From contig BGKB01000131.1 of NCBI GenBank assembly GCA_003116975.1, positions 62,001 through 126,000 of the forward strand: a DNA stretch of 64,000 nucleotides. Direction: 5' to 3'. Source of the DNA: Aurantiochytrium sp. KH105 (lineage: Eukaryota; Sar; Bigyra; Thraustochytrida; Thraustochytriidae). Under the pieces are notes generated by a model. The model was not told the origin of the DNA and searched no databases. It saw nothing but the letters and a program-made list of their open reading frames with translations. Positions 1-64,000 of the stretch are shown piece after piece. Each line of letters begins with the position of its first letter. The stretch's first letter is position 1. The translations under genes and the position numbers were made by a program.

Positions 1-959
1 ATCTCTTTGTCTTCGCGGAGGCCGACATTTGCGAACGCGAACTCGTCAAGTCTCTCTTTGACGAGCACAATGTCACACACGTCTGCCATCTCGCCGCGCG
101 CGCTGGCGTGCGTCCGAGCATTGAGGATCCCTTCATCTACATCCACAGCAACATCGTCGGCACGGTCTCGCTCATGTCCATTGCCGCCGAGCACGGCGTC
201 CAAAATTTTGTCTACGCCTCGTCCTCGAGCGTCTACGGTGGCTCCAAGAAGCAGGTCTTTGCCGAGTCCGATCGCGTGGATAACCAGGTCTCCCAGTACG
301 CTGCGACAAAGAAGAGCTGCGAGCTCTTTGCCGCCACGTACCATTCCCTCTATGGCCTCCAGTCTACCGGTCTCCGCTTCTTTACCGTCTATGGTCCCCG
401 AGGCCGCCCCGACATGGCGCCCTACAAGTTCATGAACCGCATCTTCAATGGCATCACCCTGCAGCAGTACGGCGATGGCTCCTCGGCTCGCGACTACACC
501 TACATCTCCGACATTGTCAACGGTGTCGTTCTCGCTATTGACAAGCCTCTCGGCTGTGAGGTCGTCAATCTTGGCAAGGGCAATACCTGCAAGCTCAAGG
601 AGTTTATTTCCACCATTGAGCGCCTTTGCGGCCGCAAGGCCAAGATTGAGATCCTGCCCGATCAACCTGGCGATGTCCCTTACACGTGCGCCGACACCAC
701 AAAGGCGGCTGAGCTTCTTGGCTATAAGCCCAAGGTCCAGCTGGAGGAAGGTCTTACCAAGACGGTCGCATGGTTTCGCCAGTACGAAGAGTCCAAAAAG
801 TCTCGCAAGGAGCGTGATGACGACGGCGTCTTGGCTGAAGTTGACGATAGTGAGGAGTCCAAGGATGACGTCGCGTCCCGTGATGGCGAGTGGAAGGAAG
901 ATTCTGACCCAATTTCCCACGTCGAGACGCCCAAGGCCGCTCCTTCGCTCAAGGCGTAA
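1..959 (+). CDS. UDP-glucuronate 4-epimerase-like NAD-dependent sugar epimerase, 5' partial
   Basis: The frame is open from the left edge (codons counted from base 3) to the TAA at 957-959, so the N-terminal NAD-binding glycine motif lies outside the window. Visible hallmarks of the extended short-chain dehydrogenase family are an HLAARAGV segment (about bases 90-110), the VYASSSSVYG strand, the catalytic YAATK (Y codon at 297, K at 309) and RFFTVYGPRGRPDM. The last two match UDP-glucuronate 4-epimerases (GAE/CapI type), which interconvert UDP-glucuronate and UDP-galacturonate for polysaccharide synthesis. After the fold ends near base 780 there is a charged, Asp/Glu/Ser-rich tail of about 55 residues not typical of the family. 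It converges on the next gene. The family is secure; the exact substrate is inferred. Confidence 0.85.
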   Translation, partial: LFVFAEADICERELVKSLFDEHNVTHVCHLAARAGVRPSIEDPFIYIHSNIVGTVSLMSIAAEHGVQNFVYASSSSVYGGSKKQVFAESDRVDNQVSQYAATKKSCELFAATYHSLYGLQSTGLRFFTVYGPRGRPDMAPYKFMNRIFNGITLQQYGDGSSARDYTYISDIVNGVVLAIDKPLGCEVVNLGKGNTCKLKEFISTIERLCGRKAKIEILPDQPGDVPYTCADTTKAAELLGYKPKVQLEEGLTKTVAWFRQYEESKKSRKERDDDGVLAEVDDSEESKDDVASRDGEWKEDSDPISHVETPKAAPSLKA

Positions 960-1260
960 TCAATTTATACATACATACATACTTACTCACAACATACATA
1001 GTATAGCTTAGTTCTCTTTCCAACTTTCAACTGCTTTCTGCTATCTACTCGTGTATCGGTCAGTCGTACATCATGGATGGGGGAGGAAAAGGTCTTCCCG
1101 CCCACGTCCTCTACCCTCTCTTTCCCTCTCTTTCTCTCCCTTCTTGGAGGTGTGATGAGAGGCCGTCCTTCACTTTCCACTCCCACTTGCAACATGAGCT
1201 CGTCAAAAAAGAAAGAAAATAACACCAAACGAACTGGAATTGAGCTCTTGCCAATCTCTA
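960..1260. other. 3'-3' intergenic stretch between convergent genes
   Basis: About 300 bases between two convergent stop codons. It starts with an ATAC-rich run near 967-985 and has CT-rich sequence near 1110-1145. No gene or RNA recognised. Confidence 0.5.
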
Positions 1261-3690
1261 TCAAGGCACGAAAGCAACGCGCTCCGCTGCGAGAGTCACG
1301 GCTTCCTTTTCATCGTCGCCCGGGCCCTTGTACACATGGGCATAAACGTAGCGAGGTATACGTAACTTGATGCGCTTGTTCTCAAGACGCTGTTTCCAAG
1401 TCTCAATCTTGAAAGCACGGGTGGAATGGTTCCACTTGGCAGCTTCCCAAAGCACGCTCCGATCGCGGTACTCGCCAAAGCGCGGATGCACAGTCTGTGC
1501 CATGTACATGCAAGCGAGTCGTCGATGCACCTCGGCACACGCATCACTCAGACGAGATCCGATCCCAAGTCCCTGCCATGCAGGCAGTACCACCGTGCGA
1601 TGGGCACGCCATGTGGCCGTGTAACTTTCGCTGCCTGCTTCAAGATCTTGATGAGGAGTCCCTACCTGCTGAATGGCCGCCACGAAACCGACAAGGCTAC
1701 CTGTTTCTGCCTCATAGAGCACAAAGCACCTCGATTTACGCGACAGGCTCTTGGTCTTGTAGTGATGATCGCGGAAAAGGGCCCACAGCCACGCCTCACA
1801 GCGGCTGAGACGCAAGCCCAGGCTAGGGCGTCGCAAGATGCCACAGGACCCGTCTTTAGATACCTCGACGACGCCACGTGCATCGAGTTTCGCGAGCTGA
1901 TCTTGTTTTTCATCACAAAACGACCCCTCGTTCGTCGCTGCATCAGAAGGTTCGATGCGACCACGCCAGGTGTCATATATCCACTGCGCTGCTGAGGACA
2001 GCGGGCCGAGTACGTCGGCATGGCAGCTCACCACAACCCAGCCTGGAGGCTCATCGTCTCGACTCTTTAGATGGTCGGCCACAGCGCGCGCCACACGAAC
2101 TGCTAGCTTTCGGTCCAGGGCGCTCGTGAACTCATCCAAATAAACGCTGCGGAGGTCCAACACGCGCGCCAAGTTTGCGAGCTCTTGCTCGCCAGTAGAA
2201 AGCTCGGAATATTTCTGTGAGCCGTGCTTGTCAGCGTCCAAAAAAACAAGTCCAAGGCATCTTGTCGCCTCGTGCGCCGAAGCAAAATGCGCAGCAACGC
2301 TGTGCGTTTCTGCCCACGATACACGCGTTGGAGGTCCAAAATGGTGCCTCAGCAACACGCTCTTGGCTGATCCGGACATGCCCGTAATCACCCCCAAGGA
2401 AAACGCTTGCAGTGGGGCCACAGTCTCGCGCGCAGGAACGTGCATCATGCACTGACCGTCAAAGGCACTGTCAAAGAGGCGATCACACGACAGCGTTGCA
2501 TCGTCCGTGGAAACCTTGGTCACGAGCACTGCGCCGCCCTCGCCGGTGCGCGTACCTGCAAAGTTATCGTCAGCGTCATACTGAAACTCGGACTCAAGAC
2601 GCTCCGCTTGGCGGGAGGGTAGGTCGGCATCCGCGAGGCTGTCCTCTGGCACGGGTTCTCCTGCTCGCAATGATTTGATCACAAAACGATCACTAATGCA
2701 TATGCGAACCTTGGGGCTAACAAAGTCCCCCGATCTCGATGTGATGCATCGTTTTGGGGCCGCATTGCAGCCCACGCAGCTAAATATCTCTTCGGGCATG
2801 AGCCACTCGACCGTGTCCATGAGAGCCGTAGACACCACGCATACAATTCCAAGCTTTCGTACCAGTTTGCTCAATGCTGCGCTGCAGGCACGTGCAGTAT
2901 TACGATCAAGCTGATTCGTGAAATTATCGAGGACCAGGATGCCCTTCCCGCTGGGACTCGACGCCTTTTGTAGCATACGCGCCATGACAGCGCGATATCG
3001 CTCCCCTGTCGACAGAATATGATGCGGCTTGCACCACGATGGAATTGAGGTGAGGCCCACGGCTAAAAGCCACGTCGAGGCCTCCTCCACCGAGCCAAAT
3101 TGAGAAACGATCGCCTGCTCCGGATTCCACGTTACATCCTGCTCATCCTCGAGATGAGAGCTCGTTTCAGGCGTTTCGAGCAGAAGTCGCGTCTTCCCGG
3201 CCCCTGTGTCACCCACGATCGCCACGACGCATCCCCCTTTTCTTCCGGCTAGCGCAGTGCTGAGATCTGTACTTGCGTCGGGCTTGCGTGGCCGCTTTCT
3301 TGATGCCGTCAAGGCGCTGCCGCGGGGTACAGCTTGCACTTGTTGAAAGCCTTCTGCGCGCCCATGGTGCTCGCCGCGGACGATTTTCGCTCCAGGAAAA
3401 CACTCAGCCGGGTCGCGTACAGGGGGAGGCGGCTCCAGCTCCACACGGACCGGCTGACGCAGATCCTCAAGCGGAATCTCATTCCCCTCGGCATTTTCAA
3501 TTGCCACAAGCTCCAAGCCACGGAGACGCACATTTGCGCCAGACGGAAGAGCTTCCGTCATTCGTGATGCCAGGTCTGTCTTTGAGCCTGCTGCCGACAT
3601 TCCGAGCTCCGTCAACACGCTCCGGAGCTCCTTCTTCGTCAGCGCCGCCAGCGCGACAGTCCGCACGGACTCGTCCATGTTTTGCGCCAT
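1261..3690 (-). CDS. SAP domain - double ABC ATPase - GNAT acetyltransferase fusion (COG2401-like)
   Basis: An 809-residue protein starting with ATG at 3690. Domain order: an N-terminal SAP-like DNA-binding helix pair (about residues 14-48); a first ABC ATPase with Walker A GDTGAGKT (160-167), signature LSTGE (226-230) and Walker B ILVLDN (251-256); a second ABC ATPase with GMSGSAKS (437-444), LSTGE (497-501) and VYLDE (516-520); and a C-terminal GNAT fold (about 630-790) with the acetyl-CoA loop WQGLGIGS. The first ATPase has Asn where the catalytic Glu after Walker B is expected, so it may bind but not hydrolyse ATP. The ABC-plus-acetyltransferase arrangement resembles the prokaryotic COG2401 family, whose role is unclear. 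There are no membrane segments, so this is not a transporter. A SAP domain suggests a nuclear or DNA-bound role. No intron seen. Confidence 0.8.
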   Translation of the reverse strand: MAQNMDESVRTVALAALTKKELRSVLTELGMSAAGSKTDLASRMTEALPSGANVRLRGLELVAIENAEGNEIPLEDLRQPVRVELEPPPPVRDPAECFPGAKIVRGEHHGRAEGFQQVQAVPRGSALTASRKRPRKPDASTDLSTALAGRKGGCVVAIVGDTGAGKTRLLLETPETSSHLEDEQDVTWNPEQAIVSQFGSVEEASTWLLAVGLTSIPSWCKPHHILSTGERYRAVMARMLQKASSPSGKGILVLDNFTNQLDRNTARACSAALSKLVRKLGIVCVVSTALMDTVEWLMPEEIFSCVGCNAAPKRCITSRSGDFVSPKVRICISDRFVIKSLRAGEPVPEDSLADADLPSRQAERLESEFQYDADDNFAGTRTGEGGAVLVTKVSTDDATLSCDRLFDSAFDGQCMMHVPARETVAPLQAFSLGVITGMSGSAKSVLLRHHFGPPTRVSWAETHSVAAHFASAHEATRCLGLVFLDADKHGSQKYSELSTGEQELANLARVLDLRSVYLDEFTSALDRKLAVRVARAVADHLKSRDDEPPGWVVVSCHADVLGPLSSAAQWIYDTWRGRIEPSDAATNEGSFCDEKQDQLAKLDARGVVEVSKDGSCGILRRPSLGLRLSRCEAWLWALFRDHHYKTKSLSRKSRCFVLYEAETGSLVGFVAAIQQVGTPHQDLEAGSESYTATWRAHRTVVLPAWQGLGIGSRLSDACAEVHRRLACMYMAQTVHPRFGEYRDRSVLWEAAKWNHSTRAFKIETWKQRLENKRIKLRIPRYVYAHVYKGPGDDEKEAVTLAAERVAFVP

Positions 3691-4831
3691 GACCAGAACC
3701 AGGAATTAGTTGCCTGACGCCGGTGTGTCTGTGTCAGTAGCGAACGGCCACGCACGAACGCGTCAGCGCGCCGCGACCAGGCAAGGCAGCCCGAGTCAAG
3801 CCCTCTTCTTCTCGCGCACCTGCAAGTCGTTCGCGACGCTGCCGGTGCGTCGCGCGAAGATTGGACCAATGCTCGCCACACCACTCGTCTTCGAAGACCC
3901 CGAAATGTAGTAAACCTCGGAACAAATGTCAAATTCATGACCGTCCCACCAACCAACGCATGCCGTCTGCAACAGATTGAAGCATCAACGCGGCACGCAA
4001 CCTCACAAAGGACATAAAGTTGGCGAGAGTCCAAATGGGTAACTTTCCCCCTTCCTTTTCCTAGCGAGGAACGTTTCTTTCTGCACAATACGATCGCGCG
4101 CGACTCGCTCTCAAAAGTAGCTGTAGCACGTGGACAATTTATGATTGGGATCCTCACCGTAGTCATGAATTGGCGCGAGGTGAATTTACTACATGAGCAT
4201 TTGCGACGCGGCTGAAAGTACCTAGCATTGAAACGAGAATAACGAGCTAGTGAAAATGAAGTTTGTCATTTGAGAAAACGAAGCCTTTGGCAGCGAATAA
4301 TCAATTTTCGGATTCTGAAACGCCCTGAGGCCCGAAATGCTATTCCTTTCAAGCTGCTGCCTTTTGTAAAGCTGCTGCCTTTTGTGAAGCTGCCTCCTTT
4401 CAAGTTGAAAAGGTGGTTTGGTTTATCTTTTGGACGGGGGAGGGGGTTTTGGGGCGTGCTCGCATAAATCCGTGCAAGCGATTGCAGAAACCATGTTATT
4501 GGACAATAATTCTCCCGGCTGGGCTTTTCCTGTACGTTTCGCCCAACCAAAAAAGAATGAGAAATTTCGGGGTACCTTGAGATACCTAAATAGCTCAGGT
4601 CATGGAAAAAGCAGATGATGGAAAAAAATTGCGGCAGTTAAGTCGCTCGCAGAGCACCTTTGGACGCGAGGCTCGCATCTCTCGACCCTTCTCGCGCGCG
4701 CGGCCAGGCCCGTCGCCCGCGTCGGCCTGCGCCTGGTCAGCCGGCCGTCCGCTCGCCTCGATCCCTATTCCTTCTTGCGTCACACGTCCCGTGGTCGTGT
4801 CGCGTTGCGAACGTGGTCGCGCGCAGGCAAC
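3691..4831. other. Divergent intergenic region between SAP-ABC-GNAT and MCM7
   Basis: About 1.1 kb separating two divergently transcribed genes, so it should hold both promoters. A short direct repeat with a 21-base unit (core AAGCTGCTGCCTTTTGT) lies near 4350-4400. Several short frames are open, but none shows a recognisable domain or plausible composition. Confidence 0.4.
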
Positions 4832-7273
4832 ATGATGATGATGGGCAGCGCGACTGCCGGGTCGCAGGGGCCCGGTGACGGCGAGCGCGCAGGCGAGCAA
4901 GATGGCGCAGTGGACGCGGGGCGCATCAACTATCGCTCAGATGAAAACCTCGTTGCCAAGTTTTTGCAAGAGTTCAAACTTGAGCCATCGCCCCACCAAT
5001 TTGTTTACAAGTACCAAGACATGCTGAGCGAAATCGCCAACCGGAAACGCAACGTGCTCGAGGTGCGCCTTGACGACATGGTCGGAGCCAACCCGGCCCA
5101 AGATGCCCTTGTCGACCGCATTATGCGTAACACCTTGCGATACGTTGACATCTTCTCCAAGCAGGCCGACAAGCTCATGCCCGAACCCACCGACCCTGAT
5201 GCTCTTCGTGCTGCAGCCGAAGACGTTCAAGAAAACTACATAAACGAAGTCTTACGCATGCACCGCGTCGAGCAGGAGCAGCGAAACCAGCGAAATAACA
5301 ACGGCGGCGGCAATAACGCGCAGCAACAAATGATTCCTCTTGGAAACGCGGCGCAAGACGAGGACGACGACGATATGGACGGCGGCGACGGCGCTGATGT
5401 TGATCCCCGAGCTAGACTTCCTGCATCCCTCTTGCGCAGGTACGAAGTAGTGATTGTGCCCCCACGCAAGATGGAAGCCGGCTCGCTGCGCAAGGTGCTG
5501 GCTTCGGAGATTGGCGGCCTCGTTCGCATCCGCGGCATCGTGGTGCGCGTCTCTGACGTCAAGCCGGTCGTTCAAGTGGCCACATATCAGTGCGACGAGT
5601 GCGGCTTTGAGACCTACCAGGAGGTCCTTGGTACGGAATTCATGCCCAAGCTTGAGTGCGAGGTTCCCGTCTGCAAAGAGACACGTGGGTCGAAAAAGGG
5701 CCAGCTTCATCTCCAAACGCGTGGAAGCAAGTTTGTCAAGTTTCAGGAAATTAAAATTCAAGAGGCTCCTGATCAGGTTCCCATTGGCCACATTCCCAGG
5801 TCCATGACCGTGCATGCCAAGGGAAGCTGCACGCGGCAGTGCAGCCCTGGAGACTGTGTCGAGGTGGTCGGTGTGTTTTTGCCTGAAAAGCTCAGCGCCT
5901 TTCGCCAAATGAGGGCCGGCCTCATCATGAACACCTATCTAGACTGCATGCAAATTGTACGGCACAAAAAGACGTACGCACAGCTTGGCGACGAACTGAG
6001 CCCCGAAATGGAGGACGAGGTGGACGAGCTCGCCGACGATGAAAATGTATACGACAAGCTGGCGCGCTCCATTGCACCGGAAATCTTCGGCCACGAAGAC
6101 GTGAAAAAGGCTCTCCTCCTACAGCTCGTGAGCGGCGTGACGCGGCGCATGAATGACGGCATGAGCATTCGTGGCGACATCAACGTCTGCCTCGTTGGTG
6201 ATCCTGGTGTGGCCAAATCGCAGCTGCTCAAGCACATTGCGTCCATCGCGCCCCGCGGCGTTTACACCACGGGCAAGGGCTCAAGTGGCGTCGGTCTCAC
6301 GGCTGCAGTGACCCGGGACAAGACTACTGGCGATGTTGCCCTCGAAGGCGGCGCTCTTGTTCTCGCTGACATGGGCATTTGCTGTATTGATGAGTTTGAT
6401 AAGATGGACGACTCTGATCGCACTGCTATTCACGAGGTCATGGAACAGCAGACTGTCTCGATTGCCAAGGCCGGCATCACCACCACGCTTAATGCCCGGA
6501 CTTCCATTCTCGCGGCCGCCAATCCACTCTATGGTCGCTACAACAAACGCTACGCGCCTGCGGAGAATATCAATCTGCCTGCAGCGTTGCTCTCCCGCTT
6601 CGATCTGCTCTTTTTGCTTCTCGATATTCCAGACATGGTGCAGGACAGCGCGCTTGCCGCACACATTACGCATGTTCACCGTCACAAGCGGCACCCGGAG
6701 CTCGACTTTGAGCCGGTGCGCCCGGCCTTGCTCCGTGCTTACATTTCCCAAGCGCGCAAGGTCGTCCCGCACGTCCCCGAGGAGCTTGCCAACGTCATCG
6801 TCGAGGAGTACGTGAGCATGCGTCAGCAGGATGCCCAGGATGCGCGCGAAGCCGACTCGCAGACCATGCTCACGGCACGCCAGCTGCTCAGTATTCTGCG
6901 CATGGCGCAAGCTCTCGCTCGTCTGCGTTTCTCACAGGTTGTCAGCCAGAACGACGTGCAGGAGGCTATTCGCCTCGTGCGTGCTTCCAAGATCTCTCTC
7001 GAAGAGGATGACGGCGCCGCTGCCGCGGGTGCAGGCAACGGTCAGGCCAACGGGGACCTTCTGGGTGCCATTATGCGTGGCATTGCCGACTATGCGCGCG
7101 CGCACCGCGCCACCACGGTCCGCTACGGCGACATCGAACCTTATGTGCTTGCCAAGGGATTCACATCGGAGCATCTCGACGCCTGCCTTCGCGAGTACGA
7201 AGCCTGTAACGTCTTCCATGTTTCTGCGGACCGCAATCGCATCACGATTGTCAACGCCCAGGAGACCAACTAG
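4832..7273 (+). CDS. MCM7: DNA replication licensing factor MCM7
   Basis: An 813-residue subunit of the MCM2-7 replicative helicase. The start is the first of four consecutive ATG codons at 4832; the frame is open upstream without another ATG. Visible parts: an N-terminal MCM domain opening INYRSDENLVAKFLQEF, a CDEC...C...C zinc-binding segment at about 254-285, Walker A GDPGVAKS, Walker B CCIDEFDKM and the arginine-finger segment LLSRFDLL. The sequence around the zinc site (VKPVVQVATYQCDECG, QTRGSKFVKFQEIKIQE) follows MCM7 rather than other MCM paralogues. An Asn/Gln/acidic low-complexity insert (about 160-205) separates the N-terminal subdomains. The C-terminus has a winged-helix-like region ending RITIVNAQ. 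No intron. Confidence 0.95.
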   Translation: MMMMGSATAGSQGPGDGERAGEQDGAVDAGRINYRSDENLVAKFLQEFKLEPSPHQFVYKYQDMLSEIANRKRNVLEVRLDDMVGANPAQDALVDRIMRNTLRYVDIFSKQADKLMPEPTDPDALRAAAEDVQENYINEVLRMHRVEQEQRNQRNNNGGGNNAQQQMIPLGNAAQDEDDDDMDGGDGADVDPRARLPASLLRRYEVVIVPPRKMEAGSLRKVLASEIGGLVRIRGIVVRVSDVKPVVQVATYQCDECGFETYQEVLGTEFMPKLECEVPVCKETRGSKKGQLHLQTRGSKFVKFQEIKIQEAPDQVPIGHIPRSMTVHAKGSCTRQCSPGDCVEVVGVFLPEKLSAFRQMRAGLIMNTYLDCMQIVRHKKTYAQLGDELSPEMEDEVDELADDENVYDKLARSIAPEIFGHEDVKKALLLQLVSGVTRRMNDGMSIRGDINVCLVGDPGVAKSQLLKHIASIAPRGVYTTGKGSSGVGLTAAVTRDKTTGDVALEGGALVLADMGICCIDEFDKMDDSDRTAIHEVMEQQTVSIAKAGITTTLNARTSILAAANPLYGRYNKRYAPAENINLPAALLSRFDLLFLLLDIPDMVQDSALAAHITHVHRHKRHPELDFEPVRPALLRAYISQARKVVPHVPEELANVIVEEYVSMRQQDAQDAREADSQTMLTARQLLSILRMAQALARLRFSQVVSQNDVQEAIRLVRASKISLEEDDGAAAAGAGNGQANGDLLGAIMRGIADYARAHRATTVRYGDIEPYVLAKGFTSEHLDACLREYEACNVFHVSADRNRITIVNAQETN

Positions 7274-7792
7274 TCCGAGGTTTTGCTTGGCGCATCTTGG
7301 CGTGCGCACTGACAGGCAGCCCCAACTCTCACAACAATCATCAACTTTTATCTTCATCGATTTCTTGCTTTGTCTCCTTCTCTTTGCTGTCCCTCCCCAC
7401 GGGTCGCTCGCTGCTGCAAGCAAGGTTGCGGTGAATCTCGACCATGATTCGTCCTTGTGCGCGTGCAGTGCACACGACCCGTCACAACCTCTATGCCTGG
7501 CACTCCTACCGGACTCGTAGACAATCGACTAGAGGCCGCACCTTGTCTTGCAAGTAAGGCTGGGATGGGTCGGAAGCGGTGCAGCCTGCGCGAAGATGCG
7601 ATTTCTATAAAACACACACTCACCCACAACAATCGCAGTCAGTATTGCTGAGATGCGGGACAGACAAGGGATTCGGCGGCGCATGGAATGGCAAGGCGGC
7701 GCTCGTGCAAAGCGGAAATCAAGCATCCCCTGTGACGAGGTCGGCAAGTGGGGGAAGGCTGGAGCTTTCTCCTGCAACGACAAGGGAGAGAA
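7274..7792. other. Intergenic region upstream of the first EGF-7TM gene
   Basis: About 520 bases between MCM7 and the first copy of the membrane-protein triplet. TC-rich sequence lies at 7350-7395. No gene recognised. Confidence 0.4.
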
Positions 7793-9037
7793 ATGGCGGG
7801 CTATGGCGATTTTTGCACGGAGGACACGGGCGACGCTGGTTGCGCTGCTCCTTTTGTGTGCTTTGTGAATGCATCATGGAACGATGATACGAGCATTTGT
7901 ACGTGCAGTCACTGGTACGGCTGGAGCGGCGAGGACTGCACGCAACTTTCGGGCGCGTCTTACTTTCTCGTATCGTCGGCAGGACTTCAAGCCTTGGCTG
8001 GCACACTTGCGCTTCTCGTTGCGACGGTGGTGCTGATTGCCTACGTTCGAACGAACGGCCTCAAGCCTAATGTCCAGGCCGCAACCATGCTCATGATTTG
8101 GCTGTCCTTGTTCTCTCTCATTTGCTGGCGTGCCACTATCATTGCAATCACCCTTACGCCATCAAGAAACAAGCTTGAGGCCAAGGCCAATGATGAAGGC
8201 CGAATCCACGAGCTTGTACCTGTGGAGCGCGCCATAATTTCCATGACTCTTTGCTTTGGAACCCTTGGTCTCCTTAATGTCTCTCTCATTTGGGTCCAGG
8301 TCGCGCTTTTATCCAGGCGCATGACGCATTCCCTCTCGCGTGGGCTGACAAGCTACCGCCGCACCGTCTACGTTTTTGAGACGGTGTGGGTTCTTGGTCT
8401 CATAGTGCTCAATGCGCTTGGCTACACTGGCATCATTACTATTTTTGCAGCACCATTCATCTTCTTTATGATCATTTCCTTTGCGTACGGGTCCTTCAAA
8501 ATGACCTCTTTGCTCGCCGACATTTACAAGTCCTCAAGCCAACAAAATGGGGAAACTGTCCCAACAGATGAGGGCTTTGCTAAGGCAGGCAAAGGGGAGC
8601 CAAGCACTTCTACGTATCGCGCCAAGCAGTACAACAGCCTCATTTGGCTGATCAGACGCACGGCCATTCGCGTCGTCGTGTGTCTGATCCTTGCCTTTCT
8701 CAGTGCGGGCGCCTACGCTGGCATGACCATCCTACCGGAGCTGGGTCAGCGCTCGACCATCGATCCAGACGTCGTCGTGCACACAGTTGTTCTTTTCAAT
8801 GAGGGCATTCCGTTTTTCATTTTATGTGCGCTGATTTCCGTCCTCTTTTACCTCCGCATCAACATTTTGCGACCCTTGCGGAATCGCTCCACAAAGGCGA
8901 CCTCGAATGATGTTGGATTCGGTATCCAACCCAGCGCCGCTGGGTCAAAAGATGCTGCGGACGAATTCAACTTCAGCGCATCTTCTTACTATGATGGCTC
9001 ATCCATGCTCAGCCACGAGAAACGGCCATCTGTCTAG
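7793..9037 (+). CDS. EGF-like / seven-helix membrane protein, tandem copy 1
   Basis: 414 residues from the ATG at 7793; the conserved MAGYG N-terminus shared with the two downstream paralogues decides this start. Residues 8-49 hold six cysteines spaced like an EGF module and ending CTC-x7-G-x2-C, with an N-glycosylation site (NAS). Then come about seven hydrophobic helices near residues 57-85, 95-122, 140-168, 190-210, 213-235, 295-325 and 335-360, and a polar C-tail. The loop between helices 3 and 4 contains GLTSYRRTVYVFE, nearly invariant in all three copies. There is no separate cleavable signal peptide, so the EGF module would be exported by the first helix. The layout resembles a receptor, but I do not recognise a known GPCR class. 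Function unknown. Confidence 0.75.
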   Translation: MAGYGDFCTEDTGDAGCAAPFVCFVNASWNDDTSICTCSHWYGWSGEDCTQLSGASYFLVSSAGLQALAGTLALLVATVVLIAYVRTNGLKPNVQAATMLMIWLSLFSLICWRATIIAITLTPSRNKLEAKANDEGRIHELVPVERAIISMTLCFGTLGLLNVSLIWVQVALLSRRMTHSLSRGLTSYRRTVYVFETVWVLGLIVLNALGYTGIITIFAAPFIFFMIISFAYGSFKMTSLLADIYKSSSQQNGETVPTDEGFAKAGKGEPSTSTYRAKQYNSLIWLIRRTAIRVVVCLILAFLSAGAYAGMTILPELGQRSTIDPDVVVHTVVLFNEGIPFFILCALISVLFYLRINILRPLRNRSTKATSNDVGFGIQPSAAGSKDAADEFNFSASSYYDGSSMLSHEKRPSV

Positions 9038-9723
9038 CCACAGACTGAACGAATGGTAAGGTATAGAGAGACGTGGGAGAGGCCTTTCATGTACAATAGA
9101 AAAAAAATGTTTGTGTTTTTGCGAGGTAGTCCGTTGGCTTCCTTCTTGGCGCCCTTTTACAGCCTGTATTGTCCACTCGCTAGTCTGCGCTCTTCAAGCT
9201 GCCATGGCGCGATGCTGACCAAGGCTTTGTTCGCAGCATTTTGGTCAGCTTCGTTCAATACGACGGGCTCGCTCTGCTCGGAGAATTGTCATCAATCCTG
9301 TAAATGGAGAAAATGCGGAGAACTGCATCTCGAGTCGGCGCTGCGCTCCGAACCTCCCCATGGCAAGTCTTCAACTAGGTCCGGTTCGCCCTCAAAAACC
9401 TAAGCGAAAACGGGCCGCTGACAGCGCCGGGCCGGTGACGGTCTGGGTGCGCGTAACGGCTAGGCTGCGCCCGCAGTTTTGGGGAGGCGAACTCGTCATC
9501 AGTTTGCCGTCTCGCATTCGATTCTCTGATGCCCGACATCAAGCAATTGGAAGAAGGACTCCGGTCTTGCTCGCCCTGTCCTGTCTATTCATCCGTCCAG
9601 AGTAGCGGTTTCAAGCTGCAGAGACAAGTTTTGCCGCCGGGATTTTGTGTGTGCGGTTCAGGCAAAATCAAAATGGGGATTAGTCAGCGCAACGTGGCGC
9701 GCTTGTTCTAGCCACCCGAGACC
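9038..9723. other. Spacer between EGF-7TM copies 1 and 2
   Basis: About 690 bases with no recognisable gene. Short open frames have no domain. It presumably contains the promoter of copy 2. Confidence 0.4.
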
Positions 9724-10935
9724 ATGGCCGGGTATGGCGAATGGTGCGAGCAAGACGTGGGCATTAACGGCTGCGCCGGGCCATATGTGTGCTTTGTCAA
9801 TGCCACCTGGAACGAAAACGGCAGTCTCTGCACCTGCAGCCTATGGTATGGATGGCGAGGTGAGCAATGTCTCGAATTTAGCGGACCTACCTTCTTCATT
9901 ATCATATCTGCAGGGCTGCAAGGCTTGCTTGGCGTTCTTGCTCTCGTGGTTGCGCTTGATGGAATCGTAAAGTACATACGATTCATTGGTCTTCATATCA
10001 ATACGCAAGTTCTCACCATGGTTTTCATTGGCGCAGCATTGACCATGCTTGTCGGTTGGAGAGCAGTCTCGATTGCCATTGCAAGCACACCGCAATTATA
10101 CGTTTTGGAAACAGTTTCGAACAATCAGGGCCGATCGCACACATACATTTTCGGAGAGCGCTCGCTCCTTTCCGCGACACTTTGTTTTGGCACGCTAGCG
10201 CTTCTTAATATCTCACTCGTCTGGGTCGAAGTCGCGCTCCAGTCAAGTCGCGTGACGCAAAAAACCTTCTCAGGACTCACTAGTTACCGCCGCACCGTCT
10301 ATGTCTTTGAATTTGTCCTTACAACTGGACTTTTCGCCCTCAACGCCAAAGGCTTGACTGCACTCGTCTCTCTTTTTGCAGCGCCATTTCTCATCTTCAT
10401 TACGGTCGTCTTTGCATATGGCGCAAAACATATAAATGCACTCACAGAGGCCTTCAAGACAGAGAGTCTTTCTGCCAGTGGCGATGAAACACGCGCTGCT
10501 CCGAGCAAGCATATGCTCTCGTTGTCCAAGAAGTATACTCGCATTGTTAAGTCGATCCAGCGAACTGCTTTGCGTGTCGTTATCTGTGTAGCCTGCGGTC
10601 TCCTTTCTGGGGTCATTTACACCATCCTTACCATGCTGGGCCAGCGCACGTTTCTTTTTCCCGAAGCAAAGGTCCATATTGTCGTCGTCGCCAACGAAGG
10701 CGTTCCACTGTTTTCCCTTCTCGCCTTGCTGCCAATTCTTCACTATGTACACAAAAGCATCAACAAGTCTTTGCGATCCAAGATAAGAACATTCGGAGGG
10801 CGCGTGCACGCAAAAGCAGGCCCAATACACCCTTCTGAGCAGCAAAGCCAACAAGCAATCCTCGATATGCAGATCCGAACATCGCATCATCCCACGTCAA
10901 CTATCACAGAAGAGGATCTCGAAGCCACATCGTGA
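9724..10935 (+). CDS. EGF-like / seven-helix membrane protein, tandem copy 2
   Basis: 403 residues from the ATG at 9724 (MAGYGEWCEQ). It has the same design as copy 1: a six-cysteine EGF-like N-terminus with an NAT glycosylation site, a CTCSLWYGWRGEQC end, about seven hydrophobic helices, and the conserved GLTSYRRTVYVFE loop after helix 3. The segments between helices and in the C-tail differ strongly from copies 1 and 3 while the EGF module and loop stay almost unchanged, which suggests an old duplication under selection on those parts. The C-tail is rich in Gln, Ser and Thr. All three copies point the same way. Function unknown; a cell-surface receptor is an inference from topology alone. 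Confidence 0.75.
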   Translation: MAGYGEWCEQDVGINGCAGPYVCFVNATWNENGSLCTCSLWYGWRGEQCLEFSGPTFFIIISAGLQGLLGVLALVVALDGIVKYIRFIGLHINTQVLTMVFIGAALTMLVGWRAVSIAIASTPQLYVLETVSNNQGRSHTYIFGERSLLSATLCFGTLALLNISLVWVEVALQSSRVTQKTFSGLTSYRRTVYVFEFVLTTGLFALNAKGLTALVSLFAAPFLIFITVVFAYGAKHINALTEAFKTESLSASGDETRAAPSKHMLSLSKKYTRIVKSIQRTALRVVICVACGLLSGVIYTILTMLGQRTFLFPEAKVHIVVVANEGVPLFSLLALLPILHYVHKSINKSLRSKIRTFGGRVHAKAGPIHPSEQQSQQAILDMQIRTSHHPTSTITEEDLEATS

Positions 10936-12477
10936 GAAAGCGTATATCTTGACAGAATAAAAGAGGAGCGTAGGACGAGGTCATGTACAAACAACTGCAA
11001 CGCGGCAAAGTTGCGCTCGATACGAGACTCAAGAATCGAGCCGATGCATGAACCCTTGCCAACGCCCAATATGGTGAGCTCCACGCTATCCCGTTGAAGA
11101 CAGGCGTGATGTCAAGCAAGTGCAAACGCGCTTGAAGTGGGAATTAAGTCGACGCACGACCCACCGCCTACACTGAGAACGACAAAAAGGCGGGCTTGAC
11201 GCTGCTCCAGTATCGGTACGCGCAAAACTCGCTTGCACGGCTTTCCTCGCGCGCAGCAAGGGTCAGTGTCGTAAGGTCGTTCGTTTTGCCGTCAACTATG
11301 GCTGGTACGCAGGAAGTTTGCATCAAGCTGTACCTCACATCCAAGTGGCGCAAACATGCTGCTCTGCAATGAATTACTCCTTCGGAAGTTGTGCCGGCAA
11401 CGGTTCTATTGTGGCATGCCTAGCAGGCGACGTTTGCCTCATTTTTAGTTGGCAACAAAGAACAATGATCGCATGGAAGGAACTTCATTTCATGTTCAAG
11501 TGATAGCAGTGTTCAGCCTGCTATGCTCCCGGGGCTATTCTTTCTTCGTCTGTTTCGCACACTAACGGACGTTTGGATGCTACGACATTTTCCCTGCAAG
11601 ATGAGAGAACTTCCAACACCGAACCCATACATCTCCATCAGATGGCATTCATGGCTGAGAGGAAGGAGGAGGTGACGTGCGAAAAGAAGGCCGAGACGGG
11701 TGGATTGTCAGCCGCCGGAGGCGGGCGGATTGTCAGGTACAAAATCTCGAAGCGGCACGGAACCTCGGTCGGGTCAACCGTCCTCCGATTCCGAACCGAC
11801 TTTGGCACGCTGCAGCTGACGGTGATGTGTTGGCCGGCCGACAGCAATCGGAGGCAAGGAGCCTGGAGGAGAAGGGGGCGAGAGGGAAGGGTTCACAACA
11901 GGAGAATGCCCCAAAAGCACAAATTCGCAAGTGAAAAAGAAAGAAGATGAAAGCTGGACCTAGGTTTATATTTGCAAACCAGGCTCAAATTCTCCTCAGC
12001 AAAAGAGCAGAAAACACAAATGTTACTGTTACATCCGCCAGGCCGCCTTTCGAAACGGTGCTCAATTACTATGAATTCTTTGGACTACATTGTCTACAAA
12101 GCTCATGTACCTACTCGCTAGGCGGCTAGGCGGCTAGGCTAGGCTAGGTTCAGTTTTACATGTTAGGCTCAGCTAGGCTGTCAGGCCGCTATCAAGACCC
12201 GCAACGGCTATGTCGAAGGATGGAGAAAGGGTGGCGACGAGGCCCACAGTGCCACTGTGCGCAAGAGGACGATGCCCTGCCAGCGTCACCATGATGCGCA
12301 CGCGTATTGGTTTCTTGTGATCCCGCATCCGTAGATTGACCTTGACTTAGGCCTACCTGTTCGGCCTATCCGGTATGTCTGGTTGTGGAGTCCGGCGTCC
12401 CCTCAGCTCCGCATTCTTTCGGTCTTGTCCTTCTTTCTTCACCGTGCCAGGCAAACCGCTACCGTCCGGCTTGCGCC
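10936..12477. other. 1.5-kb spacer between EGF-7TM copies 2 and 3
   Basis: A long spacer without a recognised gene. Near 12113-12180 there is a cluster of GGCTAG-type short repeats. A 125-codon frame at 11573-11950 begins with ATG but shows no domain. I looked for remnants of a further EGF-7TM copy (the MAGYG and SYRRTVY segments) and saw none. Confidence 0.4.
12113..12180. repeat. GGCTAG short-repeat cluster
   Basis: Repeated GGCTAGGC and GCTAG words, some in immediate succession (about 12118-12149), followed by scattered single copies to about 12180. It lies in the spacer between duplicated genes. Confidence 0.6.
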
Positions 12478-13650
12478 ATGGCAGGCTACGGCGAGTGGTG
12501 CGAGCAAGACGTGGGCACGAACGGGTGCGCGGCGCCATACGTGTGTTACGTAAACGCCTCGCGGAATGATGGGGTCAGTCTTTGCACATGCAGCCTATGG
12601 TTTGGCTGGCACGGCGAGGAATGTCTCGAGCTGGGTGGGCCTAGCTATTACCTGCTCGCCTCTGCCGGCGTCCAATGCATTGCCGCATTCGTTGGTCTTC
12701 TTGCTGCTATCGATGCATGTGCCAAAAGCGTGCGACATTTCGGCGTGCAGGCCAATGTGCAAGCAGTCACGTTGCTCTTTAGCATGACTGCGCAGATGTT
12801 GCTTGTCACGTGGAGAGCCATCGTTATGGCCATTGTGTTGACACCACAATATCACAACCTTGAAGCTACGTCTAACTCATCGGGTCGGACGCACGCCCTT
12901 GTTCCCTACGAGCGACTCTTTATCGCATCGTTCATGTGTTTTGGCACGCTTGGACTGCTTAATGTCTCCCTCGTTTGGGTTCAGGTCGCTCTTCGCTCGC
13001 ACCATGTGACACAAAAGGTAACCTCGGGGCTCACGAGCTACCGCCGCACGGTCTACGCATTTGAGACTATTTTTGTTGCAGGGCTTGTTGGACTCAACGT
13101 TGCTGGAATGACTGCAGCTATTACTATTTTCTCCGCGCCCTTCATTCTCTTTATGATTGTGACCTTTACGTTCGGTGCAAACAAAATGAGCGAGCTCGCC
13201 GCGATTTTCAAAAGCGGTCCAGACGCCCTCGAAGGTGACAGCAGAGGTAGTGAGCACCTCCACAGCATTGCCATGAGGTATAAACGCATCGTCTCTTTTG
13301 TCAAATCAACAGCAAGACGAATTGTCCTGTTTCTATCGCTGGCACTTCTCTCGGGCATTCTATACACAGCTCTCACATTTGTAGGCCAGCGCTCCGTGCT
13401 TTTCCCCAATGCTCCTGTTCACGCCGTGGTGGTGTTCAACGAGGGTATTCCGCTTTTCAGTCTCGCTGCAGGTCTGACAGGGCTTTTCTATGTGCGCACA
13501 AATATTCTCGAGGCCGTTCACACGCGCGCCCCTATTCTAAGAGAGCGCAAATTACGAAAACTTGCCCGTCTCGGAAAGAAGGGCGCGCAAAATGCGGTAG
13601 TCCCAACGTCCATGAGTTCCGAACAAATGGCCTTGAGCTCTGAGTTTTAA
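12478..13650 (+). CDS. EGF-like / seven-helix membrane protein, tandem copy 3
   Basis: 390 residues from the ATG at 12478. An open frame continues 31 codons upstream to a GTG-like codon context, but the MAGYGEWCEQDVG start shared with copy 2 argues for 12478. The EGF-like module (six cysteines, NAS sequon, CTCSLWFGWHGEEC), the GLTSYRRTVYAFE loop and about seven hydrophobic helices match the other copies. The C-tail is basic (RERKLRKLARLGKK) then Ser-rich, unlike the acidic/Ser tail of copy 1. The N-terminus is closest to copy 2. Function unknown. Confidence 0.75.
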   Translation: MAGYGEWCEQDVGTNGCAAPYVCYVNASRNDGVSLCTCSLWFGWHGEECLELGGPSYYLLASAGVQCIAAFVGLLAAIDACAKSVRHFGVQANVQAVTLLFSMTAQMLLVTWRAIVMAIVLTPQYHNLEATSNSSGRTHALVPYERLFIASFMCFGTLGLLNVSLVWVQVALRSHHVTQKVTSGLTSYRRTVYAFETIFVAGLVGLNVAGMTAAITIFSAPFILFMIVTFTFGANKMSELAAIFKSGPDALEGDSRGSEHLHSIAMRYKRIVSFVKSTARRIVLFLSLALLSGILYTALTFVGQRSVLFPNAPVHAVVVFNEGIPLFSLAAGLTGLFYVRTNILEAVHTRAPILRERKLRKLARLGKKGAQNAVVPTSMSSEQMALSSEF

Positions 13651-14407
13651 GGAAAGTATATATATATCGTGCAAGGACTCAGAATGGGTCGGTGAAAAAG
13701 TCAATAAACTTTGCAACTGTCGAACATCATGACCGTCATGATTTCTCAAGTTGAATTCAAAACTAAAATGAGGAGGGAGACTCGAGGCGTTGCGTTTTGA
13801 GCCACCCCAAATCTTCTTTGCTCTATCAATGACAATCTGAGCGAGATCAGCAATTGAAGTCGATAAATAGTAAGATCAGCTGACTCTGTCGCATATTACG
13901 AGACGAATACTTTGCAGCACGGCGAGTTTGCCATCCGCACAGCCGCGAGTTTGCCAATAACTTGCGAATTCGAACTGACAGTGAGCCCCGAGTCTTGGCA
14001 TGCCATACATTTTCCCACCGCATCATTTTCTAATGCACTCGCAGCTTGAAGCCACGATGGATCGGTCTCGCAGACAATGGACCGATCCCGCAGCCTCGGC
14101 CTCGTGGTGAGGATCATCGATCCTGGTGGATTCCGTTCGGGTTCCGGCGTTGGGTTCCGGCGAGTTGTCACAGGCATTCATTTATAGCCAGGCAAGCAAT
14201 GGTATAATAGGCCTAGTAGCAAGGACCAAAATCCGTCCAATCCCGAATTTCGTGGTCAGTGTGCAGCGCGCGGCCAGGGTCTGCGAGCGCGAGAGGAGGA
14301 AGCCTCGGAAGCGCGTCAAACCGGCGCCCGGGCGCAGCGAGGCGCTCTTTGCGTCTGCAGAAGGCGGCGCGAAGCCCAGGCAGGCAGATAGCGAGACAGA
14401 AGACACC
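13651..14407. other. Intergenic region upstream of SBDS
   Basis: About 760 bases. A TATATATA run at 13659-13667 follows the stop of EGF-7TM copy 3. The frame of SBDS is open from 14126, but the extra N-terminus has no family similarity, so this stretch is treated as 5' flank. No RNA gene seen. Confidence 0.4.
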
Positions 14408-15814
14408 ATGAGCCAGAAGATCCAGCAGGCGGTGAACCAGGTGCGACTCACGAACGTCGCCGTGGTGCGGCTCAAGAGGCACGGGAAGCGCTTCGAAGTG
14501 GCATGCTACCGTAATAAGATCGAGAACTGGCGCAGCGGCCTGGAGACCGACATCGACGAGGTGCTGCAGATTGACCGCGTCTTTGAGAATGTGAGCAAAG
14601 GCGTCATGGCCAAGACCAAGGATCTGGAAAAGGCCTTTGGGACGAGTGATACTGAAGCGGTGTGCCGCATCATCCTCAGCAAGGGGTCTTCACAGGTATC
14701 CGAAGGTGAGCGCGCGATGCAGATTCAAAATCGGTTCCGCAACGTTGCTACCATTGTTAGCGAAAAGTGCATCAACCCAGATAACCTGCGGCCGTACCCC
14801 GTGAGCACCATCGAGACGGCGATGCGCGACACCTTGCACTTTGCTGCCGTCACGAGCAAAAGTGCCAAGCAGCAGGCACTCGAGGTTATCCGCGAGCTCG
14901 AAAAGGTAATGCCCATCAAGCGCGCGCAGATGTTTGTCCGTGTTGTCGTCGCTGCTGAGCACCGCGAGGCTCTGACGGAGCAGCTCACGTCTTCTCAAAG
15001 TGGCCTTGCGCGCTCGGATGACTCTGTGCCGGGTAACTTTGAGCAGCATGTCTATTTGGATCCGGGTCATTTTCGCGCCCTTTCCGAATTCGTCGCCTCG
15101 CTCGCTCCACCGGGCACGCTCGAAGTCAAGGATTTCAACGTTCAGGATGACACAGAAGCCGATGTGGAGAACGCCGATGCCAAACGCAACGCACAGTCCA
15201 AGGCAAGCGACAAGGCCGCTGCTACCGCTGCTGCCACGTCAGGATCCGCTCAAGAAGGAGAAGCGGCCCAAGCCAGCGACGCCAAAGAGAGCGCCACGGA
15301 CGCGACCTCGGGCCAGGATGCAGGAGAAGAAGACCCTGAACCGGTGGACATGTACGAGGAAGCCGCCTCCAACCTGCAAACCCTGAAGAAGCAGCAAAAG
15401 AAGAGCAAGAAGAAGAAGAAGAAGGAAATGCGCCGTCTGGCAAACGAGGCGGACGACAACGACGACGAAAACAATGACGACGAAACTGCTTCTGCGAAAA
15501 AGCCGACTGAGAGTGCAGCAGAGACGAGAGCGGGCTGTGCCGAACCAAACCCTGCTCCAGAGGCTCCGCCTGCAGCGGCAAACCCCGCAACGGCATCGAC
15601 TACTGCAGCAGCAGCAGACCCGGGCGGCTTGCGATGTCGTACGTGCAACGTGGGGTTTGGCTCGGACCGTTCGCAGCAGCGGGAGCATTATAAGACGGAT
15701 TTGCACCGGCTCAATCTCAAGCTCAACATGAAAAAGCTGCCATGCATGACCCAGGAAGAGTTTGATCTTCTCGGGCCGGAAGAAAGGGACGCTATTCTCC
15801 TCGACTATAGCTAA
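14408..15814 (+). CDS. SBDS: SBDS/Sdo1 ribosome maturation factor with C-terminal zinc-finger extension
   Basis: 468 residues from the ATG at 14408. With its GTPase partner (EFL1), SBDS releases eIF6 from nascent 60S subunits. The N-terminal domain (VRLTNVAVVRLKRHGKRFEV, NVSKG) and the following KCINP...RPYPVS and STKQQALEVI-like helices are diagnostic. The three-domain core ends near residue 250. A long tail follows: an Ala/acidic stretch, a Lys-rich run (about 330-345), and a U1-like C2H2 finger at about 408-430 (C-x2-C-x13-H-x5-H). Animal and yeast SBDS are about 250 residues and lack this finger; extended forms are known in plants and some protists. The open frame continues upstream to 14126, but that part is not conserved. 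Confidence 0.93.
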   Translation: MSQKIQQAVNQVRLTNVAVVRLKRHGKRFEVACYRNKIENWRSGLETDIDEVLQIDRVFENVSKGVMAKTKDLEKAFGTSDTEAVCRIILSKGSSQVSEGERAMQIQNRFRNVATIVSEKCINPDNLRPYPVSTIETAMRDTLHFAAVTSKSAKQQALEVIRELEKVMPIKRAQMFVRVVVAAEHREALTEQLTSSQSGLARSDDSVPGNFEQHVYLDPGHFRALSEFVASLAPPGTLEVKDFNVQDDTEADVENADAKRNAQSKASDKAAATAAATSGSAQEGEAAQASDAKESATDATSGQDAGEEDPEPVDMYEEAASNLQTLKKQQKKSKKKKKKEMRRLANEADDNDDENNDDETASAKKPTESAAETRAGCAEPNPAPEAPPAAANPATASTTAAAADPGGLRCRTCNVGFGSDRSQQREHYKTDLHRLNLKLNMKKLPCMTQEEFDLLGPEERDAILLDYS

Positions 15815-16169
15815 AAATTTAGCATGTTAGTCTGTAGCTTGAACATGTTGTCGCGATTCGGAGCTCAATCGTGCAAAGTACAAAAGCACAGCAGGAGCCA
15901 ATATTGATGTTTTTATTTGTTCATAGACGTGCGCTCCTGGCCAAAGGAAGACCTTCCTCATGGACGGCGCAACAGACAGGCAAAGATCTCATCAAGCGAC
16001 CCATCCTGAGCCTTTTGAGTTCAGAGTTTATTTTGTGTATAACGTTTCACTACTACTCTGTCTAGCGCGCAGTCGAGGCGGCCGACAAGCTTAAAGGTAA
16101 TTTTGTTAAAGAAAAGGGAACAAGAGTGCGAATTGATAAAAAGGCGCAAAGTACGTTCGCGCCAACCAC
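15815..16169. other. 3'-3' intergenic stretch
   Basis: About 355 AT-richer bases between the convergent SBDS and histidine-phosphatase genes. Nothing recognised beyond presumed 3' untranslated ends. Confidence 0.4.
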
Positions 16170-17243
16170 TCACTCGTTCTTTGCAGAATCCCGCTTGGAG
16201 GACTTGCGCTTCTTGACCTTCTTGCCCTTGTCCTCGAAACCAAGGTAGAGAGGATCGACTGAGTCCTCCTGAATGCGGTACCAGGTCTTACCGTTCTTGA
16301 GCTTGCCGCGCTCCAGCGTAAAGGCCACCACTGCGCAATTCTTCATCTTGTTTGTCCGCGCAATGTTCGTTGAGCTAAGAGGCAAAAAGGTATTGAAAAA
16401 GTGACGTGCGTAGAGACTGTGGCCCGCCGCAATCACAGTGGGCTCGTCGTGCTCAAAGCACCAAGCCGCAAAGTCCTTGACACGGTGGATGCCTCGAGAG
16501 CTCACCGGTTTGTCACCGTCGTTCTCCAGGCCGTTGAAGAAACGCTCAGGCGTCCATGTCATCTTTTTCATGTTGATTCCGTGCAATTCCTCATCCGAGA
16601 GCTCGGGATAGCCCTGAGGCTTGGCAAGCGCGACGCAGTCGACGTTGACCGAGACTTCTTGAAGGCACGAGAGAATGTGAATCTTCTCCTGAGTTCGCTG
16701 CAGACGGGACCAGAATCCAATGGTCGCCGTAGAGAGCGCGCGTCGCAGGTTGCTCGACACCAGGACGGACTCGCCCTCGAGACCCTTGAGGACAGCGCCA
16801 ATACCCTCATCGCTCGACTCGACGAACTTGGCGAGGCCAGCTGCCTGCATTGTGCCTTCTTCGCTGAGAGGAGAGTCGAGAAAGGTCGAGTCCAGCGTCG
16901 TCGCCTGCAGGAACTCGTCGCGCAGCGCGCGAAAGAGACGGCCAGGGAACGAGGGTCCGAAACCTTTGTTGAAGACCTCGTTCCAGCGGCTTTCGCCGTG
17001 ACGCACAAAGATGATCTGCTTCGTCGAGTCCACAGTATCCAGAATGCCGGCCGCGTCAGCCTGTCGCGGCCAGCGCTTATCCTGCGAGAAGATCATGTGG
17101 CTCAGTCCAATCCGCAGAAGGTGAAGCTTGTACACAATGTTCGCAAACCGCTGGTCGTACAAAGACGCGATCCACAGCGCCACCACCGACACCAGCGGCA
17201 GCACCGTGATCACCATGCCTGCCAGAACGCTCATCATGCCCAT
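16170..17243 (-). CDS. Membrane-anchored histidine phosphatase (phosphoglycerate mutase-like)
   Basis: 357 residues from the ATG at 17243; the frame continues upstream only with non-ATG codons into a CTG repeat. A hydrophobic helix at about residues 4-27 suggests a signal anchor. The catalytic fold begins with FVRHGESRWNEVF, carrying the phospho-accepting His of the RHG motif. VSSNLRRALSTA carries the usual second Arg, and the distal catalytic His is in AAGHSLYARHFF. The PLSEEG segment is also typical. The C-terminus is Lys-rich (KGKKVKKRKSSK). The family includes phosphoglycerate mutases and many phosphatases; the membrane anchor and length argue against the glycolytic enzyme. The substrate is unknown. 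Confidence 0.8.
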   Translation of the reverse strand: MGMMSVLAGMVITVLPLVSVVALWIASLYDQRFANIVYKLHLLRIGLSHMIFSQDKRWPRQADAAGILDTVDSTKQIIFVRHGESRWNEVFNKGFGPSFPGRLFRALRDEFLQATTLDSTFLDSPLSEEGTMQAAGLAKFVESSDEGIGAVLKGLEGESVLVSSNLRRALSTATIGFWSRLQRTQEKIHILSCLQEVSVNVDCVALAKPQGYPELSDEELHGINMKKMTWTPERFFNGLENDGDKPVSSRGIHRVKDFAAWCFEHDEPTVIAAGHSLYARHFFNTFLPLSSTNIARTNKMKNCAVVAFTLERGKLKNGKTWYRIQEDSVDPLYLGFEDKGKKVKKRKSSKRDSAKNE

Positions 17244-17280
17244 CTGCGGCCCCGCCCCGCTCCGCTGCAATGCTGCAATG

Positions 17281-17287
17281 CTGCTGC

Positions 17288-17334
<47 letters not shown>

Positions 17335-17345
17335 CTGCTGCTGCT
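17281..17345. repeat. CTG/TTG trinucleotide microsatellite
   Basis: Nearly uninterrupted CTG and TTG triplets about 40 bases upstream of the ATG of the minus-strand histidine phosphatase (CAG/CAA on the coding strand), so probably in its 5' untranslated region. Confidence 0.9.
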
Positions 17346-17500
17346 AAACTCCCCCTCCTCCTCTGTCTCCTACTTCACAGCAACACGCACGCGCTCGGGC
17401 GCCGTACTGTCCTCCTCCGAGTCCCTCTGCCTGCCTTGTGCACCGCACCCGCGAGCCGCAGATCGCGCGCGGCCTCGTTCAGGCCTCGCGGCCTCGCGCA

Positions 17501-17575
17501 GCCTCGCCTCGCGCAGCCTCGCCTCGCGCAGCCTCGCCTCGCGCAGCCTCGCCTCGCGCAGCCTCGCCTCGCGCA
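17501..17575. repeat. 15-base minisatellite, five exact copies
   Basis: Five exact tandem copies of GCCTCGCCTCGCGCA, flanked by partial copies on both sides (about 17486-17500 and 17576-17586). The unit is a multiple of three, so it reads through in every frame (as Ser-Pro-Arg-Ala-Ala on the plus strand). Confidence 0.95.
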
Positions 17576-17770
17576 GCCTCGCGGCGCGTGGATGGATTCT
17601 GCGGCGCGGGGCGGCAGCTCGGGCGGCTGGGCGTCGGGCAGGTCGCGAGCAGGGTGCGCCCGAAGCGGCCCAAGCGGCGGCCCGTTCTGGGAAAGGGACC
17701 TATCGCAGCCGCGCCCGCGGGCCTCCCTGCGGCGGCGCCTCGCGAGCAGGACCGCAAGAGCGCGCGCGAG

Positions 17771-18322
17771 ATGCTCGCGGCGTACAAGTCGTCTTCGGAG
17801 GAGGAGGAGGAGGAGGAGGAGGAGGAGAATGGGGCCGAGCGGGATGTGCCGATGAGGGACGGCGATGGCGGGGATGGAAGCGGGAAGGGGGAGGAGCGAA
17901 GGCCAGAAGGGCAGAGCCAAAACGGCGAGAAGCTCGCTTTGCACGAGGCCAAGCGGAGGCAGCCCGAAGGGGAGCTTGCGGGACCTCTTGCAGGTGCTGG
18001 TGCTGGTGCTGGTGCTGATAGTGGTGCGGAGCCCAAGGCGAAGAAACCAAAGCTGCAACTGCCTCGCTTCGGCGAGACGTCCAACCTGAGCGCAACGAGC
18101 TCGCTTCCGAGACCCGCTGCCGCGCCCCAAACGACCAAGGCGACGACAGCTGCGCCTTCATCCTTGCATCGAAAAGAGCAAAAGGGAGCAGAATCGCGCG
18201 AAGAGTCTATCTTTATCCCTCCGCAGGTCCGTTCGAGACGCAAAAACGTGAGTACCGAGGATCACGAGGGCTGGAACTCCGCGTATACGGCGCGGAGGAT
18301 GCAGAACAAACAAGCGCGATAG
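17771..18322 (+). CDS. Acidic/Ser-rich protein of unknown function
   Basis: 183 residues from the first in-frame ATG (17771). The frame is open a further 111 codons upstream through a minisatellite, without ATG. The N-terminus reads MLAAYKSSSEEEEE, a Ser followed by an acidic run; the middle is Gly/Ala/Glu/Lys-rich and contains a GAGAGAGA run (about 17995-18020). The most protein-like part is the C-terminal 40 residues (IFIPPQVRSRRKN, then STEDHEGWNSAY). I do not recognise the family. A nuclear, disordered protein would fit the composition. The start is uncertain, and an upstream exon cannot be excluded. Confidence 0.45.
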   Translation: MLAAYKSSSEEEEEEEEEENGAERDVPMRDGDGGDGSGKGEERRPEGQSQNGEKLALHEAKRRQPEGELAGPLAGAGAGAGADSGAEPKAKKPKLQLPRFGETSNLSATSSLPRPAAAPQTTKATTAAPSSLHRKEQKGAESREESIFIPPQVRSRRKNVSTEDHEGWNSAYTARRMQNKQAR

Positions 18323-18404
18323 AACAGTCACGACAGCAAACACGCATTTCAACTACTTTCGGGGGAAAAAATTGAAAGTCTTTGTACAGAAAATGTATGA
18401 TATT

Positions 18405-21400
18405 CTACTCGGACTCGGTTTCGTACTCGGTGTCGCTCGGAAGACTCGTGAGCACCTTTCCTTCGCTGCTTGGAAGAGGATACAATTTGCAGGCAAAGGC
18501 CTCTGGCGAGTACCGGGGCACGAGCCCAAGTCCTGGCGGCATCCGCGAAGGAACTTTGTCCCTGCCCGGCCACTTGCCGAGGGCGCCCTCGAAGATGGGT
18601 TCACGCGTCTTCACGTCGCGCACACAGCACGATTGGTCAGCCTCGAGATCTCCGAGCGTCCACTCAGTCTCGAGCTCAACGTCGCGACCATCGAGCGTAA
18701 AGGCGAGGATCCCCGCGCCATGAAAGACGTCCTGCTTCCAGCTCCCAAAGTACCATTCAGAAGGCGAAACTGACCAAGCGCCCTGCCCATGACGCTCTCC
18801 TTCGCTAAAGGTGCCCGAGTACTTGGTCTCATCCCCATAGGTAGCGTTGCCTACGCCGTGGGGCTTGCCCTCTTTGCTGAATCTGCCCTTGTACGTTGTC
18901 TTTCCCGAAGCGTCCGTGTAAAAACCTTCCTCGACGAAGCCTTCGTCATCGAAGACGCCATCAATTTTGTTTCCCTCGAGATCAAAGTAGATGCCTTGCC
19001 GCAGCACGTCTGCATCCCAAATACCGGAAACTTGGCCATGGCCCTTGACGATGCACGTGCCCCGTCCATTGCGCTTGTTGTGCTCCCAGGCACCGTCAAA
19101 CAAGTAATCATCGCCAAGCATAGCAACGCCACTGCCATGACGCATGTCGCTCTCCCAGGCTCCCTCATATCTCCATCCTGAGCGCGGCGAGGTATATACA
19201 CCACGACCTTGTCGTTCGACGCGAAGCTCAGAGGAATGTGTTGACGCATTGTCCTCTTCGGTCTGGGGCAAAGAGCGGCTCCGTCCACTCCGGCGTTCGA
19301 GATTCAGATCGATGAAGCCATCCACATCACTGATGAGAATCTCGCCACGGTACTCATCGCCATTTTCGAACTGAACAACCTCGCTGCACGTGTCCTTTTC
19401 GCGAGTTGTCTGCGTGCGACGTGCCCATTCGCGAAGGTAATCCTGGTTGTGCGATGGGTGCAGACCCTGTATGGCTCCTGGAGGCGCGTTTGGCAGCGAC
19501 CCATAGTCGATGTAGTGTGAAATCTCCGCAAACAAGCTATTCATCCACGACACAAAGAGCTCCTGAACCTTGACCTCGATCTCTTCATCCGAAAAATGGC
19601 CGCCGTCGATGGGCTCTGGCTCTTCGGTGTCTTCTTCATTTGTCGCCACCGAGACTTCGCCATCACCGCCTGTGCTCTGTGATTCTCCGCCATCATCCAG
19701 AGCCCTGTACGCAAGGTGATCATCGACTTGAGACGATGGCGCAGGTGCTGTCGACGCTCGCTGCGCATCGGGTTCAACCATTTGCGTAAAGGAATTCAAA
19801 AAGCTCGAAAAGGAAGCCGTCACGCTCCCTTGCTTACTTGAAGGACTGGGAGGAGATGTTACCGTAGGCATTGGGGTCATCGAAGCACCTTGCAAGGTCG
19901 GTTTTGCGCTTGCGACCGTAGATGTGGGCCCATTGCCTTGGCCAGGTGACGAGGCTGCCTTGCTCGATTGCTGTGTACCATGACTGTTTGCGGTGCGTGA
20001 ATGCGAGTGAAGCTTGCCACTATGCACACGTTTCCTTCCTTCGCGGGCAAAGAGGAGTCGGTCAATTTTACGTACAAAAGCTCGATCTTTGCCTCCGAGA
20101 TCAGCGGCCACGCGGCCCGCTGGTGTCAATGATATCGTGCGCACTGTTGGCTTATTGAGTTGCTGCAGCTTTGTCACGACCTCGTCTGTTTTCTCGCGCA
20201 TGAATCGCGCTGCTCGCGAGGAGAATCGTTCGAATGACTGCAGTGCCGGCAGCGCACCAGACGACTTTTCTGGAGATGGCAAACTCGACGAAGATGACGA
20301 CGATGACGGCAAGGCGTCATTCGTCATGGTCGGATCGTCTGCGTTTGGAGGCGATTGTTGCGCCTGCCATCGGGGTTTCATTGTTTCGAGGACCGCATCA
20401 TCGAGTTCGATTATAAGGTCTCCAAGTCCATTCCGCACAGTCGAAGCCATGACAGGGTTCGTGGTCCCGGCAAAGTAGCCACAACGTCCTTGCAAGTCTG
20501 ACGCTTTACCGGCCTTTGAGGTGACGCGCGGTGTGTAAACCTCGCGCAAGTCATCCATCTCCATGAGACTGCAGTAGGGCATGAGCAAAAGTTTACTTTT
20601 GAAGCGTTTTTGCTTGCTCGCTGCGTACCCTTGCAGACGCGGAGGTAAAACTGCGACGGCCAACTCGGCGAGTTCGCGGCATCGACTCGAGTGTCGCATG
20701 TCTTCGCCAACAAAACTTCCAAGCATGCCTCCACGACGAGGAAGAGTTCCAGAGATGCTGAGTACAATCTGGCTGACGAGGGCCCCTGCCGGACCAGTCA
20801 CCATCACGCCGGTATTTCCCAATAGCAGACACTTGAGAAGCGCGAGCGCCGGGCGGCTCCCGCCAAGCGCGCGCAAAGAGGTCAACAGCGTCGCCGGGCC
20901 CTGGATTGCTCGTGGTTCCCGACACAACGAGGGTCGAAGCAAACTCAAAAGTTTTGCATGCAGGCCACGCATACGTGCAAGACGCGTCTGCGACGAGTCT
21001 GCCCAGAGGATATCGTCTGCATGAGTTTCCATGAGCGATCGTACGTAATCGAACAAAGGAAGGTTGCAAAGAACCACCAGAGCGCGTTGGTGCTTGTTGC
21101 GCACGGCTTCATCGGACTCGACCTGTCGAAAACAAGAAACGCCAGCGACGAGAGCCGGCGCTTGCCGCAACAAAAAGTAGCTAAAGCCTTGGTCTTGTGC
21201 ATCGGCGCGGTCTGGCAGCGCCAAAAAGGCAAGCTTGGATCGAAAGTTTTGCTCTAGCTTGATTGTAACGGCACGTCTGCGGCTTGCCGGGGACACGGGT
21301 CGGCCATCTCCTCCTGCCACCGGATCATGCACGGGGAGAAGAGGAGTCGAAGACACGAACCCGCTCGATGAGCTCGCAGACAAGTTTGATTGACGCTCCG

Positions 21401-22142
21401 CGGGCAGAGAATTCGCCGTTGATGACAATGAGGAAGAAGAGAGACCGGCCAGGTCTGACTTGCTTCGCGAGCGTGACATTCCGGATGCCTTTTGCTGCAT
21501 TTCACCAACGCCTGGCTCGGCATCAAAAGCCTCGAGACCCTCTGGAAAGACCTCTTGGATCGAGGGTCCTTCCCTTACGTGGAACTCGACAACGCTAACG
21601 CTCACCGTAGCGTTGCGCTGGTCTGGGCTTGGAGCCTGCTGGGCCGCAAAAGTAACAAGAGGCTTTCCTGCACCGGGCGGAGGAGTGTGGGATCTTGCAC
21701 GCGGTGATGCTACCGTCGAAGAATCTGCAGTTGGCGGTGACGTTACTTCCTGCGCTGGCAACTCCGTCATCACCGTGTGCAATTCAGGTCTTTCTGCGCC
21801 GTCGTCTAGACCCATATTTCCAAGGTCCAGGTCCAGGTTCAGATTCCCATCTACATCCGGATCTCCGCCTACATCCGGATCTTGCTCTACTTTCAGGTCT
21901 ACATTTTCGTCCAGGTCCAGGCCCAGGTCTGGGGTGGTCAGCGTTTCTGGCGAGACAGCTTCGACTTCTCGTGCCGACGGAGGAGACCTGGCCGTCGCCA
22001 TGGTCTCCACGTTCGTCGCCCCGTCCTCGAGCACCTCGGCCGCTGCGTCTGGGCTCTTGCTGTCCTCGCCCTGCGCGCTCGCAGCGGCTTCGTCCCGCTC
22101 GCGCGCAGGGAGGCTCTGCTGAGCGTCGTCGTCGGGCTCCAT
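18405..22142 (-). CDS. AVL9-type DENN protein with C-terminal MORN repeats
   Basis: 1245 residues from the ATG at 22142 (MEPDDDAQQ). After a long acidic/Ser disordered start, an uDENN/longin-like strand (VSVVEFHVREGPSIQEVFPE, about 180) begins the AVL9 homology. It continues with SYFLLRQAPALVAGVSCFRQVESDE (about 315), a conserved central helix block, MPYCSLMEMDDL and GYFAGTTNPVM (about 550). AVL9 proteins act in late secretory traffic, and DENN modules are exchange factors for Rab GTPases. From about 930 to 1170 there are at least six MORN-type units (YEGAWESDMRHGSGV, FDGAWEHNKRNGRGT, YSGTFSEGERHGQG), which often bind membranes or phospholipids. Both halves lie in one frame without an intron. 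I know no AVL9 protein with MORN repeats. Confidence 0.75.
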   Translation of the reverse strand: MEPDDDAQQSLPARERDEAAASAQGEDSKSPDAAAEVLEDGATNVETMATARSPPSAREVEAVSPETLTTPDLGLDLDENVDLKVEQDPDVGGDPDVDGNLNLDLDLGNMGLDDGAERPELHTVMTELPAQEVTSPPTADSSTVASPRARSHTPPPGAGKPLVTFAAQQAPSPDQRNATVSVSVVEFHVREGPSIQEVFPEGLEAFDAEPGVGEMQQKASGMSRSRSKSDLAGLSSSSLSSTANSLPAERQSNLSASSSSGFVSSTPLLPVHDPVAGGDGRPVSPASRRRAVTIKLEQNFRSKLAFLALPDRADAQDQGFSYFLLRQAPALVAGVSCFRQVESDEAVRNKHQRALVVLCNLPLFDYVRSLMETHADDILWADSSQTRLARMRGLHAKLLSLLRPSLCREPRAIQGPATLLTSLRALGGSRPALALLKCLLLGNTGVMVTGPAGALVSQIVLSISGTLPRRGGMLGSFVGEDMRHSSRCRELAELAVAVLPPRLQGYAASKQKRFKSKLLLMPYCSLMEMDDLREVYTPRVTSKAGKASDLQGRCGYFAGTTNPVMASTVRNGLGDLIIELDDAVLETMKPRWQAQQSPPNADDPTMTNDALPSSSSSSSSLPSPEKSSGALPALQSFERFSSRAARFMREKTDEVVTKLQQLNKPTVRTISLTPAGRVAADLGGKDRAFVRKIDRLLFAREGRKRVHSGKLHSHSRTANSHGTQQSSKAASSPGQGNGPTSTVASAKPTLQGASMTPMPTVTSPPSPSSKQGSVTASFSSFLNSFTQMVEPDAQRASTAPAPSSQVDDHLAYRALDDGGESQSTGGDGEVSVATNEEDTEEPEPIDGGHFSDEEIEVKVQELFVSWMNSLFAEISHYIDYGSLPNAPPGAIQGLHPSHNQDYLREWARRTQTTREKDTCSEVVQFENGDEYRGEILISDVDGFIDLNLERRSGRSRSLPQTEEDNASTHSSELRVERQGRGVYTSPRSGWRYEGAWESDMRHGSGVAMLGDDYLFDGAWEHNKRNGRGTCIVKGHGQVSGIWDADVLRQGIYFDLEGNKIDGVFDDEGFVEEGFYTDASGKTTYKGRFSKEGKPHGVGNATYGDETKYSGTFSEGERHGQGAWSVSPSEWYFGSWKQDVFHGAGILAFTLDGRDVELETEWTLGDLEADQSCCVRDVKTREPIFEGALGKWPGRDKVPSRMPPGLGLVPRYSPEAFACKLYPLPSSEGKVLTSLPSDTEYETESE

Positions 22143-22422
22143 GGATAGATCGGATGGATGGATGGATGAATGTGCGCGGCAGGCGGGAAGATATCCGCCG
22201 CCCTGCGGCGGCAGCTCGGGCTCCTCGCGCGGCCGCGCCCGGGGTCTCCGTGCCGGCGGGCCGCGGGGAGGCCTCCGCTCTCGACCCGCGGGAGGCGCGA
22301 GCGTCCAGTCGGCGCGCGGGGAAAGAGATCTGCCGCGCGGGCTGGTCGCGGTTCGTGATTGGCGACGCGCAAGAACGAACAACACCAGCAATGGAACGAT
22401 AAGAACGAACGGACCTCCTTCT

Positions 22423-22440
22423 TTCCTTCCTTCCTTCCTT
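22423..22440. repeat. TTCC tetranucleotide microsatellite
   Basis: About four and a half TTCC units, about 280 bases upstream of the AVL9-MORN ATG. Confidence 0.85.
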
Positions 22441-22676
22441 CGTGATTGGCACTAGTACGTAGCATAGCGAGGTCCATGCCGAAATGTGCGTTATGAATGA
22501 CAAAGTCCACGTCCGGGTCCGAGCCGCGAGCTTGGGTTTCTCGCAAAGACGATTGGAGTGGAGGGGGCAAAAGGCACATCTAGCGCTGGGGAGGAAAGAG
22601 CAGCGCAGCTGGAGCTGCAGACTGACGCAACAAGGACACAGACTTGCCATTGTTGGGCGTGCGTGGCCTGACAAGA

Positions 22677-22701
22677 CGAGCGAGCGAGCGAGCGAGCGAG
22701 C
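22677..22701. repeat. CGAG tetranucleotide microsatellite
   Basis: About six tandem CGAG units in the divergent region upstream of AVL9-MORN. Confidence 0.85.
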
Positions 22702-23296
22702 AACCAGGTGGACGGACGACCGAGACCCTCTGGTCTCCTTCATCCCATTATTTGGCTTACGCACACGGTAAGCACAAAGCTCCTCGCGTCGCATTGCTAG
22801 GCTTGAGATTTGACGGCTCGATGGAGACTGTTGAGAATCTCTCACTGCTGGGCTCGAGGAGACATGGGGACTCCCGAAGCGCCAAAATCGCCGATTTCGA
22901 TCGTTTCCGACCTCCTGCAGACTCTAGAGTGGAGAGCGACACCTACGCGCACTTGCAATTAGACGGGGAAGAAGAAGAGTACGTTATGGAGCGTGGCAGG
23001 CAAATCAATTATTCAGAAAGAGAGAGAAGAAAGCTTACCAAAGAAAGACGTGACCTCTTGCGGGCCGTGATAATCCGTATAACAGCGGGCTCCACACACT
23101 TCGTCCAACCTCTTTTGCCAAGCAGGACAGCTGGCGTATTCTAGAAACACAATCGCCGCGCTCTCCAGACGCAAAACGAGCTCAGATTTACGGGTTGAGC
23201 ATCTCTGGCCGCGAGAGCGAGCACGGACAGCGAGATGCTGATCCAACATTGGCCACATTGCAGCCTGCAACACGATTTGAGAGCCGAAACGAGCGA

Positions 23297-24019
23297 ATGT
23301 CAACACATCGGCCACGCGGCCTGCATATTCCTGCCAATGTTTCTCGACGTGGCCATGCAAGCTCATCAGCTATTTCTTTCAAAAGTTCGCTTCCGTCTGT
23401 GGATCTTGCCGCGAACAGCCTGCAAGGGATCGTTAATACATATGACCGTACTCTCATCGTCCTCAACGAAAGACTGCAAGAGCTCGAAATGCTTGCAACG
23501 GAGAAACCTCGAAAGGCTAGTTCTGAGGGTTGCCGCGAACTCTGGACGCGTCTGGTCCGCGACACACACCGACTGTACGTCTTGCTGATTGCGTCACTGA
23601 TTCTTTTCGAGCGAGACGCAGATGCGGATCGGCAGCAAGAGTCTGGTCAGCTCAATGTTCACGAGTTTGACACCTTTGACTACGAAAGAATCAAGGAAGA
23701 AACCGACTATCGGATCACGTTAAAGATGCTCCAGCGCTGGTTCGCGTGGGGAGGGCGGATTCACGCAGCGTTTGAAAAACTCCGCAACCATGCGCGTGCG
23801 CTTCGGCGGCAAGGCTTTGATTTCAGTAAGCTCCACCTTTCTTGGGCAGGTTTTCGACAAATTGACGAGGCGTCGACGCGGTGCCTCGAGCGCATGGACA
23901 CGATTCGCGAGCTGCTTCGACGCTTCGACCTGCAGAATGCCACTACAGCAGTGATGGCGGCCATGCGTTTTCGCAAACTTTCGCCAAAAGGAGACATGCA
24001 GCTCGCGCCAAGGCGCTAG
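23297..24019 (+). CDS. Helical protein of unknown function
   Basis: 240 residues from the ATG at 23297; the frame is open to 23195 without an earlier ATG. Composition is that of a folded, mostly helical protein: amphipathic stretches such as RTLIVLNERLQELEML and MLQRWFAWGGRIHAAFEKL, and one hydrophobic segment LYVLLIASLILF (about 95-106) flanked by charges, which could be a buried helix or short membrane helix. No motif allows a family assignment. A 5' exon at 22821-23066 is possible (see the flanking region). It ends about 200 bases before the stop of the convergent uS17m gene. Confidence 0.55.
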   Translation: MSTHRPRGLHIPANVSRRGHASSSAISFKSSLPSVDLAANSLQGIVNTYDRTLIVLNERLQELEMLATEKPRKASSEGCRELWTRLVRDTHRLYVLLIASLILFERDADADRQQESGQLNVHEFDTFDYERIKEETDYRITLKMLQRWFAWGGRIHAAFEKLRNHARALRRQGFDFSKLHLSWAGFRQIDEASTRCLERMDTIRELLRRFDLQNATTAVMAAMRFRKLSPKGDMQLAPRR

Positions 24020-24215
24020 AGATGAGGCTTGAGTTTTGGCTATAGAGTTTGAGGCGAAATGGTGAACAACAAGCGATACCCGCGTGTCATTGAGCAATCA
24101 GCCGAGACAACGCAGCACCAAAGCATAGGTTGCACTATTTACTCTTCCGATTTGTGTGGGGAAATTGGTTGTTTCATTGTTTTGTTTTGTTTTGTTATGT
24201 TTATCTGCGGAAAAA

Positions 24216-24650
24216 CTAAAGGTCGTAGAGCTTGTCCTCCTCGAGCATGCGGGCCTCGTACTCGCGACGCTTCTTCTTGTCCTCCTTGCGCTTTGCTGCC
24301 TTTTCGAATCGAACCTTTCGCTTCTCTGGGTCGCGGACCAGCGGTTTGAGGGGTGGAGGCGGCGTCGCGAGCTCGCGACCGTCAAAGGTACGGATGAAAT
24401 CGATCAGGTTGAAGGCCTTGTTCTTGCTAATTGGCCTGCAGGTGACAATCTGCACAATATCTCCCTCCTTGGCAAGCTCCAGCTCGTCGTGCGCCATGAA
24501 CTTCTTGTTGCGCTTGACGTACTTTTCGTACCGCGGGTGCGGCACGAAGCGCTCGACGTCCACGACAATGCTCTTGTTCATCTTGGTCGACACCACCCGG
24601 CCCACGAACTTGCGCGGCCCCGGGGCAGCGCGCAGCAGACGGAGCGCCAT
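24216..24650 (-). CDS. Mitochondrial small-subunit ribosomal protein uS17m
   Basis: 144 residues from the ATG at 24650. The fold of bacterial-type S17 is clear: FVGRVVSTKMNKSIVVDVERFVPHPRYEKYVKRNKKFMAHDE is the OB-fold core, followed by GDIVQIVTCRPISKNKAF. The short Arg/Ala N-terminus (MALRLLRAAPG) could serve in mitochondrial targeting. A C-terminal charged helix (EKAAKRKEDKKKRREYEARMLEE region) extends beyond bacterial S17. The frame stays open to 24770 with an Ala/Arg-rich stretch starting at a GTG; if an upstream non-ATG start were used, the targeting sequence would be longer. S17 binds 16S-type rRNA early in assembly. Confidence 0.88.
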   Translation of the reverse strand: MALRLLRAAPGPRKFVGRVVSTKMNKSIVVDVERFVPHPRYEKYVKRNKKFMAHDELELAKEGDIVQIVTCRPISKNKAFNLIDFIRTFDGRELATPPPPLKPLVRDPEKRKVRFEKAAKRKEDKKKRREYEARMLEEDKLYDL

Positions 24651-25007
24651 CCTTGCGTCTTTGCGCGCGTCTGCGCTCGCAGCAGCCGCGGCTCTTCGCG
24701 CGCCTTCGCAAGCCCTCCTCGCAGCGCTCTTGGCGTCCGTGGTCTGGCCTCCAGTGCCGCGCAGCGCCACTCGGGTCTCACCCTATAGTTTGGGTACTAG
24801 ACTGCACTAGACGGCACTACTTTCATCAGAACAAGGAAAGAAAGAAGGAAGAAGAAGAAGAAAGACTTCAAGCTCTACTGCAGAATGCCTGATCAAATCA
24901 ACGTTTGTTTGAGAGCAGCAGCAGCACAAGCAGCAGCAAGAAGCAGATGAAGCAGCCGGCGATAAAAAGGAACGCACTGGGAAATCGTAAAGATCGTTAA
25001 GAGTATA
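24651..25007. other. Intergenic stretch upstream of uS17m
   Basis: About 360 bases between the uS17m start and the stop of the EF-hand/WD40 gene, both on the minus strand. A purine-rich GAA-type run lies near 24836-24867. No gene recognised. Confidence 0.4.
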
Positions 25008-28000
25008 TTATGATTTGTAATCGACGTCTGTGTGCTGAAAGTCGAACATGAGCTCGATGAACTCGTCCTCGGAAAGCTCGTGGTCCAGGGTAAAGTTGAA
25101 CTTTTTGGTGAGACGCTCCAGGTCCGCAAAGGAGAAAAGAAGGTCTTCGTCGCTGCCAAACTGGTCTCGCGGCTTGTACTCGCGCTTGTTGAGGACTTCA
25201 AAGAGCTCGATGAGCGAAAGCGTACCACCTCTATCCTTGTCGTAGAGCCGAAAGAGTTCGCGGAGCTCTTTGCGGTCAGCAGGCGTCATCACAGGATTGC
25301 AGTTATCCTCCGTGTTGTTGTAGGTTGCCTCAATGAAATCTTCCATGGCGCGCAGGTCTTCGGCGCTCGCGCCGACAAAAAACATGCGCAGCATCTCTGA
25401 AAAGGAAATTGAACCGTTGCCGTCCGTATCGAGCGTATCGAACATACTCGCAAGCTGCTCCACATCCACACCGAGCTTGTCCACATTGTCCATGAGTACC
25501 TCGAGCTCAACCAGCTTTCCGCTAGGGTCGCTCATTTGGTCAAAAAGGATCTTGTGACTTAAAATCTCGCGCTTCGAATAGATGCCAATGTTGGAGCTGT
25601 TTGCCCCTGATAGCAACGGCCCGTTCGGGTTCGTAAATGTCGACTCGCGGCGTCGCTGCATGCTGCGCTGAGTGGCCGCCGATATAACGCTTGTGCGAGA
25701 CTCGGAGACGAGCGTTGCTCTGCGTAGAATCGACTGTCGCGAGGGGCGTCGAACATTCTCAATCGAGCCATCGAGGTTGCGCTGATGCCTGCCCGACTTT
25801 GCCGTCTTCAAACTCGAATCTGATGCGTCTTGGCTCAACTCACTTTGTTGATCTTGCATCAAAAAGCTGACACGAGCCATGGAGCGCCGACGATAGTCGG
25901 GGATCGAAGCCACATCCCCCTTCGTAGGGCTGTCTTCCGCCGTCTCTGGAATGTCCTGAAACAGTGATTCACCATCTTCCATATTCAGGGTTGCTCGTGA
26001 AGGATGCCCTCCCATCTCTCGAATCGTCTCAGAAAAGAACATCTGGTCCTTGTGGCTGCTCCTGTCGTTGTCGGACCCGTCACTTCTACTGCTGCGACTG
26101 CTATCTCTCGAAATTTCCGTCGACGCCGAGACGAACTCGAGGGCTTCCTGGATGTCTTCCAGAAAAGCTGCGCCGCGACGGGATCTTTCGCTTTGCCGAC
26201 TTGTATCCACACTTCGACGCGAAGCTCTGTCCAAAACACTGACCCTTCGCCCGGCATGGGGAGACGACATCTCGGGAACCTGTTTCTTCGTCTCATGTAC
26301 AGCAGCGTGCTCCTGGATGTGCGCTGCTGGGAGAGCTGGCAGCGAAACGGAGCGCTGCACGCGCTTTCCGGCGGATTCACACGGGTCGTCAGAACCTGCA
26401 ACGACGCTCAAGGCCTCATTTGCTTTGCTTGACGATATTTGCAACGAGAGGTGTCGAGCTCGACGCTTCTGTTTGGACTTTTGCTTTTGCGCCGTAGCCT
26501 TTTCCTCTTCTTCACGTAGCAACGCGCGTAAAAGAGGCGACGGTGTCGTGTCAACTTTGGTCTCACGCAGATGTTTTTGCAAATCTTGCAAGTCGCGCTT
26601 TCGCTGCACTTCGAGCTCATAGCTTCTGTATGAATTGCGCAACGGTGAAAATCGATCTTCGGTCCTTCCATGCTCAGTGTCAGACCACGGGTCCGTGGGT
26701 GCCTCGATTTGAGGTAGTTTTGTCGGCCCGGACGCCTTGTTATCTTGCTCTGCTGCAATCGCATCGAGTGTTGCGTCGTTCGCAGGCAACGAATCCCTCG
26801 AGGCTTTCTGTTCTTCGTCTTCATCCTTTTCTTCATTCTTCGGTTCTACTTCTTTTCCATTCTGCTCTTCATCTTCTTTCTCTTCTTTGTGCTGGCATTT
26901 CTGCTCTTGACTTTGCCTTTGCTGCCTTTGCTGCTGTCCATTGCGTGATGTAGGACTGTCGAGTATGCCTGCGGTCATTTCATGGTGGTCAAGAGTTTGA
27001 GTAAAATCGATATCAAAGGCATCTCTGCCTTCTCGATGCTGGCCGTCCGCGAGGAGCAAAAGCGCCAGTGCTTTGGCCACTCGCGTGTTGCCAAGACGTA
27101 CGATTTCACCGGAAAATTTCTCCGCTCGCATGTGCACGTCAATATCGATCTCAGGGGGCGAGCGAATGGCGAGCGTCTGGCGTGTCAAAAGCCGAGGAAG
27201 CGAGTACTTTGCTCGCACGCTTTGCAAGATGCGGATTGCCTCATCGTAGCGTTCCCACAATTTTGCGTCGATGTCAAGATTGAACCTGTACGCCACATTC
27301 TTGGCCAAACCCTTTTGGACATTGGCAACTTCGTTTGCACTCATTGAAAGGTTTCCGATACGCTTGCCTGCATGATTCCATATTCTCACGTTTCCGTCCA
27401 TTGAGGTCGTAAGAATGGACTCGGGCATTGCGATGACTTGCATTGAGTTTATATTCTCCGCATGTGCCGCAAAAAGCTTGAGAACGGGAAGACGTGCTTT
27501 GATTTTGGTCTCCGAGGACTTGATGTTTTTTCTGATGCGCAAAAGCTTTTGGCGCATGCGCTCTTGGCGCCGCTTGCGCTCCTTGCGCTCGAGCATCTTC
27601 TGCCGACGCGTCTCCTCCACCTCGGGCCCCGAAGTGTCGTTGTCTTGCTCGTCTGCTCGAAAACCGTCAAAGTCCTCGAAGAGATAGCGGTAGCTCAGCT
27701 CGACGTGACGAGACGCATTGTAGCCTTCAAAGCTTGGAGGCAACTTCTCTGGATCCAGAGGTTCGGATCCGAGGTCTTTCAGACACAAGCCGAGGTTCCA
27801 TTCCTTCATGTCGCCGCGCTGGTCACCAGTGTAAAGAGTGATTCCGTTTTCTGAGCGCTGGATCTCGAGACAACAGACAGGCACTGGGTCAAAGTCCTCG
27901 CTTGGAAAGTAAATGCGGAGGTTTTTGCTACTGCCGACGGTAGCTCGGCGGTTCAATCTGCGACGAAAGCTGCCGTGCTTTGGAGAAATGTTGAGTGTTT

Positions 28001-30203
28001 CTACACCTTCGGCAATCGAGACATTCTTTCCTGTGGCGGTGGTGCTCGTGCGTCTCCGCGTCGCGTCCTGCTCCATGTTTGCTTCAGCGTTGTTGTTCCG
28101 GCTCGCTTCCGAAACACCGGCATCAGGAAGATGAACTTGGGCGCCTTCTGCGGCACGTACGCGTGGTGATCTGCACAGAACCGAAACGACGCGCATATAT
28201 GGACGCGGAGATGGGCGAACCGTCCATATGGAGAGATTTGCATCCTCGTCGGCGCTTACGAGAAGCGGATAAGACTCCACAAAAGACATTGCCGTGACCT
28301 GGCCCGTGTGCCCAATGCACTCGCCCTCGAGACGAAGCTGCTGAAATTCCCAGATCCGAATCGACTTGTCTGCAGACCCTGTGGCGATGAGAGAAAGCTC
28401 ATAGCTGAATGCGCTCGCTGTAATTTCATACTCGTGCATGTCAAAGGCGACGCGGAAGAGAGGTAAAAGAACCCCATCTGCCTTTTCTTCTGTTGCGTCC
28501 TCGTCAAAGATGAAGACAGACCGGCTCGTGAGAACAATAAGGCACTTGTCTTCTTTGTTGTAGTGAATCTGATTCACTGCGATGTCGGAGGCAGCACGAG
28601 GCTGCGCAGCGTCCATGGGCGCACTGAGGTGTCCCGTCAGAGCGGCTGATGGCGTGATTTCCGCAAGATGGACATTCTTCATGATAGCTCCGTTGATGGC
28701 GTTGAGCACAATGACGCGACCGTTCACATTGCCGAAGACAACCTTACGCTCTCGATCATCAAAGCACATGCAGGATATTTCGCTGTCGGAAACGTGGTAC
28801 CATTCGTCAATCATATCCCCGGCCACAGCGCACCAGACCTGAATGTACTTTCCGATGGCAACGTAAAACCTGTCAAGGACCGAGTTGAACAGAGCTTTGA
28901 AGGGAAGAAAGTCTTGCACGTAGGTGGACATCGCTTCAAATAGACGAAGCTCGCGACTTGCCGTGATGACCCGGCGAGGCCCGCAGGCGAGCATCATGCG
29001 GGGCTTATACAGTCCATTATCGGGATCGGCGACAAAGGTCTGTCGTGCCGCGGCCTCCCCGCTTGCAGTTCGCGTCAATTTCCAGAGTTTCATGGTTCCG
29101 CTTGCGTCGCAGCTCACTGCATGTTCTTGTTCGTCATCCGCCGAAAGGTACGTAAGTTGCAAGCCAATACATGGATGGTGATGGCCCGTGAGGACGAGGA
29201 CAATCTGCTTGTTGTAGACATCCCAGCAATAAATCTCGTGCTCGTAGCCCCCGCTGAGCAAAAGATCCATCGATTTCGAGTACTGGAGATGCGACACTGC
29301 GCGCTTGTGTTTGATGAGAGCTCCTTTGCGGCGACTGGTTTCGAGGTCCCATAAAAGGATTTGCGAGTCCATGCCGCCTGTGACGAAATAACCATACCGA
29401 TGAACTTCTGCAAAAGCAATGACGATACTCGTGTGACCTTTCAGGCTGCCGTGCGGGATGCAAACACACTGAGCAGGCCCTCCGTGAAAGTGTTTGATGC
29501 GAAGCTTCCACATGCAGACCGTGCCGGAGTCGTCTGTCGTGTAAAGAGTCCCGTTGCTCGCGTAGGACATTCTACGTATTGCTTTTGATTGGATGTGACC
29601 AAGAGAGCGGAAATCATCCCAGGTCCAAAAGGAGATCGACATGTCTGCGCTGCATATTGCCAAAAGCTGGAGGTCGTGCGCATAGACAAGGCTGACGATT
29701 GGAAAGCGGTGATTCTCCATTTCGCCATTGGTGGACTCGCGTCTTACCTGGAGTATGCGCTCAAGCTTTAGCGTTGTGGCATCAATAATTTTGACGGCGG
29801 AGGAACCGCTCTCAATAACGAGAATCGCATTGAGCGATTCAATAAGTTGGACCTCTTGCACGATGTGGTGGTTGAGAGGATCCTTGAAGTCGGGAATGTA
29901 TTGAAAGTTGACGCTGAGCGGCTTCTCGACTGTACGTGTGGCGAGCATGCCCGCTTCGATGCAATGCGAAGTAAATTCGTCCCACGACATGAAGCAATCT
30001 CCGTTGACGTCGACCTGATGGTACAGATCGACGAGTTCCATGACAAGCTTGATACATTCTTCCTCGTTGGCTGGCTTGGGGAGATAGTGCAACATTGCAT
30101 CAACGAACTCTTCGAGAATGAGGCCATCGCCGCCCGCGCTCGACATGAACTTGTTCCGCAGCACGTCGAGCGACGAGGATGGTAACCTCATCATGACGTC
30201 CAT
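25008..30203 (-). CDS. Giant EF-hand / WD40 repeat protein (WDR49/WDR64-like)
   Basis: 1731 residues from the ATG at 30203, in one frame. An EF-hand loop (DVNGDCFMSWDE, residues 65-76) opens the protein. Many WD40 units follow from about 120 to 1000, with recognisable ends such as ILLWDLE, IYCWDVY, IRIWEF and VRIWNHAG. A long disordered Glu/Lys/Gln- and Ser-rich region covers roughly 1060-1540. Two canonical EF-hands close it (DTDGNGSISFSE near 1588 and DKDRGGTLSLIE near 1652). EF-hand plus WD40 proteins of the WDR49/WDR64 type are mostly linked to cilia. The divergent neighbour is radial spoke protein 3, which supports but does not prove an axonemal role. Calcium binding is expected from the intact loops. 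Confidence 0.8.
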   Translation of the reverse strand: MDVMMRLPSSSLDVLRNKFMSSAGGDGLILEEFVDAMLHYLPKPANEEECIKLVMELVDLYHQVDVNGDCFMSWDEFTSHCIEAGMLATRTVEKPLSVNFQYIPDFKDPLNHHIVQEVQLIESLNAILVIESGSSAVKIIDATTLKLERILQVRRESTNGEMENHRFPIVSLVYAHDLQLLAICSADMSISFWTWDDFRSLGHIQSKAIRRMSYASNGTLYTTDDSGTVCMWKLRIKHFHGGPAQCVCIPHGSLKGHTSIVIAFAEVHRYGYFVTGGMDSQILLWDLETSRRKGALIKHKRAVSHLQYSKSMDLLLSGGYEHEIYCWDVYNKQIVLVLTGHHHPCIGLQLTYLSADDEQEHAVSCDASGTMKLWKLTRTASGEAAARQTFVADPDNGLYKPRMMLACGPRRVITASRELRLFEAMSTYVQDFLPFKALFNSVLDRFYVAIGKYIQVWCAVAGDMIDEWYHVSDSEISCMCFDDRERKVVFGNVNGRVIVLNAINGAIMKNVHLAEITPSAALTGHLSAPMDAAQPRAASDIAVNQIHYNKEDKCLIVLTSRSVFIFDEDATEEKADGVLLPLFRVAFDMHEYEITASAFSYELSLIATGSADKSIRIWEFQQLRLEGECIGHTGQVTAMSFVESYPLLVSADEDANLSIWTVRPSPRPYMRVVSVLCRSPRVRAAEGAQVHLPDAGVSEASRNNNAEANMEQDATRRRTSTTATGKNVSIAEGVETLNISPKHGSFRRRLNRRATVGSSKNLRIYFPSEDFDPVPVCCLEIQRSENGITLYTGDQRGDMKEWNLGLCLKDLGSEPLDPEKLPPSFEGYNASRHVELSYRYLFEDFDGFRADEQDNDTSGPEVEETRRQKMLERKERKRRQERMRQKLLRIRKNIKSSETKIKARLPVLKLFAAHAENINSMQVIAMPESILTTSMDGNVRIWNHAGKRIGNLSMSANEVANVQKGLAKNVAYRFNLDIDAKLWERYDEAIRILQSVRAKYSLPRLLTRQTLAIRSPPEIDIDVHMRAEKFSGEIVRLGNTRVAKALALLLLADGQHREGRDAFDIDFTQTLDHHEMTAGILDSPTSRNGQQQRQQRQSQEQKCQHKEEKEDEEQNGKEVEPKNEEKDEDEEQKASRDSLPANDATLDAIAAEQDNKASGPTKLPQIEAPTDPWSDTEHGRTEDRFSPLRNSYRSYELEVQRKRDLQDLQKHLRETKVDTTPSPLLRALLREEEEKATAQKQKSKQKRRARHLSLQISSSKANEALSVVAGSDDPCESAGKRVQRSVSLPALPAAHIQEHAAVHETKKQVPEMSSPHAGRRVSVLDRASRRSVDTSRQSERSRRGAAFLEDIQEALEFVSASTEISRDSSRSSRSDGSDNDRSSHKDQMFFSETIREMGGHPSRATLNMEDGESLFQDIPETAEDSPTKGDVASIPDYRRRSMARVSFLMQDQQSELSQDASDSSLKTAKSGRHQRNLDGSIENVRRPSRQSILRRATLVSESRTSVISAATQRSMQRRRESTFTNPNGPLLSGANSSNIGIYSKREILSHKILFDQMSDPSGKLVELEVLMDNVDKLGVDVEQLASMFDTLDTDGNGSISFSEMLRMFFVGASAEDLRAMEDFIEATYNNTEDNCNPVMTPADRKELRELFRLYDKDRGGTLSLIELFEVLNKREYKPRDQFGSDEDLLFSFADLERLTKKFNFTLDHELSEDEFIELMFDFQHTDVDYKS

Positions 30204-30287
30204 GGTGGCTGTATTCCTCGTACGGGTTTCGATCTAGTAATTTGTAAATCGGTCTGTCTGTTTGCCTGCCTGTCTGCCTGTTTGCCT

Positions 30288-30396
<109 letters not shown>

Positions 30397-30397
30397 G

Positions 30398-30433
<36 letters not shown>

Positions 30434-30762
30434 TGCAGCTAGCTAGCGAGCCAGCCAGTCAGCCAGCCAGGCAACCAGCCAGCGCAGCAAGGAGAGATGC
30501 TACTTCGAATGATCTCGCCTGTTCTCTGCTTTGCCTCTCGTCCACCGCGCTTGCGGTCTTCACGAGTTGTGTCCTATGCAGGTACACCAGTAGACCGCGT
30601 AGCAAGAGCGCGTGTTCTATCCTTGCATGCTTATCACTTGCTTTCCTTACCTGAAAGTGCCTACGCTTTCAAGTTGCTTCTACTAACTCTTGTGTGCATG
30701 TAGACGATCTCCCCTCCCCTGCTGACAAAGTTTCCTTGCTCCGCCCGTGCGCTGGTGCTCCT

Positions 30763-30837
30763 GGGTCCTGGGAGCCCGACCCCTGGTTGGGTCCGCGCCC
30801 AAGTCCGCGCCGCTCGCGGACCATGGGCTGCCCATGG
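30763..30837. other. Cluster of perfect inverted repeats (candidate structured element)
   Basis: GGGTC (30763-30767) can pair with GACCC (30779-30783), which can alternatively pair with GGGTC (30789-30793). GTCCGCG (30803-30809) pairs with CGCGGAC (30815-30821). CCATGGG (30821-30827) pairs with CCCATGG (30831-30837). The strand and function, if any, are unknown. Confidence 0.4.
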
Positions 30838-31481
30838 AACAGAACGCGCTGATTAGGAACGAGACACCCAGACAAGGTCTCCTTGCCGCGGCGGAAACTT
30901 TGTGAATGTTATTATAAGTTTCAAATTTCGACACATAATAGAACTGTAACTACGATACACAATTATAAGAAACTCAACGGATATCTCGTTCTGTCTATTG
31001 TTTGTGTGTCTCACTTGCTTGCGCGCGGGGCGCGGGATAAGGAGGGCGATGCGGACGAGAACGAGGAGGAGGACGAGGTTGAGCGCGAGCAACAGAAGAC
31101 GTCGCGGAGGCCATCTCTCGAAGGAATCGAAGGCCGCCCGGCGGGCCAGGGCAAGTCTCTCTCTTGCGCGCGCGCGTCTGAGAGGGAGGTGGCGCCGAGG
31201 GAAACCGAGACGAGACGCAGGAGACCGCGCGGTCAACAAAGGTCAACGAGCAGCGCAGCCTTGCTAGCGGCGCGGACAAAGTGGAGGCCTCTGCGCGGGG
31301 GACGAGCAAGGAGCAACGAGAGCACTCGCGAGCTACTTACGCGCCGCGAGCGACGCAAAGGCATCACGGTCAAGAGGGCGCAAAGTATCGCCCCGGTCCA
31401 TGCACGAGAAGGTCGAGCACTTGATCCGACAGTGAAGTAGCGTGCAAACGCAGTTGCACACGTGATTACAACCAACCAAAA

Positions 31482-32651
31482 ATGTCGCAGCAGACGTACA
31501 CCTTCTCAGCGAAGCCGACGCCTGTGCAGGCGGGACGCAAGGCGCGTGGCGGCTATCGTCAAGATGATGATGATGCGGTCGACAGCGTGAATATCATGTA
31601 TGATCGCCGCGTGTACCGCGGAAGCACGTACTCAAGCCATAGCAAAGGCAAGGCAGACTTGCTGCGACGTGGTCCCGCGGGTGGTCGAGCGCGTGGCAAG
31701 GGCGCGAGCCAAGCTCTCGAGCAAGCTTCGAAAGAGAGCACGTCCTTTCCCATCTCGGGCGAAGCCCCTGAGCCCGGACTTGGACGCCGCGACATGGATG
31801 TGCAGACTGAAACCTACCTCGAAGAGCTCACCGACAAGGTCCCCGAGACAGAAACGGAGACACAGACCGACCCGTTCATGGACCGTCCCTCGTTGCCTCT
31901 GTTTGTCCCGTTCAAGACGGGAATCGATGCTGAGACCCAGGTGGAAGTGGACGAGCTATTCGACTTTGACGCCGAGGTGGAGCCCATCCTAGAAGTCCTC
32001 GTGGGTAAGACCTTGGAGCATGCCATGATGGAGGTGCTCGAAGAGGAGGAACTTGCTGCTCTTCGTGCTCACCAGGAAGACTTTGAACAGCAACGAAACG
32101 TGGAGCGCGCCCAGGTACAGCGCATGGAAGCGGAGGCGATTCGTCGCAACGAGGAAAAGGCCCGGCGCTTCGAGCAAGAAAAGGCGCGCAAGGCCCGAGA
32201 GGCAGAGGTCGTCGACAAGGTGGCGGCACGCGCTTTTGCCTCAGACTATTTGTCAGACTTGCACAACAACGTCTTTGACAAGCTCATGGAGAGCGGCGAA
32301 TTTTACGATCCGATCATCAAGGAAGTCGAGGATGACTTTTTGCCGTGGCTGGTCACGAGCGTCCAGGGCCGCACAGACGCGCGTCTGGTGGCTTGCAAAC
32401 TGGCAGATAGTCTCGTGCGACGTGCGCTTGAAAGGCGAAGGGAAATTACACAGCAGAGGAAAGACGCCATCGCCGCAGCTCGGGCTGCGGCCGAAGCTGC
32501 GGCGGAGGCGGAGGCAAAGGCGATTGCTGACGCCGAGGCTGCGGCTGCGGCTGCAGAGGCCGAGGCCCTCCGTCTTGCTCAAGAGGGAGAGGAAGGCGGC
32601 GACGTGGATGTTGATGCATCACAAGAAGAGGATCCGGTAGGAGAAGAGTAG
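31482..32651 (+). CDS. RSP3: Flagellar radial spoke protein 3
   Basis: 389 residues from the ATG at 31482. RSP3 dimers anchor radial spokes to axonemal doublet microtubules and act as an A-kinase anchoring protein. The conserved core is obvious: NIMYDRRVYRGSTYS near residue 37, then VQTETYLEEL, TQTDPFMDRPS, PLFVPFKTG, and EVEPILEVLVGKTLEHAMMEVLEEEE. A long charged coiled coil (about 185-255) and an Ala/Glu-rich tail follow. The size is within the family range. This is evidence that the organism makes motile flagella with radial spokes. It is divergent from the EF-hand/WD40 gene. Confidence 0.95.
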   Translation: MSQQTYTFSAKPTPVQAGRKARGGYRQDDDDAVDSVNIMYDRRVYRGSTYSSHSKGKADLLRRGPAGGRARGKGASQALEQASKESTSFPISGEAPEPGLGRRDMDVQTETYLEELTDKVPETETETQTDPFMDRPSLPLFVPFKTGIDAETQVEVDELFDFDAEVEPILEVLVGKTLEHAMMEVLEEEELAALRAHQEDFEQQRNVERAQVQRMEAEAIRRNEEKARRFEQEKARKAREAEVVDKVAARAFASDYLSDLHNNVFDKLMESGEFYDPIIKEVEDDFLPWLVTSVQGRTDARLVACKLADSLVRRALERRREITQQRKDAIAAARAAAEAAAEAEAKAIADAEAAAAAAEAEALRLAQEGEEGGDVDVDASQEEDPVGEE

Positions 32652-32821
32652 ATCAATACTATCTAGAAATGAAGCCTTTGCTCGATGTATGCAATAATAT
32701 ACTTTTGATTTCCAATCTACCAAAAAAGAAGATGAAATAGGAGAGTCTTCGCCGTCTCATTCTTTCCGACTGTCTCATCTTTATTTGACATTGGTCTATT
32801 CTGTTTTTTCTAGAATGCAAA

Positions 32822-33862
32822 TCAATTATAGTCACTATCTTCCTCCATCGCTCGCACATCGCTATCCACATCATCCTCGTCTTTACCAAGAAAGCGCTCT
32901 TCATCCGCACTTTCGTCTTCTCCAGGATCGCTAATTCGTTGGCCTCGCCTCGAGGCCTTGTTTGGGGTTCGATTCGATCGTTTTAGTGATGATTTACGAT
33001 GTGACGCTGATTCTTGTTCTTCTTGTTCTTCTTCATCCACTTCGCCGTCAATGTGGCGTCCACGACGATTCCCTCTCACGCCTGAACGATGACGATGGTG
33101 CGCGACCTTGGACGTTTGATTTCGAAGGGCTGAACGAGGACTATCCTCGCCGCTTTCTGGTTCTGCCGATGCGAGCTGTGCGGGTTGCCCGTTTCCTTCG
33201 TTGTCTCCATCATCATCATCATCTTCGTCTTCTTCTTCCCCTTCTTCTTCGAATGCGAGCTCATCGACAAGGGTGTTCATTCGATTGTTTAAAGCAAGAA
33301 GAGCAAACTTGACCTTTGCCATCTCGTCATTGACGAGTTCCTTGACAAGCGACTCCATGCTCTTTTCAGTTGCGAGATCTGCTGCCCAGCGGGCCCGCGC
33401 ATTTGCTACTTCGCGGCGAACGAGATCGCGAATGTCCGCGCGCCCTGGCATCTCTGGTGCGAGCGCATGTTTAAGACCGTCTGTGGGCAAAGTGGGCGAG
33501 GTGGGGGCAGACGCAGTTGTTCGTTTGCGCTTGAGGCTGCGCGCCGTGCGCGACGGGCGCCCGTGCTCGTCTTCGAGGGACGAAGCGATTCGTGGGATCT
33601 CGTAGACGTGGACATCTCCGCGACTGACAACGAGGACGTCCGAGTCGACGAGGACCTTTCCCAGCGGCGTTTTGCACGCTGCGCACTGCGCTTTTCTACA
33701 AGGCCCTTCCTCTCGTCGTCGCGGGTCGTCGTACAGCTGCGCCGAGAGCTCGAGGCCGCGGCAGACCTGCACTTGGAGGAGCGAGCTCGAGCTCGCGGCC
33801 TCTTCCGCAACACTGTGGCCCACAATCTTGCTGCACCCGGGGCACTGCACCACCGCCGCCAT
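32822..33862 (-). CDS. Mis18-like centromere protein (Mis18/Yippee zinc domain)
   Basis: 346 residues from the ATG at 33862 (MAAVVQCPGC); the frame is open a further 30 codons upstream without ATG. The N-terminal domain has CPGC followed about 55 residues later by CAACKTPLGKVLVDSD, the paired-CxxC layout of the Mis18/Yippee fold. A predicted coiled-coil segment follows (MAKVKFALLALNNRMNTLVDEL), as in Mis18, which forms oligomers and recruits the CENP-A loading machinery to centromeres. The C-terminal half is a disordered acidic and basic tail (EEEGEEEDEDDDDD), longer than in animal Mis18. The fold call is fairly good; Mis18 rather than another Yippee-fold protein is supported mainly by the coiled coil. 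Confidence 0.6.
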   Translation of the reverse strand: MAAVVQCPGCSKIVGHSVAEEAASSSSLLQVQVCRGLELSAQLYDDPRRREEGPCRKAQCAACKTPLGKVLVDSDVLVVSRGDVHVYEIPRIASSLEDEHGRPSRTARSLKRKRTTASAPTSPTLPTDGLKHALAPEMPGRADIRDLVRREVANARARWAADLATEKSMESLVKELVNDEMAKVKFALLALNNRMNTLVDELAFEEEGEEEDEDDDDDGDNEGNGQPAQLASAEPESGEDSPRSALRNQTSKVAHHRHRSGVRGNRRGRHIDGEVDEEEQEEQESASHRKSSLKRSNRTPNKASRRGQRISDPGEDESADEERFLGKDEDDVDSDVRAMEEDSDYN

Positions 33863-34729
33863 CGTCGCCTCCGTCTCCGCGCCCCCACCGCCGCCCGCGC
33901 GCCCTTCCTCGCCCGCTCGCTTCGAGCGATATCTGGCTGGCTTGGTCACCAAGTTTTGATTGACGCTTCGCCAAGGTCGTTAAGTGGACAACCCATTTTC
34001 ACATTCCATCCTCTGAGAGCAAGCTCGGGTCTAGCCCTCTCCTACTCTAAACCCTAGACCCCCTCCCCTCTCTTTGTAGTTATGATTTCGAAACAGAACA
34101 GCGTTCCGTTCTCTCTAAACCACTGCTGGGTCCACTTTTTAGAATTTTCCACACCTCGACAGGGAGTACGCCTGGAGTTTGGCGGGCGCCTGGCGCGGCG
34201 GGTCCGGGGCGCCGATAGGGGCGCTGGCGGGGGGGGCGGCCGGAGACTCGCAGAGGGCCCCCCGGGCGGGGCGCCGCGGGAATCGGGAATTCCCCGGGGG
34301 CGGCGTCGGCTAAACCGGCGCGGAGGGGCCAAGGCGGGGAAGCAGGAGGGCGGGGAAACCGGCCGAGGGGAGCGAAGGAAGGGGGCGAGCAGGGGCAGAC
34401 CCCGAACAGCTAGCTCGAAGCGCGGCAACCGCGGCGCGGAGGCGAGCGGCGTGCGCGCGGGCGGGCGGGCGAGCGGCGCGCGCGCGGGCGGCAGGAGACG
34501 CGGCGCGCTCCGCGGGCCGGAAACGCGCGGCTGACGGAGGGCCGGAAAACGGGCGCGCCGGGACGCGGCGCGACGCGGCGCGACGCGGCGCGAACTGCTG
34601 CTGGCCCAGCGCTTGCTTTGCTTGGCCTTGCTTTATACGTACGCCTGACGTGGCGGGAGGGTCGGCGAGCGACGTGAGCGGAGCGGCGGGCGGGACCGGC
34701 GGCAGCAGAAGCAGCAGCAGAAAGTGACG
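33863..34729. other. GC-rich divergent region upstream of Mis18-like and Zn2Cys6-dCTPase genes
   Basis: About 870 bases, extremely GC-rich after 34180. A tandem repeat of GCGGCGCGAC lies near 34562-34594. The bases immediately before 34070 read like a single telomere-type word (CTAAACCCTA) but without repetition. Long frames on both strands are by-products of the base composition. Confidence 0.4.
34562..34594. repeat. 10-base GC-rich tandem repeat
   Basis: About three copies of GCGGCGCGAC in tandem, about 140 bases upstream of the Zn2Cys6-dCTPase ATG. Confidence 0.8.
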
Positions 34730-34839
34730 ATGGAGAATGACATGATGATGGGTTCGGGTGTGATGCACCAGCAGCCAGACATGGGCCAGGGGCCGAACGC
34801 GCCGCCACCACCGCCGTATCATGACGGGCAGCAGGACCC

Positions 34840-34876
<37 letters not shown>

Positions 34877-35566
34877 CATCACCACGTGGGAAATCCGGTC
34901 ACCACGGTGCGCAAGACTTCGTGCGACATGTGCACGCAAATCAAGGTCAAGTGCTCGGGCGAGACGCCGTGCAAGCGGTGCGCGAAGAAGGGTCTCGAGT
35001 GTGTCTACTCGCTGTCGAAAAAGCGCGGTCCCCCCAAGGGTAAGAAAAGAAACATGGCAATGAACAAGCGTATTCGCGCGCACAAAGACTCGAGCTCTGA
35101 GCCCTCGGGCATGGGTCACGTGCAGGCGCAGCATTTCACGCCGACGCAATTTGCTGGTGGTGTCACGCTCGAGGCGATCCGAGAGCGCGTGCAGGTATTC
35201 AGCGACCAGCGAAACTGGGAACAGTTTCACACGCCACGAAATCTGGTGCTCGCACTGACGGGCGAGGTTGGCGAGCTGGCATCTATTTTTCAGTGGAAAA
35301 ACAACATTCCCCCAGGTCTGGGCGACTTCACACTCAAGGATCGCGTTCGTGTCGCCGACGAGCTTGCCGATATCCTTATCTACACGACCCGTTTGGCAGA
35401 TCGCTGCGGCATTGATTTGGCAAACGCCACGCTTGAAAAGATCCAGAAAAACGACATGAAGTACCCCAAGGACAAGAGTATGGGCTCGAGCAAGAAGTAC
35501 ACAGAGTTCGATCCAGCCATGCAGGCTCACACGCAGCCGCACGATAATTCCGGGGGCCTCATCTAG
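34730..35566 (+). CDS. Zn2Cys6 cluster fused to dCTP pyrophosphatase (MazG-like)
   Basis: 278 residues from the ATG at 34730. After a Met/Pro/Gln-rich start with a CAG-encoded polyglutamine run and His tract, residues 65-91 form a fungal-type binuclear zinc cluster (C-x2-C-x6-C-x5-C-x2-C-x6-C) followed by a basic stretch (KKRGPPKGKKR). The rest (about 144-262) is a full-length DCTPP1-type MazG domain: NWEQFHTPRNLVLAL, the metal-binding GEVGELASIFQW, DELADILIY and the terminal KYPKDKS...SSKKYTEF block. DCTPP1 hydrolyses dCTP and modified dCTPs to the monophosphate. Zn2Cys6 clusters normally bind DNA in transcription factors. I know of no other protein joining the two. It is one frame with no gap between the domains. 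Confidence 0.85.
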
Positions 35567-35881
35567 CTTGCTTCGGAGCGACGCCGACTTCGTATCATAA
35601 ATTGATGTTGTTCACAATACTTTGACTGTTCGTGCCTGCTCCGATGTAAAAGGTATTTTGGTAAATGTCCCGTGCAAATCAGCAACCGAAATCTGCACTT
35701 ACTACTTCTTTTCTTTTCTTTTCTTTTCTCCTATTTTCTCCATTGCTCTGATCCCACAGTCAGCTTGGCTCTTGTTTTTTTTAATCTTTTCTTTGCAGTC
35801 TCGTTCGCACGCAAATTATACAGTAACCATCTTTACACACCTTTTACTGTTAGTTCTGGATGAAATGTATGAAACACTTTA
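35567..35881. other. 3'-3' intergenic stretch
   Basis: About 315 AT-rich bases with a TTTTC run (about 35708-35728) between convergent stop codons. Nothing recognised. Confidence 0.4.
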
Positions 35882-37429
35882 TTACATGTACGATCCTCGA
35901 CCACGTCGCTGGGCTCGCCTTTCCAACGCTCGAGCTTGCCGCTTAGAAATCGCGCGAAGCTTGGCCAATCGCATGCGATACATGGCTTGGATCCGGATGC
36001 AAGCTTCGAGTCGCGTGCGCTGCCACTCGCTCTGTAGCGAACGGAAGAGAGCAATTTTTATTGCATACGCTTCGACACGTGCTCGCCAGAACCTCTGCAG
36101 TACGCGCGCTGCATGCTGGCGCCTCGCTTTGGCGACAGCGAAGACTTCCCGCGCAACACATCCTCGCCAAGCGAGCTGAATGCGACTAGCAGCCCGCGCA
36201 TGTGCGGCACGACGTTCGGATCTAATGCGAAGCAGTGCCCGACGTGCAAAGCGTTGTGCGCGAACGACCATAATTTCGGCAACAATCACGGATGACCACG
36301 TATGGAGCGTCGAACGCAAAGCTCGTGTAGCCCAACACGCCACAAAGGGCACCAAGACAGCCCGCAATTTTCTGCGCTGCGCTACAAAGCGGCGCCAGAC
36401 ATTCCAGCTGCGATGCAAACGCGCAGCGAAGCGGTGCTGACGAAATCGCGCATGTCTGTTCTCGACCAGACGAGCTCTTCTGTCGAGAAAGATCTTCTCG
36501 GCAAGGGCCTTGGGCAAAAAGTATCGTTCCCACGCACAGAGAAGTTTAGCTTTAGACGCTTCTTGCTGCGGCGTTTGCGACTGACCGAAAAGCTCCGCAA
36601 GGTTTTCACGCAAAACCTTTGCAAAGTCGTCTCGCGATATACGTCCCTTGACACGATCTGCAAGGGAGGCGCCTTGACGCCATGCGGGCTCGATCACGCT
36701 GAGCAGCTCGCGAAGCTGATCAGCATCCCCGACGCCGATCGTCAAAAGAGCCTCATAATCGCGCTTTTCGAGGAAGTTGGGAGCATAAATGTCAAAGAGA
36801 TCTGAACGTAGGCGACGTCTGGCGGAGCCACGTTTCGCGTGGCAGAGTTGCGCGGCGGCGACAATCTCGCGCGCATCAAGGTCGTCGAGCTCAAAGACAG
36901 TGACGCCGCAACGAAGGTGCTGAATCGCAGCAAAGCCCTCAAAGACTTCTTGCGCTGCTGCGCGATTTACTTGTCCGCTTTGGGTGACCAGATCGACAAA
37001 GGCACTTCTTGCAATATGCCCGGGCTCGTCCTGGGCATTTGCGACGCCCGCAGCTGCAGCGACAATGGAGGCGCGGGCCTCGGCGGCATCGCTTGCGGCA
37101 GAAGCGGACGCAAAGGGCTGGCGCGCCGGCGCATGTGAATTTAGTCGCGAGCGGTAGCTCGTGGTGATGCCGGCCTCGAGCGTGCGAATTTCTGTCGCGA
37201 GACTGGGTGTTTCAAGCAATAGCGTCCATCTCCTCGCGGCGAGCTTTTCGAGGCGAGCCTTCAGTTCCTCGTCGCGGGCTCGCGCCACTTCGGCGAGCTC
37301 GCCTGCGGCATATTTTGTCAAGTTCTGTTTGCGCGCTCGAAGTTGCGCAAGCTCGCGAGCCTCGAAGCGCTCGCGTTGGTCGTTGTAGTCGAACCACCGG
37401 CCTTTGGCGAGGCCTTTCGAGCCGCGCAT
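35882..37429 (-). CDS. IQ-motif, Arg/Ala-rich helical protein
   Basis: 515 residues from the ATG at 37429. The N-terminus is a charged helix (RERFEARELAQLRARKQ). The middle is acidic with an EF-hand-like layout but no intact calcium loop. The C-terminal third is rich in Arg, Ala and Trp and has IQ-type calmodulin/centrin-binding segments: RIQLAWRGCVAREVF, VLQRFWRARVEAY and CIRIQAMYRMRLAKLR. Upstream Trp-containing repeats (HRSWNVWRRFVAQRR, ALRSTLHTWSSV) recall centrin-binding proteins of basal bodies, though not closely enough to name one. A cytoskeletal or flagellar-base role is an inference. Confidence 0.6.
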   Translation of the reverse strand: MRGSKGLAKGRWFDYNDQRERFEARELAQLRARKQNLTKYAAGELAEVARARDEELKARLEKLAARRWTLLLETPSLATEIRTLEAGITTSYRSRLNSHAPARQPFASASAASDAAEARASIVAAAAGVANAQDEPGHIARSAFVDLVTQSGQVNRAAAQEVFEGFAAIQHLRCGVTVFELDDLDAREIVAAAQLCHAKRGSARRRLRSDLFDIYAPNFLEKRDYEALLTIGVGDADQLRELLSVIEPAWRQGASLADRVKGRISRDDFAKVLRENLAELFGQSQTPQQEASKAKLLCAWERYFLPKALAEKIFLDRRARLVENRHARFRQHRFAARLHRSWNVWRRFVAQRRKLRAVLVPFVACWATRALRSTLHTWSSVIVAEIMVVRAQRFARRALLRIRSERRAAHARAASRIQLAWRGCVAREVFAVAKARRQHAARVLQRFWRARVEAYAIKIALFRSLQSEWQRTRLEACIRIQAMYRMRLAKLRAISKRQARALERRAQRRGRGSYM

Positions 37430-38090
37430 GGCCCATCACCGCGGACCGACAAGCTTCTGCGCGCCCGACGATTTTGCTTTTCCCGACTGTCCCAGGATGA
37501 CTCGAACTTGACTCGGTCGCTCAGCGGCCTGTGCAATGGTGGTCAACGGCCAAAAGTCGCAAGATTGGTTTCTCTGCGACTGTAAAGAAGAGTGAAGAAA
37601 GGGGATCGTCACATGTCGAGCGCGACCGAGCTTGTCACAGTGGACATGATGCGAGCTGATTTCCATATCTTGAAAACGAGATGTCAACCACTACGCGAGC
37701 GGCAGCGGGCTTCTTGATGATTTCTTGCGAAACAGTGGAACAACAGCATATTATAAAAAGTGATTGCAGGTATACTTGACGCATTTTAAGACATATCTAC
37801 AGCAAGATGCAAGAAGCGATCAGACCGATTCAGCTGGTCTCGTCGTTGCGCCTTGTTCTTGTCGAGCGTCGTGTTTGGCATGCCTCCGTCGAGCTTCAAA
37901 AATTTCGGACATCCTGTCTTTCGCCTGCAAGCTATCTGACCAAAACCTGAACGCGAACGAGCCCAGAACTCCGCCTTGCAGAGCGCATTGCACTGCAAAG
38001 ACAGCGAGCGTCGGGCGTAGCGAGGCGACCGGCGCAGCAGCGAAACGCACCCGCAACCCAACCGGACGCGCGGGGCACACGTTGACCACG
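37430..38090. other. Divergent intergenic region
   Basis: About 660 bases between the IQ-motif gene and the exonuclease fusion. The exonuclease frame is open through most of it (from 37764) but without ATG. No other gene recognised. Confidence 0.4.
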
Positions 38091-41000
38091 ATGGCTCAGA
38101 CATCAGCGTCGGCAGCGTCGGCCGCGTCAACCTCTGGACCTTCAGAGGCACTGCAGATGACGCTCGTGCAGCTGCGCAAGGCCGAGTGGAGCGACGAGGA
38201 GGCGGTGAGGAAAGCGGCCCGCGCCACGCTCGCCGCGCTACGTGATGTTGGCTGCAAAGGTGACAAAACGAGCAAGTCAAAGGCAACCAAAAAAGCTAGC
38301 GCGACCCAATGGATGAACCGCCGCGAAGCGTTGCGCGTGGGACTCGAGCAACTCGTACAGGAAGAGCTCGTGAAAACGGTAGTCCTCTTTGAGGAAATTG
38401 CTGATTCGCCAGCGTTTCAGGAACTTCTCTTTGTATGCTTGGATGCCATGTCGCGCGCTTTGCAGCGTGCGACAAGTGGACGGGCAGAGACACTCGACGA
38501 GACTGCGAGCGTACGAGCGTTGGCGTTGTGCGACAGACTCCTCGAGAGGCGCCGTCAAGTTTATATCGCAGAGGACGCAGAAGGTATTCGAGACTCGCTG
38601 AGCGCCATTTCGGTGTTACGCATTATGCAAGTCTATCGCGTGCGGGTGAGCCATGCTTCCGGGGCTGAGACCGCAACATGTGCGGTGGCACGATTTTATC
38701 GGCTCATGGAGCGACGCACGGAAATGAAAAAGAATGTCTGGGAGCGGGAGACTTCATTCGCAGTCAAAGAGCTCACGGAGCTAATCGTGCAATTTGACCT
38801 GGTGCGTGACGCCTCGTGGCCGGTCGACGGGGCTGATCTTGTTCGCTGCTGCGTAGAGCTGCACTGGTTCCAGCTCATGTCAAAACTCGTTGCTGCAGAT
38901 TCGACAAAGGATCTTGCGCGTGTCTTTATTCGCACGGCATTATCAATGAAACCGCCGAATATGTGGAAGGCCCATGGATGCATGAAGGAGTATCGGCTGG
39001 AGAGAGAGTTTCCTGAGCTGGTGCAGGCCTTTCGTCGCGGATCGCTCGAGACATGCGCAGAAAAGGGCAAGCATGCTGAGCTCTTGTTTCGCCTGGAGAA
39101 TTATCGAGACCCCAAGCTGACGGCGTTCGTCACGGGCCTGCTCGTCGATCAAGGCGAGCATTGGCTGGCGCAGCACCTCGCGGATCGGCTCCAATTGGCG
39201 CGCAATACGCCAGAATTCCTACGCATTGACCAAGAGACCGTGAAACAAATCGAACAAGAGCGGCAGAAAACTTATTTACGTCTGCCGCATGAGATCGAAG
39301 CATCGATCGTCTTTGTCTGCACGGATGCGAGCGCTAATATGGCTTGCGCATGGCTCGATGGTCTCGGTGCTTCAGATATTGTCGGCATGGACGGGGAGTG
39401 GAAAGCAAGTCTCAAGAGTGGACGCAACCTAGCAAGTGTCTTGCAACTTTCAAGCCGCGAACGCGTTTTCCTCCTTGATTTGCTGTGGCTTATGGACGCA
39501 GCAAACAAAAAGAAGACAACGATGGGCACGCATGGTTCCAGCTCGTCTCGCCAGCTCCTTTGCAATGCTTTGCAACGGCTGTTTCGTCGTGAAGATGTAG
39601 TCAAGGTGGCGTATGGATTCTCATCCGACATTGATGTGCTTACCAAATCATATCCGGGGCATACATGTTGGCAGGCCATTTATTCACTGTTGGATTTCGC
39701 GCACGTTTCCGTCCGAGAGGAGGGATCGGGTCAGTGGGCTGCCTCGTATTGTCGCAAGGTGTCGCGCGGGCTCAAGGACGTGGTCTTACAAGTCCTCGGA
39801 AAGAAGCTGTCCAAGTTGGAGCAGCTCAGCAATTGGGAGGCGAGACCGTTGCGTGCGGGTCAGATGCACTACGCGGCTCTGGATGCCTATGTACTGACAC
39901 AGATCGCGGATGCGGTTTTCCCGCCTTTGCAAGGAATTCCAAGTAAACTGCTCACACGGCTCGATCATCAAGCCGTTCAATCACGGGATGGAATGAGACA
40001 GCACGGTGCGTCGCAAATGGCGGCGGTGGCCAAGGGTCTTGAAGAGATGGACCTGTTTAAGAGTGCTGAGGCAGAAATGCGACGCCGGTGCGAGCAGTAT
40101 GGCATTCGCTTTGTCGATTCCTTGGAGAGCAGCAACGAGGTTGAAGGGGGCGAAGTAAGAGTCATCAAGCTTGCGTCACCGATGGTGGCTGTCAAGAAAG
40201 TTGCCGAAGCGTTGGGTGTCGGTGAGGCGCAGGTGCTCAAGTCAATGGCGTACATGGTACATGAGGGCGCTAAGAGCTGGAAGCCTGTGATGGTGCTCGT
40301 CCGGGGCGACTCGAGCGTGAAAGAGGGCCAGCTTGCTGCGTGGGCGCAAACAATGGTCCGCCGCGCTTCAGGAGATGAATGTCAGCGTTGTTTCGGGCTC
40401 CCAGGTGGCGGTTTGGGTCCTGTCTCTGCGGTAACACCCCGATTCCAAGTTCTCTGTGACAGTGCCGTCAAAGAGGTGTCTGGCCCGGTGTATGCGGGTC
40501 TCGGTTCGCTGGAACGCATTGCTCGCTACGATAGCGTGAACACTCTGCTTAAAATCTGCGGCGATGCGAGGACGAGTGTGGCAGGTGTGTCGAGCAAAGC
40601 TGTGACCCAGCAGCCAACATTGCGTCCTATCTCTGCGCTGGAGACCAAATTTCTGGTAGACAACATGCTGGGACGTCTTGGCAAGATAATGCGCATGGTG
40701 GGTCTTGATTGTACCAAGGTACAGGAGGTGCCAGGCGTTGAAGAGCTCTTGGCTGCTTCCGTGGCTAACTCGCAGGCCGCAAAGGTACCAACGAAGGAAC
40801 AGACGGCGCGAAAGCGCGCGCAGTCACTTTTGCGCACCAAGGAGCTGAAGCTTGCTCTCGCAGCGGCGCGCGCGGAGCAGCGCGTTTTCCTCACGACTGA
40901 CCGCAAGGTCGCGGAGATGTACCGGGAGGATGATGTGGTTCTGCTGGACAACTTCTCCAACAGGTATGCACAATTTGATGAGGTTTGCAAACGCCTCGCT

Positions 41001-41342
41001 ATCAAGCTTGACGCCGGGAGCTTTTTAACGCGTTGTATGATGTGCAATGGTCTTGGTTTTGACCGCATTGATCGCGAGGAGGTTGCTCGGCTCAAGAAGG
41101 AGGGCCATGTATCGGTGGACCGCGTGCCAGACGACATTCTAGACTCTGTCACGGAATTCTATCGTTGCAAGCAGCCCGATTGCTTTCGTGTATTTTGGGA
41201 GGGGCCCAAGTTTGACCACTGCTGGGAGCTTTACGAGACGCTCAAGCTTGGCGAGCAGCGCAGCGCGTCGGGTCCCGCGGCAGCCGAAACCGCTGCTGCC
41301 AACAATGAAGTCGACAGCTCGACTCCGTCCTCTGCAATATAG
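38091..41342 (+). CDS. DEDDy 3'-5' exonuclease - YbaK editing domain - Mut7-C RNase fusion
   Basis: 1083 residues from the first in-frame ATG (38091). After a helical N-terminal region, residues about 403-615 form a DEDDy exonuclease: DGEW (first D and E), GFSSDID (second D) and YAALDAY (Tyr and last D), like animal EXD3/Mut-7/Nibbler. Residues about 686-818 match the YbaK/ProX trans-editing fold that deacylates mischarged tRNA (VMVLVRGDSSVKEGQLAAW, FGLPGGGLGPVSA, VYAGLGSLERIARY). Residues about 851-1043 are a Mut7-C domain: FLVDNMLGRLGKIMRMVGLD, VFLTTDRKVAEM, and a CMMC...CKQPDC zinc ribbon. Exonuclease plus Mut7-C is the known Mut-7 plan; an aminoacyl-tRNA-editing domain between them is unusual and hints at tRNA as substrate. 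All catalytic residues I can check are intact. No intron. Confidence 0.85.
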   Translation: MAQTSASAASAASTSGPSEALQMTLVQLRKAEWSDEEAVRKAARATLAALRDVGCKGDKTSKSKATKKASATQWMNRREALRVGLEQLVQEELVKTVVLFEEIADSPAFQELLFVCLDAMSRALQRATSGRAETLDETASVRALALCDRLLERRRQVYIAEDAEGIRDSLSAISVLRIMQVYRVRVSHASGAETATCAVARFYRLMERRTEMKKNVWERETSFAVKELTELIVQFDLVRDASWPVDGADLVRCCVELHWFQLMSKLVAADSTKDLARVFIRTALSMKPPNMWKAHGCMKEYRLEREFPELVQAFRRGSLETCAEKGKHAELLFRLENYRDPKLTAFVTGLLVDQGEHWLAQHLADRLQLARNTPEFLRIDQETVKQIEQERQKTYLRLPHEIEASIVFVCTDASANMACAWLDGLGASDIVGMDGEWKASLKSGRNLASVLQLSSRERVFLLDLLWLMDAANKKKTTMGTHGSSSSRQLLCNALQRLFRREDVVKVAYGFSSDIDVLTKSYPGHTCWQAIYSLLDFAHVSVREEGSGQWAASYCRKVSRGLKDVVLQVLGKKLSKLEQLSNWEARPLRAGQMHYAALDAYVLTQIADAVFPPLQGIPSKLLTRLDHQAVQSRDGMRQHGASQMAAVAKGLEEMDLFKSAEAEMRRRCEQYGIRFVDSLESSNEVEGGEVRVIKLASPMVAVKKVAEALGVGEAQVLKSMAYMVHEGAKSWKPVMVLVRGDSSVKEGQLAAWAQTMVRRASGDECQRCFGLPGGGLGPVSAVTPRFQVLCDSAVKEVSGPVYAGLGSLERIARYDSVNTLLKICGDARTSVAGVSSKAVTQQPTLRPISALETKFLVDNMLGRLGKIMRMVGLDCTKVQEVPGVEELLAASVANSQAAKVPTKEQTARKRAQSLLRTKELKLALAAARAEQRVFLTTDRKVAEMYREDDVVLLDNFSNRYAQFDEVCKRLAIKLDAGSFLTRCMMCNGLGFDRIDREEVARLKKEGHVSVDRVPDDILDSVTEFYRCKQPDCFRVFWEGPKFDHCWELYETLKLGEQRSASGPAAAETAAANNEVDSSTPSSAI

Positions 41343-42943
41343 GATGCGAAACCGTAAATCGAAGCACAGCAACCGCATCGTCCACCGGGCGTTTGTTCTT
41401 TTTCCCTCTCTTGTGTGTGAGTGCTTGGCTTTTTTCTTGGTTGTTTTTTCTTCACGAGCGTTGGTTTTAAGCGTTGCCTTCATTTTTCGACGAGTTCCGT
41501 GGTAGTATACTGGTGCTTTCGTACGAAACCGTCAACGTCTGTCTGACTGGCTTTTCCAAATGTGCTCCCTGTTTTCTTTCTTTCCTTTTTTTTTTCCCGC
41601 TCTTTTCTTCTGGCTTTTCTTGTCCATTCCATTCTTTTCTTTTCTTTTCATTTCTTTTCTTCTCAATCGTTGCCATGAACACCGGCCGCACACATCCACC
41701 GCCTGCACCTGCTGCATCTGGCTCTTCCCTCTGAGGACGGAAACAAAAAGCGCGTCCAGTTCACGGCGGCTTTGCGGCCGGCCGGCCGGCTGCCGCGGGC
41801 CTTCGCGCGCTCACCTTCGTCACTTCCGGCCGTTTAACGTGCTCGACGGCAAGGCGTGCACGCTGCCGTGCTCGTGCTGCAAGTGCACGCCATCGTCCAC
41901 CCAAAACACACCTCGCCCCTCCCTCCCACTACCTACCTGCCCAACTGGCAGCACTGGCAGCAGCCGCACCGCCGCTGCCACCGCCGCCAGCGCAAGTGCA
42001 CCGCGGCGCCTTCGTCGCTACCGCGCGTGCTTCAGCAGCTTGCTGCGGCGGCGCGTGCGTGCGTCAGCTGCAGCAGTGCAGAGGCTGCCGCGCGTGCGAC
42101 GCTGCAGCTGCTGAGGCTGCGCTGCTTCTTCCTCGCGTGCACGAACAGCCGCATCCTGGTACTTGCGCGCGGCGACGTGGGAGGAAGGGGCGGAAATCGT
42201 CCCTCTTTCGCATCAACCATGGCAACCACCAGCGGCAACAGCAACAAAGCAACAGCAAGCAAGCAAGCAAGCGAGCGAGCCGCTCCGGCGCGCCCGCGTC
42301 GCTCGCCGGCGTCGCCTCGCACGCACGCGCGACGCGGCGTCGAGTCCTGGTCCGCTGCCGCTCGAGGCGAGGACAGGAATGAGCCGCTCGCCGTCGCCGC
42401 GAGGAACTTCTCCTTTCCCGAGGGAAGGGGGGGACGAGTGGCCGCAGCCGCAGGGAAACCCCGGAGAGGCCGCCGGGAAATCTCGGCGGCGCTGACGCGA
42501 GCGCGGCGCGGCATGGAGATGGGATCAGGCTGCCGCTGCTGCAGCTCTGTCTCCGCTCTGTGCGCACGTTTGGTATATAGGTTGCCGACACGGCCATCGA
42601 GAGCGAGAGACCCTCGCGCCGTGCCGCAGCTGAGCCGCGAAGCTCCGCGCGGCCGGCGCGGAACCGACGGGCGCGCGGAGGCTGGCGGCGCGAGGTCGGT
42701 TTGGCGAGGGGGTCTGACTGGCCGGCGGCTGGCGCGAGCGCGTTGAACAGGCACGCGGCAGCGGCAGCTGCGGCCAGCAGCGACACGAGGACCAACCGCA
42801 CTGACCGTGAGACCGGCGCCTGCGACGCCTGCGACGCGCGCAGACTGACCGACCGCAGCAGGCAGCCGCACCGGCCAGGACCGAGGGAGGGGCAGCGGCC
42901 GATGGCGCGAGAGACGGAGTTCGCGGCGCGTCAGCGCCCCGCG

Positions 42944-42971
42944 GAGGGAGGGAGGGAGGGAGGGAGGGAGG
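42944..42971. repeat. GGGA microsatellite
   Basis: About six to seven GGGA units in the GC-rich gap upstream of eEF3. Confidence 0.85.
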
Positions 42972-44045
42972 CTTTTTTGAATTCGCAAGCTTCTCTCGAG
43001 CTCGCGCGCGGCGGCGGCGGCGGCGGCGGCGACCGACCTGCGAGCAGCCGCAGCTGCAGCTGCAACGAGCGGGCTGTGCTGATCGCACGACACGCACGGC
43101 GCACGGCACGGCCGAAGACTTTTCGCGGCGCTGACGGCTTCGCAGCAGTAGCTTGGAAGACAGGACACCAGCCCGGGACTCTCGCGTCACTGCGTCGCAG
43201 GCCGCTGCAGGCTGCAGCCGGCGGACTCGACTCGAGCCGTATACGCTCAGCCGCCGTCGCAGCGGCCGCGCGCGGCGTCGGCGATCGCACGCGGTGCGAC
43301 GCGGTGCGGCACGCGGCGGCGCCGTTCAAAATGCAGAACGTGGCAGGTTTCAAATTGAACGTTTGCGCTCTTTACCTTTTCTCCTTCACTTCGTCGCGTC
43401 GTCTCGTCGCCTCCGGCTCTCCCCAGGAAAAGTCTCCGCGCCCCCGCCGCGTGCCGTCTTATCCTCGTTACTCCGTCTTATCCTCGTCCTCGCCGCGCCT
43501 GGCGCACGGAACCCAGGATATCCTCGGCCCCGAAGGGGGACGCCCGACGTACGTCCCGCCTCCGCTGGCCACCCGTTCCGGCGCCCCGCAGGACCGCCGC
43601 GCCTGCGCTGAACGCGCCGCCTGCGCGGGGTTTCGGAGAATCCGCTAGCTGGCGTCTAGACTGTTCTATGCGACGGTTGACTTTCTTTCTTTTCTTTTCT
43701 TTTTATAGAAAAAGTTTTTTTGAGAAAAAAAATTGAATTTTTTTTCGAAACACCGCGCTGCACCAACGAGGCGACCAGTGGCAGGTCTTCCTCCCGCGCG
43801 CGCCCAAGCTGGGGCCCGAACTGGGCTGGGCGAGGAGCCGCAAACCGGACGCGCGGGGCGGCGCGAGGCGAGGCGCCTTTGTGCAGCGCGGCGGTGCGTG
43901 CGGCAGCTGCTGCTGCGGCTTCGGGAGGCGGAGACGGTGGCCGGTGCGGGTGGGGGGGGGCGGCCAGTCCCTTCTTCTTTCGGGTTTCGAATCTCCTTCT
44001 CGCCCCTTCGCTCTCTCACTGGTCACACTGCCAGTGAGGCTGCCG

Positions 44046-44106
44046 TGAAAAAGAAAAGAAAAGAAAAGGAAAAGAAAAAGAAAAAGGAAAAAAAAAGAAA
44101 AAAGAG
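44046..44106. repeat. A-rich polypurine tract
   Basis: About 60 bases of A with interspersed G (AAAAGAAAAG-type), about 235 bases upstream of the eEF3 ATG, likely promoter or 5' leader. Confidence 0.7.
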
Positions 44107-44187
44107 CGCGGCGGCGGCAGTTCCGAGGCGGCAGCAGCAAACCCGAAACCCAGAAGCGCCCGTCCACGCAAGTAAGCACGCACGCAA

Positions 44188-44188
<1 letters not shown>

Positions 44189-44230
<42 letters not shown>
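44189..44230. repeat. CAAG microsatellite upstream of eEF3
   Basis: About ten CAAG units; a shorter series of CAAG words recurs at about 44320-44340, directly before the ATG. The motif is the same as at 30289-30396. Confidence 0.95.
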
Positions 44231-44341
44231 CCGCCTGCTCGACGCTCGCTAGGAGCCTCTGCAGACGCTCGCGAAGAAGAAAGACACCGACCGGTAGCAA
44301 AGTAGTCCGTCGCAAGAAGACAAGCAAGCAAGTCAAGCAAG

Positions 44342-46015
44342 ATGGTGTCGCAGGAACTGTGCCAGAAGCTGCTCAAGGCTGAGTCCAACGAGGCGCTCAA
44401 GGAGGTCGCCGACCAGCTCGCCGCCGAGGTCAAGGAGGCCGGCGTCGAGAGCCTCGTCGGCAGTGAGGGTCTCCTCAAGACACTCGACGCCGCTCTCGGC
44501 GACCAGGAGAATGCCATTGCCCGTGAGGGTGGCGTACTCCTCTTTGGCGCCCTCAGCAAGAAGGTCAAGGGCGCCGCCCTCCCCTTCCTCCTCCCCCGCC
44601 TGGACGCCGTCATCGACCAGGCCGGTGACAAGAAGTCCTCGGACCTCCGCAAGGCCGCCAGCAAGAACGCCAAGGCCGTCGTCAAGGCCATGACCCCGGC
44701 CCCTGTCGCCATGATCTTCGACCACCTCCTCAAGGAGGCCCAGGAATCCCCCAAGTGGCAGGTCAAGGTGCTCTGCATGGAGCTTCTCGCCGCCTTCACC
44801 GAGGTCGGCCCCGACTTCATCGCCAGCCGCATGGTCGACCTCGTCCCTGCCCTCTCGGCCCTCATGTGGGACTCGAAGAAGCAGGTCAAGGAGCAGGCCG
44901 CCAAGTCCCTCGAGGCTTGCTGCAAGTCCATCAGCAACAACGATATCCAGCCCTTCGTGCCGGCCCTCGTCAGCGCCATCGCGCGCCCCGAGGAGGTCGA
45001 GGAGTGCGTCCACACCCTCGCCGCCACCACCTTTGTGCAGTCCGTCGATGCCTCGGCCCTGAGCATCACCGTGCCGCTCCTCGAGCGCGGCTTCCGCGAG
45101 AAGAAGACCGCCGTCAAGCGCAAGTGCGCTGTCATTACCGAGAACCTTGCCAAGCTCGTCGACAACGCCCAGCACGTGGCCACTTTCATGCCCGTGCTCG
45201 AGCCGGCTCTCGCCAAGGCCTCCGAGGAGGTCGCTGACCCCGAGTGCCGCTCGCGCTGCGCCGCCGCCCACCAGGCCCTCCAGGACATTGCCAAGCGCGG
45301 CAGTGGCATNAACGGCAAGACCCTCGAGTACGAGGTCAAGTGGGTTGGCAAGTCCCAAGACATGAACACCTGGTTCCCCCGCGACAAGCTCGAGGACCTC
45401 GGCTTCAAGAAGCTCCTCGACGAGGTCGATCGCCGCAAGGCCGCCGCCGAGGGTGCCTTCCAGCGTGTTCTCTCGCAGGCCAACGTCGAGAAGCATCTCG
45501 AGGACGTCGGTCTTGACCGTGAGCTCGGTACGCACAACCGCATCCGCTCCCTCTCGGGTGGCCAAAAGGTCAAGGTTGTGCTCGCCGCCGCCATGTGGGA
45601 TCAGCCCCATCTCATCATTCTCGATGAGCCCACCAACTACCTCGATCGCGAGGCTCTTGGTGCCCTCGCCACCGCCATCAACAACTTCGAGGGTGGTGTG
45701 CTCCTCATTACGCACAACCAGGAGTTCGCCGATGTGACCACTCGCGAGACCTGGGTCGTCGCCAACCACCGCTGCGACATCAAGGGTGATGCCGACTGGG
45801 CCGCCTACGCCGCCGAGGCTCTCGAGCTCGCGGCCGAGGAGGAGCAGGTCGATGCTTCCGGTAACAAGATCGAGAAGAAGCGCACTCCCAGCGATGTCAA
45901 CGCCAAGGACAAGAAGAAGATGATCAAGGCCCTCAAGAAGAAGATCAAGGAGGAGGATGACATGACCGAGTTTGAGGAGGAGTGCGCCATGGAGTGGGGC
46001 CTCTTCTCTGCCTAA
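44342..46015 (+). CDS. Translation elongation factor 3 (eEF3), centre missing at an N
   Basis: The frame runs 557 codons with one ambiguous codon (323, ATN). Residues 1-322 are the N-terminal HEAT-repeat domain of eEF3. From 324 on the sequence is the chromodomain and the second half of ABC cassette 2: EYEVKWVGKSQDMNTWFPRDKL, RIRSLSGGQKVKVVLAA, LIILDEPTNYLD, GGVLLITHNQEF. Fungal eEF3 has about 1040 residues, so roughly 480 are absent: the four-helix bundle, all of ABC1 and the Walker A of ABC2. Such a protein could not work as an ATPase. The single N exactly at the junction makes an assembly gap or collapsed join the likeliest cause; frame is kept by chance. eEF3 promotes E-site tRNA release; it occurs in fungi and several algal/stramenopile groups. 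Confidence 0.85.
   Translation: MVSQELCQKLLKAESNEALKEVADQLAAEVKEAGVESLVGSEGLLKTLDAALGDQENAIAREGGVLLFGALSKKVKGAALPFLLPRLDAVIDQAGDKKSSDLRKAASKNAKAVVKAMTPAPVAMIFDHLLKEAQESPKWQVKVLCMELLAAFTEVGPDFIASRMVDLVPALSALMWDSKKQVKEQAAKSLEACCKSISNNDIQPFVPALVSAIARPEEVEECVHTLAATTFVQSVDASALSITVPLLERGFREKKTAVKRKCAVITENLAKLVDNAQHVATFMPVLEPALAKASEEVADPECRSRCAAAHQALQDIAKRGSGXNGKTLEYEVKWVGKSQDMNTWFPRDKLEDLGFKKLLDEVDRRKAAAEGAFQRVLSQANVEKHLEDVGLDRELGTHNRIRSLSGGQKVKVVLAAAMWDQPHLIILDEPTNYLDREALGALATAINNFEGGVLLITHNQEFADVTTRETWVVANHRCDIKGDADWAAYAAEALELAAEEEQVDASGNKIEKKRTPSDVNAKDKKKMIKALKKKIKEEDDMTEFEEECAMEWGLFSA
45310..45310. other. Single ambiguous base marking a probable assembly join
   Basis: The only N in the window. 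It sits precisely where the eEF3 HEAT domain passes directly into the chromodomain with about 480 expected residues missing. Confidence 0.85.
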
Positions 46016-46085
46016 AGTTTGACTTATGATAAAAGAGAATTTGTGATGATATGATAATGATGATGAGTAGTCGGTGATCGCTCAG

Positions 46086-46250
46086 GATCGAGAAAAAGCG
46101 ACAGCGGACACGAATCGATGTCAACGCCAAGAACCACAAGAAGAAAATGAAAAAGATCAAGGACAACGATGGTAGGACCGAGTTTGAGGAAGAGTGCACC
46201 ATGGAGTGGGGGCTCTTCTCTGCCAAGAGTTTGAAATTATGATAAGAATG
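46086..46250 (+). pseudogene. Decayed tandem copy of the eEF3 3' end
   Basis: This stretch repeats the last part of eEF3 and the start of its 3' flank (original at about 45868-46033). GATCGAGAA, GATGTCAACGCCAAG, GACCGAGTTTGAGGA and CATGGAGTGGGG recur in the same order. It reads IEKKRQRT, then TEFEEECTMEWGLFSA as in the parent. The parental TAA is changed to AAG, so the frame continues five codons to a later TGA. No start codon or upstream homology is present. The similarity continues past the stop into an ATTATGATAA-type segment, so this is a DNA-level partial duplication. It lies between the eEF3 stop and the 3' end of the convergent LRR gene. Confidence 0.85.
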
Positions 46251-46305
46251 ATGAACATGATGACTTGTTGGTGAAGGCCCGAGAATGTTTTTAGGGATGG
46301 GCTTC

Positions 46306-48883
46306 TTAGAAGAAAAGCAAGGCGAAAGCCAGCGACAAGAATACTTGCGTCGTAGCCAGGGCGGCACGACTCGAGGCCCCAGAAGGCTCTGAGCCATTGC
46401 ACTCTTCGTACGGCAGAGGTTCACTGGTGGGCGCGGTACTGTATCGAGAAAATGCTACCAGTCAGGTCGTAAGCTCTTCATCTGTGGAAAATGGAGAGAC
46501 AACTTACATGTCTGTAAGAGCAGTGAGTTCGCTCATTGAGCAAGGGAGCGCAGAGATGGAGTTTCCCGAAATGTCGCTGGTAAAAAGTAAAATCGACGTC
46601 AATACACGAAGTTTTAGCGATTCTGTGACTCTATCGCGCCAACTTACAGGCTTGTGAGGCTCGTCAGGTTTCCAAAGCTCTTAGGGAGGCTGCTGAGCTG
46701 ATTGTTTCGTAGATTTCTAGTCCGAGGCAAATGAAAGAACTGTGAGTCACTCGCGTTTGCGGGCCTGTTAACGAAAACAAAAAAGAACTCACAGGTCGTA
46801 CAAGGTTGTCAGCTGGCCAAAAGCCTCCGGAATCGATGAAAGCTGATTTCCTCCGACATCACTGTATGAAGAAAGAGAGCAGACCTGTCAGTCACGAGGT
46901 TTTTTCGAATGGAGAAAATAACAGATTTGCAGCGAACCTACAAGTCGGACAGCCGCGGAAGATCGAAAATGGCATCAGGAAGCAAGGTGAACTCATTGGA
47001 AGCGAGATTCCTATTTTTGTCATGTTCCCAAAAGAGTACGTCATAATTCGGTGTCAGCAATCTTCCTTTTTCTCTGACGCTTCGAAGCGGAACAACAAGA
47101 TGGATGAAATGAGCAACGTACAGAGTTTTGAGCCACGTGAGACTGCTGATTTGGCTCGAGAAGGTGGACATCTGATTCGAAGCGAGGTCTCTGGATTGCA
47201 ACGAAGTCGAAGGAACTTAGGTTAGAGCGAGCTTCGCATGTGTCAGAAAAAAAGGAAGATATCACGTACAGCCACTCCATTCGCGTAAGATTGTAAATAC
47301 TTTCTGGAAGCGAGGAAAACTGGTTTGAGCGAAGCTCCCTTTGAATTCGACGCGTGTCAGCATCAATGTCGAGACATCGTACCCAGAGAGCAGACTTACA
47401 GTGCGTAGAGGCGCGGCAGGACGCCGATGCTTTCAGGAATGGATGGAATCTCATTCGATCCCAGGTAGCTGCAACGTCGGTTCATCTTTCGTTAGGCGAA
47501 GAGCTATTCTCGAACTGTGCTAGATAAGCTCAACGTACAGGACACCCAGCCTCTCGAGGCCACTGATACTCTCTGAAACGCCAGTGAGCTGGTTCGAGGC
47601 AAGATTGCTGTGTATTTAAAAATTGTTAGCACAATGAATCATGCGCAGGCAACTGGAGAAAGGACTTACAGATCAGTCAAATCCGTAAAGCTGAAAAGGC
47701 TTTCTGGAAGCAAGGACAGCTCGTTCGAAGCGAAATCTCTGCAATTATTTCGAGCGCAACCTCGAGTTAGGTTTCCACAGGGTGACATTCAGCGAGTCGA
47801 GCGTTCTCACTTACAGACGATTCAATGCTGTACAGAGACTGAGGCTTTCAGAAACCGAAGACACAAGATTTGTCGCGAGGTAGCTAGCACAATAATCAAG
47901 TTGTCGTTAGTACACGACGTAAATGGTTCGATCGACCGATGGACCGATATCAACAGCTTGGATGAGCGGACTTACAGCTGCTTGAGAAAACTGAGGTTGC
48001 TGATTTCGTCCGGAACGGAGGTTACTTGATTCGACGCAAGATTCCTGCTCGTCAAGGTTATTTTATGTTTCGTCAGCAAGAGCTTGCTCCTTATCTTATG
48101 CAGCAAAAACGTACAGGTATGTAAGAGCCGTGAGATCGAGAAGGTTATCGGGAATCGAAGTGAATTCGTTCGAGTCAAGCTCTCTTTGCGCAGAAAAAGT
48201 TAGATCAAGAGCGGAACACTTGCAGGGATGAGGATACGTACAGTTTTACGAGCTGATTGAGGCTCGAAAGACCACTTGGCATGGAACTCAGCTTATTATA
48301 CCGAAGATCTCTGGTGGCTCGATCGTTGTTAGTTGCTGACGCAAGAATGTGTCGAACGATGCAGAAAAAAGTAAAACTTACAGCCACCGAAGCGACGTAA
48401 GTCGGTTCATGCTGCCAGGAAGTGCCGTGAGCTCGTTGGATGAGAGCCTCCTGTGTTTCTTTTGTGTGAGCTCTCTCTTTCGCTCGCTCGCTCGCTCGCT
48501 CGCGCGCGCGCGCGCTCTCTCTCTCTCTTTTTATTCTGTCTCTTTTGGAGAAAATAACTTACAAGGTCGTGAGCTTGTTAAGGTTCCCAATAGCTTCGGG
48601 GAGCTTTGCAATGGTTCCAGCTTGGAAGGCCCTACGGTCGCACAAAACACATCATCAGCGAGGCAAATACGCGAGAAGCTAGGGCGCGTCCTGTGGAAAC
48701 TTACATGTTCTCGAGATTTACGAGTTCTCCGAGCGGGGGTGACAGTCCGTCAAAGCTGTCTTCATACACGCATTCGAGTCGCGTAGTCTCGCTCGCGGAG
48801 CACGGCGACGGAAAACAGGTGCAGTCGCCCGCCGCCAGCAACGGCGCGCTGACTAGCACGAATGCAATAGCAGCAAATCGCAT
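46306..48883 (-). CDS. Secreted GPI-anchored-like LRR protein; 17 exons, one repeat per exon
   Basis: Reconstructed by splicing. Exon 1 is 48705-48883: ATG at 48883, signal peptide MRFAAIAFVLVSAPLLAAG and a four-Cys N-cap. Exons 2-16 are each exactly 69 bases: 48563-48631, 48382-48450, 48242-48310, 48115-48183, 47976-48044, 47815-47883, 47670-47738, 47539-47607, 47400-47468, 47270-47338, 47122-47190, 46942-47010, 46793-46861, 46648-46716, 46508-46576. Exon 17 is 46306-46438 with TAA. All 16 introns (58-112 bases) are phase 2, with GTRNGT-type donors and AG acceptors. The product is 448 residues. Each 69-base exon gives one 23-residue repeat of the form LxLxxNxLxxLPxxIxxLxxLxx. The last exon ends with Ser/Gly/Ala, then a hydrophobic FLSLAFALLFF end, as in GPI signals. 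Expected at the cell surface; ligand unknown. Confidence 0.88.
48479..48530. repeat. CGCT / CG / CT simple repeats inside an intron
   Basis: A CGCT run, then CG, then CT dinucleotides within intron 2 of the LRR gene. They account for that intron being the longest (112 bases). Confidence 0.85.
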
Positions 48884-50020
48884 CCTTCAGATCAACTCCG
48901 ACTGGACGACTGTCTTGCTTGCTAACTTGGTTGCTCGCTCGCTTGCTTTCTCTCGATGCTTCTCTTTCCACGACGTGGAGATTACGGTCTGCAGTGCATC
49001 GCATGCCGCGATGGGGCGTGTACGCGTACGTTCTCCCCTCGGCCCGCGCGATTCCGTCCCGCGCCATCGCGCGTGCAACACGCGCGCGAAAGCCAGCTGC
49101 GAGACGGAAGTTTTACAAAATTTCATACATGCTCGAGATCGGTTTCTTCGTGGGACGCACGTACATTCATTCGTGAACTCGGTCGTGTGTTCCAAATCTT
49201 TCCTTCGTTGCTTCGTTTGTTCGTTCGTTCGTTCGTTCGTTCGTTCGTCCGTTGCCTCATCGAGTCTTGCGCACGCCTTCCGCGAAGTTCTTGCCCCAAC
49301 CGGGTTCCCTCGCAGACGTCTTCTGCAAAAGTCCCCGTCATCCAGCTCTGCTCCCCAGCTCGGCAGCGTGCATTGACTCTGCAAGCGTGCATGCTCGTAC
49401 CACCTCTACAACCACCCGCTGGAACGTGCAATTCTTCTCGTCACTTCGCTGCACGACGCGGCACGTCCTTGAAGTACTCGAAGGCCCCGCGAGCCGAGCG
49501 CGACGAGCACGCGAGCAAGGCACAATTCTCGCAGTTGTTGGCTGTTGTTGTTGCTGGTGCGCAAGCGTGCACGTTGTCACAGAGTACCGCCCCCTTTCCG
49601 CGCAGACGCGCGCACGCAAGGGCAGGCAGGGCGCGCACGCTTTGCGTGGATGGACGGGACCGCCCTGGAGACGCTGCTCGAGCAGAGGCCGCGCGAGAGC
49701 GGGAGGTCCCCGGCCGAGGCTAGCCTGGGTGCGGACGTGGATGAGGGCCAAGGGGAAGTCGAGATCGATGCCGCACCCTGGGAAGGGAGCGATGCGATGA
49801 GATATTGCGCAATGCGAGGCGCTGTTCTGGCGCCGCGCGGCGGCGGCGAGATTCGATCTTGGACCCAGCGGGGCAAGGGTGGACGGAGCTGGTGCGATAG
49901 TCGATCGGTCGGCTTGGATCGTGAGATGATGATTGATCGACACATGTAGTATACCTTGGGCCAAGATTATTGCGCAAACCCTGAACCCAAGAAGGGCGAT
50001 CTGCAGAGAGACTTGCCAAG
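48884..50020. other. Divergent region between LRR and acetyltransferase genes
   Basis: About 1.1 kb containing both promoters. It has a GTTC microsatellite (49219-49248). Open frames here have no domains. No RNA gene seen. Confidence 0.4.
49219..49248. repeat. GTTC microsatellite
   Basis: About seven GTTC units, about 340 bases upstream of the LRR-gene ATG. Confidence 0.9.
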
Positions 50021-50797
50021 ATGAAGAACTTCGCCTCGTCGTCGTCGTCGTCCCCGTCGTCGTCGTCGTCACCGTCGTCGGCGTCGAACGATACGCTGGC
50101 GCTGGCGCTGGCGGCCGGCGCGCTCGTCGTGGCGGGCGCCGCGACCGCGTACCTCGCAACGGGCCGGCGCGAGGACTCGAGAGAAGGGCGCGTGGCGCGC
50201 TGGATAAAGGAAACAAGAGCAGCCCGCGCCAAGCCGCACTCCGAGGAAAAGACCAAGATGATCGCAGGGGAAACCTACAAGTGCTCGGACGAGCAACTGA
50301 GTGCAGATCGCGACCTGTCGCATGATGGCTGCGCCCTCTTCAACAGCCTAGCGCTGAGCGAACACGCATCGCTGCGGAAGCGCGTGCTCGCGGAGCTCCT
50401 CGAAAACGATCTGGTTCACGTGGAGGCGCCCTTTCACGTTGACTATGGGTACAACCTGCGATGTGCAAATGGCGTCTACTTTAACTTCAACTGCATCGTT
50501 CTCGACAGCGCGCCAATTACCATTGGCGAAAGCACCATGTTTGGCCCTGGGTGCCAGCTGGCAACGCCGAATCATCCCTTGTCTGCACGAGAGCGTCACT
50601 CGGAGCCTTTTCCGGAGATCGGCAAACGAATCTCCATCGGCAAGCATTGCTGGTTTGGTGCTGGCGTCATCGTCTGCCCCGGGGTCACCATTGGCGACGA
50701 ATGTGTTCTCGCTGCCGGCAGCGTAGTCGTCAAAGATATTCCTTCGCGAAGCCTCGCGGCTGGTTGCCCAGCCAAGGTCATTCGTAGCGATCTCTGA
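50021..50797 (+). CDS. Membrane-anchored maltose/galactoside O-acetyltransferase-like enzyme
   Basis: 258 residues from the ATG at 50021. A Ser-rich N-terminus is followed by a hydrophobic helix (LALALAAGALVVAGAATAYLA, about 26-46), a likely signal anchor. Then come the Mac domain start (KMIAGETYKCSDEQLSADR, about 84-102) and a left-handed parallel beta-helix of hexapeptide repeats (about 150-256), with the catalytic His region ATPNHPL and the C-terminal WFGAGVIVCPGVTIGDECVLAAGSVVVKDIP. These are acetyl-CoA-dependent sugar acetyltransferases of the LacA/Maa/NodL group. They are mostly bacterial and soluble; the membrane anchor is an added feature. The acceptor sugar is unknown. Confidence 0.88.
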   Translation: MKNFASSSSSSPSSSSSPSSASNDTLALALAAGALVVAGAATAYLATGRREDSREGRVARWIKETRAARAKPHSEEKTKMIAGETYKCSDEQLSADRDLSHDGCALFNSLALSEHASLRKRVLAELLENDLVHVEAPFHVDYGYNLRCANGVYFNFNCIVLDSAPITIGESTMFGPGCQLATPNHPLSARERHSEPFPEIGKRISIGKHCWFGAGVIVCPGVTIGDECVLAAGSVVVKDIPSRSLAAGCPAKVIRSDL

Positions 50798-51021
50798 GTG
50801 AGTCGTGCTCCAAAAGAGTTTTTGCGCAGATCGTCGCTGCACGGACGTGTTCGCAGGGCATGGGGTGGCCTCGGTCTGTTTTCTCCGTTTGCTTTTCGAA
50901 ATTTTTAAATAGGAGGACGAAGCAGCCTGCCTGAAGACAAAACCTACAAAAATAATAATATGAATATCATCCAGGAAGGTATACAGAATCTAAAGCGCCG
51001 GCTTGACCCCACAAGGCATGA

Positions 51022-52407
51022 TCAAAAGTCGGGCGTGTCCGTGCGCTTGACCTTGCGGTCACCGTCCCGCTCAATATCAAATCGAGAAACATTAGGAAGG
51101 CCACGCGGAGAGGGCCTCGAGGCAAACGGCGTGATTCTACCCTTGAGATTGGCGTCCTTGGCAGGACGAAAGGAGCCATGAAGATTGTCGTTGTCCATGT
51201 CAAGGAGGACCTTGTCAAAGAAGCGATCGTCATCTGCCGAGAGCTGCTGACAAAGCATGCCAATGACGAGAATAAGCTCGACCACAGAAATAGCAATCAC
51301 TGCAACAGCAACATGCTGTGACTGCTGATTGATGTACATGAATTGTTGAAACTGAAAGGCACGCGCAAAGCCGCCAAAGCCGCAACCATAGCCCTTGGGT
51401 TCCGACGCTGTCACGTTGTCATCTTCGGGTTCGCCGTTGAAACCCACAATGCGCGCGCGAGATGCTTTGACAAAAGCGTTAAGTGGCGTGTTGGTCTGTG
51501 GAATCTTTTGCGTTGGACTAATGCTCACAATCGCGTCCGACAAAATGGAACAGATTCTTGTCGAGCCCTCGAGATGAGCGTAAAACTCTGCGTAAAGGTC
51601 TGCCTGAGGATAGCATGTGCACAGTACGTCGGAAGCAGAAGCGGCGTCCCCAGTGAGCCCGCAGGACTCTGGCGGCTGACCATTCTCGTCGCATACAGGA
51701 ACAGTATCGTGCGCGCTCCATCCCGGTTCATCGCAGCACAAATTGTACATGGCAAGCTGCAAGGTTGTAACTTCCGCCTCGACGGGCCCAAGCGTCGTTC
51801 CGTCGTTTCCTTCGGCGCTACCCAGCACCGTGTTGAGCAGCATCACGTACATGGAGGCAAAGGCGATTTGTACGAGGAACAAGGCCGCCAGGAGGCCCAT
51901 GATCACGCGAAAGGTGCCGCGCGAGGTCGAGCCACAGTACTCGTGACATAAGCGATGCGACATTTTGCAGCTGACTCTGTCGAGCATATCGCCGAGCGTC
52001 TCATCGTGATGCGTATTTTGGGACGTTGCGTAGACAGCAACAAACGTGAGCACGATGCAGGCAATACCAGCGACGAGCGGACCCCAGGCAAAGAATTGAA
52101 ACATGGCCTCGTACGACATGTCTATCGTCCCTAGGAAAGTCACAGTGAATTCAACAAAGTTCTTCTCCACCACGTTGAGGTACACGCTCAACGTGATGAG
52201 CCCAATGCCGCAAAGCACGTGGCCCACGAGGAAAGCGCGCATGACGGGACCATCGCGCACGAGGTCCTCCTTTACCTTTTCACGTAAACGCCCCATCCTC
52301 GGCGTGTCGAGCTTGCCCAGGCGCAACGAGTTCATGCGCGAATTTCGGGCGTCCACCACGCCTCCAGGTACATTTAGGGCCGTCGTTCGCCGGCCGTGTT
52401 CTGTCAT
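51022..52407 (-). CDS. Tetraspanin-like four-helix membrane protein
   Basis: 461 residues from the ATG at 52407. Four hydrophobic helices lie at about 56-77, 105-127, 165-190 and 388-412. Between helices 3 and 4 is a large (about 195-residue) Cys-rich loop containing LCCDEPGW and several more cysteines, plus an N-glycosylation site. Topology and a Cys pair early in the loop resemble tetraspanins, where CCG is the hallmark; here it is CCD, and the loop is longer than usual. The N-terminal 50 and C-terminal 45 residues are polar and cytoplasmic. A divergent tetraspanin is the best guess; lineage-specific tetraspan family is the alternative. Confidence 0.65.
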   Translation of the reverse strand: MTEHGRRTTALNVPGGVVDARNSRMNSLRLGKLDTPRMGRLREKVKEDLVRDGPVMRAFLVGHVLCGIGLITLSVYLNVVEKNFVEFTVTFLGTIDMSYEAMFQFFAWGPLVAGIACIVLTFVAVYATSQNTHHDETLGDMLDRVSCKMSHRLCHEYCGSTSRGTFRVIMGLLAALFLVQIAFASMYVMLLNTVLGSAEGNDGTTLGPVEAEVTTLQLAMYNLCCDEPGWSAHDTVPVCDENGQPPESCGLTGDAASASDVLCTCYPQADLYAEFYAHLEGSTRICSILSDAIVSISPTQKIPQTNTPLNAFVKASRARIVGFNGEPEDDNVTASEPKGYGCGFGGFARAFQFQQFMYINQQSQHVAVAVIAISVVELILVIGMLCQQLSADDDRFFDKVLLDMDNDNLHGSFRPAKDANLKGRITPFASRPSPRGLPNVSRFDIERDGDRKVKRTDTPDF

Positions 52408-53714
52408 CCTCCCTCCCCTCCCCTTTCGGGTCGTCGTCGCGCTGCGATGCCCCGATCAGCTGCGAGGTCTCTCGTCGCCCCGCGACCTCTCCGCGCTCCG
52501 CCCTCCGCGCCCAGTTGCAGGTCCTCGCGCTTGCGCCAGGGCTGCTCGCCAAGGTCCCGCCGCAGAGGTTGCAGTTCTGCCGCGCCCTTGCTTGCGCCAA
52601 CCCTGCTCGTATACCCTCTCTCTCTCTCTCTCTCTCTCTGTTAGGCTCCTTACGCGCCCTGTCCCTCCAAGTTGTTCTGCATTGCCCTGTGCCCTGCTCT
52701 GCCCTGCTCTGGCGCGGCCAGCTGCAGATTGCGCGCGGGCACGTCATCTGTACTGCAATCGTCCCATGGCTCCTCTGCGCATGGACAGCGCCACAGATCC
52801 CCGCGCGCGACCGCGCGTCGCGCTGCGCCGCCGCTGCCTGCGGCTTTCGAGCGAGCTTTCGAGCGGGCGAGGAGCGCACGCGCGCGAGGAGGGAGGGAGG
52901 CCGACGCGGCTGGGTGCGGCTTGCGATCTCCACGCACCTTTAGGGTCTCGCGCGGTAGGTACCGTACCTTGCCGGCCGTGCAGGCATGCAAGCGGCGACT
53001 GCGGGAGTCCACTCCGCGGCTGTGGGTAGAGGGAAGGAGGGCAAAGTGAAGAGTCCAGGAAGGGGAAGTGACCCAGCTCGCGCTGCGATCTGCGATCTGG
53101 CTGTTGCTGGCAATCGCTGCATGTAGCCTAGCTCCCGTTGCTGCTGCTGCGGCGGACGTGGCTGATGAGGATCGAAACGCGCGAGGTCCAGGGTCAGCGA
53201 CACCTAAGCGAGCGGGCAAGCTCGTGGCGAGAGCAAGCGGCCCGGGGTAAGCGTAAGGACCGAGGGGAAGCTCCGGAGGGACACTTCCAGGGCTCGCGGC
53301 AACTCACTGTCAAGCGCCAACGCGCGCGCGAGGCGGCCATTGGCCGGCACTATGGAAAGCAGTGGAAGACACGGATCCAGAATGCGGCGGGGGTTTGAAT
53401 CGTCCCACAGGATTGGGCGGTCATCGAGTAGTCTGATCTTGCTGTAGATGAGTTAAACTCGTTGCGGATTGCATTTTTGCATTGTGGCTCGCTGTCGCTG
53501 GTAGAGCATTTCGTGAATCCGGACATGTTATAGTCTGGAGTTTGAGAGACTAGTGGGATGCTTGCTGGCTGCAGCTGAAGCAAAATGGAGAGACACAGCA
53601 GAAGTGCTGCGAGAGGTGGGTGAAAAGCACGAAGACCCGACCTAGATGAAGCAAGCGCTTTCGCACTTTCATCTGGCTGGCTGTTAGCGAGACACTCAGC
53701 CCTCTTTTGCCCGA
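52408..53714. other. 1.3-kb intergenic region, no recognised gene
   Basis: Lies upstream of the tetraspan gene and downstream of the RCC1-like gene, both minus strand. It contains a TC dinucleotide run at about 52616-52639. A T-arm-like word near 53392 was checked for a tRNA and rejected. Open frames look compositional. Confidence 0.4.
52616..52639. repeat. TC dinucleotide microsatellite
   Basis: About twelve CT units, about 210 bases upstream of the tetraspan ATG. Confidence 0.9.
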
Positions 53715-55943
53715 CTAGTCGCTGCCAAAAGCAAACTTGCGGGAGGGAAGTCGCTCTTCGGGGACTACCATATTACGACGGCTACGTTTGCGCCGCAGAC
53801 TTATGAAACCAGCAATAGCGGCAGCGAGCGTAACGAGTGCGCCCAGAATCACAGTCACGCCGATTACTGCGCCTTTGGGTGCGCCCGAGAACGTCTCACC
53901 TGCGGGTGTACGAGTTGAAAAGGGAGACCTTGTGGGAGATCCCTGCACCAATTCAGATGGTGGCTGTGTGCTTGTAGTGACCACAGACGGAGCTGAGGTC
54001 GGCATCGCGCTCGTCAAATGTAGGGAAGGTGAGCTCGTCGGTACGCTGGGACTTGCACTTCCTGACCCAAGGTTGTGAGTTGCAGGACTCATCGTTGCTT
54101 CATGCTCGGGACTTGTCGTAGGAGCAGAGGAAGTTATGTTCGAGATTGGCATTGATAGCGTTGGGTCTCGCGTCGGTAGTAAAGTTGGTGTCTGCGTCAA
54201 AAGCCCGGCTGAGGAATGCTGAGAGGGAGATTGCGTCGCAACAAATGTAAACGCTGCGCTTGGCGCGGGCGAGGATGAAGGTATAATCATTGTTGGCATT
54301 GCAGTCGCAATTGACGTTGAAGGCGAGTCTGTGAGCAAATTTGACGTGGTCGGTACCGAGGATGAATCGTCAATTGTCGCATCGACCGGCACGTCTTCTC
54401 CATGCTCCGTTATGGATTCTGGTCCACGCGTTGGACTCTGTGTGGTTGGCGCTAAAGAACTTATCGCTTCAGACGATGCGTCACTGGGTATGTCGCTAGC
54501 ATCTGAGGGAGCTGCGGAAGGTGCGCAAGCTTTAGCGACAATCCAAAAATCCACGCCACCAACAACGTCTATGATGTGTCCCTCCGCAAGATGCGAAGCC
54601 ACTGCGCTTGCGTCACCGCCAAAATTCCCGTCGCCCCAAGCAACGAGCGTACCTTTTTCGTCAGCGAGTTTTGCCACAAAAGAATAATCATTGGCCCAGA
54701 CAGCAGCAACCCCTCCGGCGGACGCGACCTGTTCAGCCACGGCGCTGTGATCGCCGCCTCTTGCGGCGTTACCCCAGGTAACAAGAGTCCGGTCAGCTTT
54801 GATGGCCGCAAACGCATCACCGCCACTAACGATAATCTCGATGACATCAGAACTTAGCTGAGACGTGAGCGTCGAACTTTCTGGAGAGGCAATACCATAC
54901 GACGAGACCGAGCCATTCACATGCAGCACGGTAAAAGCAGTGCGTCCGGCGGCAACGTGCTCGACGTCGGACACCAGCAATGAATCGATCGCGCCTATGG
55001 TGATTAGCTCATTCTCCGTCGTCACGAAAATAAAGGTGTTCCTTGTGGCGTAAACGGCCTTAAAGGATGAGCCTAGGTTTAGCTTTGTGGGGCCCGAAAG
55101 GGACTCTAAACCACCCCATATGACTACAGTTCCATTTGCTTTGATAGCTGCAAAGGCTGTCTCAGTATGAGCCACATCAATCACATTGCTTTCGAGCTGG
55201 CGCCCAAGGTCTTCGCTCGGAAGAATTCCCCCAAAGTACGGGTTACCCCAGACAAAGACTTGACCCGTCTCTGAAAGCGCTGCAAACGCATTGGCATGCG
55301 CCACGAGTTTGCGCAGACCCATGTCTTTACGTGCAAAGGTCTCCTTCATTGCCGCGCAGTCACCTCCGGCGAATCGATTTCCCCAGCAGACCAGCGTCCC
55401 ATTTGCAAAGAGGGCTGCGCGGGCCTGGCGCCCGCCAAAGATTTTACTCACGTTTTGCAAATTCTGTAAGCCACCCACATCGCCCCCATATGGACCGTAA
55501 CCCCAGTGTAGTGCGCTACCGTCGGTTCGTAAAGCACCAAAGGTAAAGTCTCCGGCAACAAGTTCCTTCACGTCGAAAAGGTCATCGGCAAGAACGCCTA
55601 CATCTCCGCCTAGTAACGTCGCGCCGCTCGTCTTGACAACCCCATCTTGTCTCAAAAAGGCGCACGCCGTGCTTGCGCAGCTTATCTGCGCTAACGAGCC
55701 ACATGGGAACTCACCAGCGATGGCAGAAATATTGGCCCCCATAAGAGGGTTTCTACATATTTTACGCCACAACCTCGACAAATCAGTAAACTAGAGTTTT
55801 CTTCTGGTCATCAAAGGTGACCTGAACCCCCATTCCCAGACTTACCCCCATGCGACAAGTCCTTGCTTGCGCGTCGTTGCGCCACACGCTGCGGTCGCCG
55901 CCGCGCAGAGGACCACAAATATGGACGTTCTCCTCCTCATCAT
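53715..55943 (-). CDS. Type I membrane protein with RCC1/BLIP-II-like propeller ectodomain, two exons
   Basis: Exon 1 is 55846-55943 (ATG at 55943, signal peptide MMRRRTSIFVVLCAAATAACG) and exon 2 is 53715-55752. The 93-base intron is phase 2, with GTAAGT donor and TATGTAG acceptor. Joining restores a repeat (LVAWG joined to NPLMGANIS) that matches later ones, which supports the splice. The product is 711 residues. Residues about 30-400 hold roughly eight repeats ending in motifs such as LVAWGDGNFGGD, LVTWGNAARGGD and LVCWGNRFAGGD, an RCC1/BLIP-II-like beta-propeller pattern. A long Ser/Thr/Pro stalk (about 410-640), one membrane helix (about 655-680) and a basic cytoplasmic tail follow. Surface adhesion or recognition is an inference. 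Confidence 0.78.
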
Positions 55944-56598
55944 CGCAGCTGCAAGCAACTTTTTGCTTTCCGAAGTCTGTCTTCCTTGTTGCCTTCTTTC
56001 CTTTCTTGACGAGTTTAGACGTGGCAACCTACGCGCGCAGGCGTGCCCCTTCACTCGCTCCCGAGCTTCTGGCAGCTCGTTCTCCAAGACCTTGGCAGTT
56101 CTGGGCTCTGGTTCTGCATTTCGTCGCATTGGTATGATATAGATAGGCCAAAAGCTGAGTCTTTCGTTTTGTGTTTTCGGGGTGCCGCGGCGGGTCTGAA
56201 ACCGTCAAATGTACGTATACACATTGCACGAGAGCAGCGAGGCAAGTGTCGATCCAAGCTGAGAGCGAGAGCTAGACAAAGTCGAGGCGAGGTGAGGCGA
56301 GGCGAGGCGAGTCGAAGTTGGGCGACTTGACTTGACGTGACGCGTCCGAGTACGGCTCGAAAAAGGAATCAAATCAAGTGTGATGGAGACTTGCGAGGAC
56401 AAAAGAAGCGGGCAACTCTGATCGGCGTTGGAAAGATTGTAGTTGGGAATTCGTTCTTATTTTATTTTCGAGAAAAAGAAAGAAATGTGGATAGGCATAC
56501 AGTCAGGAGCGGTTAGGAGGGGTTGATCAAGGTAAGAATGCAAGTCGGCTGGCGATGCGCGAGCAAAGCCAACCACGCTAGACATTCGATTGCAAAAA
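55944..56598. other. Intergenic region between RCC1-like and cystine-knot-like genes
   Basis: About 650 bases, upstream of the RCC1-like gene and downstream of the knot-like gene. It has a short GAGGC repeat at about 56283-56312. No gene recognised. Confidence 0.4.
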
Positions 56599-57237
56599 TT
56601 AGATGTCGCTGCGCGTATCCGCAACGTTAACTCGCTGACGGACTTTATAAATGGCAAAGACGCCAATAACAAGAAGAGACGCCGAGTAGACAACAGAGTG
56701 AAAAGCTTGGACACGAGAAGAAGACGAGGACGTCGACGCGGATGTGCGGTCTCCGAAGACTGCGGCCATGTTGCTTCCAGACCAAATGTGTGCATAGTCG
56801 TAGTCGCCACCATTCTTCTTGGTGTTACCCGCGCCTACCTTGTTCTCAGCCTTGTCGCCACATCGATATTCCGAAGGATCCTTGGGATTTGGCTCGCAGG
56901 TGAGCCCAATGCAGCATCGAGGTCCATTATCGGGATCGCAGAGCGGAAATTGACCAACACTACGCGTTGATATTACAAGATGGTCAGTTGGTACTACTCT
57001 TTTTGTTTTGGGGCGTGGATGATACCTTTGTAACCCCTGGGACGCGCGCATCTCCTGTCGACCTCTCGAGCACACTTACATCGTCGGTCTGATACAGTCG
57101 GGCGAGTACATGGGCAAGTTATTCACAAAGTTCAGCCCGCGACGGCCTCGCAACGAGGCCGAGTCGACGTCCGCAGCGCTTGCGCTTTGTACGAGCACGA
57201 GCGCCACCAGCATGAGCGCCAGCATGCTCGGCTTCAT
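56599..57237 (-). CDS. Small secreted/membrane-anchored cystine-knot-like protein, two exons
   Basis: Exon 1 is 57080-57237 (ATG at 57237, signal peptide MKPSMLALMLVALVLVQSASA); exon 2 is 56599-56959. The 120-base intron is phase 2 with GTAAGT donor and CGTAG acceptor. The product is 172 residues. The mature N-terminal part has six cysteines in the order C-x11-C-x7-CC-x4-C-x11-C, the spacing class of inhibitor cystine knots (knottins). A Gly/Asn/Ser linker follows, then a hydrophobic helix (VVYSASLLVIGVFAIY) near the C-terminus and a short polar tail. A single knot domain tethered to the membrane fits a surface role. Disulfide pairing and activity are not known; many knottins are inhibitors or structural, and nothing here indicates a toxin. 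Confidence 0.72.
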
Positions 57238-57878
57238 TGCGCTTTCTCGCGTCTTCTCCCTTTAACGCCGCGGCGGCCCCGCTGAGCGAGGCGCCAAGGG
57301 CGCACGGGTGTTGCGTAGACCGCTCGCGCGCGCGCGCCGGGCCGGTGAAGCGAGTGCGCGGGCGAGTGCGCGCGGGACGCGGCTCGAGCGCGTGTAGGTT
57401 CGGGGGTGGACGCGTGATTTCGAGCTTTGCAAGTCCCACAAAAGGAAAGAGGCGGGGGACGGGGGTGCCGCACTTTGTCTCCCGCGTCGCAAGTCGGCCA
57501 AACGCGGCTTGCAAGCTGGAGTATCCTGCGCCAAGTCGGGAATGCAGATCTGGGCTCGCGAGCGCGAAGCGCGCAGTGAGTTAAACGGCGGCGCAAGTGG
57601 AGCAGATGGAGGCGCAAGTGGAGCAAACCGGGGCGCAAGAGGCCGTTGGCGCGGGTGAGATCCGACGGCGAGGCGCAAGTGGGGAAAAAGCGAAGCGCAA
57701 GTGGGATAAAAGGTGCGGCGCAAGTGGGGATGGGAGGCGGGCAAGTGGAGCAAAGCGACGAGGCAGGCAGGCAAGTTGTTGATGCGAATGAGCGAAGCAT
57801 CAAAACCCAGTCGCAAGGCGCGGCGACAAAGCGCGCGGGCGAGGCGCGGGGGCGGAGCAGGAGCAGGCCCGCGGCGCG
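57238..57878. other. Divergent region with spaced CAAGTG array
   Basis: About 640 bases between the cystine-knot-like gene and the TFIIB-like gene. The right half carries the E-box array listed separately; weaker CAAGT-containing words extend it left to about 57486. Confidence 0.5.
57594..57747. promoter_or_regulatory. Array of six CAAGTG E-boxes at about 21-base spacing
   Basis: CAAGTG (CANNTG class) starts at 57594, 57615, 57676, 57698, 57721 and 57742, with a CAAGAG variant at 57636 filling one slot. Steps are 21, 21, 40, 22, 23 and 21 bases, about two DNA helical turns, so most sites face the same side. Five of the six have GCGCAAGTGG as the full unit. The array ends about 130 bases before the TFIIB-like ATG. 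A decayed minisatellite is the alternative explanation. Confidence 0.5.
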
Positions 57879-58895
57879 ATGGAGGACCTGGAGGCGCAGA
57901 TCGTGCACCAGCTGTGCCCGGACCGCACCCTGGCGAGCGTGGAGGCGCTCATGCCCGCGGTGCGCGACAAGCACGAGGAGGCCGCGCGCAAGCGCAACAA
58001 GGTCGCGGACGCCGCGAACCTGCTCGTGACGAACTACAGATGCGTGAACTGCAGGAACGCAGACCAGGGACTCTTTCTTGAAGATTACAAGCACGGCCAG
58101 GTGACGTGCCGCAGGTGTGGCGTTGTCCTCGAGGACCGCAGGGTCCACGATGGCGAGTGGAAACGGCAATTCTCTGGCGACGATAATCCCAGCCAGCATG
58201 GCCCAGCACCCGACCCAAGGTTCTCTAGCGGACACAATCTTCGCACGCACATTTCTGGCGGGAGTGGAAAAGGTGCGGGTTCCAAATTATCGAAAAAAGA
58301 GCTCACCGATCTCAAAACCTTTCAGGACCGTATCGAGATGGATCTCAGTAACATGACTGCCTCTGCTACGGACATGCAGCGCACGCGGATAGGCTACAAG
58401 GACCAGCAGAAGAAAAAGGTGTTTATGCTCATTGACGATGTCGGCGCCTCTCTGCATTTACACGAAAAGGTCGTCCAATATGCACAAGGTCTCTTTGCGA
58501 CCTATCGTGATGCGCTCGAGCAAGTCCAGCAGCGCGACGCCGTCACGGCGGCTTGCCTTATTCTCGCCCTGCGCGAGGTCACGCGAGACGGCGGTAATGC
58601 ACTGTCAGGCCGCGGGGGCGGCCCCGCCGCCGTGGGCTCGAAACGAAAGCTCGGTGATGCGGGGGACAACAATCGAGCCAAAAAGGCCGCTTCTTACGAG
58701 GACATGCACCCTTTTCCTTGCAAGTTCTGCACCAAGCGCTTCAGTAATGCCAAGGACCGTCGAATTCACATGCGCGCCTGTCCGAACAAGGGCAAGGCTG
58801 CAGCGGCCGCCAAGGCGCCTGCGTCTTCCTCCGCTGGATCTGGAGCATCAAAATCATCGGGTCCATCGTCCTCGTCCTCCGCGACCAAGTCTTGA
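57879..58895 (+). CDS. TFIIB-like protein with one cyclin fold and a C-terminal C2H2 finger
   Basis: 338 residues from the ATG at 57879. A TFIIB-type zinc ribbon (CVNC...CRRCGVVLEDRRVHDGEWKRQF, about 55-90) is followed by the TFIIB B-reader-like segment (DDNPSQHGPAPDPRFSSGHNL) and one cyclin-like repeat (VFMLIDDVGASLHLHEKVVQYAQ, DAVTAACLILALREV, about 185-235). Canonical TFIIB has two cyclin repeats; here the second is absent, and a Gly/Lys linker leads to a C2H2-type finger (C-x2-C-x12-H-x3-C, about 288-307) and a Ser-rich end. Initiation by RNA polymerase II or a relative is the expected role by family; this is more likely a divergent paralogue than the sole TFIIB. Confidence 0.75.
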   Translation: MEDLEAQIVHQLCPDRTLASVEALMPAVRDKHEEAARKRNKVADAANLLVTNYRCVNCRNADQGLFLEDYKHGQVTCRRCGVVLEDRRVHDGEWKRQFSGDDNPSQHGPAPDPRFSSGHNLRTHISGGSGKGAGSKLSKKELTDLKTFQDRIEMDLSNMTASATDMQRTRIGYKDQQKKKVFMLIDDVGASLHLHEKVVQYAQGLFATYRDALEQVQQRDAVTAACLILALREVTRDGGNALSGRGGGPAAVGSKRKLGDAGDNNRAKKAASYEDMHPFPCKFCTKRFSNAKDRRIHMRACPNKGKAAAAAKAPASSSAGSGASKSSGPSSSSSATKS

Positions 58896-59755
58896 GCTGA
58901 AAACGCGAGTCTTGCGTGCCCTTCTGCGTGCTCTTCACTGTGAAAAGAAAAGAAAAGTCAGGATCCAAGGAAGGAAAAAGAAAAACGAGATTGGAGACCT
59001 GCAGCAAAGGCCGGCCTCTATCTCCACCTACTTACTTCATCACCTTTAACTTACGTAATAAATAGTCCACCAACAGGTTGTAGTTCTTTATCGTCTCCCT
59101 TAGCACTCTCTCTCTTTCGTAAACCACTCTCGCCCAGACGGGTCCGTGTGCCACTCACTCTCTGCCCGGCGCACCAGCAGCTGCACGAGGAGCAGCATGG
59201 TTGACAGGTAGGCAAAAGCGGCGGATTTGGGCCCAGTCTCGCGGGGACGGCGTGCAGGCGCTGCGAATATTTTCCCGCAGCGCGCACAATATCAATCCCG
59301 AAATCCTCGTGACGGACGCCCGCTCCTCGCGCGCTCCCTCCCCCGCGTGCACGCGCCCGCCCGCCGCCCGCCCGCCCGCCGCCCGCCCGCCCGCCGCGCG
59401 CCGCGCGCAGATCGCAGAGCGCAGCCCGCGCCGTGCTCGCGGGAGCGCGTCCGCAGGGAGGCAAGGGGAATTGGAGATCGGGCCGAGTCCTCATCCCTCC
59501 CTCCATCCCGGCACGCTCGCCCAGAACGCCGACGCGCGTGCCGCGTGCCGCCGCCGCGGAGCGCGAGCGCGCGTGCCGGGCGCCCCGGCCGACCGGGCGA
59601 GCGAGCGAGGGAGTGCGCGAGCGCGCCGTCGCCTCGTGGCTGGCAGCTAAGCTAGCTAACCCGTGTGCGGCCTCTCCGCGCCTTCTTTCTTTCTTTCTTT
59701 CTTTCTTCTCCTTGACTCGCGCCAAGAGCCCGTGCCTGTGCCCGAGCGCGAAGGC
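58896..59755. other. Intergenic region upstream of the bHLH gene
   Basis: About 860 bases. It is very GC-rich at 59300-59640 with CCCGCCCGCCG runs, and has a TTTC microsatellite at 59684-59707. A large minus-strand frame crosses it but is an overlap artefact (see rejected items). Confidence 0.45.
59684..59707. repeat. TTTC microsatellite
   Basis: About six TTTC units about 50 bases upstream of the bHLH ATG, probably in its 5' leader. Confidence 0.9.
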
Positions 59756-60994
59756 ATGGCCACCATGGGCGACCTGGACGAGCTGCCGTGGACGGAAGAC
59801 CTCGACCACGACAGCCTCCTCAACGGCGTGCTCGAAAACACGGGCGGAGGCCCCACCACCGACATCAGCAGGAGACTTCGGACCGCATCGGATATGCACC
59901 AGAGCGGGCTCCTGAATAATGACGAAAAGGCGACCTTCAAGCAGCTCGTGCTGCAGCGCGACGCCTCGCTCGATACAGATCTCGCCAACTTGAACAAGTC
60001 CGCTACGCCGAGCGAACGCAGAAGTAGCTACATGAACCTCAAGAGCACGCTTCGTAAAAACAGTCTCCAGGTCAACATGAACCGACTGAGCATGAGCGGC
60101 GTCGATCTTCTGGCGGACGAAATGGACGAGGATGCCAACTTCTCTGAACTCATTGACCCCAGCGTCTTTGACGATTTTGCAAGCTCTGAAATCGCCTTTC
60201 CACCCGCGCCCAGCGAGACAAGCTCCACATCCAATGGCTCCGACGGCCACCACCCTCTTACGCGAAAGGCGAGTACGGAGAGCTTTCGTCGCAAGTCTGT
60301 GACCTCGGCGGGCCCGCCGCCCCCAGCCCCGAAGCAGGCCTCGCAGACTGCGCGGACTCAAAGATCGTCGCAGCCGCAAACTCAGTCGCACAACCAACAG
60401 ACTTCCGCCGGGAACCAAAGACAGCGCCAGCAGCAGCAACACCCTCATCAGCAGCGACAGCAGCCACGAGCCGCCAATGCGCACAGCATGCAGAGCGCCC
60501 CCCCGCGCGGACCGACCGCCGCGCAGCACCCACGACCCATGTCTGCCGCCCAACTCCAGTTCCAAACCCATAGACAGAACTGGCTTCAGGAGACCGCACG
60601 TCAACAGGCACAACACCCTCAGATGTACCAGCCTATTGCCCCGCTCAATTCGAGCGCGAACAGGTCGAAATACCCCGAGGCTAGGCCTTCTGTTCAGGCC
60701 CAAGCCCCGCTCCGTCATACAGACTCGATGGCGGACGATGTTGATGTAGACCCCTCGACAGCAAAGGAAAAGAAGAACGAGCGCGAGCGTCGCCGTCGTC
60801 AACAAGTCTCCCAAGGCTTTACCGACCTTTTCAAGCTTCTGAAAATGCCCGAAGCCGTCAAGATGGAAAAGTCGACTGTCCTCAACGCCGCGCTCGATCG
60901 CGTGCGCGAGCTTGATCACACCCACAAGAGTCTCCTCGAGGAAAATCGTAGACTTCGCGCGCAAGCCGCCAGTCTTGGCATCAAGGTTGACTAA
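59756..60994 (+). CDS. bHLH-leucine zipper transcription factor
   Basis: 412 residues from the ATG at 59756; the frame is open 31 codons upstream without ATG. The N-terminus is acidic (DLDELPWTEDLDHD), then Ser-rich, then a long Gln/Pro/His-rich disordered middle, typical of activation regions. The C-terminal 75 residues are a basic helix-loop-helix: KEKKNERERRRRQQ (basic part, with the Glu-Arg pair that reads CANNTG sites), helix 1 VSQGFTDLFKLL, loop, helix 2 KSTVLNAALDRVRELD, running into a short zipper (HKSLLEENRRLRAQAASL). It probably binds E-boxes as a dimer. A CAAGTG array lies 2 kb away upstream of the TFIIB-like gene, but a link is only a possibility. Confidence 0.85.
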   Translation: MATMGDLDELPWTEDLDHDSLLNGVLENTGGGPTTDISRRLRTASDMHQSGLLNNDEKATFKQLVLQRDASLDTDLANLNKSATPSERRSSYMNLKSTLRKNSLQVNMNRLSMSGVDLLADEMDEDANFSELIDPSVFDDFASSEIAFPPAPSETSSTSNGSDGHHPLTRKASTESFRRKSVTSAGPPPPAPKQASQTARTQRSSQPQTQSHNQQTSAGNQRQRQQQQHPHQQRQQPRAANAHSMQSAPPRGPTAAQHPRPMSAAQLQFQTHRQNWLQETARQQAQHPQMYQPIAPLNSSANRSKYPEARPSVQAQAPLRHTDSMADDVDVDPSTAKEKKNERERRRRQQVSQGFTDLFKLLKMPEAVKMEKSTVLNAALDRVRELDHTHKSLLEENRRLRAQAASLGIKVD

Positions 60995-61535
60995 CGCAAA
61001 CGGCGAGACGCACGATCTGTGCTCTGGGTTGAGCCGGGCTCGTGACGGCTGGTCCGTCCATCTCTCTTTGTTTCTCTCCTTTGAATGTCAAGTCCGCAAG
61101 ATGCTAATGTCCGATTCTTCCTCCCGTTCGCATTGCAATGCATCACAGGTGGAATGGGACGCTTGCTCCTTGGCCAAGCTTTGCTCATCTCTTTCCACAC
61201 ACGCATCCTTGCTTACATACTTTTTGTCTTTCCAATCCAGCACCTAGTCAGTCATCTTGCACCAGGCACCACCAGCTTGGTCGCGTAAAAAGCATTCTCA
61301 AGCTTATACATAATCACACATGATTTTCCATTTCACAGTCTTCGTCCGGATGATCTCAAGGCATGATGCGGCCGCCACGTGGCCCCTAGCACGCGCTTTC
61401 TCGTTTATTTCCCAAAGCGCGTTTCAAGGATCACAAGAGCACCGAGGAAAGAAAAGTATGGCATAGCCTAAACCATGGTACCAAATGGTACTCACTCAAA
61501 GAATCGATTATACATGATTTTTCATTTTACAATCT
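60995..61535. other. 3'-3' intergenic region between bHLH and RecQ-like genes
   Basis: About 540 bases between convergent stop codons. A degraded direct repeat of about 30 bases (61317-61346 and 61512-61541) has its second copy across the RecQ-like stop codon. Nothing else recognised. Confidence 0.4.
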
Positions 61536-63959
61536 TCATGCGTCGATTTCCTCACGCACACGTACTGCGCTTGCGATTCGCAGCTCGCGGAGCGCAGCGT
61601 CACCTAATGCCTCGAGCTCATCGAAGCGGTGCGACCGCCACTTGCCCCAGTACGCGCTCGTCTTCCAACGCGCGTACGGATAACAAGGGCTGGAAATTCC
61701 GTGGAGAATGCGCGCCAACACGCGTCCACTCAAAACGCCATCAGCGAGGGCGCGGTCGCGCATCAGACCCTTGAGGTCGGATAAAACCAACGTTCGAGTC
61801 TTGCCTTGAGTCAATGTCTGAAAGGGAATCTCTGCAAGAGCACAAAGGTCGTCGCTGTCATCTGCTACTGTAGCATGAGGATTGGCTGCACCAAGTTCCT
61901 CCTTGCCCTTTGCATCAATCGCAAAGTATGCGTGAAGCCGCGTTTCAACGTCATCGCGTCTGTCTTCAGCAAGAAGAGAAAAGACACCAAACGCTTGCTC
62001 AATCTTTTGCGCCTGCAGCTGCTCCAATTCTGCGGCCTTGCGCACGAGCTCATCCACCACCTTTTCAGCTTCACCTTGCCACCGCGCATCGGCCGGGTCC
62101 GTGGCACGAATATAGAGAGCCGGCTCTGAGAAAGTCAGCGAGATTGCGCGCCGCGTCTGGAGCTCGGACAGAACCCGTATGACACCTGACACGCTCATAC
62201 CTTGCACATCCGCCACCTGCGCCAAGGCACATTTCCCAGAAGCATCAGCTAGCTCCAAGGCCTTCTTGAGCACTCCGTTCGAGCTAGCTGGGTCCTGCGA
62301 TCGCAGCACGGAAATTGTGCAGCTCGCGTACCCTGAAGGCAGCAGCTGCACGAGACGCAGAGGCGGCAACGACAAGTGTACAATAAGGGTCTCTAGAACA
62401 GCTTCCTTCATGTCGAGCTTGAGCGCAAGCTCGTCGAGGCGTAGTGCAATTTGCCTCTGAGAACGCCGTTCGCCGAGCGTCCGGAGCAAGCTGCGAATGG
62501 GCATACGCCCGTCGACGCCTTCTGCGTGCGCAAGAGAGTGTAGTCGCATTGCGTCTACCTCGTCAAACATGCACACGCAAACTGCCTCGCGGCCATCGCG
62601 ACCCGCACGCCCGACCTCTTGTACATAGTCCTCAATGGAACGCGGCATTCCCATGTGAACAACGCCGCGAATATTGGCCTTGTCAATACCCATGCCAAAT
62701 GCCACAGTAGCCACGACAACGCGGAAGCTACCTTTCATGAAACCCGTCTGCACCGTCGAACGGTCGCTGCCAGACATGCTTCCGTGATAAGCGCGAGCAG
62801 AGATGCCGTAGGAACGCAATCGTTCGGCAACCAGCTCTGTCTCGTTGCGTGTGCGAACATAGACAATGACGCTTGCTGGCTTGGCAAGTCGAGCTCCACT
62901 TTCTTCGCGTGCGGATTTCTGGGGCTTGCCCTCACCATCCAGGAGAGTAAGCAGCTTTTTAAATCGATGCTCCCCATCGCTGGGGACGATGCAAGCTTCC
63001 AAATGGAGATTTTCGCGAAGCCATGAGCCTGCCTTGAGGCCGCTCTTCGCGTCAACGCCGAGCACGCCGCAAATGTCCCGCACAACCTTTCCTGTAGCGG
63101 TTGCCGTGAGGCCCAGCACACAGCGCGGTCGCAAGCACGCCAAATCGTGCCGTGTTTCGTCATTCTCGCTACTGCCGGTACCCGAGCGCGCAAGCAACTC
63201 GCGAAGGCGCAAGAATGCGGGGCGGAAGTTGTGGGACCACGACGAAATACAATGCGCCTCATCGACGCAAACCAGCGAGATCTCGGGAAGAAGACCAGGC
63301 GTTCGCACGAGTCGTTGAAAACTCGACGAAAAGAGTCGTTCAGGTGACACAAAGAGAACCTTGATGCGCCCGGCCTGCACCATTTTGATCGCCCGAGCCA
63401 TTTCACGCCCCGACTGCTGGTGCGAGAGAATGGCTCCGGGTATTGCCATGGGCAAACTTTTCAGCTGATCTTCCATGAGCGCCACCAGAGGAGAGATAAC
63501 GAGCGTGAGTCCTGGAAGAAGCAATGCAGGAAGCTGGTAGCAAAGTGACTTGCCGGACCCAGTTCCCTGTACCAGCAGACTGGACTTGCCTTGCATGATG
63601 CGTTTAATTGCCCATAGCTGATCCCCACGAAACTTCTCAAAGCCAAAGACATCTTCAAGAACACCTTCGAGGACCTCTTCGGAAGGTCCCTTGTCCGCGT
63701 CCATTTCGCGGAAAACGTGCTCGTGGGCGTCCTTGCGCTCTAATTCCCCAGCAGCTGCCTCGATGTTGCGCTCCACCAGATCGGCCTTTTTCCCGTTCAC
63801 AGAGAGTCCGCGTCGTTTTAAGGACTCCTTAAGCTGGGGCACAGACATTGCCGAAAAGGCGACGCGTGCATCAGCAAGACGTTCCTCCTCAAAGGCAACA
63901 TCTGAACTCGGCCGAAGAAGCTCCTCCGCGACGCGGTCAGACTGGTCGTCAGCCCACAT
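61536..63959 (-). CDS. SAP-domain RecQ helicase, RecQ4-like
   Basis: 807 residues from the ATG at 63959, 41 bases from the window edge, so a still earlier start or exon cannot be excluded. A SAP domain (VPQLKESLKRRGLSVNGKKADLVERN, about 38-66) precedes a complete superfamily 2 core: FRGDQLWAIKRIM (motif 0), GTGSGKSLCYQLP (132-144), ISPLVALMEDQ, DEAHCISSWSHNFRP (233-247), GLTATATG, and QEVGRAGRDGRE. SxWSHNFRP after DEAH is typical of RecQ4 rather than BLM/WRN types (SxWGHDFRP). No RecQ zinc or HRDC domain is evident. RecQ4 acts in replication initiation and repair; animal RecQ4 has a Sld2-like N-terminus, which is replaced here by the short SAP-containing one. Confidence 0.85.
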   Translation of the reverse strand: MWADDQSDRVAEELLRPSSDVAFEEERLADARVAFSAMSVPQLKESLKRRGLSVNGKKADLVERNIEAAAGELERKDAHEHVFREMDADKGPSEEVLEGVLEDVFGFEKFRGDQLWAIKRIMQGKSSLLVQGTGSGKSLCYQLPALLLPGLTLVISPLVALMEDQLKSLPMAIPGAILSHQQSGREMARAIKMVQAGRIKVLFVSPERLFSSSFQRLVRTPGLLPEISLVCVDEAHCISSWSHNFRPAFLRLRELLARSGTGSSENDETRHDLACLRPRCVLGLTATATGKVVRDICGVLGVDAKSGLKAGSWLRENLHLEACIVPSDGEHRFKKLLTLLDGEGKPQKSAREESGARLAKPASVIVYVRTRNETELVAERLRSYGISARAYHGSMSGSDRSTVQTGFMKGSFRVVVATVAFGMGIDKANIRGVVHMGMPRSIEDYVQEVGRAGRDGREAVCVCMFDEVDAMRLHSLAHAEGVDGRMPIRSLLRTLGERRSQRQIALRLDELALKLDMKEAVLETLIVHLSLPPLRLVQLLPSGYASCTISVLRSQDPASSNGVLKKALELADASGKCALAQVADVQGMSVSGVIRVLSELQTRRAISLTFSEPALYIRATDPADARWQGEAEKVVDELVRKAAELEQLQAQKIEQAFGVFSLLAEDRRDDVETRLHAYFAIDAKGKEELGAANPHATVADDSDDLCALAEIPFQTLTQGKTRTLVLSDLKGLMRDRALADGVLSGRVLARILHGISSPCYPYARWKTSAYWGKWRSHRFDELEALGDAALRELRIASAVRVREEIDA

Positions 63960-64000
63960 GAAGAAATTGCATCCTCCGCGCCCGCCGCCGCCCCGATTTC

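Follow-up and report, generated by a model that had tools for sequence, protein, structure and literature searches.

The window, by which we mean the whole 64-kb stretch of DNA analysed here (GC content 56.5%), carries on its minus strand a leucine-rich repeat (LRR) gene that runs from an ATG at position 48883 to a stop codon ending at position 46306. The original prediction described 17 exons, of which fifteen consecutive ones are 69 nt long, and 16 phase-2 introns with GTRNGT donors, and our re-derivation from the sequence reproduces this model exactly. All 16 introns are in phase 2, begin with GTRNGT, end with AG and measure 58-112 nt. The minus strand of positions 46000-48950 contains 16 GTRNGT sites, every one of which is a donor of this gene. 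Splicing as modelled would yield a coding sequence of 1347 nt, or 448 codons plus the stop, from the following parts.

48705..48883, minus strand: exon 1, 179 nt, with the ATG, a hydrophobic signal-peptide-like start and the CTCFPSPC cysteine segment; no indels relative to the second copy on C20
48632..48704, minus strand: intron 1, 73 nt, phase 2, GTAAGT...TAG, retained in C20
46508..48631, minus strand: array of fifteen exons (exons 2-16, 69 nt each) with the introns in between, one 23-residue LRR per exon
First bases of the 69-nt exons, minus strand: 48631, 48450, 48310, 48183, 48044, 47883, 47738, 47607, 47468, 47338, 47190, 47010, 46861, 46716, 46576
48451..48562, minus strand: intron 2, 112 nt (131 nt in C20), containing a GA/GC microsatellite
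46439..46507, minus strand: intron 16, the last, 69 nt, phase 2
46306..46438, minus strand: exon 17, 133 nt, with a polar stalk, small residues, a hydrophobic, GPI-like C-terminus and the stop

As had been claimed, each of the fifteen exons encodes one 23-residue repeat with the same cut point, the junction falling after the second base of the codon at a Leu position. The frame also closes over the 448 codons, from a signal-peptide ATG to a stop past a GPI-like tail, both of these ends being predicted by inspection. In the product, a hydrophobic start and the CTCFPSPC segment precede the tandem 23-residue LRRs, after which come a short polar stalk and a hydrophobic C-terminus. In Pfam, LRR_8 matches the 448-aa protein in 8 stretches (E = 6.7e-44), and all 11 listed models are LRR models. 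The tandem LxxLxLxxN repeats and the matches to solved structures place the protein in the LRR superfamily, and the internal exons (15/15 of 69 nt) and introns (16/16 in one phase) make this a repeat-per-exon gene.

To judge how readily such a pattern arises by chance, we searched both strands of the window for successive AG-exon-GTRNGT units of the same length, allowing exon lengths of 45-159 nt. The longest run is the gene itself, with 15 units of 69 nt. Only one other minus-strand run exceeds two units; it comprises 8 units of length 50 and lies inside the same gene, because AG recurs within the exons. On the plus strand, no same-length run is longer than two. In raw counts, 69 nt (20 of 109 donors) is outnumbered by length 50 (25 of 109), so it is the run, not the count, that carries the evidence. 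On this control, we rejected a chance run of equal exons.

The assembly that contains the window is unphased (76 Mb, 367 contigs), and a DNA search of the same genome finds a second haplotype copy of the gene at C20:468775-471540, with 92% identity. Over the 18 kb of C20 that was compared, synteny extends through an 11.3-kb block of 92.8% identity and further blocks of 93.3% and 90.3%. Between the two copies, 54 of 1347 exon positions differ and there are no exon indels; in the introns, 89 of 1222 positions differ, and the alignment has 60 gap columns. Every one of the 16 donors and 16 acceptors is retained, and each copy has 15 repeat exons. Differences at codon positions 1, 2 and 3 number 14, 8 and 32, which corresponds to dN of 0.024, dS of 0.098 and dN/dS of ~0.24. 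Exons free of indels, retained splice sites and a low dN/dS are, at the level of sequence comparison, what one expects of a protein-coding gene that is spliced and maintained by purifying selection. On the dN/dS value and the intact exons, we rejected a pseudogene.

When the exons and introns of the window gene are aligned pairwise and set against a shuffled null, no clear sign of recent exon copying emerges. Identity among the 15 exons averages 0.47 and reaches at most 0.62, and intron similarity averages 0.55, where shuffled introns give 0.54. One pair of introns stands out at 0.73 (null maximum 0.66), but the equivalent pair in C20, at 0.68, lies within its null (maximum 0.69). Pairwise alignment had been suggested as a way to pick out recent duplicates, and none is apparent here; with the introns at null level, we rejected recent exon duplication within this gene. 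Values of this kind are also expected from old duplications, and the gene preserves no trace of how its array formed.

We recognised no orthologue outside this genome, in protein collections made from uninterrupted ORFs, which would split exon-array genes and so limit recognition. The whole protein has 1228 matches among 8000 candidates, the best 120 of the 1228 all being LRR-bearing, and residues 1-64 used as a query gave no match.

Several other features of the window and its genome were recorded. Just past the 3' end of the LRR gene, at positions 45865-46245, lies a decayed copy of the 3' end of an EF3-like gene (44342-46015, plus strand), with 75% identity in a 175-column alignment. An 809-aa ORF at 1261-3690 on the minus strand matches ABC_tran and a GNAT acetyltransferase domain above the cut-off, and AAA_16, AAA_22 and SAP slightly below it. 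For MCM7, the best match outside the window is a transcriptome protein at 82% (source tag mmetsp, a marine-protist collection). Near the top, the named matches with full coverage come mostly from stramenopiles (brown algae at 54-55%, oomycetes at 48-52%, with two partial oomycete matches at 55% and 58%), but Lingula (48%) and a partial Brassica match (62%) also appear. A search for light-harvesting proteins in this genome found none. Pieces of a PfaA-like PUFA synthase occur on several contigs (G000 C72/C155 and C61/C290); with 930 bits over positions 6-1035, the match stays under the cut-off of 1010, and below-cut-off matches are likewise present in 11 of 14 control genomes. Taken together, these features make a thraustochytrid the best guess for the host, short of proof.

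Sister exon arrays in the same genome

Searching the same genome with the window protein gave 117 matches, most of which, among the matches listed, lie in uninterrupted frames. Two loci with many stops among the protein matches, C73 and C98, both prove to be exon arrays, with 17 and 18 phase-2 exons of 69 nt. A DNA search with C73 returned 72 matches spread over 22 contigs. They group into 42 clusters, of which 30 contain 1000 or more matched bases; in these counts, a cluster may combine adjoining genes, and each haplotype is tallied on its own. We read 16 array models in all, namely the window gene, C20 and 14 sister arrays of 69-nt phase-2 LRR exons.

Five sister models (C73, C98, C9, C58b and C367) span both ends of the gene. 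Each begins with a signal-peptide-like stretch and a CxCxxxPC segment and continues through the LRRs and a CGPQP motif to a Thr/Pro-rich stalk, behind which lie a hydrophobic segment and an arginine-rich part. By inspection, this layout suggests a type I membrane protein. Three of these models are open from the signal-peptide-like start to the stop, with 17 (C73), 18 (C98) and 21 exons (C58b, in which one donor reads GTACTT). The C9 array is interrupted by an N run, and the C367 array has a frameshifted exon. Elsewhere, 12 exons of C59 measure 69 nt and a further one 66 nt, and 6 exons were read in C220. C22, C278 and C95 were considered as split LRR genes and rejected, having at most two 69-nt units per strand.

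Two observations concern the surroundings of these arrays. The short copy at C220:3337-4939 (L043) has a 3' flank that is 95-96% identical to C9 and C73, and may be an extra copy, a third haplotype or a contig-end artefact. A 750-nt stretch beside the C73 array (L034 488-1236) matches, in inverted orientation and with 96% identity, a neighbour of the C356 array (L051 9-758); it is possibly a mobile or shared repeat.

At the DNA level, we found no similarity between the window gene and these arrays, in searches that skip very common words: the window query matched only itself, the C20 copy and one 35-base stretch, and the C73 query missed the window gene. What links them is the architecture, together with the length, phase and splice position of the exons, and convergence is conceivable. 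The window gene and the sister arrays could be unrelated, with 69-nt phase-2 LRR exons having arisen independently, and LRR similarity by itself is uninformative on this point. We nevertheless consider an independent origin unlikely. The two share not only the exon length but also the point at which the repeat is split, the layout of exon 1 (a hydrophobic start and CxCxxxPC) and a terminal exon past the LRRs, and they do so in a genome where most LRR matches, among those listed, are uninterrupted. Descent of the window gene and the sister arrays from one ancestral array is thus the likely course.

Exon turnover in the sister arrays

Traces of exon duplication within the gene are present in C73, C98, C9, C58b and C353, and in all five of these arrays, similarity is higher at lag 2 than at lag 1. 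In C73, exon identity falls from 0.76 at lag 2 to 0.50 at lag 1, and intron identity from 0.87 (up to 1.00) to 0.61. The unit that was copied therefore consists of two exons plus two introns, which in C73 amounts to 306 nt. Intron lengths mostly alternate accordingly, between 81 and 87 nt in C73 and between 78 and 88 nt in C98. Intron 9 of C98 (119 nt) is chimeric, its head being identical to intron 16 at 39 of 42 positions and its tail to intron 4 at 65 of 69. This intron, which is also found in C367, places two B-type exons side by side.

Exon number differs within two of the four apparent haplotype pairs. For C73 and C9, we read 17 and 20 exons, respectively, with one more C9 exon broken by the N run; the flanks outside the arrays are 94.5% and 94.9% identical, although ~750 nt directly upstream differ. 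C58b and C17 have 21 and 9 exons, and are paired on the basis of a 3' flank with 91.8% identity over 441 nt and a shared order of neighbouring matches, the 5' flank being just 70% identical. The other two pairs have equal numbers of units, C98/C367 with 18 each (one of those in C367 frameshifted) and C151/C356 with 11 each (including a 71-nt out-of-frame exon in C356, where the automatic model gave 9 exons and a recount 11 units).

Comparison of C9 with C73 separates the ends of the array from its interior. The first exon and the last two exons of C9 pair one to one with those of C73, whereas 15 of the 17 interior exons are as similar or closer to another C9 exon than to any C73 exon. Separately, the array gene of C9 has a 5' flank (L040 1068-1705) that is closer to C98 (85%) than to the apparent allele C73 (76%), which suggests exchange between paralogues.

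Both repeat expansion by exon duplication and variation in repeat number had been proposed for the window gene. The sister genes bear out the former, with tandem two-exon units, introns up to 100% identical and a chimeric intron, and also the latter, with 17 versus at least 20 and 21 versus 9 exons in apparent haplotypes. The window gene bears out neither, and its two copies do not differ in exon number (15 in each).

An alternative is that the introns were not copied with the exons at all, but were inserted repeat by repeat into an intronless LRR gene, in the manner of introners using a repeated target site. An intronless gene of like layout does exist. This 360-aa homologue (L023 on C26, L030 on C154) has a DCTCKPAPC segment, 23-aa LRRs, CGPQP, a Pro/Thr stalk and a hydrophobic tail, and could be either the ancestral form or a retrocopy. 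Insertion would also suit the preponderance of uninterrupted frames among the listed LRR matches outside arrays, and the window introns, which are on average no more similar to each other than the null. We regard it as unlikely, on two grounds. Introns in the young arrays have been copied along with their exons, as the lag-2 values of C73 demonstrate, and we saw no sign of a dispersed element, since the DNA queries matched their own kind plus the one 35-base stretch, common words being skipped.

Replacement on the concave face

In LRR proteins, the residues that flank the strand leucines line the concave face of the solenoid; in our exon numbering, these are positions 1, 3, 4, 21 and 22. For strand placement only, we used an AlphaFold model of the intronless homologue, built from a two-row alignment and of modest confidence (pLDDT 64.3, pTM 0.60). 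By inspection, a strand in this model at residues 201-205, for example, corresponds to positions 22 to 3.

Among all 26334 sets of five residues, the concave set is the most variable one in both exon types, A and B, in 11 models that include haplotype copies and again in 8 loci. A caveat to this analysis is that exons were sorted into types by their core, which biases variation toward other positions. When the core filter is dropped, in a control that covers two genes (C73 and C353), the concave set ranks 3 (A) and 1 (B) of 26334. The sister arrays contribute 178 counted exons without N, of which one (the tenth of C17) is a false detector call and 40 are neither type A nor type B.

Substitution rates point the same way. 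We sampled 8 of the 14 sister models, one per apparent haplotype pair, leaving aside C9, C367, C356, C17, C58a.1 and C220. Concave dN/dS is 2.15 for 43 A exons (bootstrap 1.25-3.64) and 1.52 for 42 B exons (1.09-2.01), compared to 0.35 and 0.41 elsewhere in the repeat. Taken gene by gene, the concave ratio exceeds 1 in all eight B sets and in seven of the eight A sets, the minimum being 1.01 (C58b, B). For the eighth A set, C123, the ratio is not computable, and pS (0.81) is higher than pN (0.48) on the concave residues. In C73, where changes are few, non-concave dN/dS is near neutral as well (0.78 and 1.07). The comparison of C98 with C367 leaves out C98 exon 17, whose C367 counterpart is frameshifted; in it, the concave set has 11 replacement and 2 silent changes and the other positions 6 and 12 (Fisher p = 0.009).

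The window gene shows no sign of this excess, either in the comparison with C20 or in the within-gene ranking. Between its two copies, the concave set has 3 replacement and 8 silent changes versus 14 and 13 elsewhere, a difference that is not significant (p = 0.28), and among the 26334 sets ranked within the gene, the concave one comes 652nd.

A reading of the young arrays as repeats in decay or as faults of assembly, with the replacement excess reflecting relaxed constraint or gene-conversion noise, is improbable: frameshifted, 71-nt and N-interrupted exons do occur (in C367, C356 and C9), and C220 is short at 6 exons, but C73, C98 and C58b are open throughout, and change concentrated on concave residues with constraint elsewhere (pooled dN/dS 0.35-0.41) is not what relaxation predicts.

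Known parallels and interpretation

Repeat-per-exon LRR genes are familiar from other lineages. Plant LRR kinases have phase-2 repeat exons, and LRR exons in animals and plants are mostly ~72 nt long, with a fixed repeat number; the genes described here resemble them in approximate exon size and in phase, but differ in exon length and, in the sister arrays, in number. In the variable lymphocyte receptors of lampreys, which are GPI-anchored, LRR modules are assorted somatically from cassettes and diversity lies on the concave face. These receptors resemble the present family in module assortment and concave diversity, but their assembly is somatic, and nothing in the present data points to somatic change. 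The best solved-structure match of the window protein is a SHOC2-type LRR of the same repeat type (PDB 7t7a, E = 1.2e-74). SHOC2 is cytoplasmic, unlike the window protein, which is predicted to be of secreted type.

The closest parallel is with LRR-ROCO genes of brown algae, which were reportedly also treated by Zambounis et al. in 2012. These genes have 72-bp phase-2 exons that each encode one 23-residue LRR, with exon shuffling, alternative splicing and four concave sites under positive selection, and S. japonica has 15 further, non-ROCO sequences with shuffling LRR exons (PMC11378527). The same source cites phase-2 LRR repeat exons in gonadotropin receptors. Our family, also from a stramenopile, shares with the algal genes the single 23-residue LRR per phase-2 exon and, in the young sisters, the exon shuffling and the selection on concave residues. 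It differs in having 69-nt exons, a signal-peptide-like start and a transmembrane or GPI-like end, whereas the algal proteins are LRR-ROC-COR GTPases. Membership in the ROCO family was rejected for the window gene, as its 448-aa product has no ROC-COR and all 11 listed Pfam models are LRR models.

A second parallel comes from Tetrahymena, where thousands of genes have tandem 90-bp phase-2 LRR exons; the younger of these genes contain intragenic nucleotide repeats and the older ones do not (PMC6564038). The window gene, which lacks such repeats, resembles the old genes, and C73 and C98, which have them, the young ones. Here, the exons are 69 nt long, and there are 30 sizeable clusters in an unphased assembly rather than thousands of genes in a ciliate.

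For thraustochytrids, Labyrinthulomycetes or Schizochytrium, a literature search that left most subscription journals outside its reach returned no report of such exon arrays in LRR genes. A term search for 'LRR' and 'leucine-rich' found neither in the main text of two thraustochytrid genome papers. A T. aureum transcriptome study mentions relatively few LRR proteins, which speaks neither for nor against an array family (PMC8917795).

Taken together, these observations support a model, to which we assign a probability of about 70%, in which the window gene is an old, settled member of a family of exon-array LRR surface proteins, whose young relatives exchange exons and carry concave residues under diversifying selection. 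The window gene looks settled because its introns have diverged, its repeat number is equal in both copies and its concave face shows no sign of diversification. Since each 69-nt exon would correspond to one LRR between phase-2 introns, any exon could be duplicated or lost by recombination with both the frame and the solenoid left intact. In young members, unequal exchange of the two-exon, two-intron unit would lengthen and shorten the arrays, and selection would diversify five residues per repeat on the concave, probably ligand-facing sheet. Our best guess is that the young members act as single-pass surface receptors that recognise a microbe, prey, a mate or self, and that the window protein, with its GPI-like tail and undiversified concave face, would bind a more constant ligand. 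What the sequence itself shows is the structure of the gene, its conservation between haplotypes, the tandem unit, the chimeric intron, the differing exon numbers in the assembly and the clustering of replacement change; splicing, membrane anchoring, ligand binding, the common descent of the window gene and the young arrays, and the taxonomic placement are inferences.

Brown algae are already known to have genes that combine one LRR per exon with exon turnover and a selected binding face, and exon turnover is also on record for Tetrahymena. The present case concerns proteins that are secreted or anchored in the membrane, in a unicellular and probably heterotrophic stramenopile, where exon numbers differ between apparent haplotypes of one genome. 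More tentatively, a thraustochytrid-like protist may possess a diversifying receptor repertoire in which LRR exons are traded as cassettes, so that array length and binding face differ between haplotypes and possibly among the cells of a clone, with the window gene as the conserved counterpart. With exon-number differences visible within one genome, the pace and mechanism of cassette exchange could be measured directly in a single-celled organism, the settled gene beside its changing young relatives serving as a built-in control, and the case bears on the origin of recognition repertoires outside animals and plants.
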